From an uncultured Eggerthellaceae bacterium (lineage in GTDB: Bacteria > Actinomycetota > Coriobacteriia > Coriobacteriales > Eggerthellaceae), in assembly GCA_903789415.1 (NCBI GenBank), contig CAIFEG010000006.1:1-64000 (forward strand): a stretch of 64,000 bases of DNA, given 5' to 3'. This document shows positions 1 to 64,000 of the stretch, one piece after another. The position numbers and the translations under genes were made by a program. The first letter of the stretch is position 1. Each line of letters opens with the position of its first letter. Under the pieces are notes generated by a model that saw only the letters and a list, made by a program, of their open reading frames with translations, was not told the DNA's origin and did not search any database.

Positions 1-39
1 GGATATCGCCAGGCAGCCCTTAATTGGAACGGCTTAGTG

Positions 40-73
40 GATTATTTAGGTCTGTAGATTACTTGGGTTTGTA
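40..73. repeat. 17-bp imperfect tandem duplication
   Basis: Two adjacent 17-bp units (40-56 and 57-73), beginning GATTA and ending TGTA, agree at 14 of 17 positions. They lie in the gene-free left edge of the window. The pattern resembles the short tandem duplications seen next to stop codons elsewhere here, but no gene end is visible for this copy. Nothing else was recognised in 1-94. Confidence 0.5.
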
Positions 74-87
74 GATAACAAGCCTGG

Positions 88-130
88 TTAATGAAAAACC
101 TGCTGATGAAGCATTTCACCAGCAGGTTTT
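88..130 (-). terminator. Rho-independent terminator of thrS
   Basis: The 11-bp stem AAAACCTGCTG / CAGCAGGTTTT (95-105 with 120-130) encloses a 14-nt loop. On the minus strand it is followed by TTTTTCATT. It lies about 100 nt past the thrS stop. The plus-strand side also has a T-rich flank, so it may work in both directions. Confidence 0.8.
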
Positions 131-226
131 ACGTTTTTATTAACTTGAAGGGGATACACGAGGAAAATACGAGCAACTCTTTGCGATGCGTTTCTCCCTC
201 ATGCTTTCCGTAAGAACAATTACACC

Positions 227-2155
227 TTAAATAGCGTGTGCCGCGACCGTGGCCCCTTTGATGATCTCTTTAAAGTCATCAACGGACATTGAGCCTTGGT
301 TTCCACCTTCGCGGGTACGGACGGATACCGTATGGTCGCCCATCTCTTTATCGCCTACGACCAGCATATACGGAACCTTCATGCTTTGCGCTTTTGCGAT
401 CTTTACGCGCATTGGCTCATTTTGCGTATACACCTGAACACGTCCTCCCAGCTCGCGCAACTCATTCGCAAGTTGGTTGCACGTGTCTTGGTGACGATCG
501 GCGCTAGGAATGCCCACCACTTGCGTAGGCGCTAACCACAACGGCATATTTCCCACGGTTTGCTCAATCAAGATACCCAAGAAGCGTTCAATTGATCCAA
601 ACAGCGCACGGTGCAACATCCAGGGACGCTGCTCTTTGTTATCTGCCGTACGATACGTGATGTTGAAACGCTCAGGCAGATTGAAGTCAACTTGCACCGT
701 TGAGCACTGCCACCAACGACCGATGGCATCCTGAATTTTAATGTCAATCTTTGGACCATAGAACGCACCGTCACCAGGGTTAATATCATAGGGAATGCCC
801 TGGCGCTCAATAGCCTGTTTCAAGAAGCTCTCGGCTTTTGTCCACATTTCATCGGTGCCAATAGATTTTTCTGGACGCGTAGAAATTTCGGCAGTGTATT
901 TAAATCCGAAGGTCGTCAGAATCTGATCGGCAAGATCCAAGATCGAGCAAATTTCATCAACAACCTGATCTTCCCGACAGAAAATATGCGCATCATCTTG
1001 GGTAAATCCACGTGCGCGCATAAGTCCATGAACGGCACCCGAAAGTTCATGACGATAGACGGTGCCAAATTCAAAATAGCGAATTGGAAGCTCGCGATAC
1101 GAATGAATGGAATTTGCATAAAGCATGACATGACCAGGACAGTTCATTGGTTTAACGCCATACTCAGTCATGCGAGGCTTTTCCTTGGTACCTTCATTGA
1201 CATCGAAGAAGTACATGTTGTCATGGTAGTAACCATAATGACCTGAGGTCTTCCACACATCTGCCTTATAGATATGCGGCGTAATAACCTCTTGGTATCC
1301 ACGTTTTATAAGTCCTGCACGAAGCCACTGTTCCAGCAGGCGGATGATTGTTGCTCCTGCGGGGAGATACATCGGAAGACCAGCACCAGCCATTTCAGAT
1401 TCGGTGAAAATCCCAAGTTCACGACCGATCTTGCGGTGATCGCGTCGTTCTGCTTCTTTGATCAAATCAAGGTGCTGCTGCAAATCCTTCTTTGAGAAAA
1501 AGGCAGTGCCATAGACACGTTGGAGCTGCTCATTGTTAGCGTCGCCCTTCCAATATGCACCGGCAACCTTGGTGAGCTTAAAGGCCTTAATTCGACCAGC
1601 TGATGGAAGATGTACTCCATTGCACAGGTCAACAAAGTTTCCATGACGGCGAATGACCAATTTTTCATCTGCGGGAATCTCGTCGATGTGCTCAAGCTTG
1701 AATTGCTGGTTCGCAAAGATCTTCTTTGCCTCATCGCGTGTGATCTCTTCACGTACAAATGGTTTATCTTCAGCGATGATCTCGGACATTTTCTTTTCAA
1801 TGGTAGGGAAATCATCGGTAGAAATTGAATGGTCTAATTTGAAATCGTAGTAGAACCCGTCATCAGTTGCGGGACCAAACGCAATCTGAGTATCTGGCCA
1901 AAGGGACTCAACAGCCTCTGCCAAAACATGCGCTGTAGAATGACGTAAAATTCCTAAAGCTTCAGGTGATTTATCGGTAATAATTTCTACTTTGTCACCG
2001 TTTGCAACCGGAGCAGTAAGGTCAGCTAATTCGCCATTGATTTTGCCTGCAATGGCTGCTTTCGCGAGTCCTGTGCCAATTGCTGCAGCCACATCTGCAA
2101 CAACCGCCCCGTCCTTTACGTCTTTCTTTGATCCATCGGGTAAAATTACCTGCAT
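227..2155 (-). CDS. thrS: threonyl-tRNA synthetase
   Basis: Cytoplasmic class II aminoacyl-tRNA synthetase that charges tRNA-Thr. The 642 residues match the family length. An N-terminal TGS domain (about 1-60) is followed by the editing domain with HSTAH and a CNGVH element. The catalytic core has MNCPGH (zinc Cys), DDAHIFC, the DGAFYGPK loop and the WMLHRALFGSIERF motif. A C-terminal anticodon-binding domain ends the protein. I chose ATG at 2155 because AAAGGAAG sits just upstream; a longer reading frame to 2194 has no good ribosome binding site and would add 13 residues. The gene has its own terminator and a structured leader. Confidence 0.96.
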   Translation of the reverse strand: MQVILPDGSKKDVKDGAVVADVAAAIGTGLAKAAIAGKINGELADLTAPVANGDKVEIITDKSPEALGILRHSTAHVLAEAVESLWPDTQIAFGPATDDGFYYDFKLDHSISTDDFPTIEKKMSEIIAEDKPFVREEITRDEAKKIFANQQFKLEHIDEIPADEKLVIRRHGNFVDLCNGVHLPSAGRIKAFKLTKVAGAYWKGDANNEQLQRVYGTAFFSKKDLQQHLDLIKEAERRDHRKIGRELGIFTESEMAGAGLPMYLPAGATIIRLLEQWLRAGLIKRGYQEVITPHIYKADVWKTSGHYGYYHDNMYFFDVNEGTKEKPRMTEYGVKPMNCPGHVMLYANSIHSYRELPIRYFEFGTVYRHELSGAVHGLMRARGFTQDDAHIFCREDQVVDEICSILDLADQILTTFGFKYTAEISTRPEKSIGTDEMWTKAESFLKQAIERQGIPYDINPGDGAFYGPKIDIKIQDAIGRWWQCSTVQVDFNLPERFNITYRTADNKEQRPWMLHRALFGSIERFLGILIEQTVGNMPLWLAPTQVVGIPSADRHQDTCNQLANELRELGGRVQVYTQNEPMRVKIAKAQSMKVPYMLVVGDKEMGDHTVSVRTREGGNQGSMSVDDFKEIIKGATVAAHAI

Positions 2156-2247
2156 TTTTCTTCCTTTCGCCGGACGCATACAAAACGTCTGCAATCAAAA
2201 GCTTCCGGTAGGGCCCTTCCCCACCTAGAACATACGAGGTCCACACT

Positions 2248-2316
2248 TTTTTTGCGATGTGAACACGTTGATACTTCATATGTCCGTTTCACATAGTGAA
2301 GGTACATCGCAAAAAA
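2248..2316 (-). promoter_or_regulatory. long hairpin in the thrS leader
   Basis: A 13-bp outer inverted repeat (TTTTTTGCGATGT at 2248-2260 with its complement at 2304-2316) encloses an inner hairpin of 10 bp with one bulged base and a 7-nt loop (about 2270-2298). It lies 93-161 nt upstream of the thrS start. It is not a terminator, because the A-rich arm is on the 3' side of the transcript. No T-box core sequence (AGGGTGGNACCGCG) is present. A role in thrS control is inferred only from position. Confidence 0.45.
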
Positions 2317-2393
2317 GCCAAATCAAAATAAGGAAAATAAAGGAAAACACACGGAATTGACGTTTAACCGAGAATATACGCGACATGAATATG

Positions 2394-2460
2394 CGCGACA
2401 TCGGAACTTACGTATTTATGCGCGGGTATTTATGCGCGGCGATGGAACTTATGTCTTATG
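2394..2460. repeat. degenerate repeats of the gene end, stop codon included
   Basis: On the minus strand GCGCATAA, which is the last codons plus the TAA stop of the zinc-ribbon gene, recurs as GCGCATAAATA twice and as GCGCATA once within 60 nt after the stop. A longer element resembling CATAAGTTCCATCGC also occurs twice. The array therefore looks like repeated duplication of the 3' end of the gene. Confidence 0.55.
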
Positions 2461-2944
2461 CGCGGCGATGCGTGCGAACGCGCTCGCCTTCATCTTCTGC
2501 CGCATATTGGGGAGTGGAAGTGATTTGCGTTGCGCAATAAGGGCAAACGTCCCAAGAAGGATCAAGCGCATGCCCGCAATTCGGACATTGATTCTTGAGA
2601 CGCTGATGGCAATGCGGGCAGATTACGTAATCATCACGCACTGGGTATCCGCAATTAGCACATTCACCATATTTTGAAAGTTCACGCTGTTTAAGCGCAA
2701 CTTCGAGCTCTTGCTCTGTTTCGTCAAGCTTATATAGTGGTGGGCGCAACATACAGTATGCAATCACTCCCACGATAGGGATAAGAGCAATGATGGTCCA
2801 CAAAACAACGTTTGCACCACGTTTATACGCATCCCGCGCAACCCAAACAACAACAAGGACATAGAGCGCGATCAGGCAGATAACGGCATAGGTAAAAGCA
2901 GCTTGAACTTGAGGCGTTACAAATTGAGATAGAATTTCAGACAT
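2456..2944 (-). CDS. membrane protein with PLDc_N-like segment and zinc ribbons
   Basis: This 162-residue protein has two hydrophobic segments (about 16-36 and 46-65). The second resembles the short PLDc_N-type membrane hairpin, with the pattern LIPIVGVIAYCMLRPP. A helix follows, then two CxxC-x-CxxC zinc-ribbon modules: CANCGYP/CPHCHQ and CPNCGHA/CPYCAT. The tail is charged. I chose ATG at 2944 because GGAG lies 7 nt upstream; the upstream in-frame ATG overlaps that site. The protein probably sits in the membrane with cytoplasmic ribbons. Function is unknown. It is flanked by thrS and valS, but the valS terminator precedes it, so it likely has its own promoter. Confidence 0.75.
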   Translation of the reverse strand: MSEILSQFVTPQVQAAFTYAVICLIALYVLVVVWVARDAYKRGANVVLWTIIALIPIVGVIAYCMLRPPLYKLDETEQELEVALKQRELSKYGECANCGYPVRDDYVICPHCHQRLKNQCPNCGHALDPSWDVCPYCATQITSTPQYAAEDEGERVRTHRRA

Positions 2945-3039
2945 CGAAATCTCCATTCGAAAGTCTATGCAGCCCCATTGATACGTGCTGCATCAGCATG
3001 TTTGCGCGTTCTTCATTCCATAAGAACAAGTGTCATTGT

Positions 3040-3090
3040 AGCAAAAGAGCGTATGCACCTAAAACATTTAGCCTCGATACACACGCTCTC
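3040..3090 (-). terminator. terminator of valS
   Basis: A 10-bp stem, AGAGCGTGTG with CATACGCTCT on the minus strand, is followed by TTTTGCT. It lies about 50 nt beyond the valS stop. Confidence 0.7.
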
Positions 3091-3136
3091 TTACAAAAAA
3101 TCATCTATTTACAATACAAAAGCGTACGGTACAACC

Positions 3137-5815
3137 TTATGCAAGGTCTTTGAGTTGCTCACTAATACGAGCTGATTCATCTTTCAGTTTCGCGAGATTA
3201 TCGCGGTCTTTTTGGATGATTTCTGGACGTGCCTTGGTAAGAAATGCTTGATTAGAGAACTTCTTTTCCAAACGAGCAATGTCTTTTTCGATCTTTGTCT
3301 GATTTTTCTTCAGACGAGCACGCTCAGCGTCTAAATCAACAAGGCCCGCAAGATGGATATAAATTTCAAGGCCCGGACACAAAACAACAGAACATTCTTT
3401 TGGCTTTTCCGTCGTCGTCGCAACGTCAAACGCACTCAGGTTGGCCATACCAATAATAAGGTTTCTTTGACTTTCGATGATATCAACATCCTGAGTATCC
3501 GCGGCTTTTACCGACACCTTCATAGCCTGCTTGGGGCTAATGCCATAGCGCGAACGCGTGGCGCGAACCCCTGACACAACATCGGTTGCAAGCTTAATAG
3601 GACGCTCAACCGAAGGATCATAATACTTCTGAAGTACAGCAGCATCGGGCCAATCACACATCATCAAAAACTTACTGCGCTTTTCCACCGGAAGTTGATC
3701 AAAAATTTCTTCGGTGATAAATGGCATCGTTGGATGAAGCAAGCGAATTGCCTGATCCAAAACGAATACCAAATTACGCTGGCAGGTCAAGCGATCCTCG
3801 GCATCGTCACCATTGAGGCGGCTCTTGGAAAATTCGATATACCAATCGCAGAACTCGTTCCAGAAGAATGAATACAGCTCGCGCGTAACCTCGCTGAATT
3901 CGTACGCATCGTATGCCTCGTCAACCTTTTTCACCAAGTGAGCCAGACGACTTAAGATCCACTTATCTACCGCGGTATCTGCGGTGGGCTCTCCTGGCGT
4001 ATAGCCATCTAAGTTCATGAGTACAAAGTGCGCGGCATTTTTTATCTTGTTTGCAAAGTTGCGGCTATTCTCGAGTTTATCCTCATTGAACTTTAAGTCC
4101 TGGGCACCGGTGACCTGCATAAGCAAGCCAAAACGCATGCCGTCAACGCCATACTTCTGTTTGAGCAGCATAGGGTCGACGCCATTACCACGACTCTTTG
4201 ACATCGGTTTGCCATCTGCACCCATGACCGTTGGATGGATAATAACGTTTTCAAACGGAATCTCGCCGATGCAATATTCCGATGCCATAACCATGCGCGC
4301 AACCCACAGACCCATAATGTCGCGTGCAGTAGAAAGCACCTGCGTTGGATAGCATTCCTTGATTTCAGGGGCATCCTTACCACCGGTGGTCCAGCCCATA
4401 ATGGCAAATGGCCAAAGTTGGCTTGAGAACCACGTGTCGAGTACGTCTTCATCCTGACGAACTTTCGAGCCACAATTTGGGCAGGTATCGATATCGGTTT
4501 CGCTTGCGTCTTCCCAGCCGCAATTATCGCAATAGAACATCGGGATACGATGTCCCCACCACAGCTGACGGCTGATGCACCAATCTTTTAAGTTATCAAG
4601 CCAGTCGAGATAGACCTTTTTCCAGCGTGCCGGATGGAACTGGATTTCTCCATCAGCGACCACCTTGCGCGCAGGTCCTTTGAGTTTATCGACATCAACA
4701 AACCACTGCTCGGATTCCCATGGCTCTAAGTTAGTGTGGCAGCGATAGCAGGTCATGACCGAGTGCTCGATATCTTCGATGTGATCAAGCAGCCCAAGCT
4801 TTTCAAATTCAGCTACAACAGCTTCACGCGCCTCGTCACGGTCCATGCCGGAGAACTTACCGTATCCATCAACCACGTGAGCGCGACCATCGAAAATATT
4901 GATCTTCTCGAGGTTGTGACGCTCACCCATCGCCCAGTCGTTTGGGTCATGAGATGGGGTAACTTTTACAAAACCGGTACCGAATTTCTGGTCAACATAG
5001 TAATCCGAGAAAATTGGAATTTCACGGTTAACGATGGGCAGCTTCACCTTTGCGCCCACAAATTTCTGCTTTTCAGGATCCTTTGGAGAAACGGCAACAC
5101 CCGTATCACCCAGCATTGTCTCAGGACGCGTGGTCGCAATAATGATGTATTTCTGACCGTCCACGGGTTTGACCAGCGGGTAGCGAAGATACCACAAATG
5201 GCTCTTCTCGTTTACATATTCCGCCTCGTCATCAGCGATTGCGGTCCCACAATGAGGGCACCAGTTGACGATCTTTTTCCCGCGGTAAATAAGCCCGTGA
5301 TGATACCAGTCAACAAAAAGTCTGCGAACTGCCGTAACGTAATCGGGATCCAGCGTGAAATGTTCATCGGAATAGTCGCATGAACAACCCATGCCACGAA
5401 TCTGCTTCACGATGGTTGTTCCATACTCGGCACGCCAGTCATAGCAGGCTTTAATAAACGCCTCGCGACCAATCTCAAGGCGGCTAATCCCCTTTTCAGC
5501 AAGGGCACGGTCGACCTTTGCCTGAGTCGCAATACCCGCATGATCGGTGCCGAGGATCCAACGCGTCTTATACCCTTGCATGCGTGCACGACGAATACAC
5601 GCATCCTGGATTGAATCGTTGAGCGCATGGCCCATATGGAGCTTTCCCGTAATATTTGGTGGTGGAATCACGATGGTATACGCATCATTTTTATGCTTTC
5701 CAAAGCCCGGCGTACGCTTGAAGCATCCCGCATCATTCCACGCGTTGAAGATGCGCGTTTCCATCGCTTCATATTCGTTTTCTTCGGTTTGCTCTGTTTT
5801 CTTGCTATCAGCCAT
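3137..5815 (-). CDS. valS: valyl-tRNA synthetase
   Basis: Cytoplasmic class I synthetase that attaches valine to tRNA-Val and edits misactivated threonine. The 892 residues show the PPPNITGKLHMGH signature (HIGH motif at 60-63), the KPMSKS loop near 536-541, and the editing-domain element TTRPETMLGD near 229. Cys pairs (CYRCH; CDNCG/CPNCG) lie near 356-450. The C-terminus is the usual ValRS coiled coil, rich in Lys/Glu/Arg (about 825-890). The start is ATG at 5815, with GGAAGGAA upstream. A hairpin with ATAGCGT arms (5836-5866) lies directly upstream of the ribosome binding site. Confidence 0.97.
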   Translation of the reverse strand: MADSKKTEQTEENEYEAMETRIFNAWNDAGCFKRTPGFGKHKNDAYTIVIPPPNITGKLHMGHALNDSIQDACIRRARMQGYKTRWILGTDHAGIATQAKVDRALAEKGISRLEIGREAFIKACYDWRAEYGTTIVKQIRGMGCSCDYSDEHFTLDPDYVTAVRRLFVDWYHHGLIYRGKKIVNWCPHCGTAIADDEAEYVNEKSHLWYLRYPLVKPVDGQKYIIIATTRPETMLGDTGVAVSPKDPEKQKFVGAKVKLPIVNREIPIFSDYYVDQKFGTGFVKVTPSHDPNDWAMGERHNLEKINIFDGRAHVVDGYGKFSGMDRDEAREAVVAEFEKLGLLDHIEDIEHSVMTCYRCHTNLEPWESEQWFVDVDKLKGPARKVVADGEIQFHPARWKKVYLDWLDNLKDWCISRQLWWGHRIPMFYCDNCGWEDASETDIDTCPNCGSKVRQDEDVLDTWFSSQLWPFAIMGWTTGGKDAPEIKECYPTQVLSTARDIMGLWVARMVMASEYCIGEIPFENVIIHPTVMGADGKPMSKSRGNGVDPMLLKQKYGVDGMRFGLLMQVTGAQDLKFNEDKLENSRNFANKIKNAAHFVLMNLDGYTPGEPTADTAVDKWILSRLAHLVKKVDEAYDAYEFSEVTRELYSFFWNEFCDWYIEFSKSRLNGDDAEDRLTCQRNLVFVLDQAIRLLHPTMPFITEEIFDQLPVEKRSKFLMMCDWPDAAVLQKYYDPSVERPIKLATDVVSGVRATRSRYGISPKQAMKVSVKAADTQDVDIIESQRNLIIGMANLSAFDVATTTEKPKECSVVLCPGLEIYIHLAGLVDLDAERARLKKNQTKIEKDIARLEKKFSNQAFLTKARPEIIQKDRDNLAKLKDESARISEQLKDLA

Positions 5816-5835
5816 GAAACTTATAGTTCCTTCCC

Positions 5836-5866
5836 ATAGCGTGTTGTTTGGCAGCTCATACGCTAT
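5836..5866 (-). promoter_or_regulatory. hairpin upstream of the valS ribosome binding site
   Basis: Perfect 7-bp arms ATAGCGT / ACGCTAT with a 17-nt loop lie a few bases upstream of the valS ribosome binding site. No U-tract follows, so it is not a terminator. A leader function is possible but unproven. Confidence 0.3.
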
Positions 5867-5922
5867 AAACCTTATAAGATGCCCTCATGTGGTTTATATA
5901 GTTCGACACATATAAAAGAACA

Positions 5923-7341
5923 TTATGCAGATTCTTGCTCAGATGCATCACTATCATTAATTACCGAAGAATCATCAGGGGCATCAATACTATGCTCGGT
6001 ATCATCCTCGTCGGCTAACGTTTGCTCATCATCGTCACGAGGTTCGATGACTGGTGTCGTTTCTCCTTCAATGTCAGATGCACGAAGATGTACCTGAGTA
6101 GGAATTTTATACCCTGGGAGTTCATACATGGTATTCATCAGGACTTTTTCGCAAATAGAGCGAAGTCCACGTGCTCCCGTATTTTGTTTTATCGCAAGAT
6201 CTGCGATAGCTTCCAGTGCACCCTTATCGACAATAAGCTTGCAGTCCTCAAATTCAAACATACGCGTATATTGTTTCATCAGCGCATTTTTCGGTTGCGT
6301 CAGAATATGAACGAGATCAGACTTCGTGAGTTCTTTAAGGTTTGTAACAACCGGCACACGTCCGATGAACTCAGGGATCATACCAAATTTGTTCAGATCC
6401 TCAGGAAGCACCTGCGACAACAACTCATCTGAATCAGCATTCTTTCCTTCAGAGAGCTCAGCGTTAAATCCGATGCCACCATTGCCCACGCGCTCGGCGA
6501 TGATATCGGTAAGGCCCACGAATGCACCACCCATAATAAACAGAATATTATCCGTGTTGATATGGATGAGCTCTTGCTGAGGATGCTTACGCCCACCTTG
6601 TGGAGGGACGCTCGCATCGGTGCCTTCGATGATCTTTAAGAGTGCCTGCTGGACACCTTCGCCAGAAACATCACGGGTGATTGAAACGTTTTCGGCCTTG
6701 CGCGCAATCTTATCGATCTCATCGATATATATGATGCCGATTTGCGCACGAGGAATATCGAAATCTGCCGCGGTAATCAACTTGAGCAGGATGTTTTCGA
6801 CATCTTCACCAACGTAGCCCGCTTCGGTCAAAGAAGTTGCATCGGCAATAGCAAAGGGAACCTTAAGCGTTCGTGCAAGGGTTTGCGCGAGCAACGTCTT
6901 GCCTGATCCCGTGGGGCCCAGCAATAAGATGTTGCTTTTTCCCAGTTCAACATCATCTGACTGAGCTTGCGCTCCCATCGAAATACGTTTGTAGTGGTTA
7001 TACACTGCGACCGAAAGTACGCGCTTTGCTTCCTCTTGTCCCACGACGAATTGGCTCAGGGAATCATGAATCTGTTGAGGCGTCGGAAGTTCTCCGAGCA
7101 ATTCCGCGGGAGTTGGCTCTTCTTCAGATGTGGGCATAGGCTCAATTGCGCCACGCTCATCCGAACGCAAGCTCCAATCATGATTCATTGCCTCTGCACA
7201 AATGGAAATGCATTCATCGCAAATGTAAATGCCGTTTGGTCCACTGACCATTGCGTTTACCTGATCAGCAGTTTTTCCGCAAAAAGAGCAGCGTACGACA
7301 TCATGGTTTTCTTCAAAATCGTTTTCTGGGTTTTTAGCCAT
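5923..7341 (-). CDS. clpX: ATP-dependent Clp protease ATP-binding subunit ClpX
   Basis: AAA+ unfoldase that recognises tagged proteins and feeds them to ClpP. The N-terminal zinc-binding domain has C18, C21, C41 and C44. Walker A is GPTGSGKT (142-149), Walker B is [10 protein letters not shown], and a sensor-2 Arg motif is in the GARGLR region. At 472 residues it is about 50 longer than usual. The excess is an acidic C-terminal tail with runs of Asp/Glu and Ser (about 425-472), which is not part of the AAA+ fold. clpP lies upstream on the same strand, but a strong terminator separates them, so clpX probably has its own promoter. Confidence 0.96.
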
Positions 7342-7661
7342 TCGTTTGTCCTGTTGCCTTCCACTTTTATATACCTTGTCATCTTCTCACAAACTGAACG
7401 TCATGCCTACATGGAACATGCCGACTGCAAAAGGATTCCTTTTTAGACTCCAAATGGATTCAAAACATATTCGCATATATCAAGCGATCAGAGAATGCCG
7501 GCGGCAATGTAAAGAGATGACGACTTATCAACCTCGGCGAGAAACACATCCTCATTCCAACCGCACTTTGAAGCACAGTGCATTTAAAGAAAACGCCTCG
7601 CACGATCATACCCGCGCGAAGCGTCTTGAAGAACTATGTATTCTCAATCTATTCGATCGAA
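7342..7661. other. gene-free spacer between clpP and clpX
   Basis: This 320-nt spacer holds the clpP terminator (7585-7626) and, nearer clpX, an AT-rich stretch that should contain the clpX promoter. I could not assign convincing -35/-10 boxes. No CtsR heptad or CIRCE operator was seen, and there is no supportable gene. Confidence 0.5.
7585..7626 (-). terminator. terminator of clpP
   Basis: A fully paired 12-bp stem (7593-7604 with 7613-7624; ACGCTTCGCGCG on the transcript) has an 8-nt loop and is followed by TTTTCTTT. This is a strong intrinsic terminator about 40 nt past the clpP stop. Confidence 0.88.
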
Positions 7662-8321
7662 TTAATCGTTATCGGAGTCAGAATCTGAATCTGAATCATC
7701 ATTCTGAGAAGAACGCTTGGTGACAACCTGGTCTACCAGACCATATTCACAAGCTTCCTGAGCACTCATGAAGTTATCGCGCTCGGTATCTTCCTTGATC
7801 TTTTCAATCTTCTGACCGGTCTTATCAGCAAGAATCTGATTGATAAGATCGCGATAATGCAGAATCTCTTTTGCAGCAATTGCAATTTCAGTCTGCTGAC
7901 CCTGTGCTCCACCAGAAGGCTGATGGATCATCACGCGGCTGTTCGGAAGAGCGTAACGCTTTCCCTTTGTGCCGCATGCCAAAAGCACGGCTGCCATAGA
8001 TGCGCACTGACCAATGCAGATGGTTGAAACATCGCAATTGATGTATTGCATGGTGTCATAAATTGCCAGACCAGAAGTGATGACTCCTCCAGGGCTGTTG
8101 ATGTAGAGAGAAATATCTTTGTCAGGATCGACTGACTCTAAGTAAAGCAGCTGAGCTACAACGGTATCAGCAAGTGCATCATCGATTTGATCACCCAAAA
8201 AGACAATGCGCTCATTTAACAAGCGAGAATAAATATCATAGCTGCGCTCTCCACGTGGTGTTTGTTCCACGACGTAAGGGATTAACGCAGACCGTGGTGC
8301 TTTGTTTGGAAGTTCGATCAT
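7662..8321 (-). CDS. clpP: ATP-dependent Clp protease proteolytic subunit
   Basis: Self-compartmentalised serine peptidase that works with ClpX. The catalytic triad is visible as S108 (GQCASMAA), H133 (MIHQPSGG) and D182 (ERDNFMS). The 219 residues exceed the usual 195-205 because of a C-terminal acidic tail made of alternating Asp and Ser. The start is ATG at 8321, with GAGG 9 nt upstream. It lies between tig and clpX in the classic tig-clpP-clpX order, although terminators separate the three genes. A single clpP copy is visible in this window. Confidence 0.96.
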
Positions 8322-8379
8322 GTAATAATGCCTCGGTTCTTTGAAATTGGAACTTGTTTACTCCTATTATTATGCACAT

Positions 8380-8419
8380 CAAAAGCAAGCGGGTCAGCAA
8401 ACTCCATCTGCTAACCCGC
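8380..8419 (-). terminator. terminator between tig and clpP
   Basis: An 11-bp stem (GCGGGTTAGCA with TGCTGACCCGC on the minus strand; 8389-8419) is followed by TTGCTTTTG. It lies about 140 nt after tig and 60 nt before clpP. It could end tig transcription or act as a clpP leader attenuator. Confidence 0.7.
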
Positions 8420-8529
8420 AAATTCATGTAATGGATTCTGTTTCGTTACCATTTTGTATGTCGTTCAGACCGTTTGCTTAACAGCTTAACGATGCCGAAC
8501 GCTCATTGAGTCCATAAAGGTTTGGTCAA

Positions 8530-8558
8530 CCCTTAAGAAACACCCCTTTAAGAAACAC
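8530..8558. repeat. 14/15-bp tandem duplication abutting the tig stop
   Basis: CCCTTAAGAAACAC is followed at once by CCCTTTAAGAAACAC, and the second copy touches the tig stop codon at 8558. It is one of several stop-adjacent duplications in the window. Confidence 0.55.
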
Positions 8559-10072
8559 TACTCAGACTTTTTCGCAGCTTGAGAAGTTGACTTCTTTGCC
8601 GTGGTTTTCGAAGCAGTTGATTTGGCCGTCGTAGTTTTCTTTGCGGCAGGCTTTGTGGTCTTCTTTGCAGAAGTCGTCTTTTTCTCTGCCGTCTTCTTCG
8701 CAGGTTCTTTCTTTTCGTCCTTTTTGTCTGAGTCATGATCAGGTAATTTCTCGCCCGGTTTGAGCTCAGTTTCCTTCAGATGATTATCTCTAATATCTTC
8801 AAGTGCACGGCTGCGAGCAAGCCCCGCCTTCGCATCAGGAATACGACCATCAGCAACCCAATTTTTGTAAAGCTGCTCAGGCTTATCTACACCCGCATCC
8901 TTAAATTCTTTGACAATATCATCCTTTGTAATGGTGATATTTGCATGACGAGCCCATGCATCAAGAGCCAGATCTTGATTGCTTACGTCTTTCGCCTGCT
9001 TCTTTACATCCTGCTGGAAATCCTTTGAAGACATACCAGATTCCTGCAAGTAACTATCAAAGGTAATATGGTTCTGCTGAAGCTGCTGGAAGAAGTTTTG
9101 AAGCAAATTTTGCTCTTCGTTCTCGCACATATTCTTTGGAGCTTCGCCTTGCAAGCGATCAGCGAGAGCATACAGGATTTCATTTTCTTCAATACGCGGA
9201 AGATCCTGCTCTTTTTGCGCAGCAATGCTCTTTTTAATGTTGTCACGCATGTCGGCAAGGTCTTTAAAACCAGCCGTATCTTTTGCCCATTTGTCATCGA
9301 TATCGGGAAGATGCTTATCTTTTACCTGATCGATCTTCACATCGAAAGTATAGGTTCCCGCATCAAGATTGCCGGCAAGAAGGCCTGCATCGCTGCCCTT
9401 CTTGACATCCAAAGAGAACTTTTTCTCGTCACCCTTCTTAGCGCCTTCGAGCTGGTCATCAAATCCTTTAGGGAACAAGGTTGTGCCAAGTTGATAGAGA
9501 CGTTTTTCAGAGGATAAGGCATCGATCTCATTGCCGTCGGCATCGGTCGTATGAACCGTGATCTCCGCATATCCATCTTTTGGAAGCTTCTTTGACGCCG
9601 CTGCATCCTTAAAGTCGTAGTAATAGTTTCTTATTTGATCGATTTGTTCATCGATTTCGGTGTCAGCAACCTCTTTATTAGGAACTTTAATCTCAACATC
9701 ATCATAGTTTGAGAGTTCAAATTCAGGGCGAACATCAACCGTGAAAGAGAAGGTGTATGGTTTCCCTTCTTCAACTAACTTTTGATCGTCTTCAGCCTTT
9801 GGCTGGCTAATCGTAACGATATTTTCTTGATCGATTGCTAAAGGAACATTTTCCTCGGTAAGACTTTGAGTTACCTCGGCAATCGCAGCCTCAGGTCCAA
9901 ACATGCTGTCGATGACAGGACGCGGAGCCTTTCCCGGACGAAAGCCAGGGAAGCGATATTGGTGTGCTAAATCCTTATAAACCTTTTTGAAGCGATTGTT
10001 TACTTCTTTCGCATCAATGGTAACTGTCAGCTTTTTTTGAGTTCCTTCGAGAGCCTCTACTTTGGTTTCCAA
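8558..10072 (-). CDS. tig: trigger factor (ribosome-associated chaperone and PPIase)
   Basis: Binds near the ribosomal exit tunnel and folds nascent chains. The N-terminal ribosome-binding domain has the signature GFRPGKAPRPV. The FKBP-like PPIase domain (about 150-240) and the helical C-terminal domain follow. I prefer a TTG start at 10072, giving METKVEALEG, because GGAGG lies 5 nt upstream and this matches the usual start of the family; the upstream ATGs at 10087 and 10084 lie on or before that site. The last ~65 residues are a Lys/Ala/Thr/Ser-rich tail (AKKTT-type repeats) absent from typical trigger factors of about 430-450 residues. Confidence 0.95.
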   Translation of the reverse strand: METKVEALEGTQKKLTVTIDAKEVNNRFKKVYKDLAHQYRFPGFRPGKAPRPVIDSMFGPEAAIAEVTQSLTEENVPLAIDQENIVTISQPKAEDDQKLVEEGKPYTFSFTVDVRPEFELSNYDDVEIKVPNKEVADTEIDEQIDQIRNYYYDFKDAAASKKLPKDGYAEITVHTTDADGNEIDALSSEKRLYQLGTTLFPKGFDDQLEGAKKGDEKKFSLDVKKGSDAGLLAGNLDAGTYTFDVKIDQVKDKHLPDIDDKWAKDTAGFKDLADMRDNIKKSIAAQKEQDLPRIEENEILYALADRLQGEAPKNMCENEEQNLLQNFFQQLQQNHITFDSYLQESGMSSKDFQQDVKKQAKDVSNQDLALDAWARHANITITKDDIVKEFKDAGVDKPEQLYKNWVADGRIPDAKAGLARSRALEDIRDNHLKETELKPGEKLPDHDSDKKDEKKEPAKKTAEKKTTSAKKTTKPAAKKTTTAKSTASKTTAKKSTSQAAKKSE

Positions 10073-10173
10073 TCGTTCCTCCATCATTTAAAAAGCCAGG
10101 ATGGACACCTGGCACGACACATAATCCGCATGCCGCGCGGTGACCCTACCCCAAAGACCAATTATTTGTTGAA

Positions 10174-10260
10174 TGGTGCGGGTGAAAGGACTTGAACCTT
10201 CACGGAGAAACCTCCACCAGGACCTAAACCTGGCGCGTCTGCCAATTCCGCCACACCCGC
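10174..10260 (-). tRNA. tRNA-Leu (anticodon TAG)
   Basis: An 87-nt gene with CCA encoded. The acceptor stem is GCGGGTG paired with CACCCGC. The D-arm contains GGCGGAATTGGCAGACGC, the anticodon loop reads TTTAGGT (anticodon TAG), a long class II variable arm is present, and the T-arm contains GTTCAAGTC. The long variable arm and the anticodon both indicate leucine. It lies just upstream of tig on the same strand. Confidence 0.97.
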
Positions 10261-10369
10261 ATTCGATCTTGTGATCGTATCGTCTACGTTGCACACGCAA
10301 TGAAATATCTTAGCAAAATAAAAGCGTAATGCCATCCCTGAATTTGATATGCATACGGACGGCATATCT

Positions 10370-10657
10370 CTACAGAGTGCCACGTTTAAATTTTCGGTGA
10401 TGAATTACTTTTTTTGGCTCGCGAAAATCAAGTTGTGGCTGGACAAAAGTATCTGAAGAAGAATCTCTGGAAGGAGCCTTCTCAATCTTATCTATTTGCC
10501 ACGATACTGCTTCTTTGCCAAACGTCTCGAGCATTTTTATTCGTGCATCACTCATGTTTGCACGGGACCCCGCGTTACTGTCGCTTTCAAATTCGAAAGT
10601 TCCATTAACGGGATTTGCGCTGTGAGGTGATTTGTAATGTGCTCGGTATTTTTTCAT
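10370..10657 (-). CDS. small basic protein of unknown function
   Basis: Ninety-five residues starting MKKYRAHYKSPHSANP, rich in Lys/Arg/Ser, with a basic end (KKVIHHRKFKRGTL). There is no membrane segment or Cys motif. The first half (YRAHYKSP...GTFEFESDS...ARIKMLETFG) looks folded; the second half is polar. No ribosome binding site sits at normal spacing before the ATG. A TAAAAT element about 10 nt upstream would suit a leaderless transcript. AAGGAGG occurs 34 nt upstream in front of a 12-codon frame that ends in an ATGA overlap with this start, but its spacing to a GTG is only 2 nt. I do not recognise the family. Confidence 0.6.
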   Translation of the reverse strand: MKKYRAHYKSPHSANPVNGTFEFESDSNAGSRANMSDARIKMLETFGKEAVSWQIDKIEKAPSRDSSSDTFVQPQLDFREPKKVIHHRKFKRGTL

Positions 10658-10806
10658 ACAAGCATTTTATCAAACAATCCTGATCGCACGCCCTCCTTCA
10701 TACATTTAAGAAATAAATATACAAAGCAGGGAGCAAAGGTAAACCGAGATGATACATCTTTTTTCGCCACCTCATCACTTTGCGAGAAAGTTACAGAACG
10801 GTTGCG

Positions 10807-10849
10807 TTAGCACTCGCTTATTGACTCTGCTAATTAAATTCCTTATAAC
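10807..10849 (+). promoter_or_regulatory. hsp20 promoter overlapped by a degenerate CIRCE operator
   Basis: TTGACT (10821-10826), a 17-nt spacer and TATAAC (10844-10849) form a good housekeeping promoter. TTAGCACTC-N9-CTCTGCTAA (10807-10833) overlaps it. The left arm matches the CIRCE (HrcA operator) consensus perfectly. The right arm keeps 6 of 9 bases (TGCTAA). Repression by HrcA is an inference. A second inverted repeat, AGGTAA-N10-TTACCT, lies in the leader at 10869-10890. Confidence 0.7.
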
Positions 10850-10916
10850 AATAACTGTAAGAAATCTAAGGTAATCAATTGAGGTTACCTAAATAGAAAA
10901 TAGGAGATGGCTTGAT

Positions 10917-11360
10917 ATGGCAATGTTGATTCCAACTTCCCACAACAACTTCTTTGATGACTTTTTGATGAGCCCGTTTGATTCATTCTTTGGCAACGAC
11001 GGCAAGGGAAGCACTTCTGAGGCAGCTCTTCTTCGTACAGATGTAAAAGAAGACAAAGATCATTATTCACTGATCGTTGATGTTCCTGGCGTGAAGAGAG
11101 AAGATGTTAACGTTTCTTTGAAGGATGGTTACTTGCGCATTAACGCAAAGGCCCATCAAGAAGAGAGCGAAGGCGGCAAGGACGAGAAATTCTTACGCAA
11201 AGAGCGTTTCGATGGTGAGGCAAGCCGCAGCTTCTATGTTGGCAACACCGTACATCCTGAGGACATTAACGCAAAGTTCGGCAACGGAACATTAACCATT
11301 ACCGTTCCTAAGAAAACCGAGCAGAATGATGACGGTAGCCAGTCAATCGCAATTGACTAA
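10917..11360 (+). CDS. Hsp20/alpha-crystallin small heat-shock protein
   Basis: ATP-independent holdase chaperone that keeps unfolding proteins soluble. Of its 147 residues, about 38-135 are the alpha-crystallin domain, with DVPGVKREDVNVSLKDG and the closing GTLTITVPK motif. The N-terminal arm (NNFFDDFLMSPFDSFF) is typical. The start is ATG at 10917, with GGAG 10 nt upstream. It is transcribed alone from a promoter overlapped by a CIRCE-like operator and ends at a strong hairpin. Confidence 0.93.
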   Translation: MAMLIPTSHNNFFDDFLMSPFDSFFGNDGKGSTSEAALLRTDVKEDKDHYSLIVDVPGVKREDVNVSLKDGYLRINAKAHQEESEGGKDEKFLRKERFDGEASRSFYVGNTVHPEDINAKFGNGTLTITVPKKTEQNDDGSQSIAID

Positions 11361-11429
11361 TTTTCGTTGAGTGTTCCACCTCACATACGAAAAGCGAATA
11401 CGAATATCAGCTGCGTAGTTGATAAAAAA

Positions 11430-11469
11430 ACAAAATGAGGCAGTTCAGTAATGGGCTGCCTCATTTTGT
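11430..11469. terminator. bidirectional terminator between hsp20 and the convergent membrane gene
   Basis: A perfect 14-bp stem, ACAAAATGAGGCAG / CTGCCTCATTTTGT (11430-11443 with 11456-11469), has a 12-nt loop. The minus-strand side is followed by a run of seven T. The plus-strand side has only the T-rich stem end. It serves both convergent genes. Confidence 0.88.
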
Positions 11470-11514
11470 GTCTCTACTCCTGCTAACTATATCCCCCACT
11501 CACCTTCTCTTTTG

Positions 11515-11552
11515 TATGAATGGGCTGCCAAAGTATGAATGGTCTACCAAAT
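11515..11552. repeat. 19-bp tandem duplication near a stop codon
   Basis: Two adjacent 19-bp units (11515-11533 and 11534-11552), both starting TATGAATGG, differ at only three positions. They end 5 bp from the stop codon of the membrane gene that follows on the minus strand. Confidence 0.6.
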
Positions 11553-11556
11553 ATTC

Positions 11557-13137
11557 TTAGTCGATGCGCTCGTAAATCACGTGACCGGTATCACTCCACG
11601 CAACTTCGTATCCGGGAAGACCGTGCAAGTAGTCCAAGAAGTACATCGCTCCTTGTGGGATAATAACCAACTTTGGCTGATTCGCCTGTACATCTTCCCA
11701 CAGCAGCTGTTCGCGAATATACAGACGGGTATCTTCTGGTTGGAAAATATAACGAGATGCAGATGAGCGATCAGATTCAACAAAGATCCATGAGTCTGCA
11801 AAGCACACCACAATTTTGTCATCGGGTGCGGTCAATTCATCAACCTTATCGACGATTGCGTATCCATCATCATAAATTGATCCCGCATTATTTATATCAT
11901 CAGTAGAAAGAATGTTTGCCGCGTCATGGTTTGTTCTCAGTGCAGAAACATAATGACGACCATCAAGGAACAACAATCCCGCCAAAACGATACACGCAAT
12001 AATCGTAAATGTGACGAACCACGCTTTTTTATCTTTTGTACATCCGGCAAACACGCTCAGGCATCCAGCCATAGGAAGCGCCATATAGGGAATCATCGTC
12101 ATTAAGTAATATGTGTAATGGCGTCCTGACAAGGAGGAAAATCCGAGGGCAACAGCAAACGCAATCAGATAGCACACCCAAAAAAGACGCGGTGTATGCT
12201 TTTGTTTGATACATACCAGCACAAGACATACAAGCGATACCGCAAGCGTGGGATACGATAGTTGCCAAACAACCGTCGAAATAAAATCGGAGTATCCAAA
12301 GGTCGAAGCATATTCAGAATTGAAGTGGAAGTAGCAATCGATAAATGCATCCCATGCTCCCCCAACAGCTATCCATATCAAAAATGGTGCACAAAAACCT
12401 ACAAAACCTAACAGTGCCCACGCAATGGTCGGGACAATACGCTTCCCATGATTTCGCATTCCCATATGAATAAGGATAAAAAGGCCAAATGCCGCCCATG
12501 CGCCAAGCATGTTTGGTTGCAACAAGAACGCCGCGCCGGCAGTGAGACCAACGCCGATGCATCCTGCCCTCGAAATTGGTCCTTTGATGAAATATCCAGA
12601 GAACAAATAAATCGCGATCGCAACCGGGAGGAATGCGAATTCTTCGGTGTAATTACCACCAAAGAGCGAATACGAAAGGGTGCTAAAGGCAAGCACCACT
12701 CCGATGGTTGATGCGATCGGTCCACTAAAACGTCGGCATGCAAAAAAGGATGCCCACATTGCACTCCAAATAGCCACGAGTTCACATGCCCAAAGACCAA
12801 GTGATACCTGATGTGGTCCATCGAGAATCGCCGCGATCGTGTTGATGATGTAGAGAAGCGGACCCTTATGGTCAAAAATGTCGCGGTATGGCATCTGACC
12901 TTGCAAGATATGCTCACCGATGTAGGTAAATACACTTGAATCTACCGAAGGATACGCGGTTGAAAACGGTGACGCAGCGCTCAAAAATGAGAGACCTATG
13001 GCACAGATCGCCGTGATGACAAGACCAATGATGTTTGTTTTCCCATGGACCATTTCGCGAATCGCAGTGGGATAGACAGAAGATGTCTTGCCTGAAGCTA
13101 TCGCTTCTTGTTGTATAGATTCCGAATCAGAGTGCAT
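11557..13137 (-). CDS. integral membrane protein, GT-C (GT39-like) glycosyltransferase family
   Basis: A 526-residue protein with about 11 hydrophobic segments starting near residue 33. The first external loop reads SSVFTYIGEHILQGQMPY followed by RDIFDHKGP. This Asp-containing loop is characteristic of GT-C/PMT-like transferases that use polyprenyl-phosphate sugars. The C-terminal ~100 residues form a soluble domain (DKIVVCFADSWIF, YIFQPEDTRLY) as in related proteins. Substrate is unknown; a cell-surface polymer sugar is likely. It stands alone between hsp20 and rpoD, with the shared terminator downstream. Confidence 0.72.
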   Translation of the reverse strand: MHSDSESIQQEAIASGKTSSVYPTAIREMVHGKTNIIGLVITAICAIGLSFLSAASPFSTAYPSVDSSVFTYIGEHILQGQMPYRDIFDHKGPLLYIINTIAAILDGPHQVSLGLWACELVAIWSAMWASFFACRRFSGPIASTIGVVLAFSTLSYSLFGGNYTEEFAFLPVAIAIYLFSGYFIKGPISRAGCIGVGLTAGAAFLLQPNMLGAWAAFGLFILIHMGMRNHGKRIVPTIAWALLGFVGFCAPFLIWIAVGGAWDAFIDCYFHFNSEYASTFGYSDFISTVVWQLSYPTLAVSLVCLVLVCIKQKHTPRLFWVCYLIAFAVALGFSSLSGRHYTYYLMTMIPYMALPMAGCLSVFAGCTKDKKAWFVTFTIIACIVLAGLLFLDGRHYVSALRTNHDAANILSTDDINNAGSIYDDGYAIVDKVDELTAPDDKIVVCFADSWIFVESDRSSASRYIFQPEDTRLYIREQLLWEDVQANQPKLVIIPQGAMYFLDYLHGLPGYEVAWSDTGHVIYERID

Positions 13138-13183
13138 ATTGGCTGACCTTATACCTTGAAGAGAAATGCCATTTCAGGCTATC

Positions 13184-13237
13184 AAAAACCCGGCATATAG
13201 GAAATGCTTCAAACATTTTGCTATAGTACCGGGTTTT
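13184..13237 (-). terminator. terminator of rpoD
   Basis: AAAACCCGG...CCGGGTTTT arms (13185-13193 with 13229-13237) have an additional inner CTATA/TATAG pairing. On the minus strand they are followed by TTTTTGAT. Confidence 0.8.
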
Positions 13238-13278
13238 CTGTGCGAGGTAAATTCAGTTTTTCAGATCAAACGCAAAAA

Positions 13279-14691
13279 CTAATCTTCCAAGTAATCTTTC
13301 AACTTGCTCGAACGGCTTGGATGGCGCAGCTTTGCAAGGGTCTTGCTTTCAATCTGACGAATACGTTCACGCGTGACGCCGAATTCGCGACCCACTTCTT
13401 CAAGCGTGCGTGGATGACCATCATCCAGACCAAAACGAAGCGTGATTACCTTACGCTCACGTTCTGAAAGGCCATCTAAAACATCACGCAATTGTTCTTG
13501 GAGCATTGCAAAACTTGCCGCATCAGGAGGAACAACCGCTTCTTGATCTTCGATGAAATCACCAAGCTGAGAATCCTCTTCTTCGCCGATTGGCGTTTCC
13601 AAAGAAACAGGTTCTTGGCTGATCTTCTGAATCTCGCGAACGCGCTCTGGTGGAAGATCAAGTTCCTTACCGATTTCTTCTGGCGTAGGTTCACGACCAA
13701 ATTTTTGCAAGAGCGAACGCTGCACGCGTACCAGCTTGTTAATGGTTTCAACCATATGCACTGGAATACGAATCGTACGCGCCTGGTCAGCAATCGCACG
13801 CGTGATTGCCTGTCTAATCCACCAGGTTGCATAGGTGGAAAACTTAAACCCTTTGGTGTAATCGAACTTTTCGACCGCACGGATAAGACCTAAGTTGCCT
13901 TCCTGAATTAAATCCAGGAACAGCATGCCACGACCCACGTAGCGCTTCGCAATGGAAACCACCAGACGAAGGTTCGCTTCAATAAGCTTTTGTTTTGCGT
14001 CAAGACCTACTTGGTCGATACGGTTCAGACGGCGCTTTTCGCGACGGTCTAACTCACGGCCCTCTTCTTTTGCCTTGTCAAGCTCGGCTTCGGCTTTCAC
14101 TCCTGCTTCGATTTTCATGGCAAGATCGATCTCTTGCGAAGCCTTAAGCAGAGGCACTTTGCCGATTTCTTTAAGATACATACGAACCGGGTCGTCGGTT
14201 AAAAGAGCAGTTGAACGATCAGCTGCTGCTGAGGTGCGACGCGATGTCCGTCTACGACGACCACGTGAACTACTCGAGGAAACCTTTGGGAGATCGACCT
14301 TATCAGGAACCTTCAGTTCCTCTTTAGGAATTCCCTCGAGAATTGAATCGGGATCGGTGTCCTCATCCTCGGTGTCGACATCATCCATGTCATCCATGAA
14401 TGAATCGTCAATATCGAGATCATCGGAATTATCGGTAATGTCTTCTTCAGTTTTCTTTGAAGTCTTTTTTGCAGAAGATTTTGTTTTTTTCGCTGTCTTT
14501 GAGGATTTTGACTCACTCTTTGTATTTGTTGATGATTCTGCAGTTTTCGCAGCGCTTTTACGAGTGGTTTTCTTTCCTTTTGTCTGTGTCTTTTTGACAG
14601 CCTTTTGAGCGGTTGAGCTGGCTTTTACCGTTTTCTCTTCGCTCTCTTTTGTTGTTTTTTGTTCCATGCCCTTTTCTGAAGCCTCAGTCAC
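13279..14691 (-). CDS. rpoD: RNA polymerase primary sigma factor (sigma-70/SigA type)
   Basis: Directs core RNA polymerase to housekeeping promoters. Region 1.2 is [17 protein letters not shown]. Regions 2.1-2.4 run from [18 protein letters not shown] through [17 protein letters not shown]. Region 3 contains ETINKLVR, and region 4 has the helix-turn-helix [20 protein letters not shown] and a terminal KLKDYLED. The first ~150 residues are low-complexity: Lys/Thr/Ser-rich, then Asp/Glu-rich. I chose GTG at 14691 because AAAGGAAG precedes it at normal spacing; a longer frame begins at 14706 with another GTG that overlaps this site. Confidence 0.96.
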
Positions 14692-14942
14692 GTAGCTTCC
14701 TTTCACAAAACATCATGTCTGATTTTAGGCGTACTCCCACAGCAAAGTAGTTTAGCAAAAAATGCCCGTGCCCGAATCAAAAAATAAAATTTTACCGGTT
14801 TGACAAGTAAGAATCATATTATTTCCGTTCGGTGCGTCTCATCCTTTCTCTTGCGTTTACTCTGACACATCCCATAGATCTTTTCGCGAGATAGCACAAA
14901 CGTTCTTCCCTAAAAAATCTTCCCTTTACATTTTTGTAAGCA

Positions 14943-14971
14943 TTGACATAGAACATATGTTCCCATACCTT
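14943..14971 (+). promoter_or_regulatory. promoter with LexA-like palindrome for the radical SAM/DUF4130 operon
   Basis: TTGACA (14943-14948), a 17-nt spacer and TACCTT (14966-14971) form a promoter with a strong -35 and a weak -10. The spacer contains the perfect 12-bp palindrome GAACATATGTTC (14951-14962). It matches the core of the Gram-positive SOS box CGAAC-N4-GTTCG. A second, partial copy (ACATATGTTCG) lies at 14981-14991, about 15-25 nt before the chosen start codon. The rest of 14707-14942 should contain the divergent rpoD promoter, which I could not define. Confidence 0.68.
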
Positions 14972-15005
14972 GTAAGTAATACATATGTTCGATAAAGGAA
15001 TGCTC

Positions 15006-16451
15006 ATGGACGTCGCGGATAAACTGGAAATACTTGCTGATGCCGCAAAATACGACGTTGCGTGTACCTCTTCTGGCATAGACCGTTCGGCACAAAAAGG
15101 ATGTCTTGGCTCGACGGTCGCTGCGGGATGCTGCCATTCTTGGACGCCTGATGGACGCTGCATCTCCTTGCTTAAAGTCTTAATGACCAATGTGTGCGAA
15201 TATGACTGCGCATACTGTGTGAACCGAATCTCAAATGACCATGTTCGCCGCACCGCATTTACTCCCCAGGAACTTGCTGACCTCACTATGGGAATGTATC
15301 GTCGCAATTACATTGAAGGGTTATTTCTATCGAGCGCGGTGCTGAAAACTCCAGACTATACGTGCGAACGCATGATTGAAACCTTTCGGATTCTTCGAGA
15401 TTCATATCACTTTTGTGGATACATCCATGCCAAGATCATTCCAGGGACTTCCCCAGATCTTATTGACAAAATTGGGCGATATGCAGACCGGGTCAGCGTC
15501 AATCTGGAGATGCCCAGCCAACAGAGTTTAAAATTGCTCGCTCCAAGTAAAACAAAAACCAGCGTGCTCGGACCCATGAAATACATTCATCAAGAAATTG
15601 ATATTGATAAGACCAAAAGACTTGCAGCACACAATAGTCGTTCAACCCTATACGTATCAAAAAGAGGATCAAAGAGTATGGCGCCTTCTAGAAAACGTGC
15701 GTTTGCCCCCGCTGGGCAGAGCACACAGATGATTATTGGCGCCTCTCCCGAAAGCGATTACCAAATTCTCAATATCTCTTCGGCACTCTATAAACAATAC
15801 AAATTAAAACGCGTATTTTTTAGCGCATATATCCCCGTGGTGAAAGATCCGCGCTTACCTCAGAGTGCTCATATCCAACTCGATCGTGAACATAGGCTCT
15901 TTCAAGCTGATTGGCTTATGCGTTTTTACGGATTTGATGTCAACGAAATCGTTGATGCAAACCACCCCTTTTTAGATACACAGCTAGATCCCAAGGCACA
16001 ATGGGCAATACATCATCTTGATTTATTTCCAATTGAAATCAATACTGCATCCTACCAAATGTTGCTGCGTGTACCAGGAATTGGTGTGCGCGGTGCACAA
16101 CGAATTATCAAAGCAAGAAAAACGCGACGTCTTTCGAGTGATGACGTTGCGCGCATCGGAATTGCCTATAAGCGAGCACGGTATTTTATTACGTGCTGCG
16201 GAAATTATGTGGCTGGGGGAATCGATTTTTCTTCTGAAACCCTTCGAAGTATTCTTTCTGCTCCTATTGATGGCGGGCACCATGGACGCCGTGCCGCACG
16301 ACCAATCCCCGGTCAGCAGTCATTATTTGATGATGCAGCCTCACCCATCTCTGTGAATCCTGTTAAAAGTCAAAAGGAGCTTCCGCAGACTCCACGCACA
16401 AGTCTCACTCTCCCAAATAACTCTGAAAGTCGACATGCGGAACGGCGATGA
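15006..16451 (+). CDS. radical SAM protein of the DNA modification/repair-associated family (partner of DUF4130)
   Basis: Matches the radical SAM family annotated as putative DNA modification/repair protein (TIGR03916). The CxxxCxxC cluster motif is C64/C68/C71 in VCEYDCAYC. The N-terminus LEILADAAKYDVACTSSG is family-typical. A helix-hairpin-helix DNA-binding element (LLRVPGIGVRGAQRIIKAR) lies near residue 350. The last ~60 residues are polar. I chose ATG at 15006 because AAAGGA lies 7 nt upstream; the in-frame ATG at 14985 overlaps the second LexA-like half site. The next gene starts 3 nt after the stop and encodes the usual partner. The substrate is not known to me. Confidence 0.86.
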   Translation: MDVADKLEILADAAKYDVACTSSGIDRSAQKGCLGSTVAAGCCHSWTPDGRCISLLKVLMTNVCEYDCAYCVNRISNDHVRRTAFTPQELADLTMGMYRRNYIEGLFLSSAVLKTPDYTCERMIETFRILRDSYHFCGYIHAKIIPGTSPDLIDKIGRYADRVSVNLEMPSQQSLKLLAPSKTKTSVLGPMKYIHQEIDIDKTKRLAAHNSRSTLYVSKRGSKSMAPSRKRAFAPAGQSTQMIIGASPESDYQILNISSALYKQYKLKRVFFSAYIPVVKDPRLPQSAHIQLDREHRLFQADWLMRFYGFDVNEIVDANHPFLDTQLDPKAQWAIHHLDLFPIEINTASYQMLLRVPGIGVRGAQRIIKARKTRRLSSDDVARIGIAYKRARYFITCCGNYVAGGIDFSSETLRSILSAPIDGGHHGRRAARPIPGQQSLFDDAASPISVNPVKSQKELPQTPRTSLTLPNNSESRHAERR

Positions 16452-16454
16452 AAT

Positions 16455-17345
16455 ATGAGACGCAATACCGCCACCTCAGAAAAAATTGAGAAATATCCAG
16501 CGATCTCCGCTGCAGAACCACAAGACCCGGTGCTTTTTACGTATGACGGTTCAGCTGAAGGAATCATGACATGCGTGTTTTATTCCTATGCGCACCGTAT
16601 CATTCCCATCGATATTCAGAGAAAAGACCTTGTACAGTCTCGTCTCGATCAAGCCATCATTGATGTGCAAACTCAAATAGACCAAGCACTTCGTGTACGC
16701 AAAGGAATTTTGAGATGTGGCGGGAAAGAGGTATGGAAGAAAAGTTTATATACTGCTTCCGCTGACGATCCGCGCGCTGCGTACGCATGCTTTATTTTTC
16801 TTCGGGAGCTTTTCGATCATACAGCCGCAGCATGCAAACACTGCAAAAAGAAAATGACCTGTACCAAACCGTGCCCGCGCAATAGAGGACCTCACATTCT
16901 TGATGAATGGTCAAATCCCCACGTCAGGGATGCGCTCCGCATTGCCCGCAGCGTCACAATTGAAATCAATCGTATGCATGAACTCATGCGATTTTCCCAT
17001 TTAGCATCCGATATTTGGTTTGCCAAATGCAATCCAAATGCCGATGTTGTCCCCTTTTTGATGAACTGGTTTACGCCGCGCTTTAACACTCAGAAATTTC
17101 TCATATGGGACGAGGTGCATCACGTCGCGGGGCTTTCGGAAAATGGTATGGCGCATGTGGTGAAAGTTGATGATATCGATGCACTTATTTCCCAGGTTCC
17201 CTCAAAAGAAGAGGCAGCAATGGAAGATGCCTGGCAACGTTTTTATCACGCTGTTGCAATAGACGAGCGCTACCATCCAGAACTTCGAGGCCATTTTATG
17301 CCAATGCGATTATGGAAAAACATCACCGAAATGCAAGATGATTAA
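16455..17345 (+). CDS. DUF4130 protein, putative DNA-metabolism partner
   Basis: A 296-residue protein of the DUF4130/TIGR03915 family, normally encoded beside the preceding radical SAM protein and, in many bacteria, fused to a uracil-DNA-glycosylase-like domain. That fusion is absent here. The family core VLFTYDGSAEGIMTCVFYSY begins near residue 26. Later motifs are HELMRFSHLASDIWFAKCNP and the conserved DEVHHVAG region. An insert has a CKHCKKKMTCTKPC cluster near 137 that could bind zinc. Its start (16455) follows the upstream stop by 3 nt, so the two genes are co-transcribed. Its stop codon lies in the first unit of the 15-bp repeat. Confidence 0.85.
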   Translation: MRRNTATSEKIEKYPAISAAEPQDPVLFTYDGSAEGIMTCVFYSYAHRIIPIDIQRKDLVQSRLDQAIIDVQTQIDQALRVRKGILRCGGKEVWKKSLYTASADDPRAAYACFIFLRELFDHTAAACKHCKKKMTCTKPCPRNRGPHILDEWSNPHVRDALRIARSVTIEINRMHELMRFSHLASDIWFAKCNPNADVVPFLMNWFTPRFNTQKFLIWDEVHHVAGLSENGMAHVVKVDDIDALISQVPSKEEAAMEDAWQRFYHAVAIDERYHPELRGHFMPMRLWKNITEMQDD

Positions 17346-17470
17346 ATGCGTGGGCATTAACGGCGTGGGTATTAACGGCTTAGACATTAAAGACATGAAT
17401 ATTGACGGCTTGGGCATTAACGGCGTGGGTATTAACGGCTTAGACATTAAGAGCGCAAACATTAATTCTT
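17336..17470. repeat. 15-bp tandem repeat (9 units) holding the stop codons of two convergent genes
   Basis: Nine consecutive 15-bp units share the core ATTAA (ATTGA in one), for example TGGGCATTAACGGCG. A 40-bp block at 17351-17390 is repeated exactly at 17411-17450. The first unit contains the stop codon of the plus-strand DUF4130 gene (TAA, 17343-17345). The last contains the stop of the minus-strand gene (17462-17464). Because the period is a multiple of three, nearly every unit carries a further stop codon in the frame of each gene. Confidence 0.9.
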
Positions 17471-18430
17471 ATCTGGAAGTACGCCTGTACAGTCAAATGA
17501 GGGAATAAAGCTCTCACTTGCGGTGCCACCTTGTTGCCAAAAGTAATCTTCGATTCCCAGATTATCCATATAATCAAGAAGCGTATTGTATTCTTCATCA
17601 GATACCGTACGAGACAACTCCGGGGTTGTCTTGAATTGCTTCATAGGTGTGTATTGATTCATGACCGAATACAGTACATGGGTGTGATAACGCTCCCATA
17701 AAAATTTCATGATGTACTGCGATTCCCTTACCCGACCAGGTAAAATAAGATGCCGAACGACGACCCCACGAATAAGACGTCGCTCACCGCAGAATTTATC
17801 GTAGACAGGATCTCCCGTTTGCTGAACCATGTGATCAAGCGCTGCGGTGGCAACATCAAAATAGTCAGGAGCATGCGAATAAAGCCGCGCCGCATCACTG
17901 CCCGAAGACACATCTGTTTCACCAATATGCGCGGGACCATCTTTCCAATACTTAAAATCGGTGAGATAGACACCCACGTAATCCTTAAGGCCATCGATCG
18001 CTTCGGTTGTCTCATATCCAGACGTGTTATAGACGGCAGGCACCACAAGACCACGCGTGCGCGCATCTCGAAGGGCAACTTTTACTTGAGGCGCGTAATG
18101 ACATGCGGTCACTAAATTAATATTTGCCGCACCCTTCTTTTGAAGTTCAAGAAAAATATCCGAGAGACGATCAATGGAAATGTCAATTCCATGCATGCCC
18201 TGAGCAATGTCGGAATTTTGACAATAGACGCAATGAAGGGGGCAGTTGCTAAAGAAAACTGCTCCGCTCCCTGCACCAACGCTGATAACCGGTTCTTCCC
18301 AAAAATGAAGTGCGGCGCGAGCGACGCGAAGTTCATCTGCTGCGCCGCATACGCCACGCTGTCCTGCGGCACGATTCGCTCCACATGCACGCGGGCACAG
18401 ATTACACTTAGTTGGAAGGGAAACTTCCAA
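17462..18430 (-). CDS. radical SAM protein, PflX/PflA-activase-like (COG1313)
   Basis: Resembles the PflX-like group of radical SAM proteins. From a TTG start at 18430 it has 322 residues. The N-terminal Cys set is CNLCPRACG plus C28, and the cluster motif CPLHCVYC gives C63/C67/C70. Downstream are FKYWKDG and VVRHLILPGRV. TTG at 18430 is preferred because GGGGGAA lies just upstream, giving a 23-bp overlap with the preceding gene. ATG at 18475 is a possible alternative. The overlap with the dehydrogenase-like gene suggests translational coupling. The protein activated, if any, is unknown. Confidence 0.8.
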   Translation of the reverse strand: MEVSLPTKCNLCPRACGANRAAGQRGVCGAADELRVARAALHFWEEPVISVGAGSGAVFFSNCPLHCVYCQNSDIAQGMHGIDISIDRLSDIFLELQKKGAANINLVTACHYAPQVKVALRDARTRGLVVPAVYNTSGYETTEAIDGLKDYVGVYLTDFKYWKDGPAHIGETDVSSGSDAARLYSHAPDYFDVATAALDHMVQQTGDPVYDKFCGERRLIRGVVVRHLILPGRVRESQYIMKFLWERYHTHVLYSVMNQYTPMKQFKTTPELSRTVSDEEYNTLLDYMDNLGIEDYFWQQGGTASESFIPSFDCTGVLPDKN

Positions 18431-19418
18431 TCGTTCCCCCGAACGAGTCACCTTGTGTTCCGAAGTTGAATCCATCTTCACCTTCGTCGTCTTCACTATC
18501 GTCATCTTCTTCACTGCTCGCGTTGCCAAGAATACGAGCAGCTTCTTCCGCACGGCCCCAATCAAGGCCATATTTGGTGCAGGTTTCTTCATCGGTATAG
18601 ATAAGGCCTAACGCCACAGGATTCATATCGACACCACCGATGATAGAGACCATCCGCAGCAAATACTGTGCCGCTTCTGCTTGCGGAAGTACCAGGTGTT
18701 CATCTTGAGCATAGGCATAGGCAGCATGCATTTCTGCCGCCATGATCTCTACCGTATACGTACCACCAAATTGATGGTCACGCAGTGCCGCATGCAGTTT
18801 ATTTGCGTTATCCGGCATAAGCCCTGCTAAAACCATACGATTGACCATGGCATCCACAGGTTTTGAGTCTTTGTCGTCTCGATAAAGCATTTGCGATTCA
18901 ATAAGAGTGACCAGGCTTTGTGCCTGTGCAAGAGAAAATGCCGCCTTGGCTTTTTGGCCTGCCCCTGCATCCCCGCAATAGGCAGTTTTTCCCGCAAATG
19001 CAAACAGAATATCTTTGCAAGCGGAAAAGTCATCTTTGTTTCCCGCTGCAAGCGCAATTAAATTATCGGGGTCTTCAAATGCATCTTCTGCCGTAATATC
19101 TCGTACGAACAAAGGCGCATCAAGCGCATGCAAATTTGACACTTGCGCCATCGCGGAAATCTCTTGTGCAAAGGTCGGAATAGACGGGCTGCAGTCAATG
19201 ACATATGACCCTTTTTTCATGGATGTCACAAGTCCGTTATCGCCAAAATATACGTTCGTAAGGTTATCCTCATCCAGGCAATAGGTAATCGCGAAATCTG
19301 CATCTTCATGTTTAGAGACAAGGTCGAACCCTGCCGTCATCACATTGTGCGAAATGGTACGTATGACGCTTTCTTTATCCCCAATTACCGCAACTTTTTT
19401 ACCTGTATTTTCAGACAT
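18408..19418 (-). CDS. 3-hydroxyisobutyrate dehydrogenase-like protein, probably degenerate
   Basis: A 336-residue protein with the overall plan of the beta-hydroxyacid dehydrogenase superfamily: a Rossmann domain, the GDAGAGQKAK region containing the usual catalytic Lys, and a helical C-terminal domain. Several hallmarks are missing. The dinucleotide loop reads VIGDKESV instead of GxGxxG. The DAPVSGG-type element reads DAPLFVRD. The Asn pair after the catalytic Lys is absent. The C-terminus is an acidic run followed by a Gly/Phe/Ser-rich tail. It may be a non-catalytic or altered enzyme. It overlaps the PflX-like gene and is downstream of the DegV genes. Confidence 0.65.
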   Translation of the reverse strand: MSENTGKKVAVIGDKESVIRTISHNVMTAGFDLVSKHEDADFAITYCLDEDNLTNVYFGDNGLVTSMKKGSYVIDCSPSIPTFAQEISAMAQVSNLHALDAPLFVRDITAEDAFEDPDNLIALAAGNKDDFSACKDILFAFAGKTAYCGDAGAGQKAKAAFSLAQAQSLVTLIESQMLYRDDKDSKPVDAMVNRMVLAGLMPDNANKLHAALRDHQFGGTYTVEIMAAEMHAAYAYAQDEHLVLPQAEAAQYLLRMVSIIGGVDMNPVALGLIYTDEETCTKYGLDWGRAEEAARILGNASSEEDDDSEDDEGEDGFNFGTQGDSFGGTIGSFPSN

Positions 19419-19498
19419 TACAATCCTTTGCCTAATAAAAATAGCTTATTGTTAAAATCCGCTGAGCCCACTACCGACCTCATCATCATGTTTCATCG

Positions 19499-20431
19499 TT
19501 ACGATTTGTCTTTGACATCATGGGCAATTTTGTCAGAAACAGAAATCTGCTTACGACGATCTCCACCCCAGAAGCAGCATGAAAGCATCCCCGGTCCCAC
19601 ATGGCATCCTATCGTCGGACCAATATTCAACGTCAAGAAAAGCGCATTTTCGTCTTTCAATGAAATCTCAGTGCTCAAACGTTCTGCATCATGAGGAACA
19701 TCGGCATTACCAATTGCCACAGTGGTAACCCCTGCACCGGTGTCATGATCACGCAAATATTCATCAACCAAACGTCTCATGCCACGTTTACGACCACGCG
19801 CGACACCAATGAGTGAGAGCTTTCCGTCCAGATCAAAAGACAAAAGTGGCTTTACGTTCAACGCCGTACCAAGCATCGCTGCAGCAGCAGGAATGCGTCC
19901 ACCATGGCGAAGCGCATCAAGAGAATCAACCATGAAGATGGTGTGCACATAATACCGGGCTTCTTCTGCCCATTTGACCATTTCTTCGGCAGTGAGTCCG
20001 TTATCGCGTTGGCGAAGCGCTTCTGATACAAGCAGGCCTTCAGTCGTAGATCCTACTTTCGTGTCAACCACATAGAGCGGAATATCCTTACCATGGAGTT
20101 CTTTCATGTGATCAAGGGCAAGCATAGCTCCCTCATAGCATCCAGAAATGCCACTGGAAAATGCAAGATAGACGGTAGGAATTCCTGTCTCGAGCGTTTC
20201 AGAAAATATCTTCTCAAATTCCATTTGCGAAGGTTGGGAAGTTTTCGGCAGCGCCCCATTACGCATCGCCTCATAAAAATCATGGGCCGAGCGACTATGG
20301 AAAAGATCATCAATGTAATCGGTTCCGTTATCGCTGTACGTAAAATTGAGCATGTAGACTCCCGGGCGTTTCCAAACATTTTCTGGCAAATCGCAGCAAG
20401 AATCCAAAATCAAGTTGCATTTTACAGTCAT
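19499..20431 (-). CDS. DegV family protein (fatty-acid binding), copy 1
   Basis: DegV/FakB-type proteins bind a fatty acid and, with a FakA kinase, present it for phosphorylation. The 310 residues include the N-terminal LILDSCCDLP, the TSQPS element near 75, the SSGISGCYE segment near 102, and the C-terminal NIGPTIGCHVGPGML that lines the lipid pocket. It is very similar to the next gene (shared CNLI-DSCCDLP, GGRIP-AAA-LG, V-GSHVGPGML-FWG patterns), so the two arose by tandem duplication. No fakA is visible in the window. Confidence 0.9.
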   Translation of the reverse strand: MTVKCNLILDSCCDLPENVWKRPGVYMLNFTYSDNGTDYIDDLFHSRSAHDFYEAMRNGALPKTSQPSQMEFEKIFSETLETGIPTVYLAFSSGISGCYEGAMLALDHMKELHGKDIPLYVVDTKVGSTTEGLLVSEALRQRDNGLTAEEMVKWAEEARYYVHTIFMVDSLDALRHGGRIPAAAAMLGTALNVKPLLSFDLDGKLSLIGVARGRKRGMRRLVDEYLRDHDTGAGVTTVAIGNADVPHDAERLSTEISLKDENALFLTLNIGPTIGCHVGPGMLSCCFWGGDRRKQISVSDKIAHDVKDKS

Positions 20432-20442
20432 AGTATTTCCTT

Positions 20443-21378
20443 TTAACCGTGGTGTTTGACACGACGAGCAATTCGGTCTGCTACACCAACATCCTTCCGT
20501 ACATCAGGGCCCCAGAATGAAAGCGCAAGCATGCCTGGTCCGACATGCGAGCCAATTACAGGGCCAATTTTTGTTTCCGTAAATACCGCATCAGGTACAC
20601 TTTTGAGAATCTCTTCTTCAAGACGTTTCGCGTCTTTCGGACAATCAGCATCACCAATTATAATATGACGTCCCGTATCTTTGTCATTTGCGCGCTTTGT
20701 GTAGTAGGCTGCCAGTTGGCGAATACCCTTCTTACGACCACGCGCAAGACCAGAAAGCGAAAGGGGGCCGGAAACGTCAAATCCTAAAAGCGGTTTTACA
20801 TCCAGTGCAGAGCCAAGCGTTGCGGCTGCAGGTGGGATGCGTCCTCCACGCTTTAAATAGTACAAATCGTCAACCATAAACTGCGCATTAACAAAGAACC
20901 GCGCCTCATTTGCCCAGCTGATCATCTCTTCGGCCGTAAGCCCATCGTTGCGTTGTTTTATCGCGCTCTCAACCAAAACCCCTTCTGCAATCGAGGCGAG
21001 ATGGGTATCAACGCAGTACAGTTTGCCATCGGGATATTTCTCCGAAAGCGTTTGGCACATGAGCTGCGCGGAATCAAAAGAACCTGAAAGCGCGCTATCA
21101 AAACATAGATAGACCGTAGGCACGCCCGACTGTAGTGCATGTTCAAATGTCTCGGTAAGCGTGCGTGTAGGGATTTGCGATGTTGTCGGTAAGTCACCTT
21201 TTTTGTCACGCATTGCCTCATAAAACTCACGTGCATCATGTGTTTGATACAAATCATCGGCATATTCAACGCCTTTAAGCACATAAGGGAACTTGATCAT
21301 CGTAATTCCTGGCTGTTTTACAAGCGCAGCAGGTAAATCACAGCATGAATCAATAATAAGATTACATTGCGGTTTCAT
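20443..21378 (-). CDS. DegV family protein (fatty-acid binding), copy 2
   Basis: A 311-residue paralogue of copy 1. Landmarks are LIIDSCCDLP, TSQIPT, CFDSALSGSFDSA, LKRGGRIPPAAATLG and KIGPVIGSHVGPGML. It ends with a basic RIARRVKHHG. Its stop is 11 nt from the start of copy 1, so they form an operon. Divergence in the ligand-pocket loops between the copies could reflect different acyl chains, but this is inference. Confidence 0.9.
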   Translation of the reverse strand: MKPQCNLIIDSCCDLPAALVKQPGITMIKFPYVLKGVEYADDLYQTHDAREFYEAMRDKKGDLPTTSQIPTRTLTETFEHALQSGVPTVYLCFDSALSGSFDSAQLMCQTLSEKYPDGKLYCVDTHLASIAEGVLVESAIKQRNDGLTAEEMISWANEARFFVNAQFMVDDLYYLKRGGRIPPAAATLGSALDVKPLLGFDVSGPLSLSGLARGRKKGIRQLAAYYTKRANDKDTGRHIIIGDADCPKDAKRLEEEILKSVPDAVFTETKIGPVIGSHVGPGMLALSFWGPDVRKDVGVADRIARRVKHHG

Positions 21379-21457
21379 TCAGTTCTCTCTTCCAAAATAA
21401 TTTGGTGATTGCTCTGGAATCAGTACGCAACAGAACAATCAATTCACTACATGTTAC

Positions 21458-22369
21458 CTAGGAAAGGCTCAGCCTGTCTTGAACATTTCCTGTAATCTTG
21501 TGCGCAATAGGGGCATTGCACTCATAGCCAATTCCAATTGCCGGCCCCACGTGCAAACCAATGACAGGGCTTACCGGCTTTACTTCGACCGTATGGCCAA
21601 CAAAAGGCTCGATTTCAGCTTTCGCCCAGTCTTCAGCAGGTTTCGGATCGCCGATATACTGAACGACAATTCGTTTGATTCCACCCGATAAGCCAGCATC
21701 TTTTTTCATCAAGTCGACAATTTTTGCGCATGCGCGGCGAACGGTGCGAACCTTATTGATCACATTGACATATCCATCGGTTAAAGAAAGCACCGGGTTG
21801 ATATGAACAAGGTTTCCGAGCAGTGAAGATGCTTTTCCGATACGCCCACCGGCCTGCAAAAACTTCAGTGAATTAATCGTGAACAAATAGCGTGAACTTT
21901 GCATTCCCAGCAAAACCTTTTGAGCACAGTGAGAAAGCGGACGCCCCAGATTGATGGCATCGATGCCATCTGAGATCGGAAAGCCTTCATCTACTCCACA
22001 ACTTGCTGAATCAATGAGCGCAAAGCGAAAATCCGCATGAGCCGCCTCAACTTCGCGTGCAGTTCTCAGAGCGCTTTCGTACGTTCCGGAAAGCTGTGAA
22101 GAAATGAAAACTCCTAGAACGGAATCTCCCGCGAGAGCCGCATCTTCAAAAACTTTTTTGAAGTCTGCAACCGAAGGTTGACTTGACGTGGGAATATCAT
22201 CCGCCATTTGTTCGATCTTGTTGTAGAAAAACTCCACGTTCATCTCATCGTCAGCGTATTCTTTGCCGTTGTGATTAATAAACAACGTCAATTTCTGATA
22301 CTGACCATCATAGGCACTTGGAATATTGGCAACTGAATCTGTAACAACTCGTATCATGTACTCTTCCAT
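21458..22369 (-). CDS. DegV family protein (fatty-acid binding), copy 3
   Basis: A 303-residue member, more distant from the other two: MIRVVTDSVANIPSAY, PTSSQPSVADF, FISSQLSGTYESA, LQAGGRIGKASSLLG, SPVIGLHVGPAIGIGYEC. It lies 79 nt upstream of copy 2 and is probably the first gene of the three. The reading frame could begin at 22369 or at the ATG four codons later (22357); the ribosome binding site is not decisive. Confidence 0.88.
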   Translation of the reverse strand: MEEYMIRVVTDSVANIPSAYDGQYQKLTLFINHNGKEYADDEMNVEFFYNKIEQMADDIPTSSQPSVADFKKVFEDAALAGDSVLGVFISSQLSGTYESALRTAREVEAAHADFRFALIDSASCGVDEGFPISDGIDAINLGRPLSHCAQKVLLGMQSSRYLFTINSLKFLQAGGRIGKASSLLGNLVHINPVLSLTDGYVNVINKVRTVRRACAKIVDLMKKDAGLSGGIKRIVVQYIGDPKPAEDWAKAEIEPFVGHTVEVKPVSPVIGLHVGPAIGIGYECNAPIAHKITGNVQDRLSLS

Positions 22370-22428
22370 CCAAGAGAGCAGATTTCCCTATTACACAGAG
22401 CACATTAATTATTATTGAACATTTCACT

Positions 22429-22458
22429 ATTATGCTCATGTGTAAAAAACTACATCAA
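22429..22458 (-). promoter_or_regulatory. possible promoter of the DegV gene run
   Basis: On the minus strand TTGATG (22453-22458), an 18-nt spacer and CATAAT (22429-22434) lie about 60 nt before the first DegV gene. The -10 is good and the spacing is slightly long. Confidence 0.4.
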
Positions 22459-22487
22459 TATATCAATTGAAATTTTCGTAAACACCA

Positions 22488-23942
22488 TTAACCGAGACCG
22501 CGCATCTTCGCCGCAAGAGACTGGCGTCTATGGAAGAGGCCTGCCTCAAGGCCTACAGGATAGCTATGCGGATTAAGCATGCGTTTTTGTGATTCATCAA
22601 GGCGTTCGAGACCATCCTTAACGCGCTTTTGTGCCGCAAGCGTATCGCGATATTCCGACGGAAGGCATACGTTGCCCTTGCGAGCTAACGGATGAAGCAA
22701 CGTCGTGTAGGAAAGACCACCGAGTACTTTTTGGCGTAGTCCATCACTTGGATCTATGATGCGCTCTTCTGCATTGATGTCAGAATTTGTATCAAATACC
22801 ATGTCACCCGCGATTTTTCCATTTTCTAGATAATAACGGCGTGCGTCAAGAACACCGGGAAACGTCAGTTTTGAAGCGAGTTCAGTAACTTTAATTCGGT
22901 CTTGCCATGGCTCGTTGGCATTGGCACGAATGGCAGACATCTTGTATACGCCACCGAGAGATGGCTGGTCATATGCCGAAGCGAGTTTTGTTCCTACTCC
23001 CCACCCCGTAACTTTTGCACCATCATCGACGATCTGTTTAATGGAATATTCATCGAGGTCATTGGAAAGTACGATACCGCAATCTTTAAGACCCGCTTCG
23101 TCGAGGCGCTCGCGACAATACTTTGCAAGCCAGGCCAAATCTCCCGAATCAATGCGCACCCCAGAAAGATGTTGACCATGCGCCTCCATTTCGTGGCCTA
23201 CGATAATGGCGTTTTCGAGACCCTTTTTCACATCATAGGTATCAATGAGTAAGACACAGTTTGTGGGGAATATCTTTGCATAGGTACGAAACGCCGTAAG
23301 TTCATCGTCAAAAGACATGACCCAAGAATGTGCATGGGTACCAGATACGGGAACATGATACCTTTGACCTGCTAAAACATTACTTGTTGAAGTACAACCA
23401 CCAACGATACTCGCACGGCTTGCCCAAAGTCCTCCGGCAACACCCTGCGCACGACGCAGGCCAAATTCTGCGACCGGTGTTTTTGCCGCCACACATACAC
23501 GAGCCGCCTTCGTTGCAATCAGTGTCTCAAAATTAATGATGTTGAGAAGTGCCGTTTCAAGAATCTGTGCCTGCATGAGAGATCCAGTTACACGAACAAG
23601 CGGATCATTAGGAAACACAATGGTGCCTTCATGCACGGCATCAATGTCAACATCAAGTTTAAAATCGGCGAGCCAATCTAAAAAATCTTTATGAAAAAGA
23701 GGGTCTCCCGCAGGAGAGGTAACCTTCGATAAGTAGTCGATATCTTCATCGGTGAAATGAAAATTTTCGATCATTTCGGCCACTTGATCCATGCCACACG
23801 CAACCGCATACCCGCCCTTAAATGGGTTATCGCGGAAATACATGTAAAAGCATGCTTGGTTTTCAGTCATGCCCGACTCGAGATAGCCTTGAGCCATGGT
23901 AAGTTCATAGAGATCGGTCGATAATTCGTAGTCGAAATTCAT
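22488..23942 (-). CDS. pncB: nicotinate phosphoribosyltransferase
   Basis: Makes nicotinate mononucleotide from nicotinate and PRPP in the NAD salvage pathway. The 484 residues contain STDLYELTMAQGYLESG at the N-terminus, the GLRRAQG and AGQRYHVPVSGTHAHSWV region (with the His normally phosphorylated during catalysis), and VRIDSGDLAWLAKYCRE for PRPP/substrate binding. The ATG at 23942 follows GGAAGGG and starts 5 nt after the stop of the RicT-like gene. It is the last gene of the tmk-holB-ricT-pncB operon. Confidence 0.94.
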   Translation of the reverse strand: MNFDYELSTDLYELTMAQGYLESGMTENQACFYMYFRDNPFKGGYAVACGMDQVAEMIENFHFTDEDIDYLSKVTSPAGDPLFHKDFLDWLADFKLDVDIDAVHEGTIVFPNDPLVRVTGSLMQAQILETALLNIINFETLIATKAARVCVAAKTPVAEFGLRRAQGVAGGLWASRASIVGGCTSTSNVLAGQRYHVPVSGTHAHSWVMSFDDELTAFRTYAKIFPTNCVLLIDTYDVKKGLENAIIVGHEMEAHGQHLSGVRIDSGDLAWLAKYCRERLDEAGLKDCGIVLSNDLDEYSIKQIVDDGAKVTGWGVGTKLASAYDQPSLGGVYKMSAIRANANEPWQDRIKVTELASKLTFPGVLDARRYYLENGKIAGDMVFDTNSDINAEERIIDPSDGLRQKVLGGLSYTTLLHPLARKGNVCLPSEYRDTLAAQKRVKDGLERLDESQKRMLNPHSYPVGLEAGLFHRRQSLAAKMRGLG

Positions 23943-23947
23943 ATGTA

Positions 23948-25546
23948 TTACCCTTCCTTTTTTGAAGAAGTATGCCCTGTTCCTTGTGAAGAATTTCCTG
24001 TGTTCTTCTGAACATTATCATGAGCTGGTCTCGCGTGATTGCGATGACGTGGCCTGCGAGAGCGTGAACGCTGGCTTTGAGAGGAATTCTTAGGATTTTG
24101 TCCACCCTCTTTTTGCTGACGTCGCGTTCCTTGTGCATCCGATTGATTGCGTGGTTGATGGTTAACCTTTTGGGTGCTCTTCTTTTTATTTGGCGTTGAT
24201 TGCGACTGTTGTGTCGATTGCGACTGTTGTTCAGACGCGCGTGGTTTCTGTTGCGATCCCTCCTGAGAACCAGAAATATGATGGCGGTGCAAACTACGAC
24301 GATGGTGCATAGGCGGCTGCGCCTGATCATCATGTGAAAGTGAACTTGAATGACGACCGGGGCGCATGCTGCGTGGAGTGGTCTTCTCCGAAGAAGGGGC
24401 ACTCCCCTCGCTTGCGTTCATCGTTCTTCCCTGTGAATTAGTCGTATGGCTGCGGCGCCTGCGCAATCTGCGTCTATGATTTTCACCCGTCTTTCCCGCG
24501 CTCCCGTTCTGATTTTCTCCAGCACGGGAACCGCGAGCACCATTTCTAGCACTCTGAGCTGCCAATCTATCTGAAGAAGGGTTATAGCGAACCTCTCCCG
24601 AAGACAGTTTATCGTCCTGGGTAAACTCATCGGTATCAAATTGGCCAAACGAAACAACTTCATCCAGTGGATCCGGGTGAGCATATTTCTCAAATACATC
24701 GCCGATTGAATTTGGACGCCTGCGCCCCTCTTCGGTAGGCGCATCCATCGCTGAAAGTGGAAACGTAATACGATTTTTATTTTCGTCGGAGTCAAGCTTT
24801 ACCGTAATTGATTCTTTTGGAACATTGATTTCAACAACCTTTGCCGGACCTTCTGGCGTCGAAATAGTCGCATTGTATTTTGGCGCACGGCTGTTAAATT
24901 CATGATACGCGTCATATTCATAACGCAAGCAGCACATCAGACGGCCGCATAATCCCGAAACCTTTTCGGGATTGAGCGAAAGTCCTTGTTCCTTTGCCAT
25001 ACGTATCGTAACCTGGTGAAACTTTTCTCCCATGCGGCGGCAACACAACTCTTGTCCGCACGGACCGATGCCACCCACCATCCGAGCTTCATCACGCACA
25101 CCAATTTGGTGCATATCGATATGTACGTGGAACTTACTTGCCAGTTTGCGCACGAGCTCTCTGAAATCGACGCGATCTTCTGCTTCAAAGAAAAAGATGG
25201 CACGATCCCCATCAAAGGTATATTCAACCATAATGGGACGCATGTCTTTGTTTGTCTGTGCGGCAAGTTCCTTAAAGGTATCGAGGGCATCTTTGCCCTT
25301 TTGAATCATGAGTTTATGCTGTTGAACATCGGCATCAGTGGCAATACGTTCAACAGGCTGCAGCGGTGTCGGCAGTTGGGCGACCGCAGCATCCTCAACT
25401 TCGTTTATTCCTTCACTATATCCAAACTCGGCTCCGCGCTGTGTATGTACGATAACAGCATCACCGCGTGTTAAATCCAAATCCCCTGGATCAAACCAAC
25501 GCGGCCGCGGATCATATTCAAGCGTTACGGGCGTTATTTGAACCAT
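23948..25546 (-). CDS. PSP1-domain protein, RicT (YaaT)-like
   Basis: Related to Bacillus RicT/YaaT, part of an Fe-S containing complex that stimulates RNA processing and phosphorelay steps. The PSP1 core (residues 1-260) has paired Cys groups PCGQELCC (163, 168, 169) and LCGRLMCC (200, 205, 206), candidate cluster ligands. From about residue 330 the protein is a long disordered tail rich in Arg, His, Gln and Ser, making it 532 residues instead of about 275. Its start overlaps holB by 29 nt, and AAAGGA precedes ATG 25546. The holB-yaaT order matches Firmicutes. Confidence 0.86.
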   Translation of the reverse strand: MVQITPVTLEYDPRPRWFDPGDLDLTRGDAVIVHTQRGAEFGYSEGINEVEDAAVAQLPTPLQPVERIATDADVQQHKLMIQKGKDALDTFKELAAQTNKDMRPIMVEYTFDGDRAIFFFEAEDRVDFRELVRKLASKFHVHIDMHQIGVRDEARMVGGIGPCGQELCCRRMGEKFHQVTIRMAKEQGLSLNPEKVSGLCGRLMCCLRYEYDAYHEFNSRAPKYNATISTPEGPAKVVEINVPKESITVKLDSDENKNRITFPLSAMDAPTEEGRRRPNSIGDVFEKYAHPDPLDEVVSFGQFDTDEFTQDDKLSSGEVRYNPSSDRLAAQSARNGARGSRAGENQNGSAGKTGENHRRRLRRRRSHTTNSQGRTMNASEGSAPSSEKTTPRSMRPGRHSSSLSHDDQAQPPMHHRRSLHRHHISGSQEGSQQKPRASEQQSQSTQQSQSTPNKKKSTQKVNHQPRNQSDAQGTRRQQKEGGQNPKNSSQSQRSRSRRPRHRNHARPAHDNVQKNTGNSSQGTGHTSSKKEG

Positions 25547-26654
25547 ATAGGTCCTTTCTTATTTCAAATAAAAGTGCATCAATGCATGTCTCAGGAGAAA
25601 CATTATACGCAATCGCTTTGTCAACCTTGTCGGGTTCGCCGATTGCGGCAAGTACTCCTTCAGCCGGCACGTGCGCAGCAATTTCACTTAAATCTTGCAT
25701 CGCATCACGATTAATTACCAGATCGGGCGATTGAGCTTGCAAAACCATGAGGTCGCGAAGCCACGAACGCACAATCGAGGTAATTTGATGCAACTCTTCT
25801 GTTGTTCTTTTTGACAAGGCGCGCTTATTGCGAAGTTCCATCTGTTTGATTTGCTCGCGTGCCAAATATGCTTTGGATTGCTCAAGCTCCTTATTTTGTT
25901 GTTCACGAAACAAATCAAGTGGCGCCTGTGCATCTTGAACCAGTTTACGCGCGGTAATTAAAATGTCTAAGTCGTCCGAATGCTCAAGGTTCCGAAGCAT
26001 TTGGATCACCGAATCTCGAAACGTAAAACGTCCTGGGTCACGGCAAAATTCAATCGCGTGGGTAATTGATCCCCCACATGCTTGAATTGCAAGGCGCGCA
26101 TGAAGGGCATCAGCACCAGAATTTTGTGACACAATTCCCGCTGCCTCATCGGTGGGAATATGTCTGAATGGGACAACTTGGCATCGAGAAACGATAGTCG
26201 GAAGCACGCTATCTGAGGTTCGTCCCAGCAGGATGAACACAACATCCTTCGGTGGTTCTTCCAATGTTTTTAAAAATGCATTGGCGCCTTGTACCCCCAG
26301 CTTGTCGGCCTCATCAATGATATATACCTTATGCGTTGCCTGAATAGGAGCAAGAGAAACGTCGCTGATAATCTCTCGTATTTGCGCAATGAGATATCCG
26401 TTCGCACCTTCGGGAGAATAAAATTTCACATCAGGATGGCTGTGATGCATAACCTTGCGACATGCTTCGCATTTACCACATCCATGATTGGGGCAGATAA
26501 TGCATTGTGCAAGTGCATATGCAGCTTGCGTTTTGTTTGAACCTACTGGCCCCGCAAAAAGATACGACTGCCCCACACGACCGCTCTTGACCACCCGACG
26601 CAAAAAAGTTCGGACTTGAGGTTGGCCGAGAACTCTGTCAAACGCATCAGGCAT
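25518..26654 (-). CDS. holB: DNA polymerase III delta-prime subunit
   Basis: AAA+ stator subunit of the clamp loader. The 378 residues include GPVGSNKTQ at the P-loop position, a zinc-binding Cys group (CPNHGCGKCEACR), the DEADKL Walker B region, LKTLEEPP, and the SRC motif (VSRCQ) that supplies an arginine finger. The start is ATG at 26654, sharing one base with the tmk stop (TAATG). It is co-transcribed with tmk and the RicT-like gene. Confidence 0.92.
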   Translation of the reverse strand: MPDAFDRVLGQPQVRTFLRRVVKSGRVGQSYLFAGPVGSNKTQAAYALAQCIICPNHGCGKCEACRKVMHHSHPDVKFYSPEGANGYLIAQIREIISDVSLAPIQATHKVYIIDEADKLGVQGANAFLKTLEEPPKDVVFILLGRTSDSVLPTIVSRCQVVPFRHIPTDEAAGIVSQNSGADALHARLAIQACGGSITHAIEFCRDPGRFTFRDSVIQMLRNLEHSDDLDILITARKLVQDAQAPLDLFREQQNKELEQSKAYLAREQIKQMELRNKRALSKRTTEELHQITSIVRSWLRDLMVLQAQSPDLVINRDAMQDLSEIAAHVPAEGVLAAIGEPDKVDKAIAYNVSPETCIDALLFEIRKDLYGSNNARNA

Positions 26655-27466
26655 TAGTGCACATCTTTACTCGACGGATTGGCCACAGCCGTGTTCATGG
26701 TTTTCGCTGTTACCGCGTTCGCAGAATCAGATGCTTCAGTATTGCTGTGGCGAACTTTTCCTTTAAATGTAGCCGCTTGAGCAAAGAAATCTTCATCAAA
26801 TGGCAGATTGAAAGGGTCCCATCCAAACAGATCCGCAAGCGCTGTAAAAACGGCATGCGCCGTATGGGGCTTATCACCTTTTGAAGATACAATGCGAATG
26901 CGATCCCGATTCTCTTGGGCAAGCTGACGAAACGCCTTATTCACGCGCGCATGAAATTCCAAACCAGCATTTTCCATACGATCAGCACCAAGATCATGAG
27001 TGGCACGGAAGAGCCCTTCTTCTTCTGACTGCATCGTATCCATCAAAATAGTGCGATCCGGTACGATGCCTTTACATGCAAATGCATTTGCACGCTCAAC
27101 AAAATCTCTGTCGAGTCCGCGCCCAAACGCCTGATACGCAATGGTGGAATCACAAAAACGATCGCAGAGCACTATCGCACCACGTGAAAGTGCCGGTTTG
27201 ATGAGCGAATCGACCAGTTGGGCTCGGGCCGCTTCAAACATAAACAGCTCGCAGTCTGGCGTAATGTCTTCATCAACAGGGTCTAAGAGCACACGGCGAA
27301 TTTTTTGTGCCATGGGTGTTCCACCAGGATCAAAGGTGCAAACGACCTCGCGATTTTGCAGGCGAAGCGCATGCGCAAGAAAGGCAATGTGGGTCGATTT
27401 GCCCGCTCCTTCTCCACCTTCAAACGTAATAAAGATGCCGCGCGTATCTTGTGCACCTTGCTTCAT
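26654..27466 (-). CDS. tmk: thymidylate kinase
   Basis: Phosphorylates dTMP to dTDP. The P-loop is GGEGAGKST (17-25 from the chosen start). The next motif reads FDPGG instead of the usual REPGG, so the conserved Arg before Glu/Asp is missing. DRFCDSTIAYQAFGRG follows. At 270 residues it is about 60 longer than typical, because of a C-terminal extension after residue 210. I chose ATG at 27466 because AAGGAGA lies 9 nt upstream; the longer frame from 27496 contains that site. It is the first gene of the operon. Confidence 0.9.
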   Translation of the reverse strand: MKQGAQDTRGIFITFEGGEGAGKSTHIAFLAHALRLQNREVVCTFDPGGTPMAQKIRRVLLDPVDEDITPDCELFMFEAARAQLVDSLIKPALSRGAIVLCDRFCDSTIAYQAFGRGLDRDFVERANAFACKGIVPDRTILMDTMQSEEEGLFRATHDLGADRMENAGLEFHARVNKAFRQLAQENRDRIRIVSSKGDKPHTAHAVFTALADLFGWDPFNLPFDEDFFAQAATFKGKVRHSNTEASDSANAVTAKTMNTAVANPSSKDVH

Positions 27467-27523
27467 TCGATGTGTTCTCCTTATATGGCTGCGCAATCAG
27501 ACTGCGTATAATTTTACTCGTTT

Positions 27524-27542
27524 ACGTACGGGGGGGGTACGT
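27524..27542. repeat. G8 homopolymer flanked by a 6-bp inverted repeat
   Basis: ACGTAC at 27524-27529, a run of eight G (27530-27537) and GTACGT (27537-27542, sharing its first G with the run) form a palindrome around a homopolymer. It lies 58-76 nt upstream of the tmk start, where the -35/spacer region of a TAAAAT or TTATAC -10 box would fall. Length variation could change promoter strength. Confidence 0.55.
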
Positions 27543-27619
27543 GCCGCTCTCCATACTTACTATAGTGCACCCCACATGATGCATGCGTGCAAGTGTTGAG
27601 CGTTAAACCAGAATGCAAA

Positions 27620-30175
27620 CTATTCTGTTGATACCGCTTTAGCGGTTTTGTTCTTTGTCGAACGTTTTGAGCTTGAACGCTTGGACGTGGTCTTTTTCGT
27701 TGAGCGAGATTTTGATTTTGAAGAAGATGCACGAGATGTGGTCTTCTTCTCCTTCTTCTGTTTGCCAGGGCAATTAAAGTTCGGGCATAACTTCCAGGGA
27801 CCACGATTGGTGGTGACTACTACAAGTGGCGCCCCGCAATCAGGACATGTTTCATTTGTAGCCTCTAACTTGCCATATTGTGGCAGTGGATAGCTTGTTT
27901 TACATTCATCGTAGTTTTCACACCGAATAGAACGCTTAAGCGTCCGGGGATTTTTATGTGCAATAAGTTTTGCATCGATTCCCTTTGCCGCACATGTTGG
28001 GCATTTTCCAACCACGACATCAGGTTCCTGATTGGATGGGCAGTTAGGATCAATGCATTGCAAATGCGGACGACTGCGGAATGGCGTGACCTTGATTTGT
28101 GGCATTCCACACACTGGACATGGCTGATCGGTGGCTTCAATCTTGCCTTTCGGAACAGGATAGGTGACATCACAATCCGGCCAACCCGAGCATCCAATAA
28201 ACATCGAATGCGTTTTCTGAGAGGCCTTCAGTTGCAAGTCTTTCCCGCATTTCGGGCATTTTCCAATATATGCATCGGCTGCCACAGCATCGGCTAAGGC
28301 ATCGGCGACCTCTTGTTTATGCGGCATTAAATCTGCAAGCTGAGAAGAAAGTAAATCGCGACTGTGATTGACCACATCTTTTTCTGACTTCGTGCCTGAT
28401 GCGATATGATCCATTTCCTCTTCAAGCTCGCTTGTCATATCCGGCGTAGTGATATGAGGTGCAAATTGGCCAAGTGCATCGCATACTGCCATACCAAGTG
28501 CGGAAGGCTCAATCGGGTCATTAACGATATATTTCACGTTATAGAGACGCTCGATAATCGCATGGCGTGTAGACTTTGTTCCGAGTCCTTCTTTTTCCAT
28601 TTCTTGAATCAGACGACCTTGCGAATAGCGAGCCGGAGGCTGCGTTTGCTTTGCCTCCATCTGTGCACCATTAAAGGTGATAACTTGGCCCTCCTCCATT
28701 TTTGGAAGCTCGTCATCCTTCTTCAGCCCATAAGGGTAGATTTCGCGGAAGCCATGGCTAACCATGACATTACCTTTGGCGCTAAACGTTTCGCCCCCAA
28801 CCTCTAAAGACACCGTGGTGCCCTCGATCTGGGCTTCATCGGATAGCGTTGCCAAGAAACGACGCGCAACTAAGTTATAGAGCTTAAATTCATCAGCAGG
28901 GACACTGCCAGGAGTAAGTGCCGCCGTGGGGTAAATAGGCGGATGGTCGGTATCCTGCTTTTTTCCGCGCGTTGCGTGTAATTTACCCTTAGCTAACAGT
29001 TTTTTGCAATAAGGCGCATAGGCGGGATTGCCTTCAAGGTTGCGCACCGTTTGAGCCAAATCCAGCGAAGAAGGATATACCGTATTATCTACACGCGGAT
29101 AGCTAATATATCCAGACATGTATAAACTTTCGGCAAGCCTCATCGTGCGTGCAGGACGAATTCCTTCTGCTGCTGCCGCAGCCATAAGAGACGTGGTATT
29201 AAATGGTGCAGGCGGACGCTGCGTGCGCTTACGTTTCGTAATCGCACGAACCGTGGCGGTTTTCTCATCGCTCACATGGTCCATAACCGCTTTTGCTGCA
29301 TCTTCTGATTTAAAACGGGCCGTTGAATGAAGTGCTTTAAAATCGACACCGTTGTCGGTAAATGAGCCAGTGACCGTCCAATAATCTTCAGGCTTAAAGG
29401 CCATTCGCTCGCGTTCTTTGGCTACGATGAGTGCAAGCGTTGGGGTCTGAACACGCCCTGAACTGCGCACATTTCCATATCCGCCGAATTTTACCAACGT
29501 CAAGAAGCGCGTAAGAACAGCACCCCAAATAAGGTCGATTTCCTGCCGCGATTCGCCAGCCGCCGCAAGGTTATCATCCAAATCAACGAGGTTATCAAAT
29601 GCGTGGGTGATCTCTTGTTTGGTGTAGGCCGAATAACGCGCACGAGAAACGGGCGCGGTGGGATTTACCTGTTTAATTTGGCGAAGTGCATCGGCACCAA
29701 TGAGTTCACCTTCACGGTCGAAGTCGGTAGCGATCACAATGCTGTCCGCCTTTTTCGCCAAATTTTTCAGCGAACGAACTATATCCTTTTCTTTAACCTG
29801 CTTTTCAATGGGCGTATAGACCAGGTATGGGAGCGCTTCCATCTTCCATGATGATAAAAGAACACTGTCTTTGGTAAAGGGACGCTTCTTTTTAAACGGA
29901 GGCTTTGGAAGCGAATCAGGAACTTGTGCAGGAATGATCTCACCGTTTGCATCAACGCCCGTCCAACCCGTGGATTTCTTGTAGGTAAGTTCGGGTGTGA
30001 AATCAAGCTGCATGATATGACCGCGCAAGCCGATGGTAACCCACTCTTCCCCATCACCCCGATCAAAGCGATACACGGGCGTGTTGTATACCTTGTCTTT
30101 TTTCGGGCGCCCCGCACCCAAAAGATGTGCAATTTGCACTGCTGCATCGTTTTTCTCTGTTACGACGAGCTTCAA
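27620..30175 (-). CDS. topA: DNA topoisomerase I, archaeal-type (type IA)
   Basis: Relaxes negative supercoils by single-strand passage. The Toprim domain has E7 and DFDREGE (D151, D153, E155). The active-site Tyr is Y359 in YISYPRVDN. This reads like archaeal TopA or reverse-gyrase topoisomerase domains rather than the bacterial ITYMRTDS form. Four to five C-terminal Cys4 ribbons (CPKCG, CPVCG, CPTCA, CPDCG) and a Lys/Ser/Thr-rich tail complete the 851 residues. The start is TTG at 30175, with GAGGGGA upstream. A short hairpin (CAGAAT/ATTCTG) overlaps the stop codon. Confidence 0.9.
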   Translation of the reverse strand: MKLVVTEKNDAAVQIAHLLGAGRPKKDKVYNTPVYRFDRGDGEEWVTIGLRGHIMQLDFTPELTYKKSTGWTGVDANGEIIPAQVPDSLPKPPFKKKRPFTKDSVLLSSWKMEALPYLVYTPIEKQVKEKDIVRSLKNLAKKADSIVIATDFDREGELIGADALRQIKQVNPTAPVSRARYSAYTKQEITHAFDNLVDLDDNLAAAGESRQEIDLIWGAVLTRFLTLVKFGGYGNVRSSGRVQTPTLALIVAKERERMAFKPEDYWTVTGSFTDNGVDFKALHSTARFKSEDAAKAVMDHVSDEKTATVRAITKRKRTQRPPAPFNTTSLMAAAAAEGIRPARTMRLAESLYMSGYISYPRVDNTVYPSSLDLAQTVRNLEGNPAYAPYCKKLLAKGKLHATRGKKQDTDHPPIYPTAALTPGSVPADEFKLYNLVARRFLATLSDEAQIEGTTVSLEVGGETFSAKGNVMVSHGFREIYPYGLKKDDELPKMEEGQVITFNGAQMEAKQTQPPARYSQGRLIQEMEKEGLGTKSTRHAIIERLYNVKYIVNDPIEPSALGMAVCDALGQFAPHITTPDMTSELEEEMDHIASGTKSEKDVVNHSRDLLSSQLADLMPHKQEVADALADAVAADAYIGKCPKCGKDLQLKASQKTHSMFIGCSGWPDCDVTYPVPKGKIEATDQPCPVCGMPQIKVTPFRSRPHLQCIDPNCPSNQEPDVVVGKCPTCAAKGIDAKLIAHKNPRTLKRSIRCENYDECKTSYPLPQYGKLEATNETCPDCGAPLVVVTTNRGPWKLCPNFNCPGKQKKEKKTTSRASSSKSKSRSTKKTTSKRSSSKRSTKNKTAKAVSTE

Positions 30176-30491
30176 ACGATCGTCCCCTCACATATATATG
30201 GATCAAACTAAAAAGCTGTAATATCCATTGAGTTAAATCAAGTAGATAGCATACACGAAAATATATGAAAGCAATAACGACGACATTTCAACTGTAAGTT
30301 TTCGGTATGATTGCTACCTTTATCGTCATCTTTGAACTATTTCAAAATATAACAACACCATTGCAATTATCCAAAATATTTGTGCAGAATCGCTCCCTTA
30401 ACACTTTTTATATATCTGCCTTATAAAGTTAAAACGAGAAAAAATTGCACCCGTACAAAAATGCTTTGACGCATTTAAAAGGAGGTCGTGC
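30176..30491. other. divergent spacer between topA and an exported-protein gene
   Basis: An AT-rich 316-nt spacer. A promoter for the plus-strand gene is recognisable near its right end (30398-30426). The topA promoter must also lie here but was not resolved. No gene or RNA was recognised. Confidence 0.5.
30398..30426 (+). promoter_or_regulatory. promoter of the exported hypothetical gene
   Basis: TTAACA (30398-30403), a 17-nt spacer and TTATAA (30421-30426) are followed about 60 nt later by the start codon. Confidence 0.55.
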
Positions 30492-31007
30492 ATGAGAAAA
30501 GGCCCAATTGCAGCAACCGCTGCGGTCGCACTTGTCGCCGTCATCGGCATTGGCGGTTTGGCAGGAAATTATCCAGGACAATCCACTGCACAAGCGAATC
30601 AGCAAAGCACTGAGACAATGCCTGGATGGGCAACAAATGCAATCCGAGGTGCTCAAAATGCAAAAAATGCTGCCACAAACGAGGCAATTGACAATAGCGG
30701 CGTAAAAGGCGCTATCAATCAGACCTTGTTGGATCATTCGGCAGAAATTGCAGCTAAGACAGGTGTTTCTCAATCAACCGTGGAATCGACCATAGATCAG
30801 ATGGATATCCAGGACTGGAGTGTGACCGACGTGCCAAGCAATGCGCAGGCACAGTCGACAAACCAGTTTAGCTATGACGGTGTTACCGCAAATGTAACCA
30901 CTTATACGGATCCATCAGTCGTAAGCGTTAATACCATGGGCCAAGATGTTGCTTTTTCTGTTCCGGTATCAGCGCAACCCTACGTGAGCTATTTAAATCA
31001 GATTTAA
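30492..31007 (+). CDS. exported hypothetical protein
   Basis: A 171-residue protein with a basic N-terminus and one hydrophobic stretch (about 7-25, AATAAVALVAVIGIGGLAG) that could be a signal peptide or an anchor; AQA near 35 is a possible cleavage site. The mature part is polar and Asn/Gln/Ala/Thr/Ser-rich, with a helical middle (TGVSQSTVESTIDQMDI) and a beta-rich end (FSYDGVTANVTTYT). It has no Cys. AAAGGAGGT sits at ideal spacing before ATG 30492, so it should be well translated. It stands alone with its own promoter and terminator. I do not recognise the family. Confidence 0.75.
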   Translation: MRKGPIAATAAVALVAVIGIGGLAGNYPGQSTAQANQQSTETMPGWATNAIRGAQNAKNAATNEAIDNSGVKGAINQTLLDHSAEIAAKTGVSQSTVESTIDQMDIQDWSVTDVPSNAQAQSTNQFSYDGVTANVTTYTDPSVVSVNTMGQDVAFSVPVSAQPYVSYLNQI

Positions 31008-31090
31008 TAGATGGCTATAACTGCAGGTTAATAGCTGCGTCCGCAGATTGATAACTGCAAGGTAATGGCTGCGGCTGCAGATTAATTGCA
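31001..31090. repeat. degenerate 15-24 nt repeats starting at a stop codon
   Basis: Elements resembling GCAGRTTAATAG(CTGCG) recur at about 31001, 31023, 31043, 31057 and 31077, interleaved with CTGCGG/CTGCGT. The first copy contains the TAA stop of the exported protein (31005-31007). The pattern resembles the other stop-adjacent duplications, but the units are less uniform. Confidence 0.55.
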
Positions 31091-31120
31091 GCAGCCTAAA
31101 CCCCATAGTTGTATCGAGCG

Positions 31121-31156
31121 AAATCCCCTTGTGATTGTTCTCACAAGGGGATTTTT
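31121..31156. terminator. bidirectional terminator between convergent genes
   Basis: A 14-bp perfect stem (AAATCCCCTTGTGA with TCACAAGGGGATTT; 31121-31134 and 31141-31154) has a 6-nt loop and TTTTTA on the plus side. The T-run overlaps the stop codon of the minus-strand DUF1385 gene. Confidence 0.88.
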
Positions 31157-32402
31157 AGGCAGGAGAAACATCACTTGTAGAAGTGGCAACCGAAGCGGCA
31201 ACACGCGGAGTGGGTTCAATAGACACCAAAGGCTTTTCAGCATATGTAGAAGCCTGCACATCCCCATCACGTGCTTCCCGACGGAGCACACATTTCATTG
31301 CCTCAATGGCACATTCAAGTTGCGCATCATTTGGTTCACGCGTCGTTAAATATTGCATCTGCATTCCTGGCCAAAGAATGACCTTCACAAGCTTATTTTC
31401 CGGATGGGTACCTGCCCACTTGACCGTGATCTCATACGAAATACCGGCGATAAGAGGAAGCAGCACAATTCTGGTCAGGATAACCAGCGAAAGTTTTGGT
31501 AGACCCGAGGGTACGCCCAACGCAGAGATAAGCCAGTTTACCGGTGTAAGTGTATAAACCAAAATGGCAATGATCATAACCATGATTAAAAAGGCAGTCC
31601 CACACCGCACGCGCAAACGCGGGAATTGACGAGCATTTTCTGGCGTGAGCGGCAGTCCATGCTCATAGCAGTGAATGGTTTTATGCTCGGCTCCATGGTA
31701 CTCAAACATTTCCTTCATGTCGGGCATACGACCAATACCCCAGATGTAGCCAACAAAAACAGCAACACGAACAAAACCATCGACCAGGTTCCATGCAAGA
31801 GTCGCGTGGTCATACTCACCCACCAAAAGATTTGCGAGCGCTGCGGGGGCAACAATAAACAAGAGTAGTCCAAGTGCAAGACCAATGACCATCGAGAAAA
31901 TCATGTCTTTTTTGCCGAACTCTTCATCGGCATCGTTAGATGTCTCATCGGTTTTACAAGCTGAATCTTCTGCGGCGGTTGACGTTACTGCAGGTGTGTC
32001 ACTTGATTCACTCGCTTTGCCGAAATCATCAGAATCATCAGCATCTTCAACTTCCTCATACGCTACATCACTATGCATGATGGAAACTTCAAGCGCCTTG
32101 TATCCAATAATCAGCGAATCAAAAAACGAGATACAGCCACGTACAATCGGAACTTTGCGCCAGTTGGTCTTTCCGCCGTTTGAGAGATCATGCTCTTCGG
32201 TATAGATCGTTCCTTCAGGTGTGCGAACAGCCGCAGCCCAGTTCGAATAGCCGCGCATCATGACGCCACCCAGCAGTGCCTGACCTCCAATATGCGTCTT
32301 TACCTTCCCGTCTTCAGAAAACGCACGAGAAAGATCGGAAGGACGCTTAGAGGGGTGCCTGTCTGCGAACGACTGCTGAATATGTTCTTGATTGGTTTGC
32401 AT
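31155..32402 (-). CDS. DUF1385 (YqhQ-like) membrane protein
   Basis: About 415 residues from ATG at 32402 (GAGG close upstream; a GTG three codons earlier is possible). Family signatures are GGQALLGGVMMRG near the N-terminus and FEYHGAEHKTIHCYE in the middle. Hydrophobic segments lie near 176-200, 215-235, 285-312 and 325-345. An acidic, Ser/Asp/Glu-rich insert of about 60 residues precedes the first. The biochemical role of the family is not established; genes of this family often lie near rpmE and prfA. Confidence 0.86.
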   Translation of the reverse strand: MQTNQEHIQQSFADRHPSKRPSDLSRAFSEDGKVKTHIGGQALLGGVMMRGYSNWAAAVRTPEGTIYTEEHDLSNGGKTNWRKVPIVRGCISFFDSLIIGYKALEVSIMHSDVAYEEVEDADDSDDFGKASESSDTPAVTSTAAEDSACKTDETSNDADEEFGKKDMIFSMVIGLALGLLLFIVAPAALANLLVGEYDHATLAWNLVDGFVRVAVFVGYIWGIGRMPDMKEMFEYHGAEHKTIHCYEHGLPLTPENARQFPRLRVRCGTAFLIMVMIIAILVYTLTPVNWLISALGVPSGLPKLSLVILTRIVLLPLIAGISYEITVKWAGTHPENKLVKVILWPGMQMQYLTTREPNDAQLECAIEAMKCVLRREARDGDVQASTYAEKPLVSIEPTPRVAASVATSTSDVSPA

Positions 32403-32441
32403 ATACCTCACAATACTGCGAAGGATACCCTTGTGTGCATC

Positions 32442-33206
32442 TTAGTTTTCACTTTGTAAAGAGGACGTTTGATCCACGGGGATGCCTTTTGTCTTTTCAT
32501 CCTCTGCTTCAATTTCTTTTGTGCGCTGTGCGCGATCAACGTGAGGATACGGGTGTCCGCACGTCATTTTGCCCTCATGGCACCGATCGTGTACACATGG
32601 AGCCCCGGCGTCCATAAAAATAAAGGGGGCCGTTGGCCGCACGAGTTCAAGCATCTTATGCGCAAGTTCGCGAATCTCCCATTGCGCACGGTTGCAGCAT
32701 CGCAGCTCAAAAAAGTGTAAGAGTTCGCGAATGTTCATGGTGATTACAATTTTGGTTTCGGTGGCATTTGGAAGCAGATACCGTGCATCTTCTGCAGGAA
32801 CTCCTGCCTGGACTAATTCGGTATACGCTTCTGCCGCCTTTGCGACCGCCTCATCGAAAATTGCTTTTTTCTTTGGATCGTCGGCGATAGATGGCGGCGT
32901 AACCACAGGAACCCCATGTTTAAAGGTGACGTAGCGCTGTGACTGCTGCTCAAAACTTGCCATACGATGGCGCACGAGCTGATGGGTAAGCGAACGAGAA
33001 ACTCCAGAAACTGCAAAGGTATATGTTGCATGTTCAAGCGTGCTGTAGTGTCCCGAACCCATGATGGTTGAAAGCACATGATGAACATGCGCCGCATCCA
33101 TGGTGTGATACAAGTCAGTCGCATCTTTGGGAGAATAGCATTGTCGCGCCGCCGTCGCACACGCAAGTTCTGGATTTGGCGAATGATACAGCAACTCAAC
33201 CTTCAT
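32442..33206 (-). CDS. thyX: flavin-dependent thymidylate synthase
   Basis: Converts dUMP to dTMP with methylene-tetrahydrofolate, FAD and NADPH. The diagnostic RHRx7S motif is R79-H80-R81...S89 in RHRMASFEQQS. The 254 residues from ATG at 33206 match the family. GGGAGA lies 7 nt upstream; the frame stays open to 33281 without a ribosome binding site. The C-terminal ~40 residues contain several Cys/His (CVHDRCHEG, CGHPYPH) and a charged tail. dTMP made here feeds the Tmk step. Confidence 0.95.
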   Translation of the reverse strand: MKVELLYHSPNPELACATAARQCYSPKDATDLYHTMDAAHVHHVLSTIMGSGHYSTLEHATYTFAVSGVSRSLTHQLVRHRMASFEQQSQRYVTFKHGVPVVTPPSIADDPKKKAIFDEAVAKAAEAYTELVQAGVPAEDARYLLPNATETKIVITMNIRELLHFFELRCCNRAQWEIRELAHKMLELVRPTAPFIFMDAGAPCVHDRCHEGKMTCGHPYPHVDRAQRTKEIEAEDEKTKGIPVDQTSSLQSEN

Positions 33207-33348
33207 ATATATCTCTCCCTCGAAATCTTTACTACGAGAAATGCCACAAAGAGTATTTCTCAAGCATATTATCTTTTTCACGTATAGTTAATGTATTTGG
33301 ACTACCGTATCTATTGTGAGCTTATTACACCCAATAGGAAAATCAAAG

Positions 33349-34290
33349 ATGACAAAACCCGAAGCAAACCACATACCGCATGAAACCGATTTCACATCAC
33401 CATATTCTTTACAAACCCGTGACTGGAATCGCGAATGGATGGATGCGCACGCATATCGTGCCCATAAGGATTCCAAACCTTACTGGAATAAACGATCAAA
33501 GACCTTTGACAGTGCCGATAATCCCAGCGAGTATGTGCGTACCTTTTTGAAGATGTGCAATATATCACCGGATGAAACGGTATTCGATATGGGATGCGGC
33601 ACGGGAAGCACCACAATCCCCTTGGCGCAAATGGGCTGCAAGGTTGTAGCAGCAGATTTTAGCGACGGCATGCTCGAGCAACTTCAAGCCCGTGCACATC
33701 GCCTGCTCGACCATCCAGAACGCCACATTACAATAAAAAACTTAAGTTGGGAAGAAGACTGGTCACAGGCTGGGATGCTCCCCAATTCTTTTGACGTAGC
33801 GTTGGCATCACGCTCCATCGCCACTGATAATTTTGACAGCGTGATTAATAAATTATCGACAGTCGCACGAAGACGCTGTTGCATAACGCTGCCAACTTCG
33901 ATAAGCCCTCGTATTGACGTGGGTATCCTGCACGATATTGGCATCGATCTTCCCTATGGACGCGCCTATCAATATGTCTGGAACATCCTAGTGAATAAAG
34001 GATATGAGCCTGAATGCCGTTTCATTGAAAGCGATCGCAGGGATACCTACAACAATGAGGAAGATGCCTGGGGATCATTTTCACGTATGTTAGACGCGGC
34101 GATTCCGAATGCGCGTCCCGAAGAAAGAGATATCTACGATACGCGTATGCGCAACTGGATTCGCAATCATATCGTTCCCAATGAAAACGCGGGAAAATTG
34201 GACGACAGAGGCGAGGTGCAAAAAGCCTTGAGACTTGATCATCCTCGAAAATTCAGTTGGGCGTATGTGTCATGGAAGACAAGCAAATAA
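33349..34290 (+). CDS. class I SAM-dependent methyltransferase
   Basis: A 313-residue protein with motif I VFDMGCGTGSTTIPLA and post-I VVAADFSDGML, giving a Rossmann-type SAM-binding domain between about 70 and 200. No substrate-specific motif is clear. The N-terminus contains WNREWMDAHAYRAH and KPYWNKRSKTFD, and a YNNEEDAWGSF segment occurs in the C-terminal part. ATG at 33349 has AGGA 9 nt upstream; a GTG at 33316 is an alternative. It is divergent from thyX and ends at a shared terminator with rpmE. Confidence 0.82.
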   Translation: MTKPEANHIPHETDFTSPYSLQTRDWNREWMDAHAYRAHKDSKPYWNKRSKTFDSADNPSEYVRTFLKMCNISPDETVFDMGCGTGSTTIPLAQMGCKVVAADFSDGMLEQLQARAHRLLDHPERHITIKNLSWEEDWSQAGMLPNSFDVALASRSIATDNFDSVINKLSTVARRRCCITLPTSISPRIDVGILHDIGIDLPYGRAYQYVWNILVNKGYEPECRFIESDRRDTYNNEEDAWGSFSRMLDAAIPNARPEERDIYDTRMRNWIRNHIVPNENAGKLDDRGEVQKALRLDHPRKFSWAYVSWKTSK

Positions 34291-34315
34291 TCCTTTATAA
34301 GTAATTCTCAATACT

Positions 34316-34355
34316 AAAAAATCCCGTTGATAGTACTTCTACCAACGGGATTTTT
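34316..34355. terminator. bidirectional terminator between methyltransferase and rpmE
   Basis: AAAAATCCCGTTG / CAACGGGATTTTT arms have a 13-nt loop and are flanked by A-runs and T-runs on both sides. Confidence 0.87.
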
Positions 34356-34382
34356 ATGCTCAATTAAAAACTGAGAGATAGA

Positions 34383-34871
34383 TTACTTGGCCTGCTCATC
34401 CTTTGGAGCTTCAGCTTCCGTGTTCTCAGCAGTAGCTTCAGCTGGCTTTTCAGCCTCAGCAGGTTTTTCTGCTGGTGCAGCCTCAGCAGCAGCTTCAGCC
34501 TGTGCCTGAGCCTTAGCTTCAGCTTCTTTTGCCTTCTTAGCGTACTCAGCAGCATGCTCTTTTTTGACCTCTTCTTTGGCCTTCTTGGCAGCCTCACGCT
34601 TTTCAGCTTCCTGCTTTGCGGCCTCCTGACGAGCAGCCTTCTTAGCAGCCTCACGCTGAGCAATCTTTTCTGCAGCGCCGCCGAATTTGTTGTTAAAGCG
34701 CTGGACACGACCACCGGTATCGATGAGCTTTTGTTGTCCGGTGTAGAACGGATGGCATGCACTACAAATGTCTACATGCAGTTCTGGTTTGGTGGAACGC
34801 GTCTTAAACGTATTTCCACAGGTGCACGTAACGGTGCACTCCACATAATCTGGATGAATTCCTTTTTTCAT
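34383..34871 (-). CDS. rpmE: 50S ribosomal protein L31 with a long C-terminal extension
   Basis: Zinc-containing type L31: CTC near 16-18 and CSAC at 36-39, in the pattern [19 protein letters not shown] and [17 protein letters not shown]. The L31 domain ends near residue 65. The remaining ~95 residues are almost entirely Ala, Glu, Lys and Pro (helical, then [13 protein letters not shown]-like), so the protein is 162 residues instead of about 70. ATG at 34871 has GGAGA 5 nt upstream. The composition of the tail is unusual for a ribosomal protein and is probably surface-exposed and disordered. Confidence 0.93.
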
Positions 34872-35040
34872 TTTGTCTCCTAAATCGCCTTGGTTTCCAT
34901 ACAAGGCATAGACGAACTTTCAAAGTGTAACACACTTATAAGGAATGCAAAAAGCATGAGCGCCGTCATTCACACCAAATTTACTTTTTAGCAAGCGACG
35001 GCATAGCAAATCGGTTTAAAGAGCAAACGCGCTGTACAAA

Positions 35041-36390
35041 TTAGGCAAGGGCACCCAGCGGATCCCACGGAGCGAGCACTTTCGGCTCTTCGGTTTCGTA
35101 GATGTGGCGCTGTTCTTCGGTCAGATACTTCTTATCCACCACAACCTGATAGACATATTCGCTGAACCAGTCATCGGTTAAGCTGTCGAAACCATTTTTG
35201 CCATGGTCCTTGCCCCAGCTGTTTTCAACCTTCCACAGCGTTGGCTTGCCATCCTTGTCTAGGTTTACGCCCTCAAACGTCATTGCGTGGGTCATAACTG
35301 ATTCGCCATAGTCAAGACGCTCGGCTTTGGTAAATCCCTTATCGACATCAAAGCCAAACAGACCATCAACATCAACTGCAGACAAATCCATCACGCCATC
35401 ATTTTGCAGGTACGACTGATCAACGTCGCAGCCAAACCAGACCGGAAGCCCATCTTTAAGCTGTGCAATCGCAACCTTTTTCAGCTGATCCGGAGTCAAG
35501 TTTAAGTAACGCACTCCCCCCGCCTCAATCACGTTACCAAGTCGATCAACGGTGTATACATGGTTAAATGGTTTATCTGCCGTGGGCGCAGAAACAATGG
35601 AAATATAATCATCGAGATTCATACCCACTGCCTTGTCGAAGAACTCCTTTGGGGTAAATGTTCCCGACAAAACCAGCTTGTCATCTTTGTCGCGCAGGTT
35701 CACATCAAAGCTTTTTGGTGGTGTGCCCAGGCAAATCGTGAGCATCTGATACACATTTTTAAGCATCGATTCCTTTTGTTCGCGCAGCTCATCAATGGTT
35801 TTACCATCCTCATGTGCGCCGCGAAGCACACAGGCACATTTACGCAGATAGCGGGTGAGATAGGCATCCATTTGGAAGGTGTTCTTTGCGCATGCAGAAT
35901 CGGGCATGGCTTCTTTTGGCACCACGCCATACTTTTTCACAAGTGCACGGAACATATCCCACTGGCCGCCGTCACCTACCGGATCGGTAAGCAAGAACGC
36001 AACAAGGCGCCCGTCACGAGGCTCGTCAAGGGTGTCTAAGATATTTTCCAAGAACCAGTTGGACTTTTCCAACTTATCCCAGAACAAGGGGTACGCCTGA
36101 GAAAGCTCAAACGTTTTGAGATTATATTTTTTAATGGTGCGAAAACGCATGGTGTTCAGGCTTGCAAACATCCAGCATCTACCCGAACGCTTCTGGTCGG
36201 TACGCTCGCCCTGCTGCACTTCGATGTCAAACACCGACGTATTGCGTGCAACTTCTTCAGGAACGCGCGCAGAATTACGAATACCATTTTGCGTAACGGC
36301 ATTTTTAGCAACCACATTCGCACGGTTCTTGGCGAATGATTCTTGCTGTGTATCAACTGCATCAAGATCGATTGATTTTGATTGGCTCAT
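35041..36390 (-). CDS. pepC: aminopeptidase C (bleomycin hydrolase family, C1B)
   Basis: Cytoplasmic papain-fold aminopeptidase, usually hexameric. C72 lies in QKRSGRCWMFASLN, the catalytic His in THAMTFEGV, and Asn in WKVENSWG. The 449 residues match the family. The C-terminus (DPLGALA) provides the tail that trims substrates to an aminopeptidase mode in relatives. ATG at 36390 follows GGAAGGAG. A hairpin (36424-36452) and the metG terminator lie upstream, so it has its own promoter. Confidence 0.94.
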   Translation of the reverse strand: MSQSKSIDLDAVDTQQESFAKNRANVVAKNAVTQNGIRNSARVPEEVARNTSVFDIEVQQGERTDQKRSGRCWMFASLNTMRFRTIKKYNLKTFELSQAYPLFWDKLEKSNWFLENILDTLDEPRDGRLVAFLLTDPVGDGGQWDMFRALVKKYGVVPKEAMPDSACAKNTFQMDAYLTRYLRKCACVLRGAHEDGKTIDELREQKESMLKNVYQMLTICLGTPPKSFDVNLRDKDDKLVLSGTFTPKEFFDKAVGMNLDDYISIVSAPTADKPFNHVYTVDRLGNVIEAGGVRYLNLTPDQLKKVAIAQLKDGLPVWFGCDVDQSYLQNDGVMDLSAVDVDGLFGFDVDKGFTKAERLDYGESVMTHAMTFEGVNLDKDGKPTLWKVENSWGKDHGKNGFDSLTDDWFSEYVYQVVVDKKYLTEEQRHIYETEEPKVLAPWDPLGALA

Positions 36391-36423
36391 GAAAGCTCCT
36401 TCCGAAATGTTAAAGTCCGAAGC

Positions 36424-36452
36424 CGAGAGCGCTCACAAGCGAGTGCGCTCTC
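36424..36452 (-). promoter_or_regulatory. GC-rich hairpin in the pepC leader
   Basis: GAGAGCGC / GCGCTCTC arms with a short inner CTC/GAG pairing lie about 35-60 nt upstream of the pepC start. There is no U-tract, so it is a leader structure rather than a terminator. Confidence 0.35.
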
Positions 36453-36471
36453 GACACGAACCCGTACATAT

Positions 36472-36539
36472 AAAAAGTGGTTCCCGGCGATACTACACCA
36501 CCGATATGGTGGAATACCGCAGGAACCACGTGATTGAAT
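36472..36539 (-). terminator. long compound terminator of the metG-like gene
   Basis: On the minus strand GTGGTTCC...GGAACCAC encloses GCGGTA...TATCGC and CCACC...GGTGG, a nearly continuous hairpin, followed by TTTTTATATG. It lies about 100 nt beyond the stop of the synthetase gene. Confidence 0.82.
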
Positions 36540-36634
36540 TATATTTGTTTCTTTTACATCCAAACTCCTGCATGCCTTTTTGAAGCACGACACGTATCTT
36601 ATGCAGACAGCAACTTCTGACATGCGTTGTGAGT

Positions 36635-38671
36635 TTATTTCTTCTTTTTTGCTTTCATCTGTGAGGGATGCATACGGAAGAAGTCGAAACGTGGCGGCAA
36701 AATCTTTACCGCATGACGATGGTGTTTCACTTCGGCATCGCTACACAGTTCACCCAAATCATCAAAAGACGCATTCCAGTCAAAGAATTTATCTTTGTCG
36801 AAGTTCATGTAGTCGCAGATTTCTTCGCAGCCGCGAGGGACTACCGGATGCATCAGCAAGGTACAAATACGCAGCAAATAGAAGCTATCGATGAGCACCT
36901 GAGCACGATCGTCTTCGGCATTATCGTTTACCACACGCTTTATCTGAGCACTCCAATACTTGTTCGACCAGCGGATAAACTCGTCCATCAATGACATGAT
37001 GGAATGAAGCTCCTGCTTTTCCATAATGCGTTCGTATTTGTCCATGACCTCAAAAACGTGATCATGCACCTCAGAAGACACCGGACCGAGCGGCATGTAG
37101 CCATCAAAGTTATTTTTTGCCTCATACAGACAGCTACGTGCCAGACGATTGAACACCTTCGTCAACAGCGCGCCCTCTTTAAGCACCGGATCAGCCACAC
37201 GCGGGTCATTTCTGCGGTCCGGATCAGGGTTGTATGCTTTAGGCTCAAAGCTGACTGATTTCTGATCGAGACCCAAGCCTAACCAATGGGCACGAAGCTG
37301 CTCGGCTGTGTAATGATTCAGCAGGTCATCAGCGGAAGGTGGCTTTATCTTACTAGACGATGATGCCTTTTTTCCGTTAAGCAGAATATGGTGGTTCGCC
37401 ACGATTTCTGTTTGACGAAGATCATTTCCGTGAGCAGGTTGATCCGGATCGGAATCGGTACGCATTGCTTGCCACATCGCGGGCTGCGCCACACCATAGA
37501 AGTACAGGTTATCCTGGCCAATAAACTGATAGACACGCGCATCGTCGCTGCACCAAAACTTGCGCCACTCTTCACGCGGAAGGCCCAGCTTATCGTTTAC
37601 CGCAACGGTAAAACTAATCGGCGCAATCAAGCTCTCAGGCCAGCACCACACGGTAAGGTTGCCGCTTTCACCGTCAAGATCAGGAGCTTTGACTCCCCAC
37701 TCAATATTGCCGGTAATGCGAAATGGAACTAACGTTTTTCCCGTACGGAAGCGAATTCCATTTTCCTTCATGATGCTGCGCGCCGTATCGCGGTCATCGA
37801 TGTCGTCAAAAATAAGCTGGAAGCTTTGCTTGTTGCCTTGCGCTGCCTCAAAACGGTGTTTCGGTAGACGATCCTTTACCGCCAGATATTGATCATGTTC
37901 TTCATTTTTTACGAACATGATCGGCGCCTGCAAAAACTCAGATATTGCCTCGGGGACCAAAGGACGCGTATCAGGATCCTTGCGCATTTCTTCAACGCGC
38001 TTTTCCAAAAAATCATGAAATGCAGGCAGATCGAAGTACCAATTCGCCACCGGACGCATTTCTGGCGTAACACCGGTGAGTGTGGAATGCGGAGCGATCA
38101 ATTCACTTGGTGCATATTGATGACCCAGATCGCACTCGTCGGCATAGGCATGTTCACTCTTGCATCCCTGCACAGGGCATCTGCCCACAACCTGACGTCC
38201 ATTTAAAAACGTATGGGCTTTCGGGTCATAGAACTGCATGGTTTCACGCTTGTGTAAAAACCCATTGTCATACAGACGGGTAATCGCACGTGCAACCGTT
38301 TCTTGGTGCACACTTGCACAGTGCCCGATGCCCGAACCCTCAAAGATATCAAGGCTGATATCGTAGGAATCAAGCGTTGCTTTTTGCTGATTATGGTTAC
38401 GCATGACATAATCTGCGATGGATCCCGAAAAAGTGCCTGCTTCGACTTCTTTACGGTAGCCTTCATTGATCGGAGAACCATAGCAATCGGTGCCCGAGAC
38501 AAAACGCACATTATCTTTTCCAATACGATCGCGTAAAAAGCGCGCAAAACAGTCAGCGGGGACGAAAACGCCACCGACATGGCCAAAGTGCAAGGCTTTG
38601 TTCCCATATGGCATTCCCGCAGTTACAACAGCACGTTTTGGCCATGATACAGAACTTGGCCTATTCGTCAT
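36635..38671 (-). CDS. metG: divergent methionyl-tRNA synthetase-like class I synthetase
   Basis: A 678-residue class I synthetase with the MetRS plan: AGMPYGNKALHFGH (HIGH = HFGH, 28-31), FVSGTDCYGSPI, a zinc knuckle CPVQGC...CDLGH (165-185) and the NLYFYGVAQPAMW segment. The KMSKS loop reads KASSSSK (435-441), and the WxDAPIGY region reads WCWPESLIAPISF. An anticodon-binding helical domain follows (about 510-640), but there is no C-terminal dimerisation domain. The ATG at 38671 follows GGAAGGGA. It may be the sole MetRS or a paralogue; a second metG elsewhere would decide. Confidence 0.8.
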   Translation of the reverse strand: MTNRPSSVSWPKRAVVTAGMPYGNKALHFGHVGGVFVPADCFARFLRDRIGKDNVRFVSGTDCYGSPINEGYRKEVEAGTFSGSIADYVMRNHNQQKATLDSYDISLDIFEGSGIGHCASVHQETVARAITRLYDNGFLHKRETMQFYDPKAHTFLNGRQVVGRCPVQGCKSEHAYADECDLGHQYAPSELIAPHSTLTGVTPEMRPVANWYFDLPAFHDFLEKRVEEMRKDPDTRPLVPEAISEFLQAPIMFVKNEEHDQYLAVKDRLPKHRFEAAQGNKQSFQLIFDDIDDRDTARSIMKENGIRFRTGKTLVPFRITGNIEWGVKAPDLDGESGNLTVWCWPESLIAPISFTVAVNDKLGLPREEWRKFWCSDDARVYQFIGQDNLYFYGVAQPAMWQAMRTDSDPDQPAHGNDLRQTEIVANHHILLNGKKASSSSKIKPPSADDLLNHYTAEQLRAHWLGLGLDQKSVSFEPKAYNPDPDRRNDPRVADPVLKEGALLTKVFNRLARSCLYEAKNNFDGYMPLGPVSSEVHDHVFEVMDKYERIMEKQELHSIMSLMDEFIRWSNKYWSAQIKRVVNDNAEDDRAQVLIDSFYLLRICTLLMHPVVPRGCEEICDYMNFDKDKFFDWNASFDDLGELCSDAEVKHHRHAVKILPPRFDFFRMHPSQMKAKKKK

Positions 38672-38752
38672 CTGAAGTCCCTTCCATCAAAAATAAAATC
38701 TCAATAGTGGTAGATCTCAAGAGCATACAAGTTTACCGGAGAATTCGAACTG

Positions 38753-40780
38753 CTAGAATTCAAATTTTTCGTCGTAACGATTGCTCTGCTGTGCTTTCTT
38801 GGCCGTACGAATTAAGAATTCACGGTTATCTTCAGTTTGCTGCAGAGACTTAATAAGCATCGTCATCGCACGCTCGGTGTTATTCATGCCCGCAAGCACA
38901 CGGCGAACACCCCAAATAAGCGGCGCTTCTTGTGGATCAAGAAGCAAGTCCTCGCGACGTGTTCCGCTGGCTACCGGGTCGATAGCAGGGAAAATACGAC
39001 GATCGGCAAGGTTGCGATCAAGTTTGAGCTCCATGTTGCCCGTGCCTTTAAATTCCTCAAAGATGACTTCATCCATCTTCGAACCGGTATCTACCAGCGC
39101 AGATGCGAGAATCGAAAGCGATCCCCCACCTTCGATGTTGCGTGCTGCGCCCAAGAAACGTTTTGGCGGATACAAAGCTGCAGAGTCAACACCACCGGAA
39201 AGTACACGACCGCTTGCAGGTTGTGCCAGGTTGTATGCACGAGCCAAACGCGTGATGGAGTCGAGCAGAATTACAACATCTTCGCCATCTTCAACCATGC
39301 GTTTTGCGCGCTCAATTACCATTTCAGCTGCGGCAATATGGTTTTCTGACGGCATATCAAACGTTGATGCAATCACTTCACCGTGAATGCTGCGCTGCAT
39401 ATCGGTAACTTCTTCAGGGCGTTCATCGATGAGTAAGCACATCAGATGCACTTCGGGGTTATTAGCCGAAATTGACGCCGCAATATTCTTCAAAACGGTG
39501 GTTTTACCTGCCTTAGGAGGCGAAACGATCAAGCCACGCTGACCTTTTCCGATAGGTGCAGCCAAATCAATCACACGCGCCGTGATGTATTTCCGACCGT
39601 GTTCCATAACCAGGCGCTCATTTGGGAAAATAGGCGTTAAATCACGGAAACGCTTACGGTGGCGCTCCTGCTCTGGATCATGCCCATTGATGGTAATGAT
39701 CTGCTGAAGCGCGGGATATTTTTCATTTTGACGTGGCGGACGTGTACGTCCAAAAATTTTATCGCCCTTGCGTAATCCGTTACGGCGAATAATTGATGCA
39801 GCAACATAGACATCTTGTTCGCTAGGAAGATACCCTTGGGTGCGTAAAAACCCATATCCATCAGAGAGGATGTCTAAAATGCCGGTGACCTGTTTAAAGC
39901 CCTCTTTGACCAGTTCAGCCTTGTACACTGCATCGACGAGTTCAGCCTTTTTTAAGCCCTTGACATCAAGTTCAAGCTCTTTGGCCTTGTCGCGAAGATC
40001 GGCAACTTTAAGTTTTGAAAGTTCTTCTTCAGAAATTTCAGGAGTCTGCACACGATTTTGTGTGTGTTGATGACGGGCGCGACGGCGATTGCGATCATTT
40101 CGATCACTATGGTCCTCGTGCGTGTTCTTGTGTGTGTGATTGTTTTCGCGCTCATCACGACTGCGGTGACGACGACGATCGCCAGAATCTTCCTCATCGT
40201 GGTTAGGCTCTGATTTATCTTGTTCAGAAGCGTTTTCTTGAGTATGCGCATGACGACGAACACGGACGCGGGTTCCTTCCGTGGCTTCTTCAGATGCGTT
40301 TGACTTTTGATTTGAGTCAGATGTCTGTTTTTGTGCCGTTGAGGAAGGCTTTTCAGCGGATGCTGTTTTTTGAGGAGATTTCCCGGATACCTTCTGCGAT
40401 TTTGTACGAGCCGCGCTTTTTGTTGAACCTACGGTTCCTGCAGTTGCGGCAGCTGTCACAGTTGATGCAGCTGATGTGGTTGCTGCAGTTTCTGCGCTTG
40501 TTGCATCTTGTGCTTCAACACTTTTTGTCGAACGTTTCCGCACACGAGTTTTCTTTGCGGTGGAGGCAGCCTTTGTCGTTTTCTTTGCTGCAGTTTTACG
40601 TTTCGTCGTGGCGCGTTTGGCTGGTGCTTTTTCTTCGGATTCTGTCACCTGATCAGCACCTTTTGCAGTAGCTGGCTTTTTTGCCGTGGTGCGTCTGCGG
40701 CGGACACGCGTCTTCGGTGCACTTTCCACTAGTTCTGCTACCGCCATTGTTCCTTGATCTAATGTATCGGATTCACTCAT
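38753..40780 (-). CDS. rho: transcription termination factor Rho
   Basis: Hexameric RNA helicase that ends transcription. The core covers the RNA-binding cold-shock-like domain (GILDILSDGYGFLRTQGYLPS near 294) and the RecA-like ATPase with GLIVSPPKAGKTT and VVILLDSITRLARAYN. The Q/R-loop region and TGNMELKLDR follow. The first ~240 residues are a Lys/Arg/Ala/Thr/Ser-rich extension that becomes Asp/His/Arg/Asn-rich, as in other Actinomycetota. The start overlaps the aldolase stop as ATGA (40777-40780), implying coupled translation. Confidence 0.96.
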   Translation of the reverse strand: MSESDTLDQGTMAVAELVESAPKTRVRRRRTTAKKPATAKGADQVTESEEKAPAKRATTKRKTAAKKTTKAASTAKKTRVRKRSTKSVEAQDATSAETAATTSAASTVTAAATAGTVGSTKSAARTKSQKVSGKSPQKTASAEKPSSTAQKQTSDSNQKSNASEEATEGTRVRVRRHAHTQENASEQDKSEPNHDEEDSGDRRRHRSRDERENNHTHKNTHEDHSDRNDRNRRRARHQHTQNRVQTPEISEEELSKLKVADLRDKAKELELDVKGLKKAELVDAVYKAELVKEGFKQVTGILDILSDGYGFLRTQGYLPSEQDVYVAASIIRRNGLRKGDKIFGRTRPPRQNEKYPALQQIITINGHDPEQERHRKRFRDLTPIFPNERLVMEHGRKYITARVIDLAAPIGKGQRGLIVSPPKAGKTTVLKNIAASISANNPEVHLMCLLIDERPEEVTDMQRSIHGEVIASTFDMPSENHIAAAEMVIERAKRMVEDGEDVVILLDSITRLARAYNLAQPASGRVLSGGVDSAALYPPKRFLGAARNIEGGGSLSILASALVDTGSKMDEVIFEEFKGTGNMELKLDRNLADRRIFPAIDPVASGTRREDLLLDPQEAPLIWGVRRVLAGMNNTERAMTMLIKSLQQTEDNREFLIRTAKKAQQSNRYDEKFEF

Positions 40781-41439
40781 GCGTTTTTAACTTTCTCCCA
40801 ATCGGCCATGAAACGATCAAGTCCATTGGTAGTCAACGGATGATTGACCATCTTCTCAAGTACAGGGAATGGCACGGTCGCAATGTCGACGCCCATCAGT
40901 GCTGCTTGGGTAACGTGGTTTGCAGAACGAATTGATGCGGCGATGATTTCTACCGGATGACCAAAATCATAGTTATTGATTGCTTGAACGATTTCACTTA
41001 AATGCTCAATGCCATCTTCGCTGATGTCATCATAACGGCCGATAAATGGGCTAATATAGCGTGCACCTGCACGTGCGGCTAAGATTGCCTGGGGGACGGT
41101 GAAGCAAAGGGTCATGTTTACATTAACGCCTTTTGCTGAAAGGGTATGTGTTGCTGCGAGACCCTCAACGGTAGTGGGGATTTTCACGACAACATTCGGC
41201 GCAATTTTCGAAAGCTCGAGGCCGTCAGCAACCATATCATCACGGTTTTCAGCAACCGTTTCTGCAGATACCGGACCATCTACAATCTCACAAATCTTTT
41301 TAATATGGTCATGAAAATCTGCAAGTTTGCCACCGGTACGAGCATAAAGAGAAGGGTTTGTTGTTACGCCTTGTATCGCGCCCCAACTCGCAGCCTCTTT
41401 AATGTCATTAATATCGGCAGTATCAAGAAAAAATTTCAA
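40777..41439 (-). CDS. fsa: transaldolase/fructose-6-phosphate aldolase-like protein
   Basis: Small class I aldolase of the transaldolase superfamily. It starts KFFLDTADINDIKEA and has GVTTNPSLYAR and the Schiff-base Lys K86 (VVVKIPTT). Further motifs are NMTLCFTVPQAILAA, YISPFIGRYDD and IIAASIRS. At 220 residues it fits the FSA/TalC group. I chose TTG at 41439, which restores the canonical MKFF start and has GGGAG upstream; the longer frame from 41466 includes that site. Whether it acts as transaldolase or as fructose-6-phosphate aldolase cannot be told from sequence alone. Confidence 0.9.
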   Translation of the reverse strand: MKFFLDTADINDIKEAASWGAIQGVTTNPSLYARTGGKLADFHDHIKKICEIVDGPVSAETVAENRDDMVADGLELSKIAPNVVVKIPTTVEGLAATHTLSAKGVNVNMTLCFTVPQAILAARAGARYISPFIGRYDDISEDGIEHLSEIVQAINNYDFGHPVEIIAASIRSANHVTQAALMGVDIATVPFPVLEKMVNHPLTTNGLDRFMADWEKVKNA

Positions 41440-41573
41440 AGGTATCTCCCTTCGACTACACAACAAAATGCTCCCTGTAATCCATACAAGGAAAATGCTG
41501 TGAATATGATTGGTTTAAATAAAAAAATAAATAGACAAAGACCCCTATTGAATTGACTGGGGAAGATGACTAC

Positions 41574-41601
41574 ATCATAACAGAGGTTTGCTTTTGCGCA
41601 A
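41574..41601 (-). promoter_or_regulatory. promoter of the aldolase-rho pair
   Basis: On the minus strand TTGCGC (41596-41601), a 16-nt spacer and TATGAT (41574-41579). The predicted leader before the TTG start of the aldolase is about 130 nt. Confidence 0.5.
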
Positions 41602-41730
41602 CAAAATGAAAGCACAAAATAGCTGTGAAATGCAATAATCAATGAATTTCTTTAAAAAATAATTCAATAACAGGCAATGTCACGTTTATCTGCTATTGCA
41701 TACATAAGATCTCACAGCAAAAGGCATATG

Positions 41731-41788
41731 CGCGAGTCGGAACTAAGTAAGAAATCACCACATATACAATTACGTGGTAACTCGCGCA
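41731..41788 (-). terminator. long hairpin after thiD
   Basis: TGCGCGAGT / ACTCGCGCA arms (41731-41739, 41780-41788) enclose a second pairing ACCAC/GTGGT. There is no immediate U-tract; TTTTG follows about 8 nt later. It could be the thiD terminator or a processing/stability structure. Confidence 0.4.
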
Positions 41789-41816
41789 TACACCAAATCA
41801 AGAACCACTCAATACG

Positions 41817-42626
41817 TTAAAACAAATCGTGGGAAGACCGATCCCACATGTGATTGAGCGGACCATTCCCTTTTCCGAGCCCTAAATTATGTTTGATGGC
41901 TCCATTGACATACTTTTTCGCATGAGCAACTGCAGCTTGTGCCGAAAGCCCACGTGCAAGTCCACATGCGATAGCACTTGAAAGCGTGCATCCGGTACCA
42001 TGGGTGTTCTGCGTTTTTACTTTCGGAGCATCCATCCACACCAGACGGTCATGTTCGGTGCACAAGACATCGTCAGAGCTGTCTGAAAGATGCCCACCTT
42101 TTACCAGGACAAATCCATGGCCCATGTTATCTTGAATCGTCTGCGCGGCTTTTTCCATATCTTCTTTTGTCTCGACATTAAAACCTGCGAGCACGGAAGC
42201 TTCTGACATGTTAGGCGTAACAATCTCAGCGAGAGGCAACAGCTTGTCCTCTAAGGTTTTGACTGATTCTTCAGGAAGCAAACGCGCCCCAGTTGTTGCG
42301 ACCATTACCGGGTCAACCACAATATGTTCTGCATGGTATTCAGTCAGCGCATCTGCGATTGCTTCGATAAGCTGAGGCGAACCCGTCATCCCAATTTTGA
42401 CTGCATCGGGGCGAATATCGTCAAAGACGCTGTGAATTTGCTGAGAGACGAATTCAGGTGGAAGTTCCATAACCCCCTGGACACCCAGTGTATTTTGCGC
42501 AGTTACCGAAGTGATAACCGTTTCTCCGTAAAGTTTATCGGCCATGATGGTCTTCAGGTCAGCCTGAATACCCGCACCACCACTCGAATCGGATCCTGCA
42601 ATGCTCAGCACTACGGGTACGGTCAT
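41817..42626 (-). CDS. thiD: hydroxymethylpyrimidine/phosphomethylpyrimidine kinase
   Basis: Phosphorylates HMP and HMP-P for thiamine synthesis. The ribokinase-fold markers are SIAGSDSSGGAGIQADLKT, ITSVTAQNTLGVQ, VVDPVMVATTGARLL and the anion-hole motif NTHGTGCTLSSAIA. The 269 residues fit the family. ATG at 42626 has AAAGGAG upstream. The thiamine pyrophosphokinase gene precedes it on the same strand by 111 nt, so both probably serve thiamine pyrophosphate supply. Confidence 0.95.
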   Translation of the reverse strand: MTVPVVLSIAGSDSSGGAGIQADLKTIMADKLYGETVITSVTAQNTLGVQGVMELPPEFVSQQIHSVFDDIRPDAVKIGMTGSPQLIEAIADALTEYHAEHIVVDPVMVATTGARLLPEESVKTLEDKLLPLAEIVTPNMSEASVLAGFNVETKEDMEKAAQTIQDNMGHGFVLVKGGHLSDSSDDVLCTEHDRLVWMDAPKVKTQNTHGTGCTLSSAIACGLARGLSAQAAVAHAKKYVNGAIKHNLGLGKGNGPLNHMWDRSSHDLF

Positions 42627-42737
42627 AGATGCTCCTTTCTCTCACGCTTGGTGATACTCATAATGTACAAAATCATATAGTTTCGCACCTTGAGAAGTTG
42701 GCGCAATGAAAACTATCAACCAGATCAGGTGCATAAT

Positions 42738-43490
42738 CTATGCATTTGAAAAAACATTATCAAGTTTATACCATGCAAATTCGGGGAACGTAACTAAAAG
42801 TTCCCCTTTTTTAAGCGAAATACGCGCATGTTGTCCACAAAATTCATTCGACAAACCTAAAGACGTATCGCTTGGTAACGTAGCCGAATCAAGTGGATAT
42901 TTGAGGCCTGTTTCAGTGACCCCATATGCATCTCCACCTGCGGCAAATACGGAGATATAGTTTTTGTACCGGGCGTTTTCCTGTATATTGGCGTCTGCGC
43001 CGGGACCCAAATCAATAGCTTGATTTGTATTTGCATGCACCTGAAACGCAGAGAACTCAAGCGGCGTGCAGGGCGTCACTATCGCAAGACAAAACTTGTC
43101 TCCCACGCCAAATACGCGTTTACCCTGCACGGCTGAATGGCTCATAACATTTATTGCTGCGATGGTCTGATCAAAACGGCCAGAGAGACACCCATAAAAA
43201 ACAAGTGTCTCGAAGTTAAGTTCTGCCGCCCTACGAGCTGCGAGCTCCAAATCACTTTCATCTTTTTCTTCAGGAACACGCAGAACATGGGCGGCTTTAG
43301 GGACATAGCCAAGAGAATCGAAATCTCCGACTGCCTCCTCGGCTTCGAAACCGATATCGGTAAGAGATTTCCACCCCCCATCGGCAGCAATCACATAATC
43401 AAATTGCATCGAAGAAAAATGCCGTGCATTGAACGCGGCAGCCCCAACAATGGCACAACTTGATGTATTAAAGCGCATGTCCTTAAGCAT
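42738..43490 (-). CDS. thiamine pyrophosphokinase
   Basis: Converts thiamine to thiamine pyrophosphate with ATP. Motifs are AADGGWKSL, EAVGDFDSLG, EKDESDLELA and GCLSGRFDQTIAA. The C-terminal thiamine-binding domain has GLKYPLDSATLPSD and LGLSNEF. The 250 residues are somewhat longer than the ~215 usual. The start could be ATG 43490 or ATG 43478; AAGG sits near both. It is divergent from rnpB. Confidence 0.9.
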   Translation of the reverse strand: MLKDMRFNTSSCAIVGAAAFNARHFSSMQFDYVIAADGGWKSLTDIGFEAEEAVGDFDSLGYVPKAAHVLRVPEEKDESDLELAARRAAELNFETLVFYGCLSGRFDQTIAAINVMSHSAVQGKRVFGVGDKFCLAIVTPCTPLEFSAFQVHANTNQAIDLGPGADANIQENARYKNYISVFAAGGDAYGVTETGLKYPLDSATLPSDTSLGLSNEFCGQHARISLKKGELLVTFPEFAWYKLDNVFSNA

Positions 43491-43557
43491 CCTTCATCTC
43501 GTGCTTACTCATTACATGAAATATTGTAGATATATTACGCGATAGCATGACAATTGG

Positions 43558-43563
43558 TAGAAT
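43558..43563 (+). promoter_or_regulatory. -10 element of rnpB
   Basis: TAGAAT is placed about 8 nt before the predicted 5' end of RNase P RNA. The -35 region (TTACGC, 43535-43540) is weak. Confidence 0.5.
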
Positions 43564-43571
43564 ATTTCACC

Positions 43572-43908
43572 AGAAGTGGGTCGGGCAACCGCGCGGAAAC
43601 GTGAGGAAAGTCCGGGCTCCCAGGGCAAAGATGTCAGCTAACGGCTGGGCGGGGAAACCCGACGGAAAGTGCCACAGAAAAGAAGACTCCCAAGCGCACG
43701 CTTGAGAAAAGCTGAAACGGTGTGGTAAGAGCGCACCAGCATATTGGTAACAATATGGCTTGGAAAACCCCATCTGGAGCAAGCACAAATAGAGATGCGA
43801 TACGGCCTGCCCTCCGTGCATCTGGGTAGTGCGCGCGTTGATGTGCCATGGGCACACACAAGATAAATGGTTGCCGATCACAGAACCCGGCTTATAGACC
43901 CACTTCTT
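43572..43908 (+). ncRNA. rnpB: RNase P RNA component (bacterial class A-like)
   Basis: The catalytic RNA that matures tRNA 5' ends. Conserved blocks are visible in order: GAGGAAAGTCCGGGCTCC near the 5' end, CCACAGAAA, GGTAAGAGCGCACCAG, and CACAGAACCCGGCTTATAG near the 3' end. The terminal P1 helix pairs AGAAGTGGGTC (43572-43582) with GACCCACTTCT (43897-43907). A T-rich run follows and should terminate it. It is about 337 nt long and lies on the plus strand, opposite to its neighbours. Confidence 0.95.
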
Positions 43909-43979
43909 TTTTCTTTTATGAAACTCAATGGGTTCAATCCAGAAAAATCTATCAGTTATTACGCGGCACAACCAATTGC

Positions 43980-44015
43980 AAAAGAGCTTGCCCATGTCTT
44001 CACACGAACAAGCTC
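43980..44015 (-). terminator. terminator of divIVA
   Basis: On the minus strand GAGCTTG / CAAGCTC arms are followed by TTTTG. It lies about 85 nt beyond the divIVA stop and faces rnpB. Confidence 0.6.
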
Positions 44016-44099
44016 CATTTCTTACAAAGTTTTGTTGATGCTTTTGAGAAAGCTTAGTCAAACTTTCTACGGTCTGTAAAAGATTCGCTTTCACAGAGC

Positions 44100-44972
44100 C
44101 TAGTCAACGTCGTCAACGTTAAATCCCACATCAGGATCGCCAAAACCACTAAAGTCTTTCTCAACCTTGGAAGGGGTTGGGGTTGCAGGCTTTACCACAT
44201 TGTGATTAATCGTAGGCGTAGTGTAGGTGGCAGTTGCCGCTGACTGACGATTCGCCGTAGAAGGAGCAGCATTTCCATTCTGAGCACCTGAATTAATATG
44301 AGGTGTCGGAGAGGCCATCGGCGCACGAGAAGCCTGACGGTTATTCGTCTGACTTGAGGTGTTCGAAGACAGTAGATGGCTCTTTGGAGCTCGTGCCTTT
44401 TGTCCATTCAAATCAGAAAGAATATCCTGAGAACTTGCAATGAAGTCAGTCAGCATGTCAGCATAACCTTCACGTGCAGCATCACGATCATCTTCAAGCT
44501 TCGTGATTTCGTCTAAAATGCGCTGCTTTTCGGCATTTGCCTTATCAAGAATGCGCTGGCCTTCAGCCTCGGCATCTTGACGCGTGGTATCGGCATTCTG
44601 ATTTGCAGTCGCAATAATTTCATCAGCAGAACGCTGCGCAATAATAAGCGCTTGCGCGATAGCTGAATCGTCCTTTTTCTTTTCTTCAAGCTGACCTTGG
44701 AGCTGCTGAATCTTAGAATCGCGCTCATCGAGGTCTTGTTGAGTGATGCCTGGAGTGCCAGAGACAGGAAGAACACCCGTCTCAGAATTTGCAGCAGCAG
44801 AGTTTGCGCGCTTTGCTGCCTTCAGTTCATCATTCAGCTTGCTGTTAACGTCATTCAGACGTTTGAGCTCACTTGAAACCTTTTCAAGAAAGACATCGAC
44901 CTCGTCGACATCGTATCCTTTTCGATCAATCGTGAAGCTCTGATTATCCACGTCTTCAGAAGTAAGCGGCAT
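44100..44972 (-). CDS. divIVA: DivIVA-domain protein
   Basis: Coiled-coil protein that binds curved membrane at poles and septum and organises growth in Actinomycetota. The N-terminal MPLTSEDVDNQSFTIDRKGY followed by DVDEVDVFL is the membrane-binding DivIVA motif. Two coiled coils follow (about 28-55 and 80-180). The last ~100 residues are Asn/Ser/Thr/Ala/Pro-rich and end in an acidic FGDPDVGFNVDDVD. ATG at 44972 follows AAAGGGAA. It is the distal gene of the sepF-yggT-divIVA group. Confidence 0.93.
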   Translation of the reverse strand: MPLTSEDVDNQSFTIDRKGYDVDEVDVFLEKVSSELKRLNDVNSKLNDELKAAKRANSAAANSETGVLPVSGTPGITQQDLDERDSKIQQLQGQLEEKKKDDSAIAQALIIAQRSADEIIATANQNADTTRQDAEAEGQRILDKANAEKQRILDEITKLEDDRDAAREGYADMLTDFIASSQDILSDLNGQKARAPKSHLLSSNTSSQTNNRQASRAPMASPTPHINSGAQNGNAAPSTANRQSAATATYTTPTINHNVVKPATPTPSKVEKDFSGFGDPDVGFNVDDVD

Positions 44973-45050
44973 TGGTTTCCCTTTCTTTATTTCTAAGATC
45001 CTGCAAAGTGCTTTTGTGATGACAACATTTTCTAACGAACATCAGCATTT

Positions 45051-45308
45051 TTAAAGCAATCTCGCAAGAAACTCCACAACCAATTGTAATACAAGGAGTG
45101 CAATAATGGGCGAGATGTCCACCATCCCTCCAATTGGTGGAATAACTCGCCGAAATGGTCTCAAAAAAGGTTCACAAATTGCAGCGAAAAAGCCGCGAAT
45201 ATCACCCATGACTCCCGACGTAGAATGAGGAATCCACGTCAAAAAACAGTAAATGATAATAATGATTGAATAGATGTTGCCAATTGCCAAAATAAGACGG
45301 CCGATCAT
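45051..45308 (-). CDS. YggT family membrane protein
   Basis: Eighty-five residues with two hydrophobic segments (about 5-24 and 66-85) separated by the family motif YCFLTWIPHSTS and the conserved CEPFLRPFRRVIPPIGGMVDIS loop. The usual place for this gene is between sepF and divIVA, as here. The precise function is not settled; a role in division or osmotic tolerance is proposed for relatives. AAGGA lies before ATG 45308. Confidence 0.92.
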   Translation of the reverse strand: MIGRLILAIGNIYSIIIIIYCFLTWIPHSTSGVMGDIRGFFAAICEPFLRPFRRVIPPIGGMVDISPIIALLVLQLVVEFLARLL

Positions 45309-45386
45309 ATTGAGTCCTTAATCACCTGAATCTTTATCGGTCCAACACCTCTTATAAGAGGTTGTGAGAGGTTTCTTGCAAAACGT

Positions 45387-46535
45387 TTATTGAATCACGC
45401 CGAGATCTCTGAGCTTTTGCCGTTCGCCTTCGGTGAGCGCTGATCCGCGTGTAATGACAAATACCTTATCAGCAATGCAGTCCACTCGTCCATCAAGCGC
45501 ACTTGCAACTCCAAAGGAAAAATCTAAGACACGCTTTGCAAGTGAATGCTTCGTGGCATTGAGACGCAGCACCACCGCATTACCTTCTTTGAGCGCTTTT
45601 GAGACCTTTTCAACTTCCGCATAGTCCTGCGGAGCGACAACCACCACGTCGCGAGCGGCCTTATTAACGAAAGAACCATACCTGCGACCACGTTGAACAC
45701 GCGTTGTGGTGGTACCCGCATCATCATATTCCTGCTTGCGCGCGGTGACTCCTACCCGAGAGGATGGGCGCACAAACTGACGACCAGAAGCATCGTTTTC
45801 ATCACGTGAACGCTGATTCTCGTTGTCCCGTATATCATTCCCACCATAGGCATCATCGTAAGAATTTCTGTTAGAGCGACGGTAACTTCTTTCATTTCGC
45901 GATTCTCTATCGCGAGACGAGCGCTCATACCCGTATTCGTCTGTATCAGGATCATCTTCATACGAATGGCGAGAACGGCCCGCACGTGTATCGGATGCGC
46001 CACGGGAAGCTCGGTGACGCGATCTCCCCGTAGCAAAAGATGCAAATCGAGAAACAGACGATTGTCCTTCTCTGCGTTCTTCTTCCGCATCAATATCGTC
46101 GGCTACTTGGTCGGGAGAAGTATCGACATGGTAATCGGTCTCCGATCCGGAAGCCGTATAGTCGCTTGCACGTCCTACCGACTGTCGCCCATAGCGTTCA
46201 GGAATTTCGCCTTGACCCATGATATGCGAGGTTGAATGACGAATGTCCCGGCGCGATACCAACGCAGGATGCGTCGCGGAGTAGCGCCGCTGCCCCAGAT
46301 CGCTTTCGGCACGATCGGTATACGAACTTCCATACGAACGATGCGTGCCCGCATTTCGTGTTGTGACAGGAGCATAGCGATCATACCCTTGTGAAGGTTG
46401 ATCATCGGGATCTTGATTATCCTCGTAATCGTCGTAGTCATCTTCAGGATAATCTTGATCATCATATCCATATTCATCGTCATAGTCATCGCGACCATGG
46501 CCTATGCCAAACCTGTCCTTGATGGAGTCAAACAA
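45387..46535 (-). CDS. sepF: cell division protein SepF with a long charged linker
   Basis: Membrane tether and alignment factor for FtsZ. The N-terminus MFDSIKDRFGIG is the expected membrane-binding helix. The conserved SepF domain occupies about 285-382 (VVVVAPQDYAEVEKVSKALK, VVLRLNATKHSLAKRVLDF, KVFVITRG). The ~270 residues between are Asp/Tyr-rich and then Arg/Ser/Asp/Glu-rich, so the protein is about twice the usual length. The start is TTG at 46535, preceded directly by an in-frame stop. In the absence of ftsA it is the likely FtsZ anchor. Confidence 0.9.
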   Translation of the reverse strand: MFDSIKDRFGIGHGRDDYDDEYGYDDQDYPEDDYDDYEDNQDPDDQPSQGYDRYAPVTTRNAGTHRSYGSSYTDRAESDLGQRRYSATHPALVSRRDIRHSTSHIMGQGEIPERYGRQSVGRASDYTASGSETDYHVDTSPDQVADDIDAEEERREGQSSVSRFASFATGRSRHRASRGASDTRAGRSRHSYEDDPDTDEYGYERSSRDRESRNERSYRRSNRNSYDDAYGGNDIRDNENQRSRDENDASGRQFVRPSSRVGVTARKQEYDDAGTTTTRVQRGRRYGSFVNKAARDVVVVAPQDYAEVEKVSKALKEGNAVVLRLNATKHSLAKRVLDFSFGVASALDGRVDCIADKVFVITRGSALTEGERQKLRDLGVIQ

Positions 46536-46574
46536 TCACATCACAGCCTTACGTACACGCATCTATCAGGATCT

Positions 46575-47267
46575 CTATTCGAATTCCGTGCTAAAAATAG
46601 CACGGCCGATACGAACAATCGTAGAACCTGCTTCGATAGCGTATTTCCAATCTTCAGTCATACCCATTGAAAGTTCAGAAAGTGAAACATTATCAAACTG
46701 TAATGCGGGATCTTTTGCAAGTTGATCACGTAAATCACGCAAACCAGCAAAACATTCCTTCGTTGCTTCGACCTTTCCGCGCGGCGCCATGGTCATCAGC
46801 CCACACACTTTGATATGGGGGAACTGTGACGCAGCTTCAATCATATGAGGAACCGCATCAGGGGTAAGTCCGCTTTTGCTTTCTTCGCCCGAGACATTGA
46901 CTTCAAGCAAAATAGGTTGAACCTTGCCAAATTTTTCTGCACTCCGATCAAAACGTGCTAAGTGATGCTCTTGATACACCGAGTGAACCAATGTTGAGCA
47001 GCGAACAATATCCGGAATATGTCTTGACTGGACATTGCCGATGAAATGCCATTTTACCTGCGGGAATTTATCATGACGCTCGACAATATTTTCCGGACGG
47101 TTTTCGGCGAGTTCTTGGGCGCCCGCTTTAATGGCTTCAGCAACGCCATCGAGCCCGACCGTCTTCGAAACACCCAAAAGCTTTACTTCGGAAGGGTCAC
47201 GCCCACAATCAATGCACTGTTGGGCTACTTCATCTTTTACACGCTTATATTGATCAGAAATTGCCAT
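46575..47267 (-). CDS. YggS family PLP-homeostasis protein
   Basis: A 230-residue PLP-binding protein (PLPBP/YggS). The PLP Lys lies in VKLLGVSKTV. Other motifs are ELAENRPENIVERHD, KWHFIGNVQSRH, LLEVNVSGEESKSG and SLSELSMGMTEDW, ending with IVRIGRAIF for phosphate binding. I chose ATG at 47267 with AAAGGA upstream; the frame extends to 47402 but inside pgeF. It overlaps pgeF by 14 nt and lies in the usual ftsZ-pgeF-yggS-sepF order. Confidence 0.93.
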   Translation of the reverse strand: MAISDQYKRVKDEVAQQCIDCGRDPSEVKLLGVSKTVGLDGVAEAIKAGAQELAENRPENIVERHDKFPQVKWHFIGNVQSRHIPDIVRCSTLVHSVYQEHHLARFDRSAEKFGKVQPILLEVNVSGEESKSGLTPDAVPHMIEAASQFPHIKVCGLMTMAPRGKVEATKECFAGLRDLRDQLAKDPALQFDNVSLSELSMGMTEDWKYAIEAGSTIVRIGRAIFSTEFE

Positions 47268-48135
47268 AAGAAACATTTCCTTTCGATGATTTATCTGCGA
47301 TTTTACACGCAAAAGCCCCGTGTCTGCCACATTTGCCTTTTTGTGCACGATATGAGTAAAACTCATCGGTATAACATGATGTGCAACGATCCACATCTGC
47401 AATACGGTCCGGTCTCACACCAAACGAAGCTAAATCATGACGGACACACACTCCTAAATCTACATGTCGAAACGCCGGTGTTGCGTCTATTCCGAATTCG
47501 TTGGAAAAGCGTTGTGCAAGCTCTTCAGATACCTCAAAACATTCGCTGTGGATATAGGGGCCAATGTAGACATTCAACTGATCGGGGGTGCATCGGGAAA
47601 CCTCTGACAGATCGTGTGCACCCTTTATGCAGATATGTCCCATGGTTCCACGCCAGCCCGAATGAAGCACCGCGAACTTGCCTGCCGGGGACACGAGGAT
47701 GATCGGCATGCAATCGGCATAGCAAAGAAGTGCGGAGGTGCCCCCGCAGGAAACCACGATTCCATCGGCACCGTTCTGTGCTTCACTGCGCACGCGCGAA
47801 AGCGCTGATGGGTCTGCATGCGCTACCTCTACGATGCGCGTTCCATGAACCTGGTGTGCCGTCACACATTTTTCGGGATCTGCACCCATTGCAACGCATA
47901 CTCGCCTGCGATTTTCTTCGATAGCCAAAGGATCATCGGACACATTTGATCCAAGGTTGAGCGAGGAATAAAAACCCGTGCTTACTCCCCCATCACGCTC
48001 GGTGAATGCGATACGCACACCGGTGGCATCAAAGAGGCTTTCATCACTCCACGCGGTCAGAGTTTTACCGAGAGCAAATGTAAAACGACCGCGGGACAAG
48101 CGCGGAAGCGGAAGCCCAGCGGTCGGATCGTTCAT
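47254..48135 (-). CDS. pgeF: peptidoglycan editing factor/multicopper polyphenol oxidase-type (PgeF, YlmD-like)
   Basis: DUF152/laccase-domain protein. Related enzymes act on purine nucleosides and have been linked to removal of wrongly incorporated residues in peptidoglycan. Zinc ligands are visible in HQVHG, ADCMPI and HSGWRGT. IGPYIHSECFEVSEE and CTSCYTDEFYSYR complete the family pattern. I prefer ATG at 48135 because GAGG is 8 nt upstream. A TTG at 48168, overlapping the ftsZ stop as TTGA, is the alternative. It is part of the ftsZ-pgeF-yggS unit. Confidence 0.88.
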   Translation of the reverse strand: MNDPTAGLPLPRLSRGRFTFALGKTLTAWSDESLFDATGVRIAFTERDGGVSTGFYSSLNLGSNVSDDPLAIEENRRRVCVAMGADPEKCVTAHQVHGTRIVEVAHADPSALSRVRSEAQNGADGIVVSCGGTSALLCYADCMPIILVSPAGKFAVLHSGWRGTMGHICIKGAHDLSEVSRCTPDQLNVYIGPYIHSECFEVSEELAQRFSNEFGIDATPAFRHVDLGVCVRHDLASFGVRPDRIADVDRCTSCYTDEFYSYRAQKGKCGRHGAFACKIADKSSKGNVSYGNF

Positions 48136-48164
48136 ATACGTGCCCTCGAGCGTATCGAACCCAA

Positions 48165-49310
48165 TCAACGTTGTCTTTTCAGGAAATCGGGGATGTAATC
48201 CTCGTCCTCAAACTTATTATTGTTGGGATTTGCATTGCGAGAAGAGGAATGGTTCTGCGAATTAGAATACGAATTATTCGTTTGGCTTGATGCCGTGTTT
48301 GCGAATAAACTCTGACGACGATCATCGTAATCATCATCGTCATCATCATCTTGTTGTCTAAAACCAGTCGCGATAACGGTGATGCGAATTTGATCATCTA
48401 AGGACTTATCAATGATCTGTCCATAAATGATATTTGCATTGCTATCTGCGCAATCCTCAACCACACTTGCAGCTTCGTTAACCTCAGCAAGAGTCAAATC
48501 TGGGCTGCCTGCAATTGAGAAAAGAACACGAGATGCACCCTTTATACCGGACTCCAACAGCTTTGAATTCGTTGCCGCATCAGCAGCCTTCATTGCCCTG
48601 TCTTCACCAGATGCAATGCCGATACCCATCAACGCCGTGCCCGCATCCTTCATAACGGTGCGGATGTCTGCAAAGTCAACATTGATCAAGCCAGGAACGG
48701 TGATGAGGTCGGTTACGCCCTGAATACCCTGACGGAGGGTATCATCACAAATACGGAACGCTTCGACCATCGTGGTCTTCTTATCGACGATCTCAAGCAA
48801 GCGATCGTTCGGAATAACAATGAGGGTATCAACCTTCTGCTGAAGAAGCTGAATGCCCTGTTCTGCTTGATTGCGACGGGTACGACCCTCAAAGCTAAAT
48901 GGACGCGTTACGATGCCGACCGTCAACGCTCCAATCTCTTCACGTGCAATTTCTGCTACGACAGGTGCAGCACCTGTTCCGGTACCACCGCCCTCGCCAG
49001 CGGTAACAAATACCATATCGGCTTCGGCGAGCGCATCGCGAATTTCAGAACGGCTTTCTTCTGCGGCTTGAGCGCCCACTTCAGGGTTTGCTCCTGCTCC
49101 CAATCCACGAGTGAGTTCTTCACCAATATGAATGGTTTTATCGGCATCGGACATTTGCAGCGCCTGGTGGTCAGTGTTCACTGCAATAAATTCAACGCCT
49201 TTGACGCCAGCTTCAACCATGCGGTTGACGGCATTGGTTCCACCGCCGCCTACTCCGACGACCTTAATGACCGCAAGATTTTTGTCGGCCGGTTTCTTTG
49301 TTGTTGGCAT
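48165..49310 (-). CDS. ftsZ: cell division GTPase FtsZ
   Basis: Tubulin homologue that forms the cytokinetic ring. The tubulin signature is GGGTGTG (107-113), preceded by [15 protein letters not shown]. The T7 loop is [11 protein letters not shown]. The C-terminal linker (about 320-370) is Asp-, then Ser/Asn/Gln-rich, and the protein ends with the conserved peptide [12 protein letters not shown] that binds SepF or FtsA. ATG at 49310 has GGAGG 6 nt upstream; the frame is open to 49400. It is transcribed from a promoter at 49392-49419 with a leader of about 75 nt. Confidence 0.97.
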
Positions 49311-49698
49311 TGTTTCCTCCAGGTGTGCTGCGTTTTCTTGCTGCATATTCATATTCCCACGTGCATTCATAAGATTAAATACTACTGCAAAATTGTACAC
49401 AAAGAGACACCGAATGCAATAAAAGCAGTGCAGGTAAGGTTTCTATAGCCCGTCGCGTTCACCTAAGATATGTATGGAAAAACAAAACCATACGAGCTGT
49501 AGATCCCAACTTATATTGCATGGAATTTGTGCCTATGTGCACATCAATACTGTCTTCGTTCATTATTCTAGTATTTTTGCATTCGTTCTGGCGAATAACT
49601 GCGACAAAATCCTAAAAAGTGTACCTGTTCAGATATAAATAATGAAAAAATTGCACATTTACAGCCCATAAAAATGACGAGCCGTCTTTGGATGAAGC
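49311..49698. other. gene-free spacer between ftsQ and ftsZ
   Basis: A 388-nt AT-rich spacer. It contains the ftsZ promoter near its right part, after a weak GACG/CGTC hairpin followed by TTTTT just downstream of ftsQ (about 49673-49685). No gene is supported. This is where ftsA would be expected in many bacteria, and it is absent. Confidence 0.6.
49392..49419 (-). promoter_or_regulatory. promoter of ftsZ
   Basis: On the minus strand TTGCAT (49414-49419), a 16-nt spacer and TACAAT (49392-49397). The start codon follows about 80 nt later. Confidence 0.55.
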
Positions 49699-50904
49699 CT
49701 ATGAACTTAGGCCTCTCCATGTTGGACGGTTAACAGTTCGAACGTTGATATATGAAATTTGTCCTTCATGTTCGCTGAGTAATTGCTGGCAAACCCGCTC
49801 TTTCTCACGAATATCTTCCGATGTTCCAAACGCGATTTGAACACCATTGTTAAGCGAGAGAACCGCATTGGATGGACTCGATGCCGAAATACTTGAAACA
49901 TCTTGAGAAAGTGAGGTGGTAAGTCCAGTGATGATATCCAGTGCATTTTGAATCGATGGATCACTCACGGTTGCGCCAACTTCGGGACTTACTCCGTAGG
50001 GAACATCGGTTATATGAAGTGCAGCGTTTGCATCATCATACACACGCTGCGGTGTCGTGCGCCCTTCATCGGAATTGGCGTCGGGAATTTGCATAAGCCA
50101 GATACCATCGCTTGACAATATCCAATCTTGCGTTGATTGATCACGCGACGAGGGAACCTCTACTACCGCTTGGATGGTGCGTTCCGTTATATCAATTTCG
50201 AGAGTATTAGGGAAAACCCTATGAATATGGACACTTCTTACCCAAGGATTTTCACGGAGCCTTGATTCAATGCCTGACGTATCCACATTCAAAAGCGAGC
50301 TGTTCGCGGGGATAGAAGCCATGTCACTGATTTGCTGCTCACTGAGATGATTTGCTCCTTGAACCTGCACCTGAGAGATGCTAAATACTGTCGAGTTTGA
50401 AAGGGCAAACCAGCTCACGATAAGCGCAATCACCACTACGAGCACAAACGTAAAAATATGACGAAATCTTGCATATGCCGCTGAATTTTGACGGATGTTT
50501 TCCCGACGTTGCTCACGGCGTCTATCACGTTCTATTTGTCCAACGGTTACGGATCGTTGCTGAGAAGGACGAGATTGTGACCTCGGACGAGAAGAATTCG
50601 TCCGGCGATCTCGTATATCACGAAAGTCATACGAGCGTGTTGTGTTTGTTCTGTTGCCACTGCGAGAGCGAGTGCCGCGGCTTCCTGAGGGACGACGGGC
50701 ATTTCTCTGATTTACGCTTCTCTGAGCTGAACCACGAGATGAAGAGCTTCGACGCACCGATGAAGATTGACGTCGCTGCCCTCCTCGCTGCGTATTCCGC
50801 GAGCGCGGCTGCATCGATTGGCGCGTACGTGAAGATCTGCGATTGTTTGTATCCCTTCGCGAGTTACGTATGCGAGGTCTATCTGTACGACGAGAATTAC
50901 TCAT
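49699..50904 (-). CDS. ftsQ: cell division protein FtsQ/DivIB
   Basis: Bitopic divisome protein. The N-terminal ~148 residues are a cytoplasmic Arg/Ser/Asn/Gln-rich region with many RS and RR dipeptides. One transmembrane helix follows (about 151-168), then the external POTRA domain (VFSISQVQVQGANHLSEQQI through IDITERTIQAVVEV) and the FtsQ domain. The usual cytoplasmic region is about 30-100 residues, so this one is long and highly basic. The start overlaps the murB stop by 8 nt, so it is the last gene of the murC-murB-ftsQ unit. Confidence 0.92.
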   Translation of the reverse strand: MSNSRRTDRPRIRNSRRDTNNRRSSRTRQSMQPRSRNTQRGGQRRQSSSVRRSSSSRGSAQRSVNQRNARRPSGSRGTRSRSGNRTNTTRSYDFRDIRDRRTNSSRPRSQSRPSQQRSVTVGQIERDRRREQRRENIRQNSAAYARFRHIFTFVLVVVIALIVSWFALSNSTVFSISQVQVQGANHLSEQQISDMASIPANSSLLNVDTSGIESRLRENPWVRSVHIHRVFPNTLEIDITERTIQAVVEVPSSRDQSTQDWILSSDGIWLMQIPDANSDEGRTTPQRVYDDANAALHITDVPYGVSPEVGATVSDPSIQNALDIITGLTTSLSQDVSSISASSPSNAVLSLNNGVQIAFGTSEDIREKERVCQQLLSEHEGQISYINVRTVNRPTWRGLSS

Positions 50905-51829
50905 GGAAACCTAAGAATCTTACTTCTGGATGAAGCTCAATATTGTAACGCTTATGCACCTTTTGTTGCGCGAGGTGAATAAGGGCGCAAACATCTTTCG
51001 CACTTGCATTGGCGTCATTGACAATGAAATTAGCATGCTTGGGAGAAATCTGTGCACCACCAATGCGCTTCCCCTTAAGCCCACAACTTTCGATGAGCTT
51101 GCCAGCAGAATGTCCCTCTGGATTTTTAAACACACTGCCACAACAATGAGCGGAAAGAGGCTGCACCTGCTTGCGGTGAGCCAAGATCTTGTCCATTTTT
51201 TCTTGGATCTCTTGTTTATCTCCTGCCCGAGCTTGCAAAATACAATCGAGTACCACTTCATCTGACGGAATTGATGTATGGCGATATTCCCAATCAATGT
51301 CCTCGCCGCGATACGTTTTTATTCCATCTGAGGCAGAATAGGTACGCAAGGAAACCACACGCGATCCAATACTGTCATCGGGACGCCCGGCGTTCATCGT
51401 CAGGATTCCACCCATAGTGCCCGGGGTGCCCGTTCCAAATTCAAACCCAGAAACACCCAGATGAAATGCCTGTTGAACAATACGGGTAAACGCAACAGAA
51501 CTTCCAACATAGAATTGGAAGGTGCACTGATTAAAATCCCACTTCTTAAAGTCACGCCCCAGATGGATGACGACACCCTCAAAACCATCGTCGGATACCA
51601 GGAGGTTTGCTCCCATCCCCACAACACACCACGGGAAGTTGCCTTTCACACAGATTGAAATAACCTGTGAAAGCGATGCAATTGAATCGCATTGAATCCA
51701 CGCAAATGCAGGACCGCCAATGCGATAAAACGTATGGCGCGACATCGGCTCTTCGAGGCGAACTTCGCCATCAAAATCATCATCGAAACGAAGAAGTTGA
51801 ATTTGATTTTTTGGATCGCTAAGACTCAA
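50897..51829 (-). CDS. murB: UDP-N-acetylenolpyruvoylglucosamine reductase
   Basis: FAD enzyme that reduces UDP-GlcNAc-enolpyruvate to UDP-MurNAc. Motifs are TFYRIGGPA, GMGANLLVSDDG, GTGTPGTMGGILTMNAG (FAD), GSVFKNPEG (proton-donor Ser) and IGGAQISPKHANFIVN. I prefer TTG at 51829, with AAGG 6 nt upstream and an 11-nt overlap with murC. Longer starts up to 51931 would overlap murC by over 100 nt. At 310 residues it matches the family. Confidence 0.92.
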   Translation of the reverse strand: MSLSDPKNQIQLLRFDDDFDGEVRLEEPMSRHTFYRIGGPAFAWIQCDSIASLSQVISICVKGNFPWCVVGMGANLLVSDDGFEGVVIHLGRDFKKWDFNQCTFQFYVGSSVAFTRIVQQAFHLGVSGFEFGTGTPGTMGGILTMNAGRPDDSIGSRVVSLRTYSASDGIKTYRGEDIDWEYRHTSIPSDEVVLDCILQARAGDKQEIQEKMDKILAHRKQVQPLSAHCCGSVFKNPEGHSAGKLIESCGLKGKRIGGAQISPKHANFIVNDANASAKDVCALIHLAQQKVHKRYNIELHPEVRFLGFHE

Positions 51830-53357
51830 TGTCTTCCTTGCCCTCTTCTTGTGCTCTTTGGTCGGCTTTTTCTCCCGCATCCAAGACTTGTGGTGAATCG
51901 ACGTTCCACATTTGTTGAGCGTTGTAATCATTTACGCGGCCACGATCATGAACTTGTTCGCGCACCTTGAGCGCATCTAAAAGTTCAGGTGCAACAGACG
52001 TGACATCACCGGCACCCATAGTGATCACCAAATCACCTGGTTCAATATCTGCCATCATCGTGGGTACCACATCACGGCGATGTTCAACATAGGTGCACTT
52101 CGGACACTGATTGCTATCCTGGAGCACATCCATAAAAGTTTTTCCATCAATTCCTGGAACGGGAATTTCACCTGCAGAAAACACATTCATAAAGACTACG
52201 GAAGCGACTCCGTCAAACGCATGGGCAAAGGTATCGCGCATGACATGGGTAAACAGATTTGCTCGAGAATACCGATGTGGTTGAAATACCACCCGAACAT
52301 GCTTGAAATTCAAAGAAAGTGCTGCTTTGATCGTCGCGGTGATTTCTGTTGGGTGATGCGCATAGTCATCAACTACCGTCACGCCATCGGCTTCACCAAC
52401 AAGATCAAATCGACGACGCACGCCGGCAAAGCCCGTCAAAACATCGGCAGCTTGTTGTGCGTTGAAGCCGAGGAATTGTAAAAGCGTAATCACTCCTGCG
52501 GCATTCAACACATTATGGCGACCCGGATTCTGTTTTACCGAACCGTGCACAACCGTGCCATCAGGCATCTTAAGTTCAAATACGCTGCCTACACCTTTTG
52601 GCATCCACGAAACAATTTGAGTGTCACAACCATCGCTAAATCCATACGTAAGGATGTGTTTGCCTGTATCTTTTGCAAGTTTTACCAGATGGGGATCTTC
52701 ACCAGACACCACGGCACATCCATCATCATGTGTCTTTGAAATAAAACGAGAAAATTCATGGCGAATGTCATCGAGATCTTTATAGTGATCCAAATGGTCA
52801 GTATCAACATTGGTGATCAGCATCGAAAACGGATCTAAGAACATGAAACTTTTATCGCTTTCATCAGCCTCAACCGCATAATACTTGCCATTCCCCGAAT
52901 GTGCATTGGTACCATACGACCGCACAATACCGCCAATTAAAAACGTGGGGTCCGCATTGAGACCATCAAGCGCAAATGCAAGCATAGAAGATGACGTTGT
53001 CTTGCCATGTGTTCCCGCGACACAGATGGTAATTTTATCGCGGCCAAGTGCTGCAAGCATTTGAGCACGACGCCATATAGGAATGTTGCGCCGCTTTGCT
53101 TCCTGCAGTTCTGCATTATTGTCCATTATGGCAGTAGATACCACGACGACGTCAGGTGCAGGATCTGTGGGAATATTTTCAGCTTGTTGTCCAATGTGCA
53201 CTTCGATACCAATTTGCTGCAGCTGCTTGGTATAACGACTTTCCTTCAGATCGGACCCGGTCACAAGCAATCCCTGGTCATGCGCCACACGAGCAATTCC
53301 GCTCATCCCAACGCCACCGATACCAATAAAGTGAACTGCTTTTATCTGTGCGTCCAT
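51819..53357 (-). CDS. murC: UDP-N-acetylmuramate-L-alanine ligase
   Basis: Adds the first amino acid of the peptidoglycan stem. The N-terminal FIGIGGVGMSGIARV binds UDP, the P-loop is AGTHGKTTSSS, and VDDYAHHPTEI is the C-domain signature. The last ~50 residues are charged (EKADQRAQEEGKEDIES). ATG at 53357 follows AAAGGA. It is separated from murG by 176 nt, so the murC-murB-ftsQ genes probably start from a new promoter. Confidence 0.96.
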   Translation of the reverse strand: MDAQIKAVHFIGIGGVGMSGIARVAHDQGLLVTGSDLKESRYTKQLQQIGIEVHIGQQAENIPTDPAPDVVVVSTAIMDNNAELQEAKRRNIPIWRRAQMLAALGRDKITICVAGTHGKTTSSSMLAFALDGLNADPTFLIGGIVRSYGTNAHSGNGKYYAVEADESDKSFMFLDPFSMLITNVDTDHLDHYKDLDDIRHEFSRFISKTHDDGCAVVSGEDPHLVKLAKDTGKHILTYGFSDGCDTQIVSWMPKGVGSVFELKMPDGTVVHGSVKQNPGRHNVLNAAGVITLLQFLGFNAQQAADVLTGFAGVRRRFDLVGEADGVTVVDDYAHHPTEITATIKAALSLNFKHVRVVFQPHRYSRANLFTHVMRDTFAHAFDGVASVVFMNVFSAGEIPVPGIDGKTFMDVLQDSNQCPKCTYVEHRRDVVPTMMADIEPGDLVITMGAGDVTSVAPELLDALKVREQVHDRGRVNDYNAQQMWNVDSPQVLDAGEKADQRAQEEGKEDIES

Positions 53358-53533
53358 CCCGAATCCTTTCTATGTATGCAGGCATATATACACAACACGT
53401 ATATGCTGTTTGAAATTTATACCGTGCGCACTCGTAGTATCACATACCACCGTAGCGAGTACCCGTAATTGGTAAGTCCATAATACTCAGATTCATAAGA
53501 GTACTATTATTTGCGTCTACGATTTGCTGCAGA

Positions 53534-54631
53534 TTACTTCTTCACGGTTTCCATCACCACATCGGCAAGTTTTGATGCTGCATCACGTGTTTTAAGCGAC
53601 TTTGCCGCTTCACGCATATCGTTTCTTACCTGTTCATCATCAACAAGCTTAGCAACCTTCGCGGCAAATTCCGGCGTTTCAACCTTGTCGTCATCTTCCA
53701 TCCACGCAGCACCCGCCGCTACATATTCGCGGGCATTCGTGGTCTGGTGATTTGCTGTGGCATACGGATATGGAACGAGAATCGCCGGTATATGAAGCGC
53801 CGAGATTTCGGCTAAACTCGTTGCTCCTGCGCGCGAGACAACCGCGTCGCTTGCTGCTAAGACCTTCCCCATTTGGTGCTCATAGGGAATAAGCTGCCAA
53901 CGTGGCAATACCTCATCAGAAAGATGAAGTTGACTGCGCACCGCATCATATTGCTTTGGGCCCGTTATCTGGCGTACATACAGATTAGGGCGTTTCATCA
54001 GATCAGAAGCCATTTCGCAAAACGCTTTATTGATATGAGCTGCACCTAAGCTTCCGCCAAAGACGGTGAGCATGACGGCATCAGAGGGAATTTTGGCGTA
54101 TGTGCGTCCCTCTTGCCGCGTTGCCGCAAAAACCGACGCACGCACCGGGTTACCCGTAACGACAATTTTGGATTTATCAGCAACTGCTTCGCCTGCAACG
54201 TTATACGTGAGCGCCACACGCGCTGCTTTCTTTGACAAATATTTATTCGCCATCCCCATGACAGAATTCTGCTCGTGAACAATCACGGGAATCCCCCGCT
54301 TCTCTGCTGCACGACCAACAGGGATGCAAACATACCCTCCAAAGCAGATGACGGCATCTGGCTTGATTTCGTTAAACCATTGAGCCGCCTTCTTCGTTGA
54401 ATCATTGATAACCTTGAGTGCATGCGGAAGTGTCTGCGGATGACGGCGGCGAAATCCTTCAGCAGGAAATGCCTTAAATTCAACACCCGCCTCAGGGACT
54501 AACTTTGATTCCACCCCCTGAGGAGTGCCCGCAAACCATACGTGGCCCCCACGTTTTTCAAGTTCACTTGCAAGTGCAAGAGCCGGGTTTATATGTCCCG
54601 CGGTTCCTCCACCAGAAACAACAAAATTCAT
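53534..54631 (-). CDS. murG: UDP-GlcNAc:lipid I N-acetylglucosaminyltransferase
   Basis: GT28 enzyme at the inner face of the membrane that makes lipid II. The GGGTAGHINPALALA loop, VHEQNSVMG, TVFGGSLGAAHIN and SRAGATSLAEISALHIPAILVPYP are typical. The 365 residues match the family. AGGAGGT is placed 4 nt before ATG 54631, and the ftsW stop is 2 nt upstream. Confidence 0.96.
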   Translation of the reverse strand: MNFVVSGGGTAGHINPALALASELEKRGGHVWFAGTPQGVESKLVPEAGVEFKAFPAEGFRRRHPQTLPHALKVINDSTKKAAQWFNEIKPDAVICFGGYVCIPVGRAAEKRGIPVIVHEQNSVMGMANKYLSKKAARVALTYNVAGEAVADKSKIVVTGNPVRASVFAATRQEGRTYAKIPSDAVMLTVFGGSLGAAHINKAFCEMASDLMKRPNLYVRQITGPKQYDAVRSQLHLSDEVLPRWQLIPYEHQMGKVLAASDAVVSRAGATSLAEISALHIPAILVPYPYATANHQTTNAREYVAAGAAWMEDDDKVETPEFAAKVAKLVDDEQVRNDMREAAKSLKTRDAASKLADVVMETVKK

Positions 54632-54633
54632 GG

Positions 54634-56049
54634 TTACCTCCTGCGACGAGGTGCAACATCGCGATTTCTTCTATATTCAAACACATCCGAGCGTCGGGTT
54701 CTGCCCCGAGAGAATGAGATATCGTCTCTTGTATCACGAAATGTTGGACGGGTGCGCTTCTGTGTCGAAGACGCACTCGAAAACGTGTTGGGTCTGGAAG
54801 AATTGGTAATGACACGGAGATTTCGGCGTCGCTGATCATAGATCGAGGAGTTATTTCCCGAATTAAGCGATACCGATAAAATCGTACCCACAACGATGTA
54901 CGAGCCAATCAGTGCCGATCCGCCTGAAGACATAAAGGGCAACGGTTTGCCGGTTACGGGGAAAATACCGAGAACGCACGCAATATTGATGAACGCTTGG
55001 ACAACCAGCATAACCGTACATCCTGCAGCAATCATTGCCCCAAAAGAATCGGGAGCCTGACGCGCAATTCGTATGCCGGCCCATCCTAAGGCACAGAACA
55101 GTAAAACGATTGCAAGAGCGCCAATGAGTCCGCATTCTTCACCGACAATAGCAAAAATAAAGTCGGTATGCGCTTCGGGAAGCGTTCCATATTTCATCGT
55201 GGAGTTGCCAATACCCACACCAAACAAGCCGCCGTTCGCAAATGCATGCATTGCGGCATCAGCTTGGTAACTTGCATCCGAATTCCCACCAAAAAGGCCC
55301 GCAATTCGATCCGCGCGATATGAGGTACCAAAAATTGCGACGAGAGCGACAATCACGGCAAGCCCAATGAGCACAAAAAACACTTTTCTATCCAGGTTGT
55401 CGACCCACGCCACAACCAGCAGGCCAACACAACAAATGACGGTCGTCCCAAAATCGGATTGAAGCCGTAGAATGAAGAAAAGCGGAACGACAATACCGAC
55501 GGCAAATTCAATCACAATTCTAAGAGTAGAGATGTCCAAGGTACGCCAGTCGTAGAGAATTCGCGCGGCTACTAAAATGATGACAACCTTAACAAACTCA
55601 GAAGGCTGAAAATTAACCGGTCCAATGACAAGCCAGCGCTGTGCACCGAGCCCCGCGGTACCGATAACTGCCGTTAAAAGCAAAAGGGCAAACGCAAGGG
55701 CAAAAAGCCAATCGAGTGCTCGCCCGAGCCATTTCGAATACGGAATCGCCGCCATAATAGCCCCGCAAATAAGGGCAATGATCAGCGCAAGAACTTGACG
55801 CGTGAGGTAACTTGTCGGTGAGGTTCCTTCATCCATGGCGATAACATTGGACGAAGAAAAGACCATAACAAGACCAAAGACCGTAAGAATAAAAACCGAG
55901 CCAATAAGAACAATGCGCGGAATAATCACGTCACGCGGGCCTGAAAGCAATCCAAACCAGTTCGAAAACCCGTTTGCATGAGATTGTTTTGTCGATGTAC
56001 GCGTACGTGAGGATGGCGTTTTTGATGCTGCAGAAGAGGTACGGGACAC
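54634..56049 (-). CDS. ftsW: SEDS-family peptidoglycan polymerase FtsW
   Basis: Ten-helix membrane glycosyltransferase that polymerises lipid II at the septum together with FtsI. Landmarks are VFSSSNVIAM after helix 1, GAQRWLVIGPVNFQPSE, GLPEAHTDFIFA-type (TLPEAHTDFIFA) and GKPLPFMSSGGSALI. Cytoplasmic extensions at both ends are Ser/Thr/Arg-rich, especially the last ~80 residues. The start is GTG at 56049, with AAGGGGAG upstream, 2 nt past the murD stop. Confidence 0.95.
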   Translation of the reverse strand: MSRTSSAASKTPSSRTRTSTKQSHANGFSNWFGLLSGPRDVIIPRIVLIGSVFILTVFGLVMVFSSSNVIAMDEGTSPTSYLTRQVLALIIALICGAIMAAIPYSKWLGRALDWLFALAFALLLLTAVIGTAGLGAQRWLVIGPVNFQPSEFVKVVIILVAARILYDWRTLDISTLRIVIEFAVGIVVPLFFILRLQSDFGTTVICCVGLLVVAWVDNLDRKVFFVLIGLAVIVALVAIFGTSYRADRIAGLFGGNSDASYQADAAMHAFANGGLFGVGIGNSTMKYGTLPEAHTDFIFAIVGEECGLIGALAIVLLFCALGWAGIRIARQAPDSFGAMIAAGCTVMLVVQAFINIACVLGIFPVTGKPLPFMSSGGSALIGSYIVVGTILSVSLNSGNNSSIYDQRRRNLRVITNSSRPNTFSSASSTQKRTRPTFRDTRDDISFSRGRTRRSDVFEYRRNRDVAPRRRR

Positions 56050-56051
56050 GC

Positions 56052-57566
56052 TTACTCCCCTTGCCTATTTTCTGTATTATGCCTGTGTTCTGTATCCGCG
56101 ATACGATGCGCAACAAGCTTTTTGAACGCATCGCCGCGCTGCTCATAACAGCTGAATTCATCAAATGATGAGCATGCAGGAGAAAGTAAGATAATATCGC
56201 CCGGTTTTGCAAGCGAAATTGCCTCATCAAGCGCTGATTCCATACCATCAGAGGCTTCATAGACGGGAAGCGCCGCCTTCTGGAATGCCTTGAGAAATCT
56301 GCCCTTCGATGCACCGTAGCAAATAACGGCCTTACAGTGTTTTTGCGCCTGCACAACCAAGGGAGCCAGATCGGTTCCTTTATCGTGTCCACCAAGAAGA
56401 ACAATGGGGCGGCGTGGACTAAAGGCAGAAAGTGCCTTGAGCGTTGCGTCGACATTGGTCGCTTTCGAATCGTTAAAAAAGCTGATGCCATTCATCGTTC
56501 CGCATGGTTCAATGCGGTGTTCAAGCGGCTTGAAAGTCTTAAGGGCTTTTGTGACATCGCCATCATTTGCGCCAAATGCAATCACCGCAGAAGCAGCGGC
56601 AAGCGCATTGTCTACATTGTGTTGACCGGGGATTTGAAGATCAGACGCACTGCATAACACGTGCTCTGTACCGTTCCACGCAACAACCAAATTTCCCTCA
56701 CGCACAAATGATGCATTGGTGGCTCCACAGCGTACGCGCATATCAGAAGAAAGACCATCGGCGCTACCAACTGGTATATAGGCAAAACCACGCTGGTCAT
56801 CGCTTTGTGCGCGGAGTTCTTTTACTTTTTTGCGAACAACATCGTTGGTGGCATCGAGCACCGCACAGATTGAATGGTTCGCTTTTAAATTTGAAAGAAT
56901 ATTCATCTTTGCTGCGACGTAGGCATCAAACGTTTTATGCCATTCTATGTGGTCGGGTGTGATATTCAGCAGCACCGCAATATCAGGCGCAAAACGCACA
57001 CACGAAGCCAATTGGAACGATGAGGTTTCTACCACAAGCACGTCAGAGTCGTCTTCTTGCACGGCGCGCAAGCACGTATTCCCAATATTTCCCACCGGTT
57101 TAACGTTATACCCACACGTTTTAAGAATATGAGAAATGAGCGACGTCACCGTTGTTTTGCCATTGGTGCCGGTAACAGCAATCCAAGAAGTACGTGTGCG
57201 ACTTTCACGCCAGGCAAATTCTACTTCTGAAATGATTTCGGCTGATGCTTTCTGCGCACTTTGGTAGAACGACGACGGCTGAGGAATGCCAGGAGAGGCA
57301 ATGCAGAGGTCATAGGAGCCCGTTACCTCTTGGCTATCGTAGACAACGTTCGCACCTCTCCGAGCGAGATTTTCCCCAATCTCGCGGGTATTTTTACCTG
57401 TTTTTCCGGCCCAAACGGTCACACTTTTGACGCGATGTCCAAGCAAATCGAGACAGTAATCTGCTGCAACTTGCCCTGTTTTTCCCAAGCCAATAATGAC
57501 AACATTTCCAAGATTGGCAGGTGCATAACGATATCCGGGAATCAGCGACGAAGTAGAACGCATCAT
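56052..57566 (-). CDS. murD: UDP-N-acetylmuramoyl-L-alanine-D-glutamate ligase
   Basis: Adds D-glutamate to the stem. The N-terminal VVIIGLGKTGQVAADY, the P-loop VTGTNGKTTVTS, ETSSFQLA, and the C-domain FFNDSKATNVDAT and LLGGHDKGTDLA are present. The 504 residues are slightly longer than usual (about 450). ATG at 57566 directly follows the mraY TAG, with GGAG upstream. Confidence 0.96.
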   Translation of the reverse strand: MMRSTSSLIPGYRYAPANLGNVVIIGLGKTGQVAADYCLDLLGHRVKSVTVWAGKTGKNTREIGENLARRGANVVYDSQEVTGSYDLCIASPGIPQPSSFYQSAQKASAEIISEVEFAWRESRTRTSWIAVTGTNGKTTVTSLISHILKTCGYNVKPVGNIGNTCLRAVQEDDSDVLVVETSSFQLASCVRFAPDIAVLLNITPDHIEWHKTFDAYVAAKMNILSNLKANHSICAVLDATNDVVRKKVKELRAQSDDQRGFAYIPVGSADGLSSDMRVRCGATNASFVREGNLVVAWNGTEHVLCSASDLQIPGQHNVDNALAAASAVIAFGANDGDVTKALKTFKPLEHRIEPCGTMNGISFFNDSKATNVDATLKALSAFSPRRPIVLLGGHDKGTDLAPLVVQAQKHCKAVICYGASKGRFLKAFQKAALPVYEASDGMESALDEAISLAKPGDIILLSPACSSFDEFSCYEQRGDAFKKLVAHRIADTEHRHNTENRQGE

Positions 57567-58604
57567 CTACACCACTCCAACCATGGAATTAGCGAAATAG
57601 AGGAAGAACCCGACCGCAGCAAAGGTACCCGAGATGATCCAGAAGCGAATAACAACCTTACTCTCGCCCCATCCTTTCTTTTCAAAATGATGATGAAGCG
57701 GGGCCATTAAGAACAAACGTTTATGAGTGCGTCGATAATGCACGACCTGCAAAATAACCGACAGGGCTTCCATGACAAACAAGCCGCCAATGATAAGGGA
57801 GACAATTTCTGTCTTGGTAACTACGGCGAGACACCCCAGAGCACCGCCGAGTGCAAGAGAACCCGTGTCTCCCATAAAGATGTCTGCACGGAAGCAGTTA
57901 AACCACAAAAAGCCGATGCAGCAGCCTGCAAGGGCACCAGCAAATATTGAGGCATCGAGCAAATCACTGCGGTAGGCGATCATCGCCATGACGACCATAA
58001 CAACCATGACGGTACCGGCGGCAAGACCGTCGAGTCCGTCGGTAAGGTTGACCGCATTAGAAAAGCCCGCAACTAAAATAACGACAAAAATCACGTAGAG
58101 CCAAGGGATTTGGATTCCGCCGATTGTCGTTGTTAATACGCCCAAATCGAGCGTGGCGATAAACGGAAATTCAATCGTTGGCGGGACATGCAAGCAGTTC
58201 ACCGCCACAAGGCAGAAAATAATCGCGACAGAAAACTGCCAGATGAGTTTCGCATGCGGTGTAAGGCCCAAAGAGCGCGAGTGAATGACTTTATCGGCAT
58301 CGTCTACCAAGCCACACGCACCCATAAGCAATGTTGCAAGAAGCAAGGTCCACATTTCTGCAGTTCCCGAACCAAACAGAAGCGTTGCGATCGTGGCTGC
58401 AAGCAGCATCACAACGCCACCCATGGTCGGGGTACCTTGTTTTACATAATGGGTTTTTGGCCCCTCAGCACGAACTTGCTGACCAATATGATCCCGTTTG
58501 AGAGTACGAATCCAAAAAGGCGTCAAAATGAGCGTAATTGCCGCCGCAACGACAACACCCAAAAAGACCTGAAATGTAGGATATGACGTAAATACACGAA
58601 TCAA
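57567..58604 (-). CDS. mraY: phospho-N-acetylmuramoyl-pentapeptide transferase
   Basis: Integral membrane enzyme that forms lipid I. Signatures are KQGTPTMGGVVM, DDADKVI (catalytic Asp pair), NLTDGLDGLA and FMGDTGSLALGG, and MAPLHHHFE with the conserved His triad. The 345 residues have about ten helices. The start is TTG at 58604, overlapping the murF stop as TTGA. Confidence 0.96.
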   Translation of the reverse strand: MIRVFTSYPTFQVFLGVVVAAAITLILTPFWIRTLKRDHIGQQVRAEGPKTHYVKQGTPTMGGVVMLLAATIATLLFGSGTAEMWTLLLATLLMGACGLVDDADKVIHSRSLGLTPHAKLIWQFSVAIIFCLVAVNCLHVPPTIEFPFIATLDLGVLTTTIGGIQIPWLYVIFVVILVAGFSNAVNLTDGLDGLAAGTVMVVMVVMAMIAYRSDLLDASIFAGALAGCCIGFLWFNCFRADIFMGDTGSLALGGALGCLAVVTKTEIVSLIIGGLFVMEALSVILQVVHYRRTHKRLFLMAPLHHHFEKKGWGESKVVIRFWIISGTFAAVGFFLYFANSMVGVV

Positions 58605-60049
58605 CGCTCAACCAACCCCTTGACTACGCGATCAAGCTCCGTAGCATGCGAAGCTTTAATTAAAATCGCGTCCCCCTCTTTCACATGTACGCTTTTCAGT
58701 TGTGTAAGTGCAGATTCTGCATCGTCTACACAAATAATTTTCGAAGCATCCATGCCGGATGCCTTGGCACCATCAGCAATGCTTCGGGAAAGTTTCCCCA
58801 CACAAATAAGCAAATCCAAATGTGCATCTGCAGCATATTCGCCTACGTGACGGTGCCCACGCGGTGCATAATCGCCAAGTTCTGCCATGTCGCCAAGAAC
58901 AGCAATCTTGCGACCAGGCACCTCGCGTTTTGCAAATGTTGCAAGCGAAGCGCGCATGGAATCTGGATTTGCGTTATATGAATCATCAATGACGGTAATG
59001 CCCTCTGGCGTTTGAATCGACCTATCACGACCTGCCATAGGGGTAACCGACGCGAGTGCCTGAGCAAGTACGGGCGCAGAAAGACCAAATTTGTATCCCA
59101 CCGCTGCTGCCGCACATGCATTTTGCACGTTATGCGCACCAGGAAGCCGAAGAGTGCATGAGGCTTCACCACTGGGAATATGCAATACAAATGTTGCGCA
59201 TCCCGCATCATCGAAGGTTATTTCACGTGCATAAATGCTGGCAGATACTCCGGCAACGGTATGATGCGGATCTTCTCCAGACCCGTCGAACCAAATACAG
59301 TCTAGGTGACGTGGCTCGATAGTTGCATCGAAGATTTTGCGAGAAAATTCACCGCTCGCATTTAAAAATGCTGTCCCCGTATCGGGCAATGCAGCAAAGA
59401 TTTCTGATTTTGCACGTGCGATATTCTCACGTGAGCCCAAAAGCTCAATATGGCTGGTGCCGACATTAGTGATAAGAGACATCTGAGGACGCACATACGC
59501 ACACATTGAGGCAATCTGCCCAAGGCCGCGCATGCCCATTTCCACCACAACTGCCTGGGTATCTTTATGCGCTCGTAGAAGCGTTGCGGGGACACCCAGC
59601 TCGTTGTTTTGATTTCCCAGGGTTGAAACGACACTGCTTGCTTTTGCAAGTACTGCGGCAACGAGATTTTTCGTTGTCGTCTTGCCAGACGACCCGGTAA
59701 TTCCTATGACACAACCGGAAAGCTGGCCACGCCACGTGCGTGCAAGATCGGTAATTGCCGATGAATAATCGTGGCAAAGGATAATGCCCGCACCCTTTTC
59801 TTGCGCACACTTTTTTTCACTCTGACTGGGCATACGTGTCATAAGCGCACATGCCGCTCCAGCTTGCACAGCCGCAGAAACATAATCGTTTCCGTCTACA
59901 CGTTCACCAGGAATGCTTATATACAGATCCCCTGGATGAATAGAGCGTGAATCCCAGGAAATGCCGGTAGCTTTTACCCCGGGCTTTGCGGGCACAATAA
60001 TGCGCGCGTCTTGGCATGCAGCAGCTATTGCGTCGATAGAAAAAATCAT
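58601..60049 (-). CDS. murF: UDP-N-acetylmuramoyl-tripeptide-D-alanyl-D-alanine ligase
   Basis: Adds the D-Ala-D-Ala dipeptide. SWDSRSIHPGDLYISIPGE is the N-terminal UDP-binding motif, GITGSSGKTTTKNL the P-loop, VIDDSYNANPDSMRASL the C-domain signature, and VLGDMAELGDYA follows. The 482 residues match the family. ATG at 60049 has AGAGG upstream, and murE ends 13 nt before. Confidence 0.96.
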   Translation of the reverse strand: MIFSIDAIAAACQDARIIVPAKPGVKATGISWDSRSIHPGDLYISIPGERVDGNDYVSAAVQAGAACALMTRMPSQSEKKCAQEKGAGIILCHDYSSAITDLARTWRGQLSGCVIGITGSSGKTTTKNLVAAVLAKASSVVSTLGNQNNELGVPATLLRAHKDTQAVVVEMGMRGLGQIASMCAYVRPQMSLITNVGTSHIELLGSRENIARAKSEIFAALPDTGTAFLNASGEFSRKIFDATIEPRHLDCIWFDGSGEDPHHTVAGVSASIYAREITFDDAGCATFVLHIPSGEASCTLRLPGAHNVQNACAAAAVGYKFGLSAPVLAQALASVTPMAGRDRSIQTPEGITVIDDSYNANPDSMRASLATFAKREVPGRKIAVLGDMAELGDYAPRGHRHVGEYAADAHLDLLICVGKLSRSIADGAKASGMDASKIICVDDAESALTQLKSVHVKEGDAILIKASHATELDRVVKGLVER

Positions 60050-60062
60050 ATGGATAAAACCT

Positions 60063-61541
60063 CTAGTCGCCGAAAGCTTGTTTCAGCTCTTTTGAAGCAA
60101 CTTCAACATCGCTGAAATGGATCGTTTTGGTGCCTAAGATTTGATAGGTTTCGTGACCTTTTCCTGCAATTAAAATACTGTCACCTGGTTTTGCGCGATG
60201 TATCGCAATGCCAATTGCACGGGCACGATCAGGTTCAACTTCGAATTTACCTTCTCCGCCTTCCATGCCTGAAACAATTTCACGAATAATCTCTTGAGGA
60301 TCTTCGGTACGCGGATTATCTGAGGTAACAACCGCATAATCGGCATCGAGCGCTGCCTTGCCCATGATAGGACGCTTGGTCGTATCGCGATCTCCACCGC
60401 AGCCAAAGACCACGATCACATGACCTTTGGTAAGTTCGCGCGTAGCCGCAATTGCCTTGGTGAGTGCATCGGGCGTGTGCGAATAATCAACATACACACT
60501 GATACCGTTGTCGTTTGGTACATGGACTCGTTCCATGCGCCCGGGTACCTGAGGAGCGCTTTCCAAGGCATCAACAATCGTTCCCGCACTGATGCCAAGC
60601 TGAAGAGCACATCCAAAGGCGGTCATAATATTAGACACGTTAAACTTTCCGACCAACGGATAGCTAAACGAATACTGGTTGCCGCGCACATCCAAAACAA
60701 TATCGGTATGTGTAGGATGATAGGTAACTTTTTCAGGATGAATTTGCGCATCCCGAGCAAAACCCGTGGTGATAACTTGATCTTGGGCTTCAGAGCAACG
60801 ACGCAGAAGTTCTTGTCCCCATTCATCGTCGATGCAAATAACTCTGCGCGCAGGATAATCTCGTCCAAACAGGAGTGCCTTAGCTTCAAAATATGTCTGG
60901 AATGTCTTGTGATAATCCAGGTGATCACGCGTTAAATTCGTAAACGCCGTGACCTTAAAGCGTGTGCCATACGTGCGTTTGAGATCAAGGGCAATTGAAG
61001 AGACTTCCATTACGACAGTGTCGCAATGATCGTCACGCATGTCGGCAAAAATATGCTGCAAATCGCTTGATTCAGGAGTCGTGCGCGCACTTTCAATACT
61101 CTTCGAGCCCATGTGGACACCAATCGTTCCTATGAGGCCAGACTTTTTGCCTGCAACCGAACAAATATGGTTCACCAAAAATGTCGAAGTCGTTTTTCCA
61201 TTGGTACCGGTGATGCCAACCAAATCAAACGATTGAGATGGATGGCCATAGAAATTTGCTGAAGCCAACGCCATCACTTTACGGGTATCATCGACAACAA
61301 CTTCGGTTACATCGCTTGCATCTGCGAGATAGAGCTTACGCTGAACGACAAGAACTTTCGCTCCATGGTCAATTGCGTCCTGCGCAAAGGTATGACCATC
61401 AGCTTTCAGCCCAACAATGCAGAAAAATGCATCGCCAGGTTGTACTTTATCTGAACGATATGCGATTCCTTTAACCGAAACATTCTCGTCACCAATGATG
61501 GTTGTTTCAATTCCGGAAAATAAGTCTTTGCAAGAAATCAC
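60063..61541 (-). CDS. murE: UDP-N-acetylmuramoyl-tripeptide synthetase, meso-DAP type
   Basis: Adds the third residue of the stem. GIAYRSDKVQPGDAFFCIVG is followed by the P-loop GITGTNGKTTSTF, and TTPESSDLQ and YVDYSHTPDAL are family marks. The substrate-recognition motif reads DNPRTEDP, the DNPR form found in enzymes that add meso-diaminopimelate. I prefer GTG at 61541 because AAGGAG lies 6 nt upstream; the ATG at 61571 is inside the ftsI gene. At 492 residues the length is typical. Confidence 0.94.
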   Translation of the reverse strand: MISCKDLFSGIETTIIGDENVSVKGIAYRSDKVQPGDAFFCIVGLKADGHTFAQDAIDHGAKVLVVQRKLYLADASDVTEVVVDDTRKVMALASANFYGHPSQSFDLVGITGTNGKTTSTFLVNHICSVAGKKSGLIGTIGVHMGSKSIESARTTPESSDLQHIFADMRDDHCDTVVMEVSSIALDLKRTYGTRFKVTAFTNLTRDHLDYHKTFQTYFEAKALLFGRDYPARRVICIDDEWGQELLRRCSEAQDQVITTGFARDAQIHPEKVTYHPTHTDIVLDVRGNQYSFSYPLVGKFNVSNIMTAFGCALQLGISAGTIVDALESAPQVPGRMERVHVPNDNGISVYVDYSHTPDALTKAIAATRELTKGHVIVVFGCGGDRDTTKRPIMGKAALDADYAVVTSDNPRTEDPQEIIREIVSGMEGGEGKFEVEPDRARAIGIAIHRAKPGDSILIAGKGHETYQILGTKTIHFSDVEVASKELKQAFGD

Positions 61542-61551
61542 GGCAGACTCC

Positions 61552-63333
61552 TTACTGGTTAGTAATGCCATAGTGTTGTATAGCGTCTGTCATTATATCC
61601 CTAAATGCAGGCGTCGTTACGCCATCACCGGGAACCTCACTTACACCTACAAAACAAACGAGTTTTGAATTGGTATTAGGAAGATATCCGATGAAGCTAA
61701 TGTTGTTCATATTCTCGAGGTACGTTCCATTTTCGCCGATATATTGCCCGGTCCCCGTTTTGCCTGCCGGAGAAAAACCGGTAATTTGCGCTTGGGTGCC
61801 CGTTCCTTCTGAAACCACACCTTGAAGCATTCCCGTAACCTCATCGATTGCCTGTTGGTTGTCAATGACCTGGTCACTTTCATATTGGGGCTGGTCTTCA
61901 GAACCAGGCTTCGATATCAAGAAATGAGGCGTTTCTTCAACGCCACCATTGGTAAGCGCACCATAAAAACGGCACATTTGCAGAGGGGTAACCATGATGC
62001 CTTGCCCAAAGCTTACGTTATACGATTGCACCTGAGACCACTGATCCACCGGATCAAGCGTACCTCTTGACTCTCCCGGATAATCGACGCCGGTATAATC
62101 CGTCAAGTTGTACCGTACGATAGCGTTATAGAGATTATCAAAGCCTAAATCTGATGCCGCAAGCGACATTCCCACATTGGAAGATACCGCCAAGATGTGT
62201 GAGAGCGTCATGGTTTCATCGCCACGTTGATGTGCATCGGAAATGTAAAACTCATCAGCAGGTAAGTATGCGGGACAATAAATTGTCGAATCAGGAGAAA
62301 GCACCCCTGATTCCATGATTGCGGTCATCGATACCGTTTTAAAAATCGATCCTGGCTCATACGCTGTGGTAATAGACCGCAATGACGTTGATCCATCTTG
62401 AATATTTTCACGATCACCAGGATTTAAATATGGCGTCGACGCACATGCAATAATCTCTCCCGTGCCGCCATCGTAGAGGACAGCATTGCCACTTTTACCG
62501 TTTAACTGTTGCGTTTGCTCCGCTAAGCGTTGCTCCAAGAACTGTTGCATCTCAATATCGATTGAAAGCACAATATCTTGTCCATCCTGGCGCTCTTGGT
62601 TTTCGTGCGAACTACCCGCAATGGTACGACCATCTGAACCAATTTCTTCGGTAATCTGACCATCAGTCCCGCTGAGAACATCGTTGTAATACAGTTCGAG
62701 ACCGGTGAGGCCTTTCCCGTCAATGTCGCACAGGCCGACAACCTGACCAGCATTTTCGCCACACGGGTACACACGTTTCGTATCGTGTAAGAAATAGATA
62801 CCAGAAAGATTCATCTCTTCAATCTGCTGTGCCTTATCAACATCTGCCTTGCGTTGCACATAAGAAAAACTGGTATTTTCTCGTGTCAACGCGTCCACAT
62901 AATCGTTGGCATCGCCGCCGAGCACGCTTGCAATCGCACTTGATTCCTTTTCGGGATCTTCAACTTCATGTGGGTTGCAGTAGATTGTACGTGCATCCAC
63001 ATCCGCAGCAAGAACCACACCGTTGCGATCGTAGATGGTTCCCCGCTTGGCTGGTTCGGTAATGGTTTGCGAGAGAGACGCCTTTGCCTCTTCGGTAGGA
63101 AACATCGTTACCTGAACAAGACGCAACCCTAAGATGAGTGCAAATGCCAAAATAAAAACAAATACGATTGCAGTATGGCTTTGTATGACGCCAGATGAAA
63201 TGTCGCCCAGGGTACGTATGGGATTACGTGAACGCCCACTACCCTTACGATAGTCAAAACGAGTATCCCTGCGATCAGCATGGGAATCTCTATATGTATC
63301 CCTGGTATGGGGGCGATCATAATTCGACGGCAT
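61552..63333 (-). CDS. ftsI: class B penicillin-binding protein (FtsI/PBP3-like)
   Basis: Septal transpeptidase, partner of FtsW. A ~50-residue basic cytoplasmic region and one transmembrane helix (about 52-72) precede the PBP dimerisation domain (RGTIYDRNGVVLA). The transpeptidase has SxxK in EPGSIFKTV, SxN in AVSSNVGM and KTG in AGKTGTGQ. The 593 residues are typical. There is no PASTA domain. The stop lies 10 nt upstream of the chosen murE GTG. Confidence 0.94.
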   Translation of the reverse strand: MPSNYDRPHTRDTYRDSHADRRDTRFDYRKGSGRSRNPIRTLGDISSGVIQSHTAIVFVFILAFALILGLRLVQVTMFPTEEAKASLSQTITEPAKRGTIYDRNGVVLAADVDARTIYCNPHEVEDPEKESSAIASVLGGDANDYVDALTRENTSFSYVQRKADVDKAQQIEEMNLSGIYFLHDTKRVYPCGENAGQVVGLCDIDGKGLTGLELYYNDVLSGTDGQITEEIGSDGRTIAGSSHENQERQDGQDIVLSIDIEMQQFLEQRLAEQTQQLNGKSGNAVLYDGGTGEIIACASTPYLNPGDRENIQDGSTSLRSITTAYEPGSIFKTVSMTAIMESGVLSPDSTIYCPAYLPADEFYISDAHQRGDETMTLSHILAVSSNVGMSLAASDLGFDNLYNAIVRYNLTDYTGVDYPGESRGTLDPVDQWSQVQSYNVSFGQGIMVTPLQMCRFYGALTNGGVEETPHFLISKPGSEDQPQYESDQVIDNQQAIDEVTGMLQGVVSEGTGTQAQITGFSPAGKTGTGQYIGENGTYLENMNNISFIGYLPNTNSKLVCFVGVSEVPGDGVTTPAFRDIMTDAIQHYGITNQ

Positions 63334-63421
63334 ATACGCTCAATCCTGCCAAGCTTGATGATATAAAGCTATACAAAACGCTCAAAAGCAAAAAGATGAC
63401 AACGTGCATATTGCGCGCAGG

Positions 63422-63898
63422 TTATTGCGCTTGAGCTGCAGATGATAAGCTTTTTACTAATGAAAGATTGCCAGAATCATCAAATTGCACAGTATCAGAA
63501 GAAAGCGTAATCGTTTCTGTTGTTGCCGGCTGAGACATTCCGAGTTTGTCTTGCGCATAGCTTTTGACATTATTCGGATTCCCTAAAGTGCTCGCCTCAA
63601 CGGAAAGCGACGCATCATTACTCTTCATTGTCTCGATTTGGTTTTGTAATTCCTGCGTTGAAGACATTGCAGAAACCGTTGCCGCCGAAAGACCCACGCG
63701 GATAAATGCAATAACCGCAAACATAATCACCGCAGCAGCAACCAAATTGATTGCCATCTTAATCTGCGGAGAAAGCGAAGGAACACTATGTGTACCCGGG
63801 ATGACGCGGACCGTAGGACGTGGACGCGAAGGACGCTCGGGATATGGCTGTGCTCCCATTGTTTGATCAAAGCGATATGCCGAAGACGCGCCAGCCAT
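63422..63898 (-). CDS. ftsL: FtsL/DivIC-like septum protein
   Basis: A 158-residue bitopic protein: a Pro/Arg-rich cytoplasmic end, one transmembrane helix (about 47-70, INLVAAAVIMFAVIAFIRVG), then a short coiled coil (TQELQNQIETMKSNDASLSV) and a DKLGMSQPA-type segment typical of FtsL/DivIC. Position between rsmH and ftsI supports FtsL. ATG at 63898 follows GAGGG; the in-frame TTG two codons earlier is less likely. The Ala/Gln-rich C-terminus is not conserved. Confidence 0.85.
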   Translation of the reverse strand: MAGASSAYRFDQTMGAQPYPERPSRPRPTVRVIPGTHSVPSLSPQIKMAINLVAAAVIMFAVIAFIRVGLSAATVSAMSSTQELQNQIETMKSNDASLSVEASTLGNPNNVKSYAQDKLGMSQPATTETITLSSDTVQFDDSGNLSLVKSLSSAAQAQ

Positions 63899-63900
63899 TG

Positions 63901-64000
63901 TCAAAATCCCTCTTTCATTTCCTTAAAATCAAATGTATGTATACGTAAGGTGTCGTACCTTCTAGGGCCACGACACCATGTTTTTCGGAGGATTGCACTT
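63901..64000 (-). CDS. C-terminal end of a gene, probably rsmH (16S rRNA m4C1402 methyltransferase)
   Basis: One minus-strand frame stays open from the window edge for 32 codons and stops with TGA at 63901-63903, 2 nt before the ftsL ATG. It begins SAILRKTWCRG, reminiscent of the conserved SAKLR end of RsmH. rsmH is the usual neighbour upstream of ftsL. Only the last residues are visible, so this is inferred mainly from gene order. Confidence 0.4.
   Translation of the reverse strand, partial: SAILRKTWCRGPRRYDTLRIHTFDFKEMKEGF

Follow-up and report, generated by a model that had tools for sequence, protein, structure and literature searches.

A two-gene operon encoding a radical-SAM protein and a DUF4130 protein, found in a 64,000-nucleotide stretch of genomic DNA from an uncultured Eggerthellaceae bacterium (the window), is on balance probably a damage-induced SOS repair unit in which a clamp-recruited radical-SAM enzyme works together with its DUF4130 partner. 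This reading draws on putative LexA operators in front of the pair, their conservation among orthologous promoters, the domain content of the two proteins, and a peptide motif in the tail of the first, each of which is supported by tested sequence evidence.

LexA-type operators and their conservation

A preliminary description of this DNA had reported a perfect palindrome between the -35 and -10 boxes of the promoter and a second, half-matching site ahead of the start codon, and both were recovered (Table 1). The perfect copy begins right behind the -35 hexamer and precedes a weak candidate -10 hexamer, and the imperfect copy follows at a spacing of 28 bp. The likely start codon is the ATG at 15006 rather than the start of the longest open reading frame at 14985, which places both boxes upstream of the radical-SAM gene. 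A consensus promoter scanner reported no promoter at 14943-14971, where the -10 box is weak. In a search with a weight matrix derived from the LexA boxes of 30 lexA loci in the taxonomic family to which the window belongs, the two predicted operators were the best two matches within the 64-kb window, the next best scoring 12.3 bits. Counts of the exact 12-mer were dropped as operator evidence, since exact GAACN4GTTC occurs at 25 sites genome-wide against 43 for a reversed control pattern, which makes its bare occurrence uninformative; the position of the predicted operators, unlike the mere occurrence of the pattern, is beyond chance.

Table 1. Features of the operon and its promoter, in window coordinates
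Feature	Position	Strand	Evidence or remark
-35 hexamer TTGACA, perfect	14943-14948	+	sequence
LexA operator 1 (predicted), GAACATATGTTC, perfect palindrome	14951-14962	+	sequence; LexA matrix 18.5 bits
Candidate -10 hexamer TACCTT, weak (3/6)	14966-14971	+	17-nt spacing
LexA operator 2 (predicted), ATACATATGTTC, imperfect	14979-14990	+	LexA matrix 14.6 bits
Shine-Dalgarno-like AAAGGA	14994-14999	+	sequence
Radical-SAM protein, TIGR03916 / rSAM_link_UDG, 481 aa	15006-16451	+	592 bits; longest ORF from 14985
Span with conserved C20, C43, H44, C52	15063-15161	+	C20 at 15063, C52 at 15159
CX3CX2C radical-SAM cluster motif (C64, C68, C71)	15195-15218	+	invariant, 58/58
Helix-hairpin-helix	16032-16124	+	HHH_3 E=2.1e-6, residues 350-380 counted from 14985
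QQSLF, clamp-binding-type peptide in disordered tail	16314-16328	+	family consensus QLSLF
DUF4130 protein, TIGR03915, 296 aa, without glycosylase domain	16455-17345	+	153 bits

Our genome-wide searches covered a 1.88-Mb draft genome, in which a LexA was found (1.2e-20) and RecA is encoded, and the same palindrome precedes both genes. The lexA promoter carries three copies, two of them exact and the third nearly so (GAACCTTTGTTC, GAACAAACGTTC, and AAACATTTGTTC, with 28 bp between neighbors). In the recA promoter, TTGACA is followed by the box TTGACATACAAACATTTGTTCGTATAAT, with one mismatch, and then by TATAAT, so that the box lies between the -35 and -10 hexamers, as it does in the window promoter. 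An exact copy of the operator 1 palindrome is also found close upstream of the gene for a Y-family polymerase (L028:6602-7948). The box GAACATTTGTTC lies 74 bp upstream of the dprA homolog (L011:1575-2453), and a LexA-type box this close may make dprA a member of the SOS regulon.

Among the 138 genomes of the taxonomic family of the window, LexA is found in 126 and TIGR03916 in 96; Caulobacter is listed with a TIGR03916 match among the control genomes. At the 30 lexA loci inspected, most of the readable cases have GAACCTTTGTTC, GAACAAAGGTTC, and AAACATTTGTTC about 28 bp apart, the spacing also seen between the two window operators. The expectation that orthologous pairs would share the box was borne out: in the 145 bp that surround and precede the radical-SAM gene start, with the orientation of each locus fixed from the protein motif, a box with at most one mismatch was found in 77 of 81 family promoters (169 boxes in total), a count taken over related loci that are not independent observations. 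Control dyads of the same composition were found at 1 to 12 of the 81 loci, except for ACGAN4TCGT (37/81), a dyad overlapping the flanks CGAAC..TTCG. The 4-bp spacer stands out, as other spacer lengths occur at only 1 to 17 of the 81 loci. In a farther-upstream control stretch, 455 to 600 bp upstream of the cluster motif, a box was present at 2 of 77 loci; in a coding stretch inside the gene, GAACN4GTTC with one mismatch was present at 28 of 81, above the other dyads. Exact boxes occur in only 6 of the 81 family radical-SAM promoters, and because most copies carry one mismatch, repression may be partial. Most of these promoters (loci L035-L064 and L135-L189) contain more than one imperfect copy, frequently at spacings of 16 or 25 bp; in the lexA promoters, by contrast, most boxes are exact and the spacing is about 28 bp. 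This difference may set the timing of induction.

Outside the family, exact GAACN7GAAC or GTTCN7GTTC occurs near the start at all seven alphaproteobacterial loci, and the Pedobacter locus (L116) carries an exact CTAAN5TTAG; these are the lineage-specific motifs defined for alphaproteobacterial LexA and for the SOS response of Bacteroidetes, respectively (PMC8565304). The sampled Clostridia have AAACATTTGTTT-like boxes at most loci. Sampling of more distant Actinomycetota (L065-L070, L078-L086) turned up no box. The earlier placement of the operon in the DNA damage response is thus supported by LexA and RecA in the genome, by the boxes ahead of their genes, and by the 77 of 81 orthologous promoters. 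From these sequence data, LexA/SOS control of the radical-SAM/DUF4130 pair appears very likely, and the pair would very probably be switched on by DNA damage via LexA.

The radical-SAM protein and its tail

The assignment of the first protein to the radical-SAM family, with a helix-hairpin-helix, and of the second to DUF4130 was upheld by profile matches (Table 1). The score of the radical-SAM protein against TIGR03916 (model positions 2-393 of 415, nearly the whole model) exceeds the curated cut-off of 343.5 bits, Pfam finds Radical_SAM and HHH_3 in it, and its best named relative, a protein of Anaerotardibacter muris, shares 65 percent identity with it. H141 and the RxPGxG of the helix-hairpin-helix are invariant, and the latter domain is presumed to make non-specific contact with DNA. 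Four further residues are highly conserved in alignment A1 of 58 sequences (C20 in 56, C43 and H44 in 53 each, and C52 in 55) and could form an additional metal site. The top PDB matches of a fold search were HydE, PFL-activase, and LIAS, at low TM, which describes a general radical-SAM barrel; the search singled out no DNA-repair radical-SAM enzyme, and SplB was absent among the best 50 fold matches listed. A search for solved relatives with the single sequence found none, and with an alignment there were only weak matches, to ComEA-type helix-hairpin-helix proteins, HydG, and EEPD1.

Past the helix-hairpin-helix, the tail is poorly conserved and disordered (pLDDT below 50 at residues 423-481), and it is here that the clamp-binding-type peptide is found. 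The consensus for binding to the bacterial clamp is QL[S/D]LF (PMC3716654, PMC9690074), from which the window variant differs by Q in place of L at position 2. We compared 139 tails from Coriobacteria, Actinomycetota, Clostridia, Bacteroidota, Planctomycetota, and Proteobacteria: a QLSLF-type peptide (relaxed pattern) is present in 133 and missing from 6, against an average of 1.35 and a maximum of 5 in shuffled tails, and the strict form Q[LM]x[LM]F is present in 109, against 0.16 expected and none in the protein bodies of the same 139 sequences. The clamp-dependent polymerases UmuC (QLNLF) and Pol II (QLGLF) have a QxxLF-type peptide in common with the radical-SAM protein (PMC3716654), and UmuC is also SOS induced, like the predicted control of the pair, although these two are polymerases. 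Given these motif counts, the tail quite likely binds the sliding clamp DnaN. The preliminary description had suggested that the helix-hairpin-helix supplies the contact with DNA; the C-terminal motif, which it did not foresee, would offer a second route. Our literature search for a clamp-binding motif together with radical SAM found no relevant paper among those listed, and no description of such a link for this protein was found in the library searched. A clamp-docking tag so widely conserved makes the chemistry of the radical-SAM protein easier to test. Many of the orthologs (L065-L070, L078-L080, L096-L123) have a second conserved tail past the clamp motif, [ST]A[LS][ST]GE[LIV] or KGEL, which is possibly a docking site.

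The DUF4130 partner and known SOS-controlled relatives

The two genes are separated by 3 bp, and the product of the second matches TIGR03915 (152.9 bits, cut-off 112.25) and Pfam DUF4130 (115.6 bits, cut-off 27; 2.6e-33). It had been noted to lack the glycosylase fusion seen in other species, and indeed the Pfam search gave no match to the UDG domain PF03167 in either protein of the pair. UDG is fused to DUF4130 in Alphaproteobacteria and Planctomycetes; two alphaproteobacterial partners put through the same test consist of DUF4130 plus UDG and have the KRRIH loop, the mark of UdgX, which bonds covalently to abasic DNA (PMC10359453). The clostridial DUF4130 protein tested has no UDG domain, the Bacteroidota partners are DUF4130-only at 6 of 6 loci, and only 9 of the 55 members of the DUF4130 alignment match UDG. 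The genome contains just two other UDG-superfamily genes, and the KRRIH loop is absent from the translations of both. As SOS-type boxes are kept where UDG is lacking (in the window family, in Clostridia, and in Pedobacter), the radical-SAM and DUF4130 genes look like the regulated core, with a UdgX-type glycosylase outside it. No description of SOS control independent of the glycosylase was found in the literature searched.

The structure model of the DUF4130 protein is confident (mean pLDDT 88), and its best matches in two structure libraries were DHH phosphoesterases (PAP phosphatase, 4.4e-4, and phage DHH proteins), and it also resembles RecJ and Cdc45; the TM of the DHH matches does not exceed about 0.35. 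Two of the DHH proteins encoded in the genome gave nothing in a profile comparison, and members of the DUF4130 alignment matched no DHH family. With TM values this low and no support from sequence, identification as a DHH phosphoesterase was rejected and serves only as a lead.

That the family is under SOS control has already been reported or predicted for other phyla and is not new, a point that the first examination of the operon had not anticipated. In Clostridium acetobutylicum, which belongs to a different phylum, the radical-SAM/unknown pair CAC3343-CAC3344 has a predicted LexA box and, with expression data, was placed in the LexA regulon beside lexA, recA, and uvrB; the available excerpt of that account does not mention a clamp motif (PMC3828012). 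We infer that the second gene of this pair encodes DUF4130. COG1573-COG4277 operons were reported to be under predicted SOS control in Bacteroidetes, Verrucomicrobia, and Alphaproteobacteria and were interpreted as a UDG-based repair system (PMC8565304). They are SOS-controlled two-gene units like the window pair; however, neither the window pair nor any of the six Bacteroidota loci checked has a UDG domain. We take COG4277 to be the same helix-hairpin-helix radical-SAM family as the window protein, and the DUF4130 portion of fused proteins may be what was assigned to COG1573 in Bacteroidetes. The UdgX-DUF4130 fusions, presumably of the TIGR03914 type, have the same DUF4130 and radical-SAM partner as the window operon, whose DUF4130 protein, unlike the fusions, has neither a glycosylase domain nor a KRRIH loop. 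DUF4130 was tied to SOS neighborhoods in 2013 (PMC3765255), and the NCBI label of the radical-SAM family is "DNA modification/repair." In the literature searched, we found no chemical assignment for the pair, no mitomycin or cisplatin phenotype of such a radical-SAM protein, and no SOS control of the family in Coriobacteriia. What adds interest beyond the known SOS control is the clamp motif, together with the apparent independence of the pair from the glycosylase, and our results call into question the UDG-based reading of the operon.

Proposed mechanism and alternative readings

In an undamaged cell, LexA would sit on the two operators, over and just past the promoter, and keep the pair off; upon damage, RecA would trigger self-cleavage of LexA, and both proteins would be made. 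The QxxLF tail would bind DnaN and bring the radical-SAM protein to DNA under copying or repair, the helix-hairpin-helix would touch the DNA, and the [4Fe-4S] cluster with SAM would generate a 5'-deoxyadenosyl radical for attack on the damaged nucleotide. DUF4130 would be the partner, perhaps as the subunit that binds DNA or the lesion, and the UdgX-type glycosylase fused to it in some phyla would add uracil or abasic-site handling outside the core. LexA repression, damage induction, clamp binding, and radical chemistry on DNA are the steps that we infer. There is good reason to expect that the pair acts on a DNA lesion; for the fuller picture, in which a widespread, damage-induced radical-SAM repair enzyme rides the sliding clamp and acts with DUF4130 on a replication or gap-repair lesion, we put the chances at about even. 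SOS control, the clamp tag, and glycosylase independence narrow the search for the substrate, which would be expected to be a DNA lesion encountered by the replication or repair machinery and not simply uracil. The host bacteria are probably anaerobes, in which radical-SAM repair would be practical.

The main rival to this mechanism links the pair to UdgX and to uracil or abasic sites: an SOS-regulated uracil base-excision system in which the glycosylase comes from another gene and the radical-SAM protein handles uracil-derived or abasic intermediates. The DUF4130-UDG fusions of Alphaproteobacteria and Planctomycetes, the UdgX signature at two alphaproteobacterial loci, the covalent bond of UdgX to abasic DNA (PMC10359453), and the published view of COG1573-COG4277 as UDG-based repair (PMC8565304) all speak for it. 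We nevertheless consider it unlikely, as UDG is absent from the window operon, from the clostridial protein tested, and from 6 of 6 Bacteroidota loci, yet SOS-type boxes remain in the window family, in Clostridia, and in Pedobacter, and neither of the only two other UDG-superfamily genes of the genome has KRRIH. Induced modification of DNA or nucleotides rather than repair, for example a protective or mutagenic base modification, is quite unlikely: radical-SAM enzymes often modify nucleic acids, the NCBI label names modification alongside repair, and Aravind and coworkers proposed a thymine modification (PMC3765255), but damage-type control in several phyla and the clamp tag suit repair or tolerance better, and the operon has no methyltransferase or restriction partner.

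The same family has also been labeled "SplB-like" (PMC3765255), and an enzyme of the spore photoproduct lyase kind, acting by direct reversal of a UV thymine lesion, would share with the window protein a radical-SAM core, a DNA-binding element, and a link to DNA damage, splB being likewise under SOS regulation (PMC8565304). SplB and the window protein have no significant sequence match, SplB is missing from the 50 fold matches listed, and the window protein, set against SplB, has a helix-hairpin-helix and a clamp-type tail. The close relatives of the host are gut anaerobes, for which UV exposure is rare, and this too counts against an SplB-like activity, which we regard as decidedly improbable. 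Least probable by far is that the boxes serve not the radical-SAM pair but the sigma-factor gene rpoD, which lies divergent to it (13279-14706, minus strand); some 300 bp of intergenic DNA are common to rpoD and the pair. An rpoD-like upstream neighbor is found at only 2 of 82 family loci, the window included, set against boxes at 77 of 81, which ties the boxes to the radical-SAM gene; the -35 hexamer and both boxes are, moreover, oriented and spaced for a plus-strand gene. Regulation of rpoD by the boxes was rejected on the count of neighbors.

Beyond the radical-SAM/DUF4130 operon, a tandem repeat with a 30-bp unit (VGINGVGINGLDIKDMNIDGLGINGVGINGLDIK..., 3.3 copies, 17351-17450) begins immediately past the DUF4130 stop codon and has one frame open. 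It is followed by a gene for a further radical-SAM protein, of a different type (17462-18592, minus strand), convergent to the operon, whose Radical_SAM match of 26.7 bits lies just below the Pfam cut-off.
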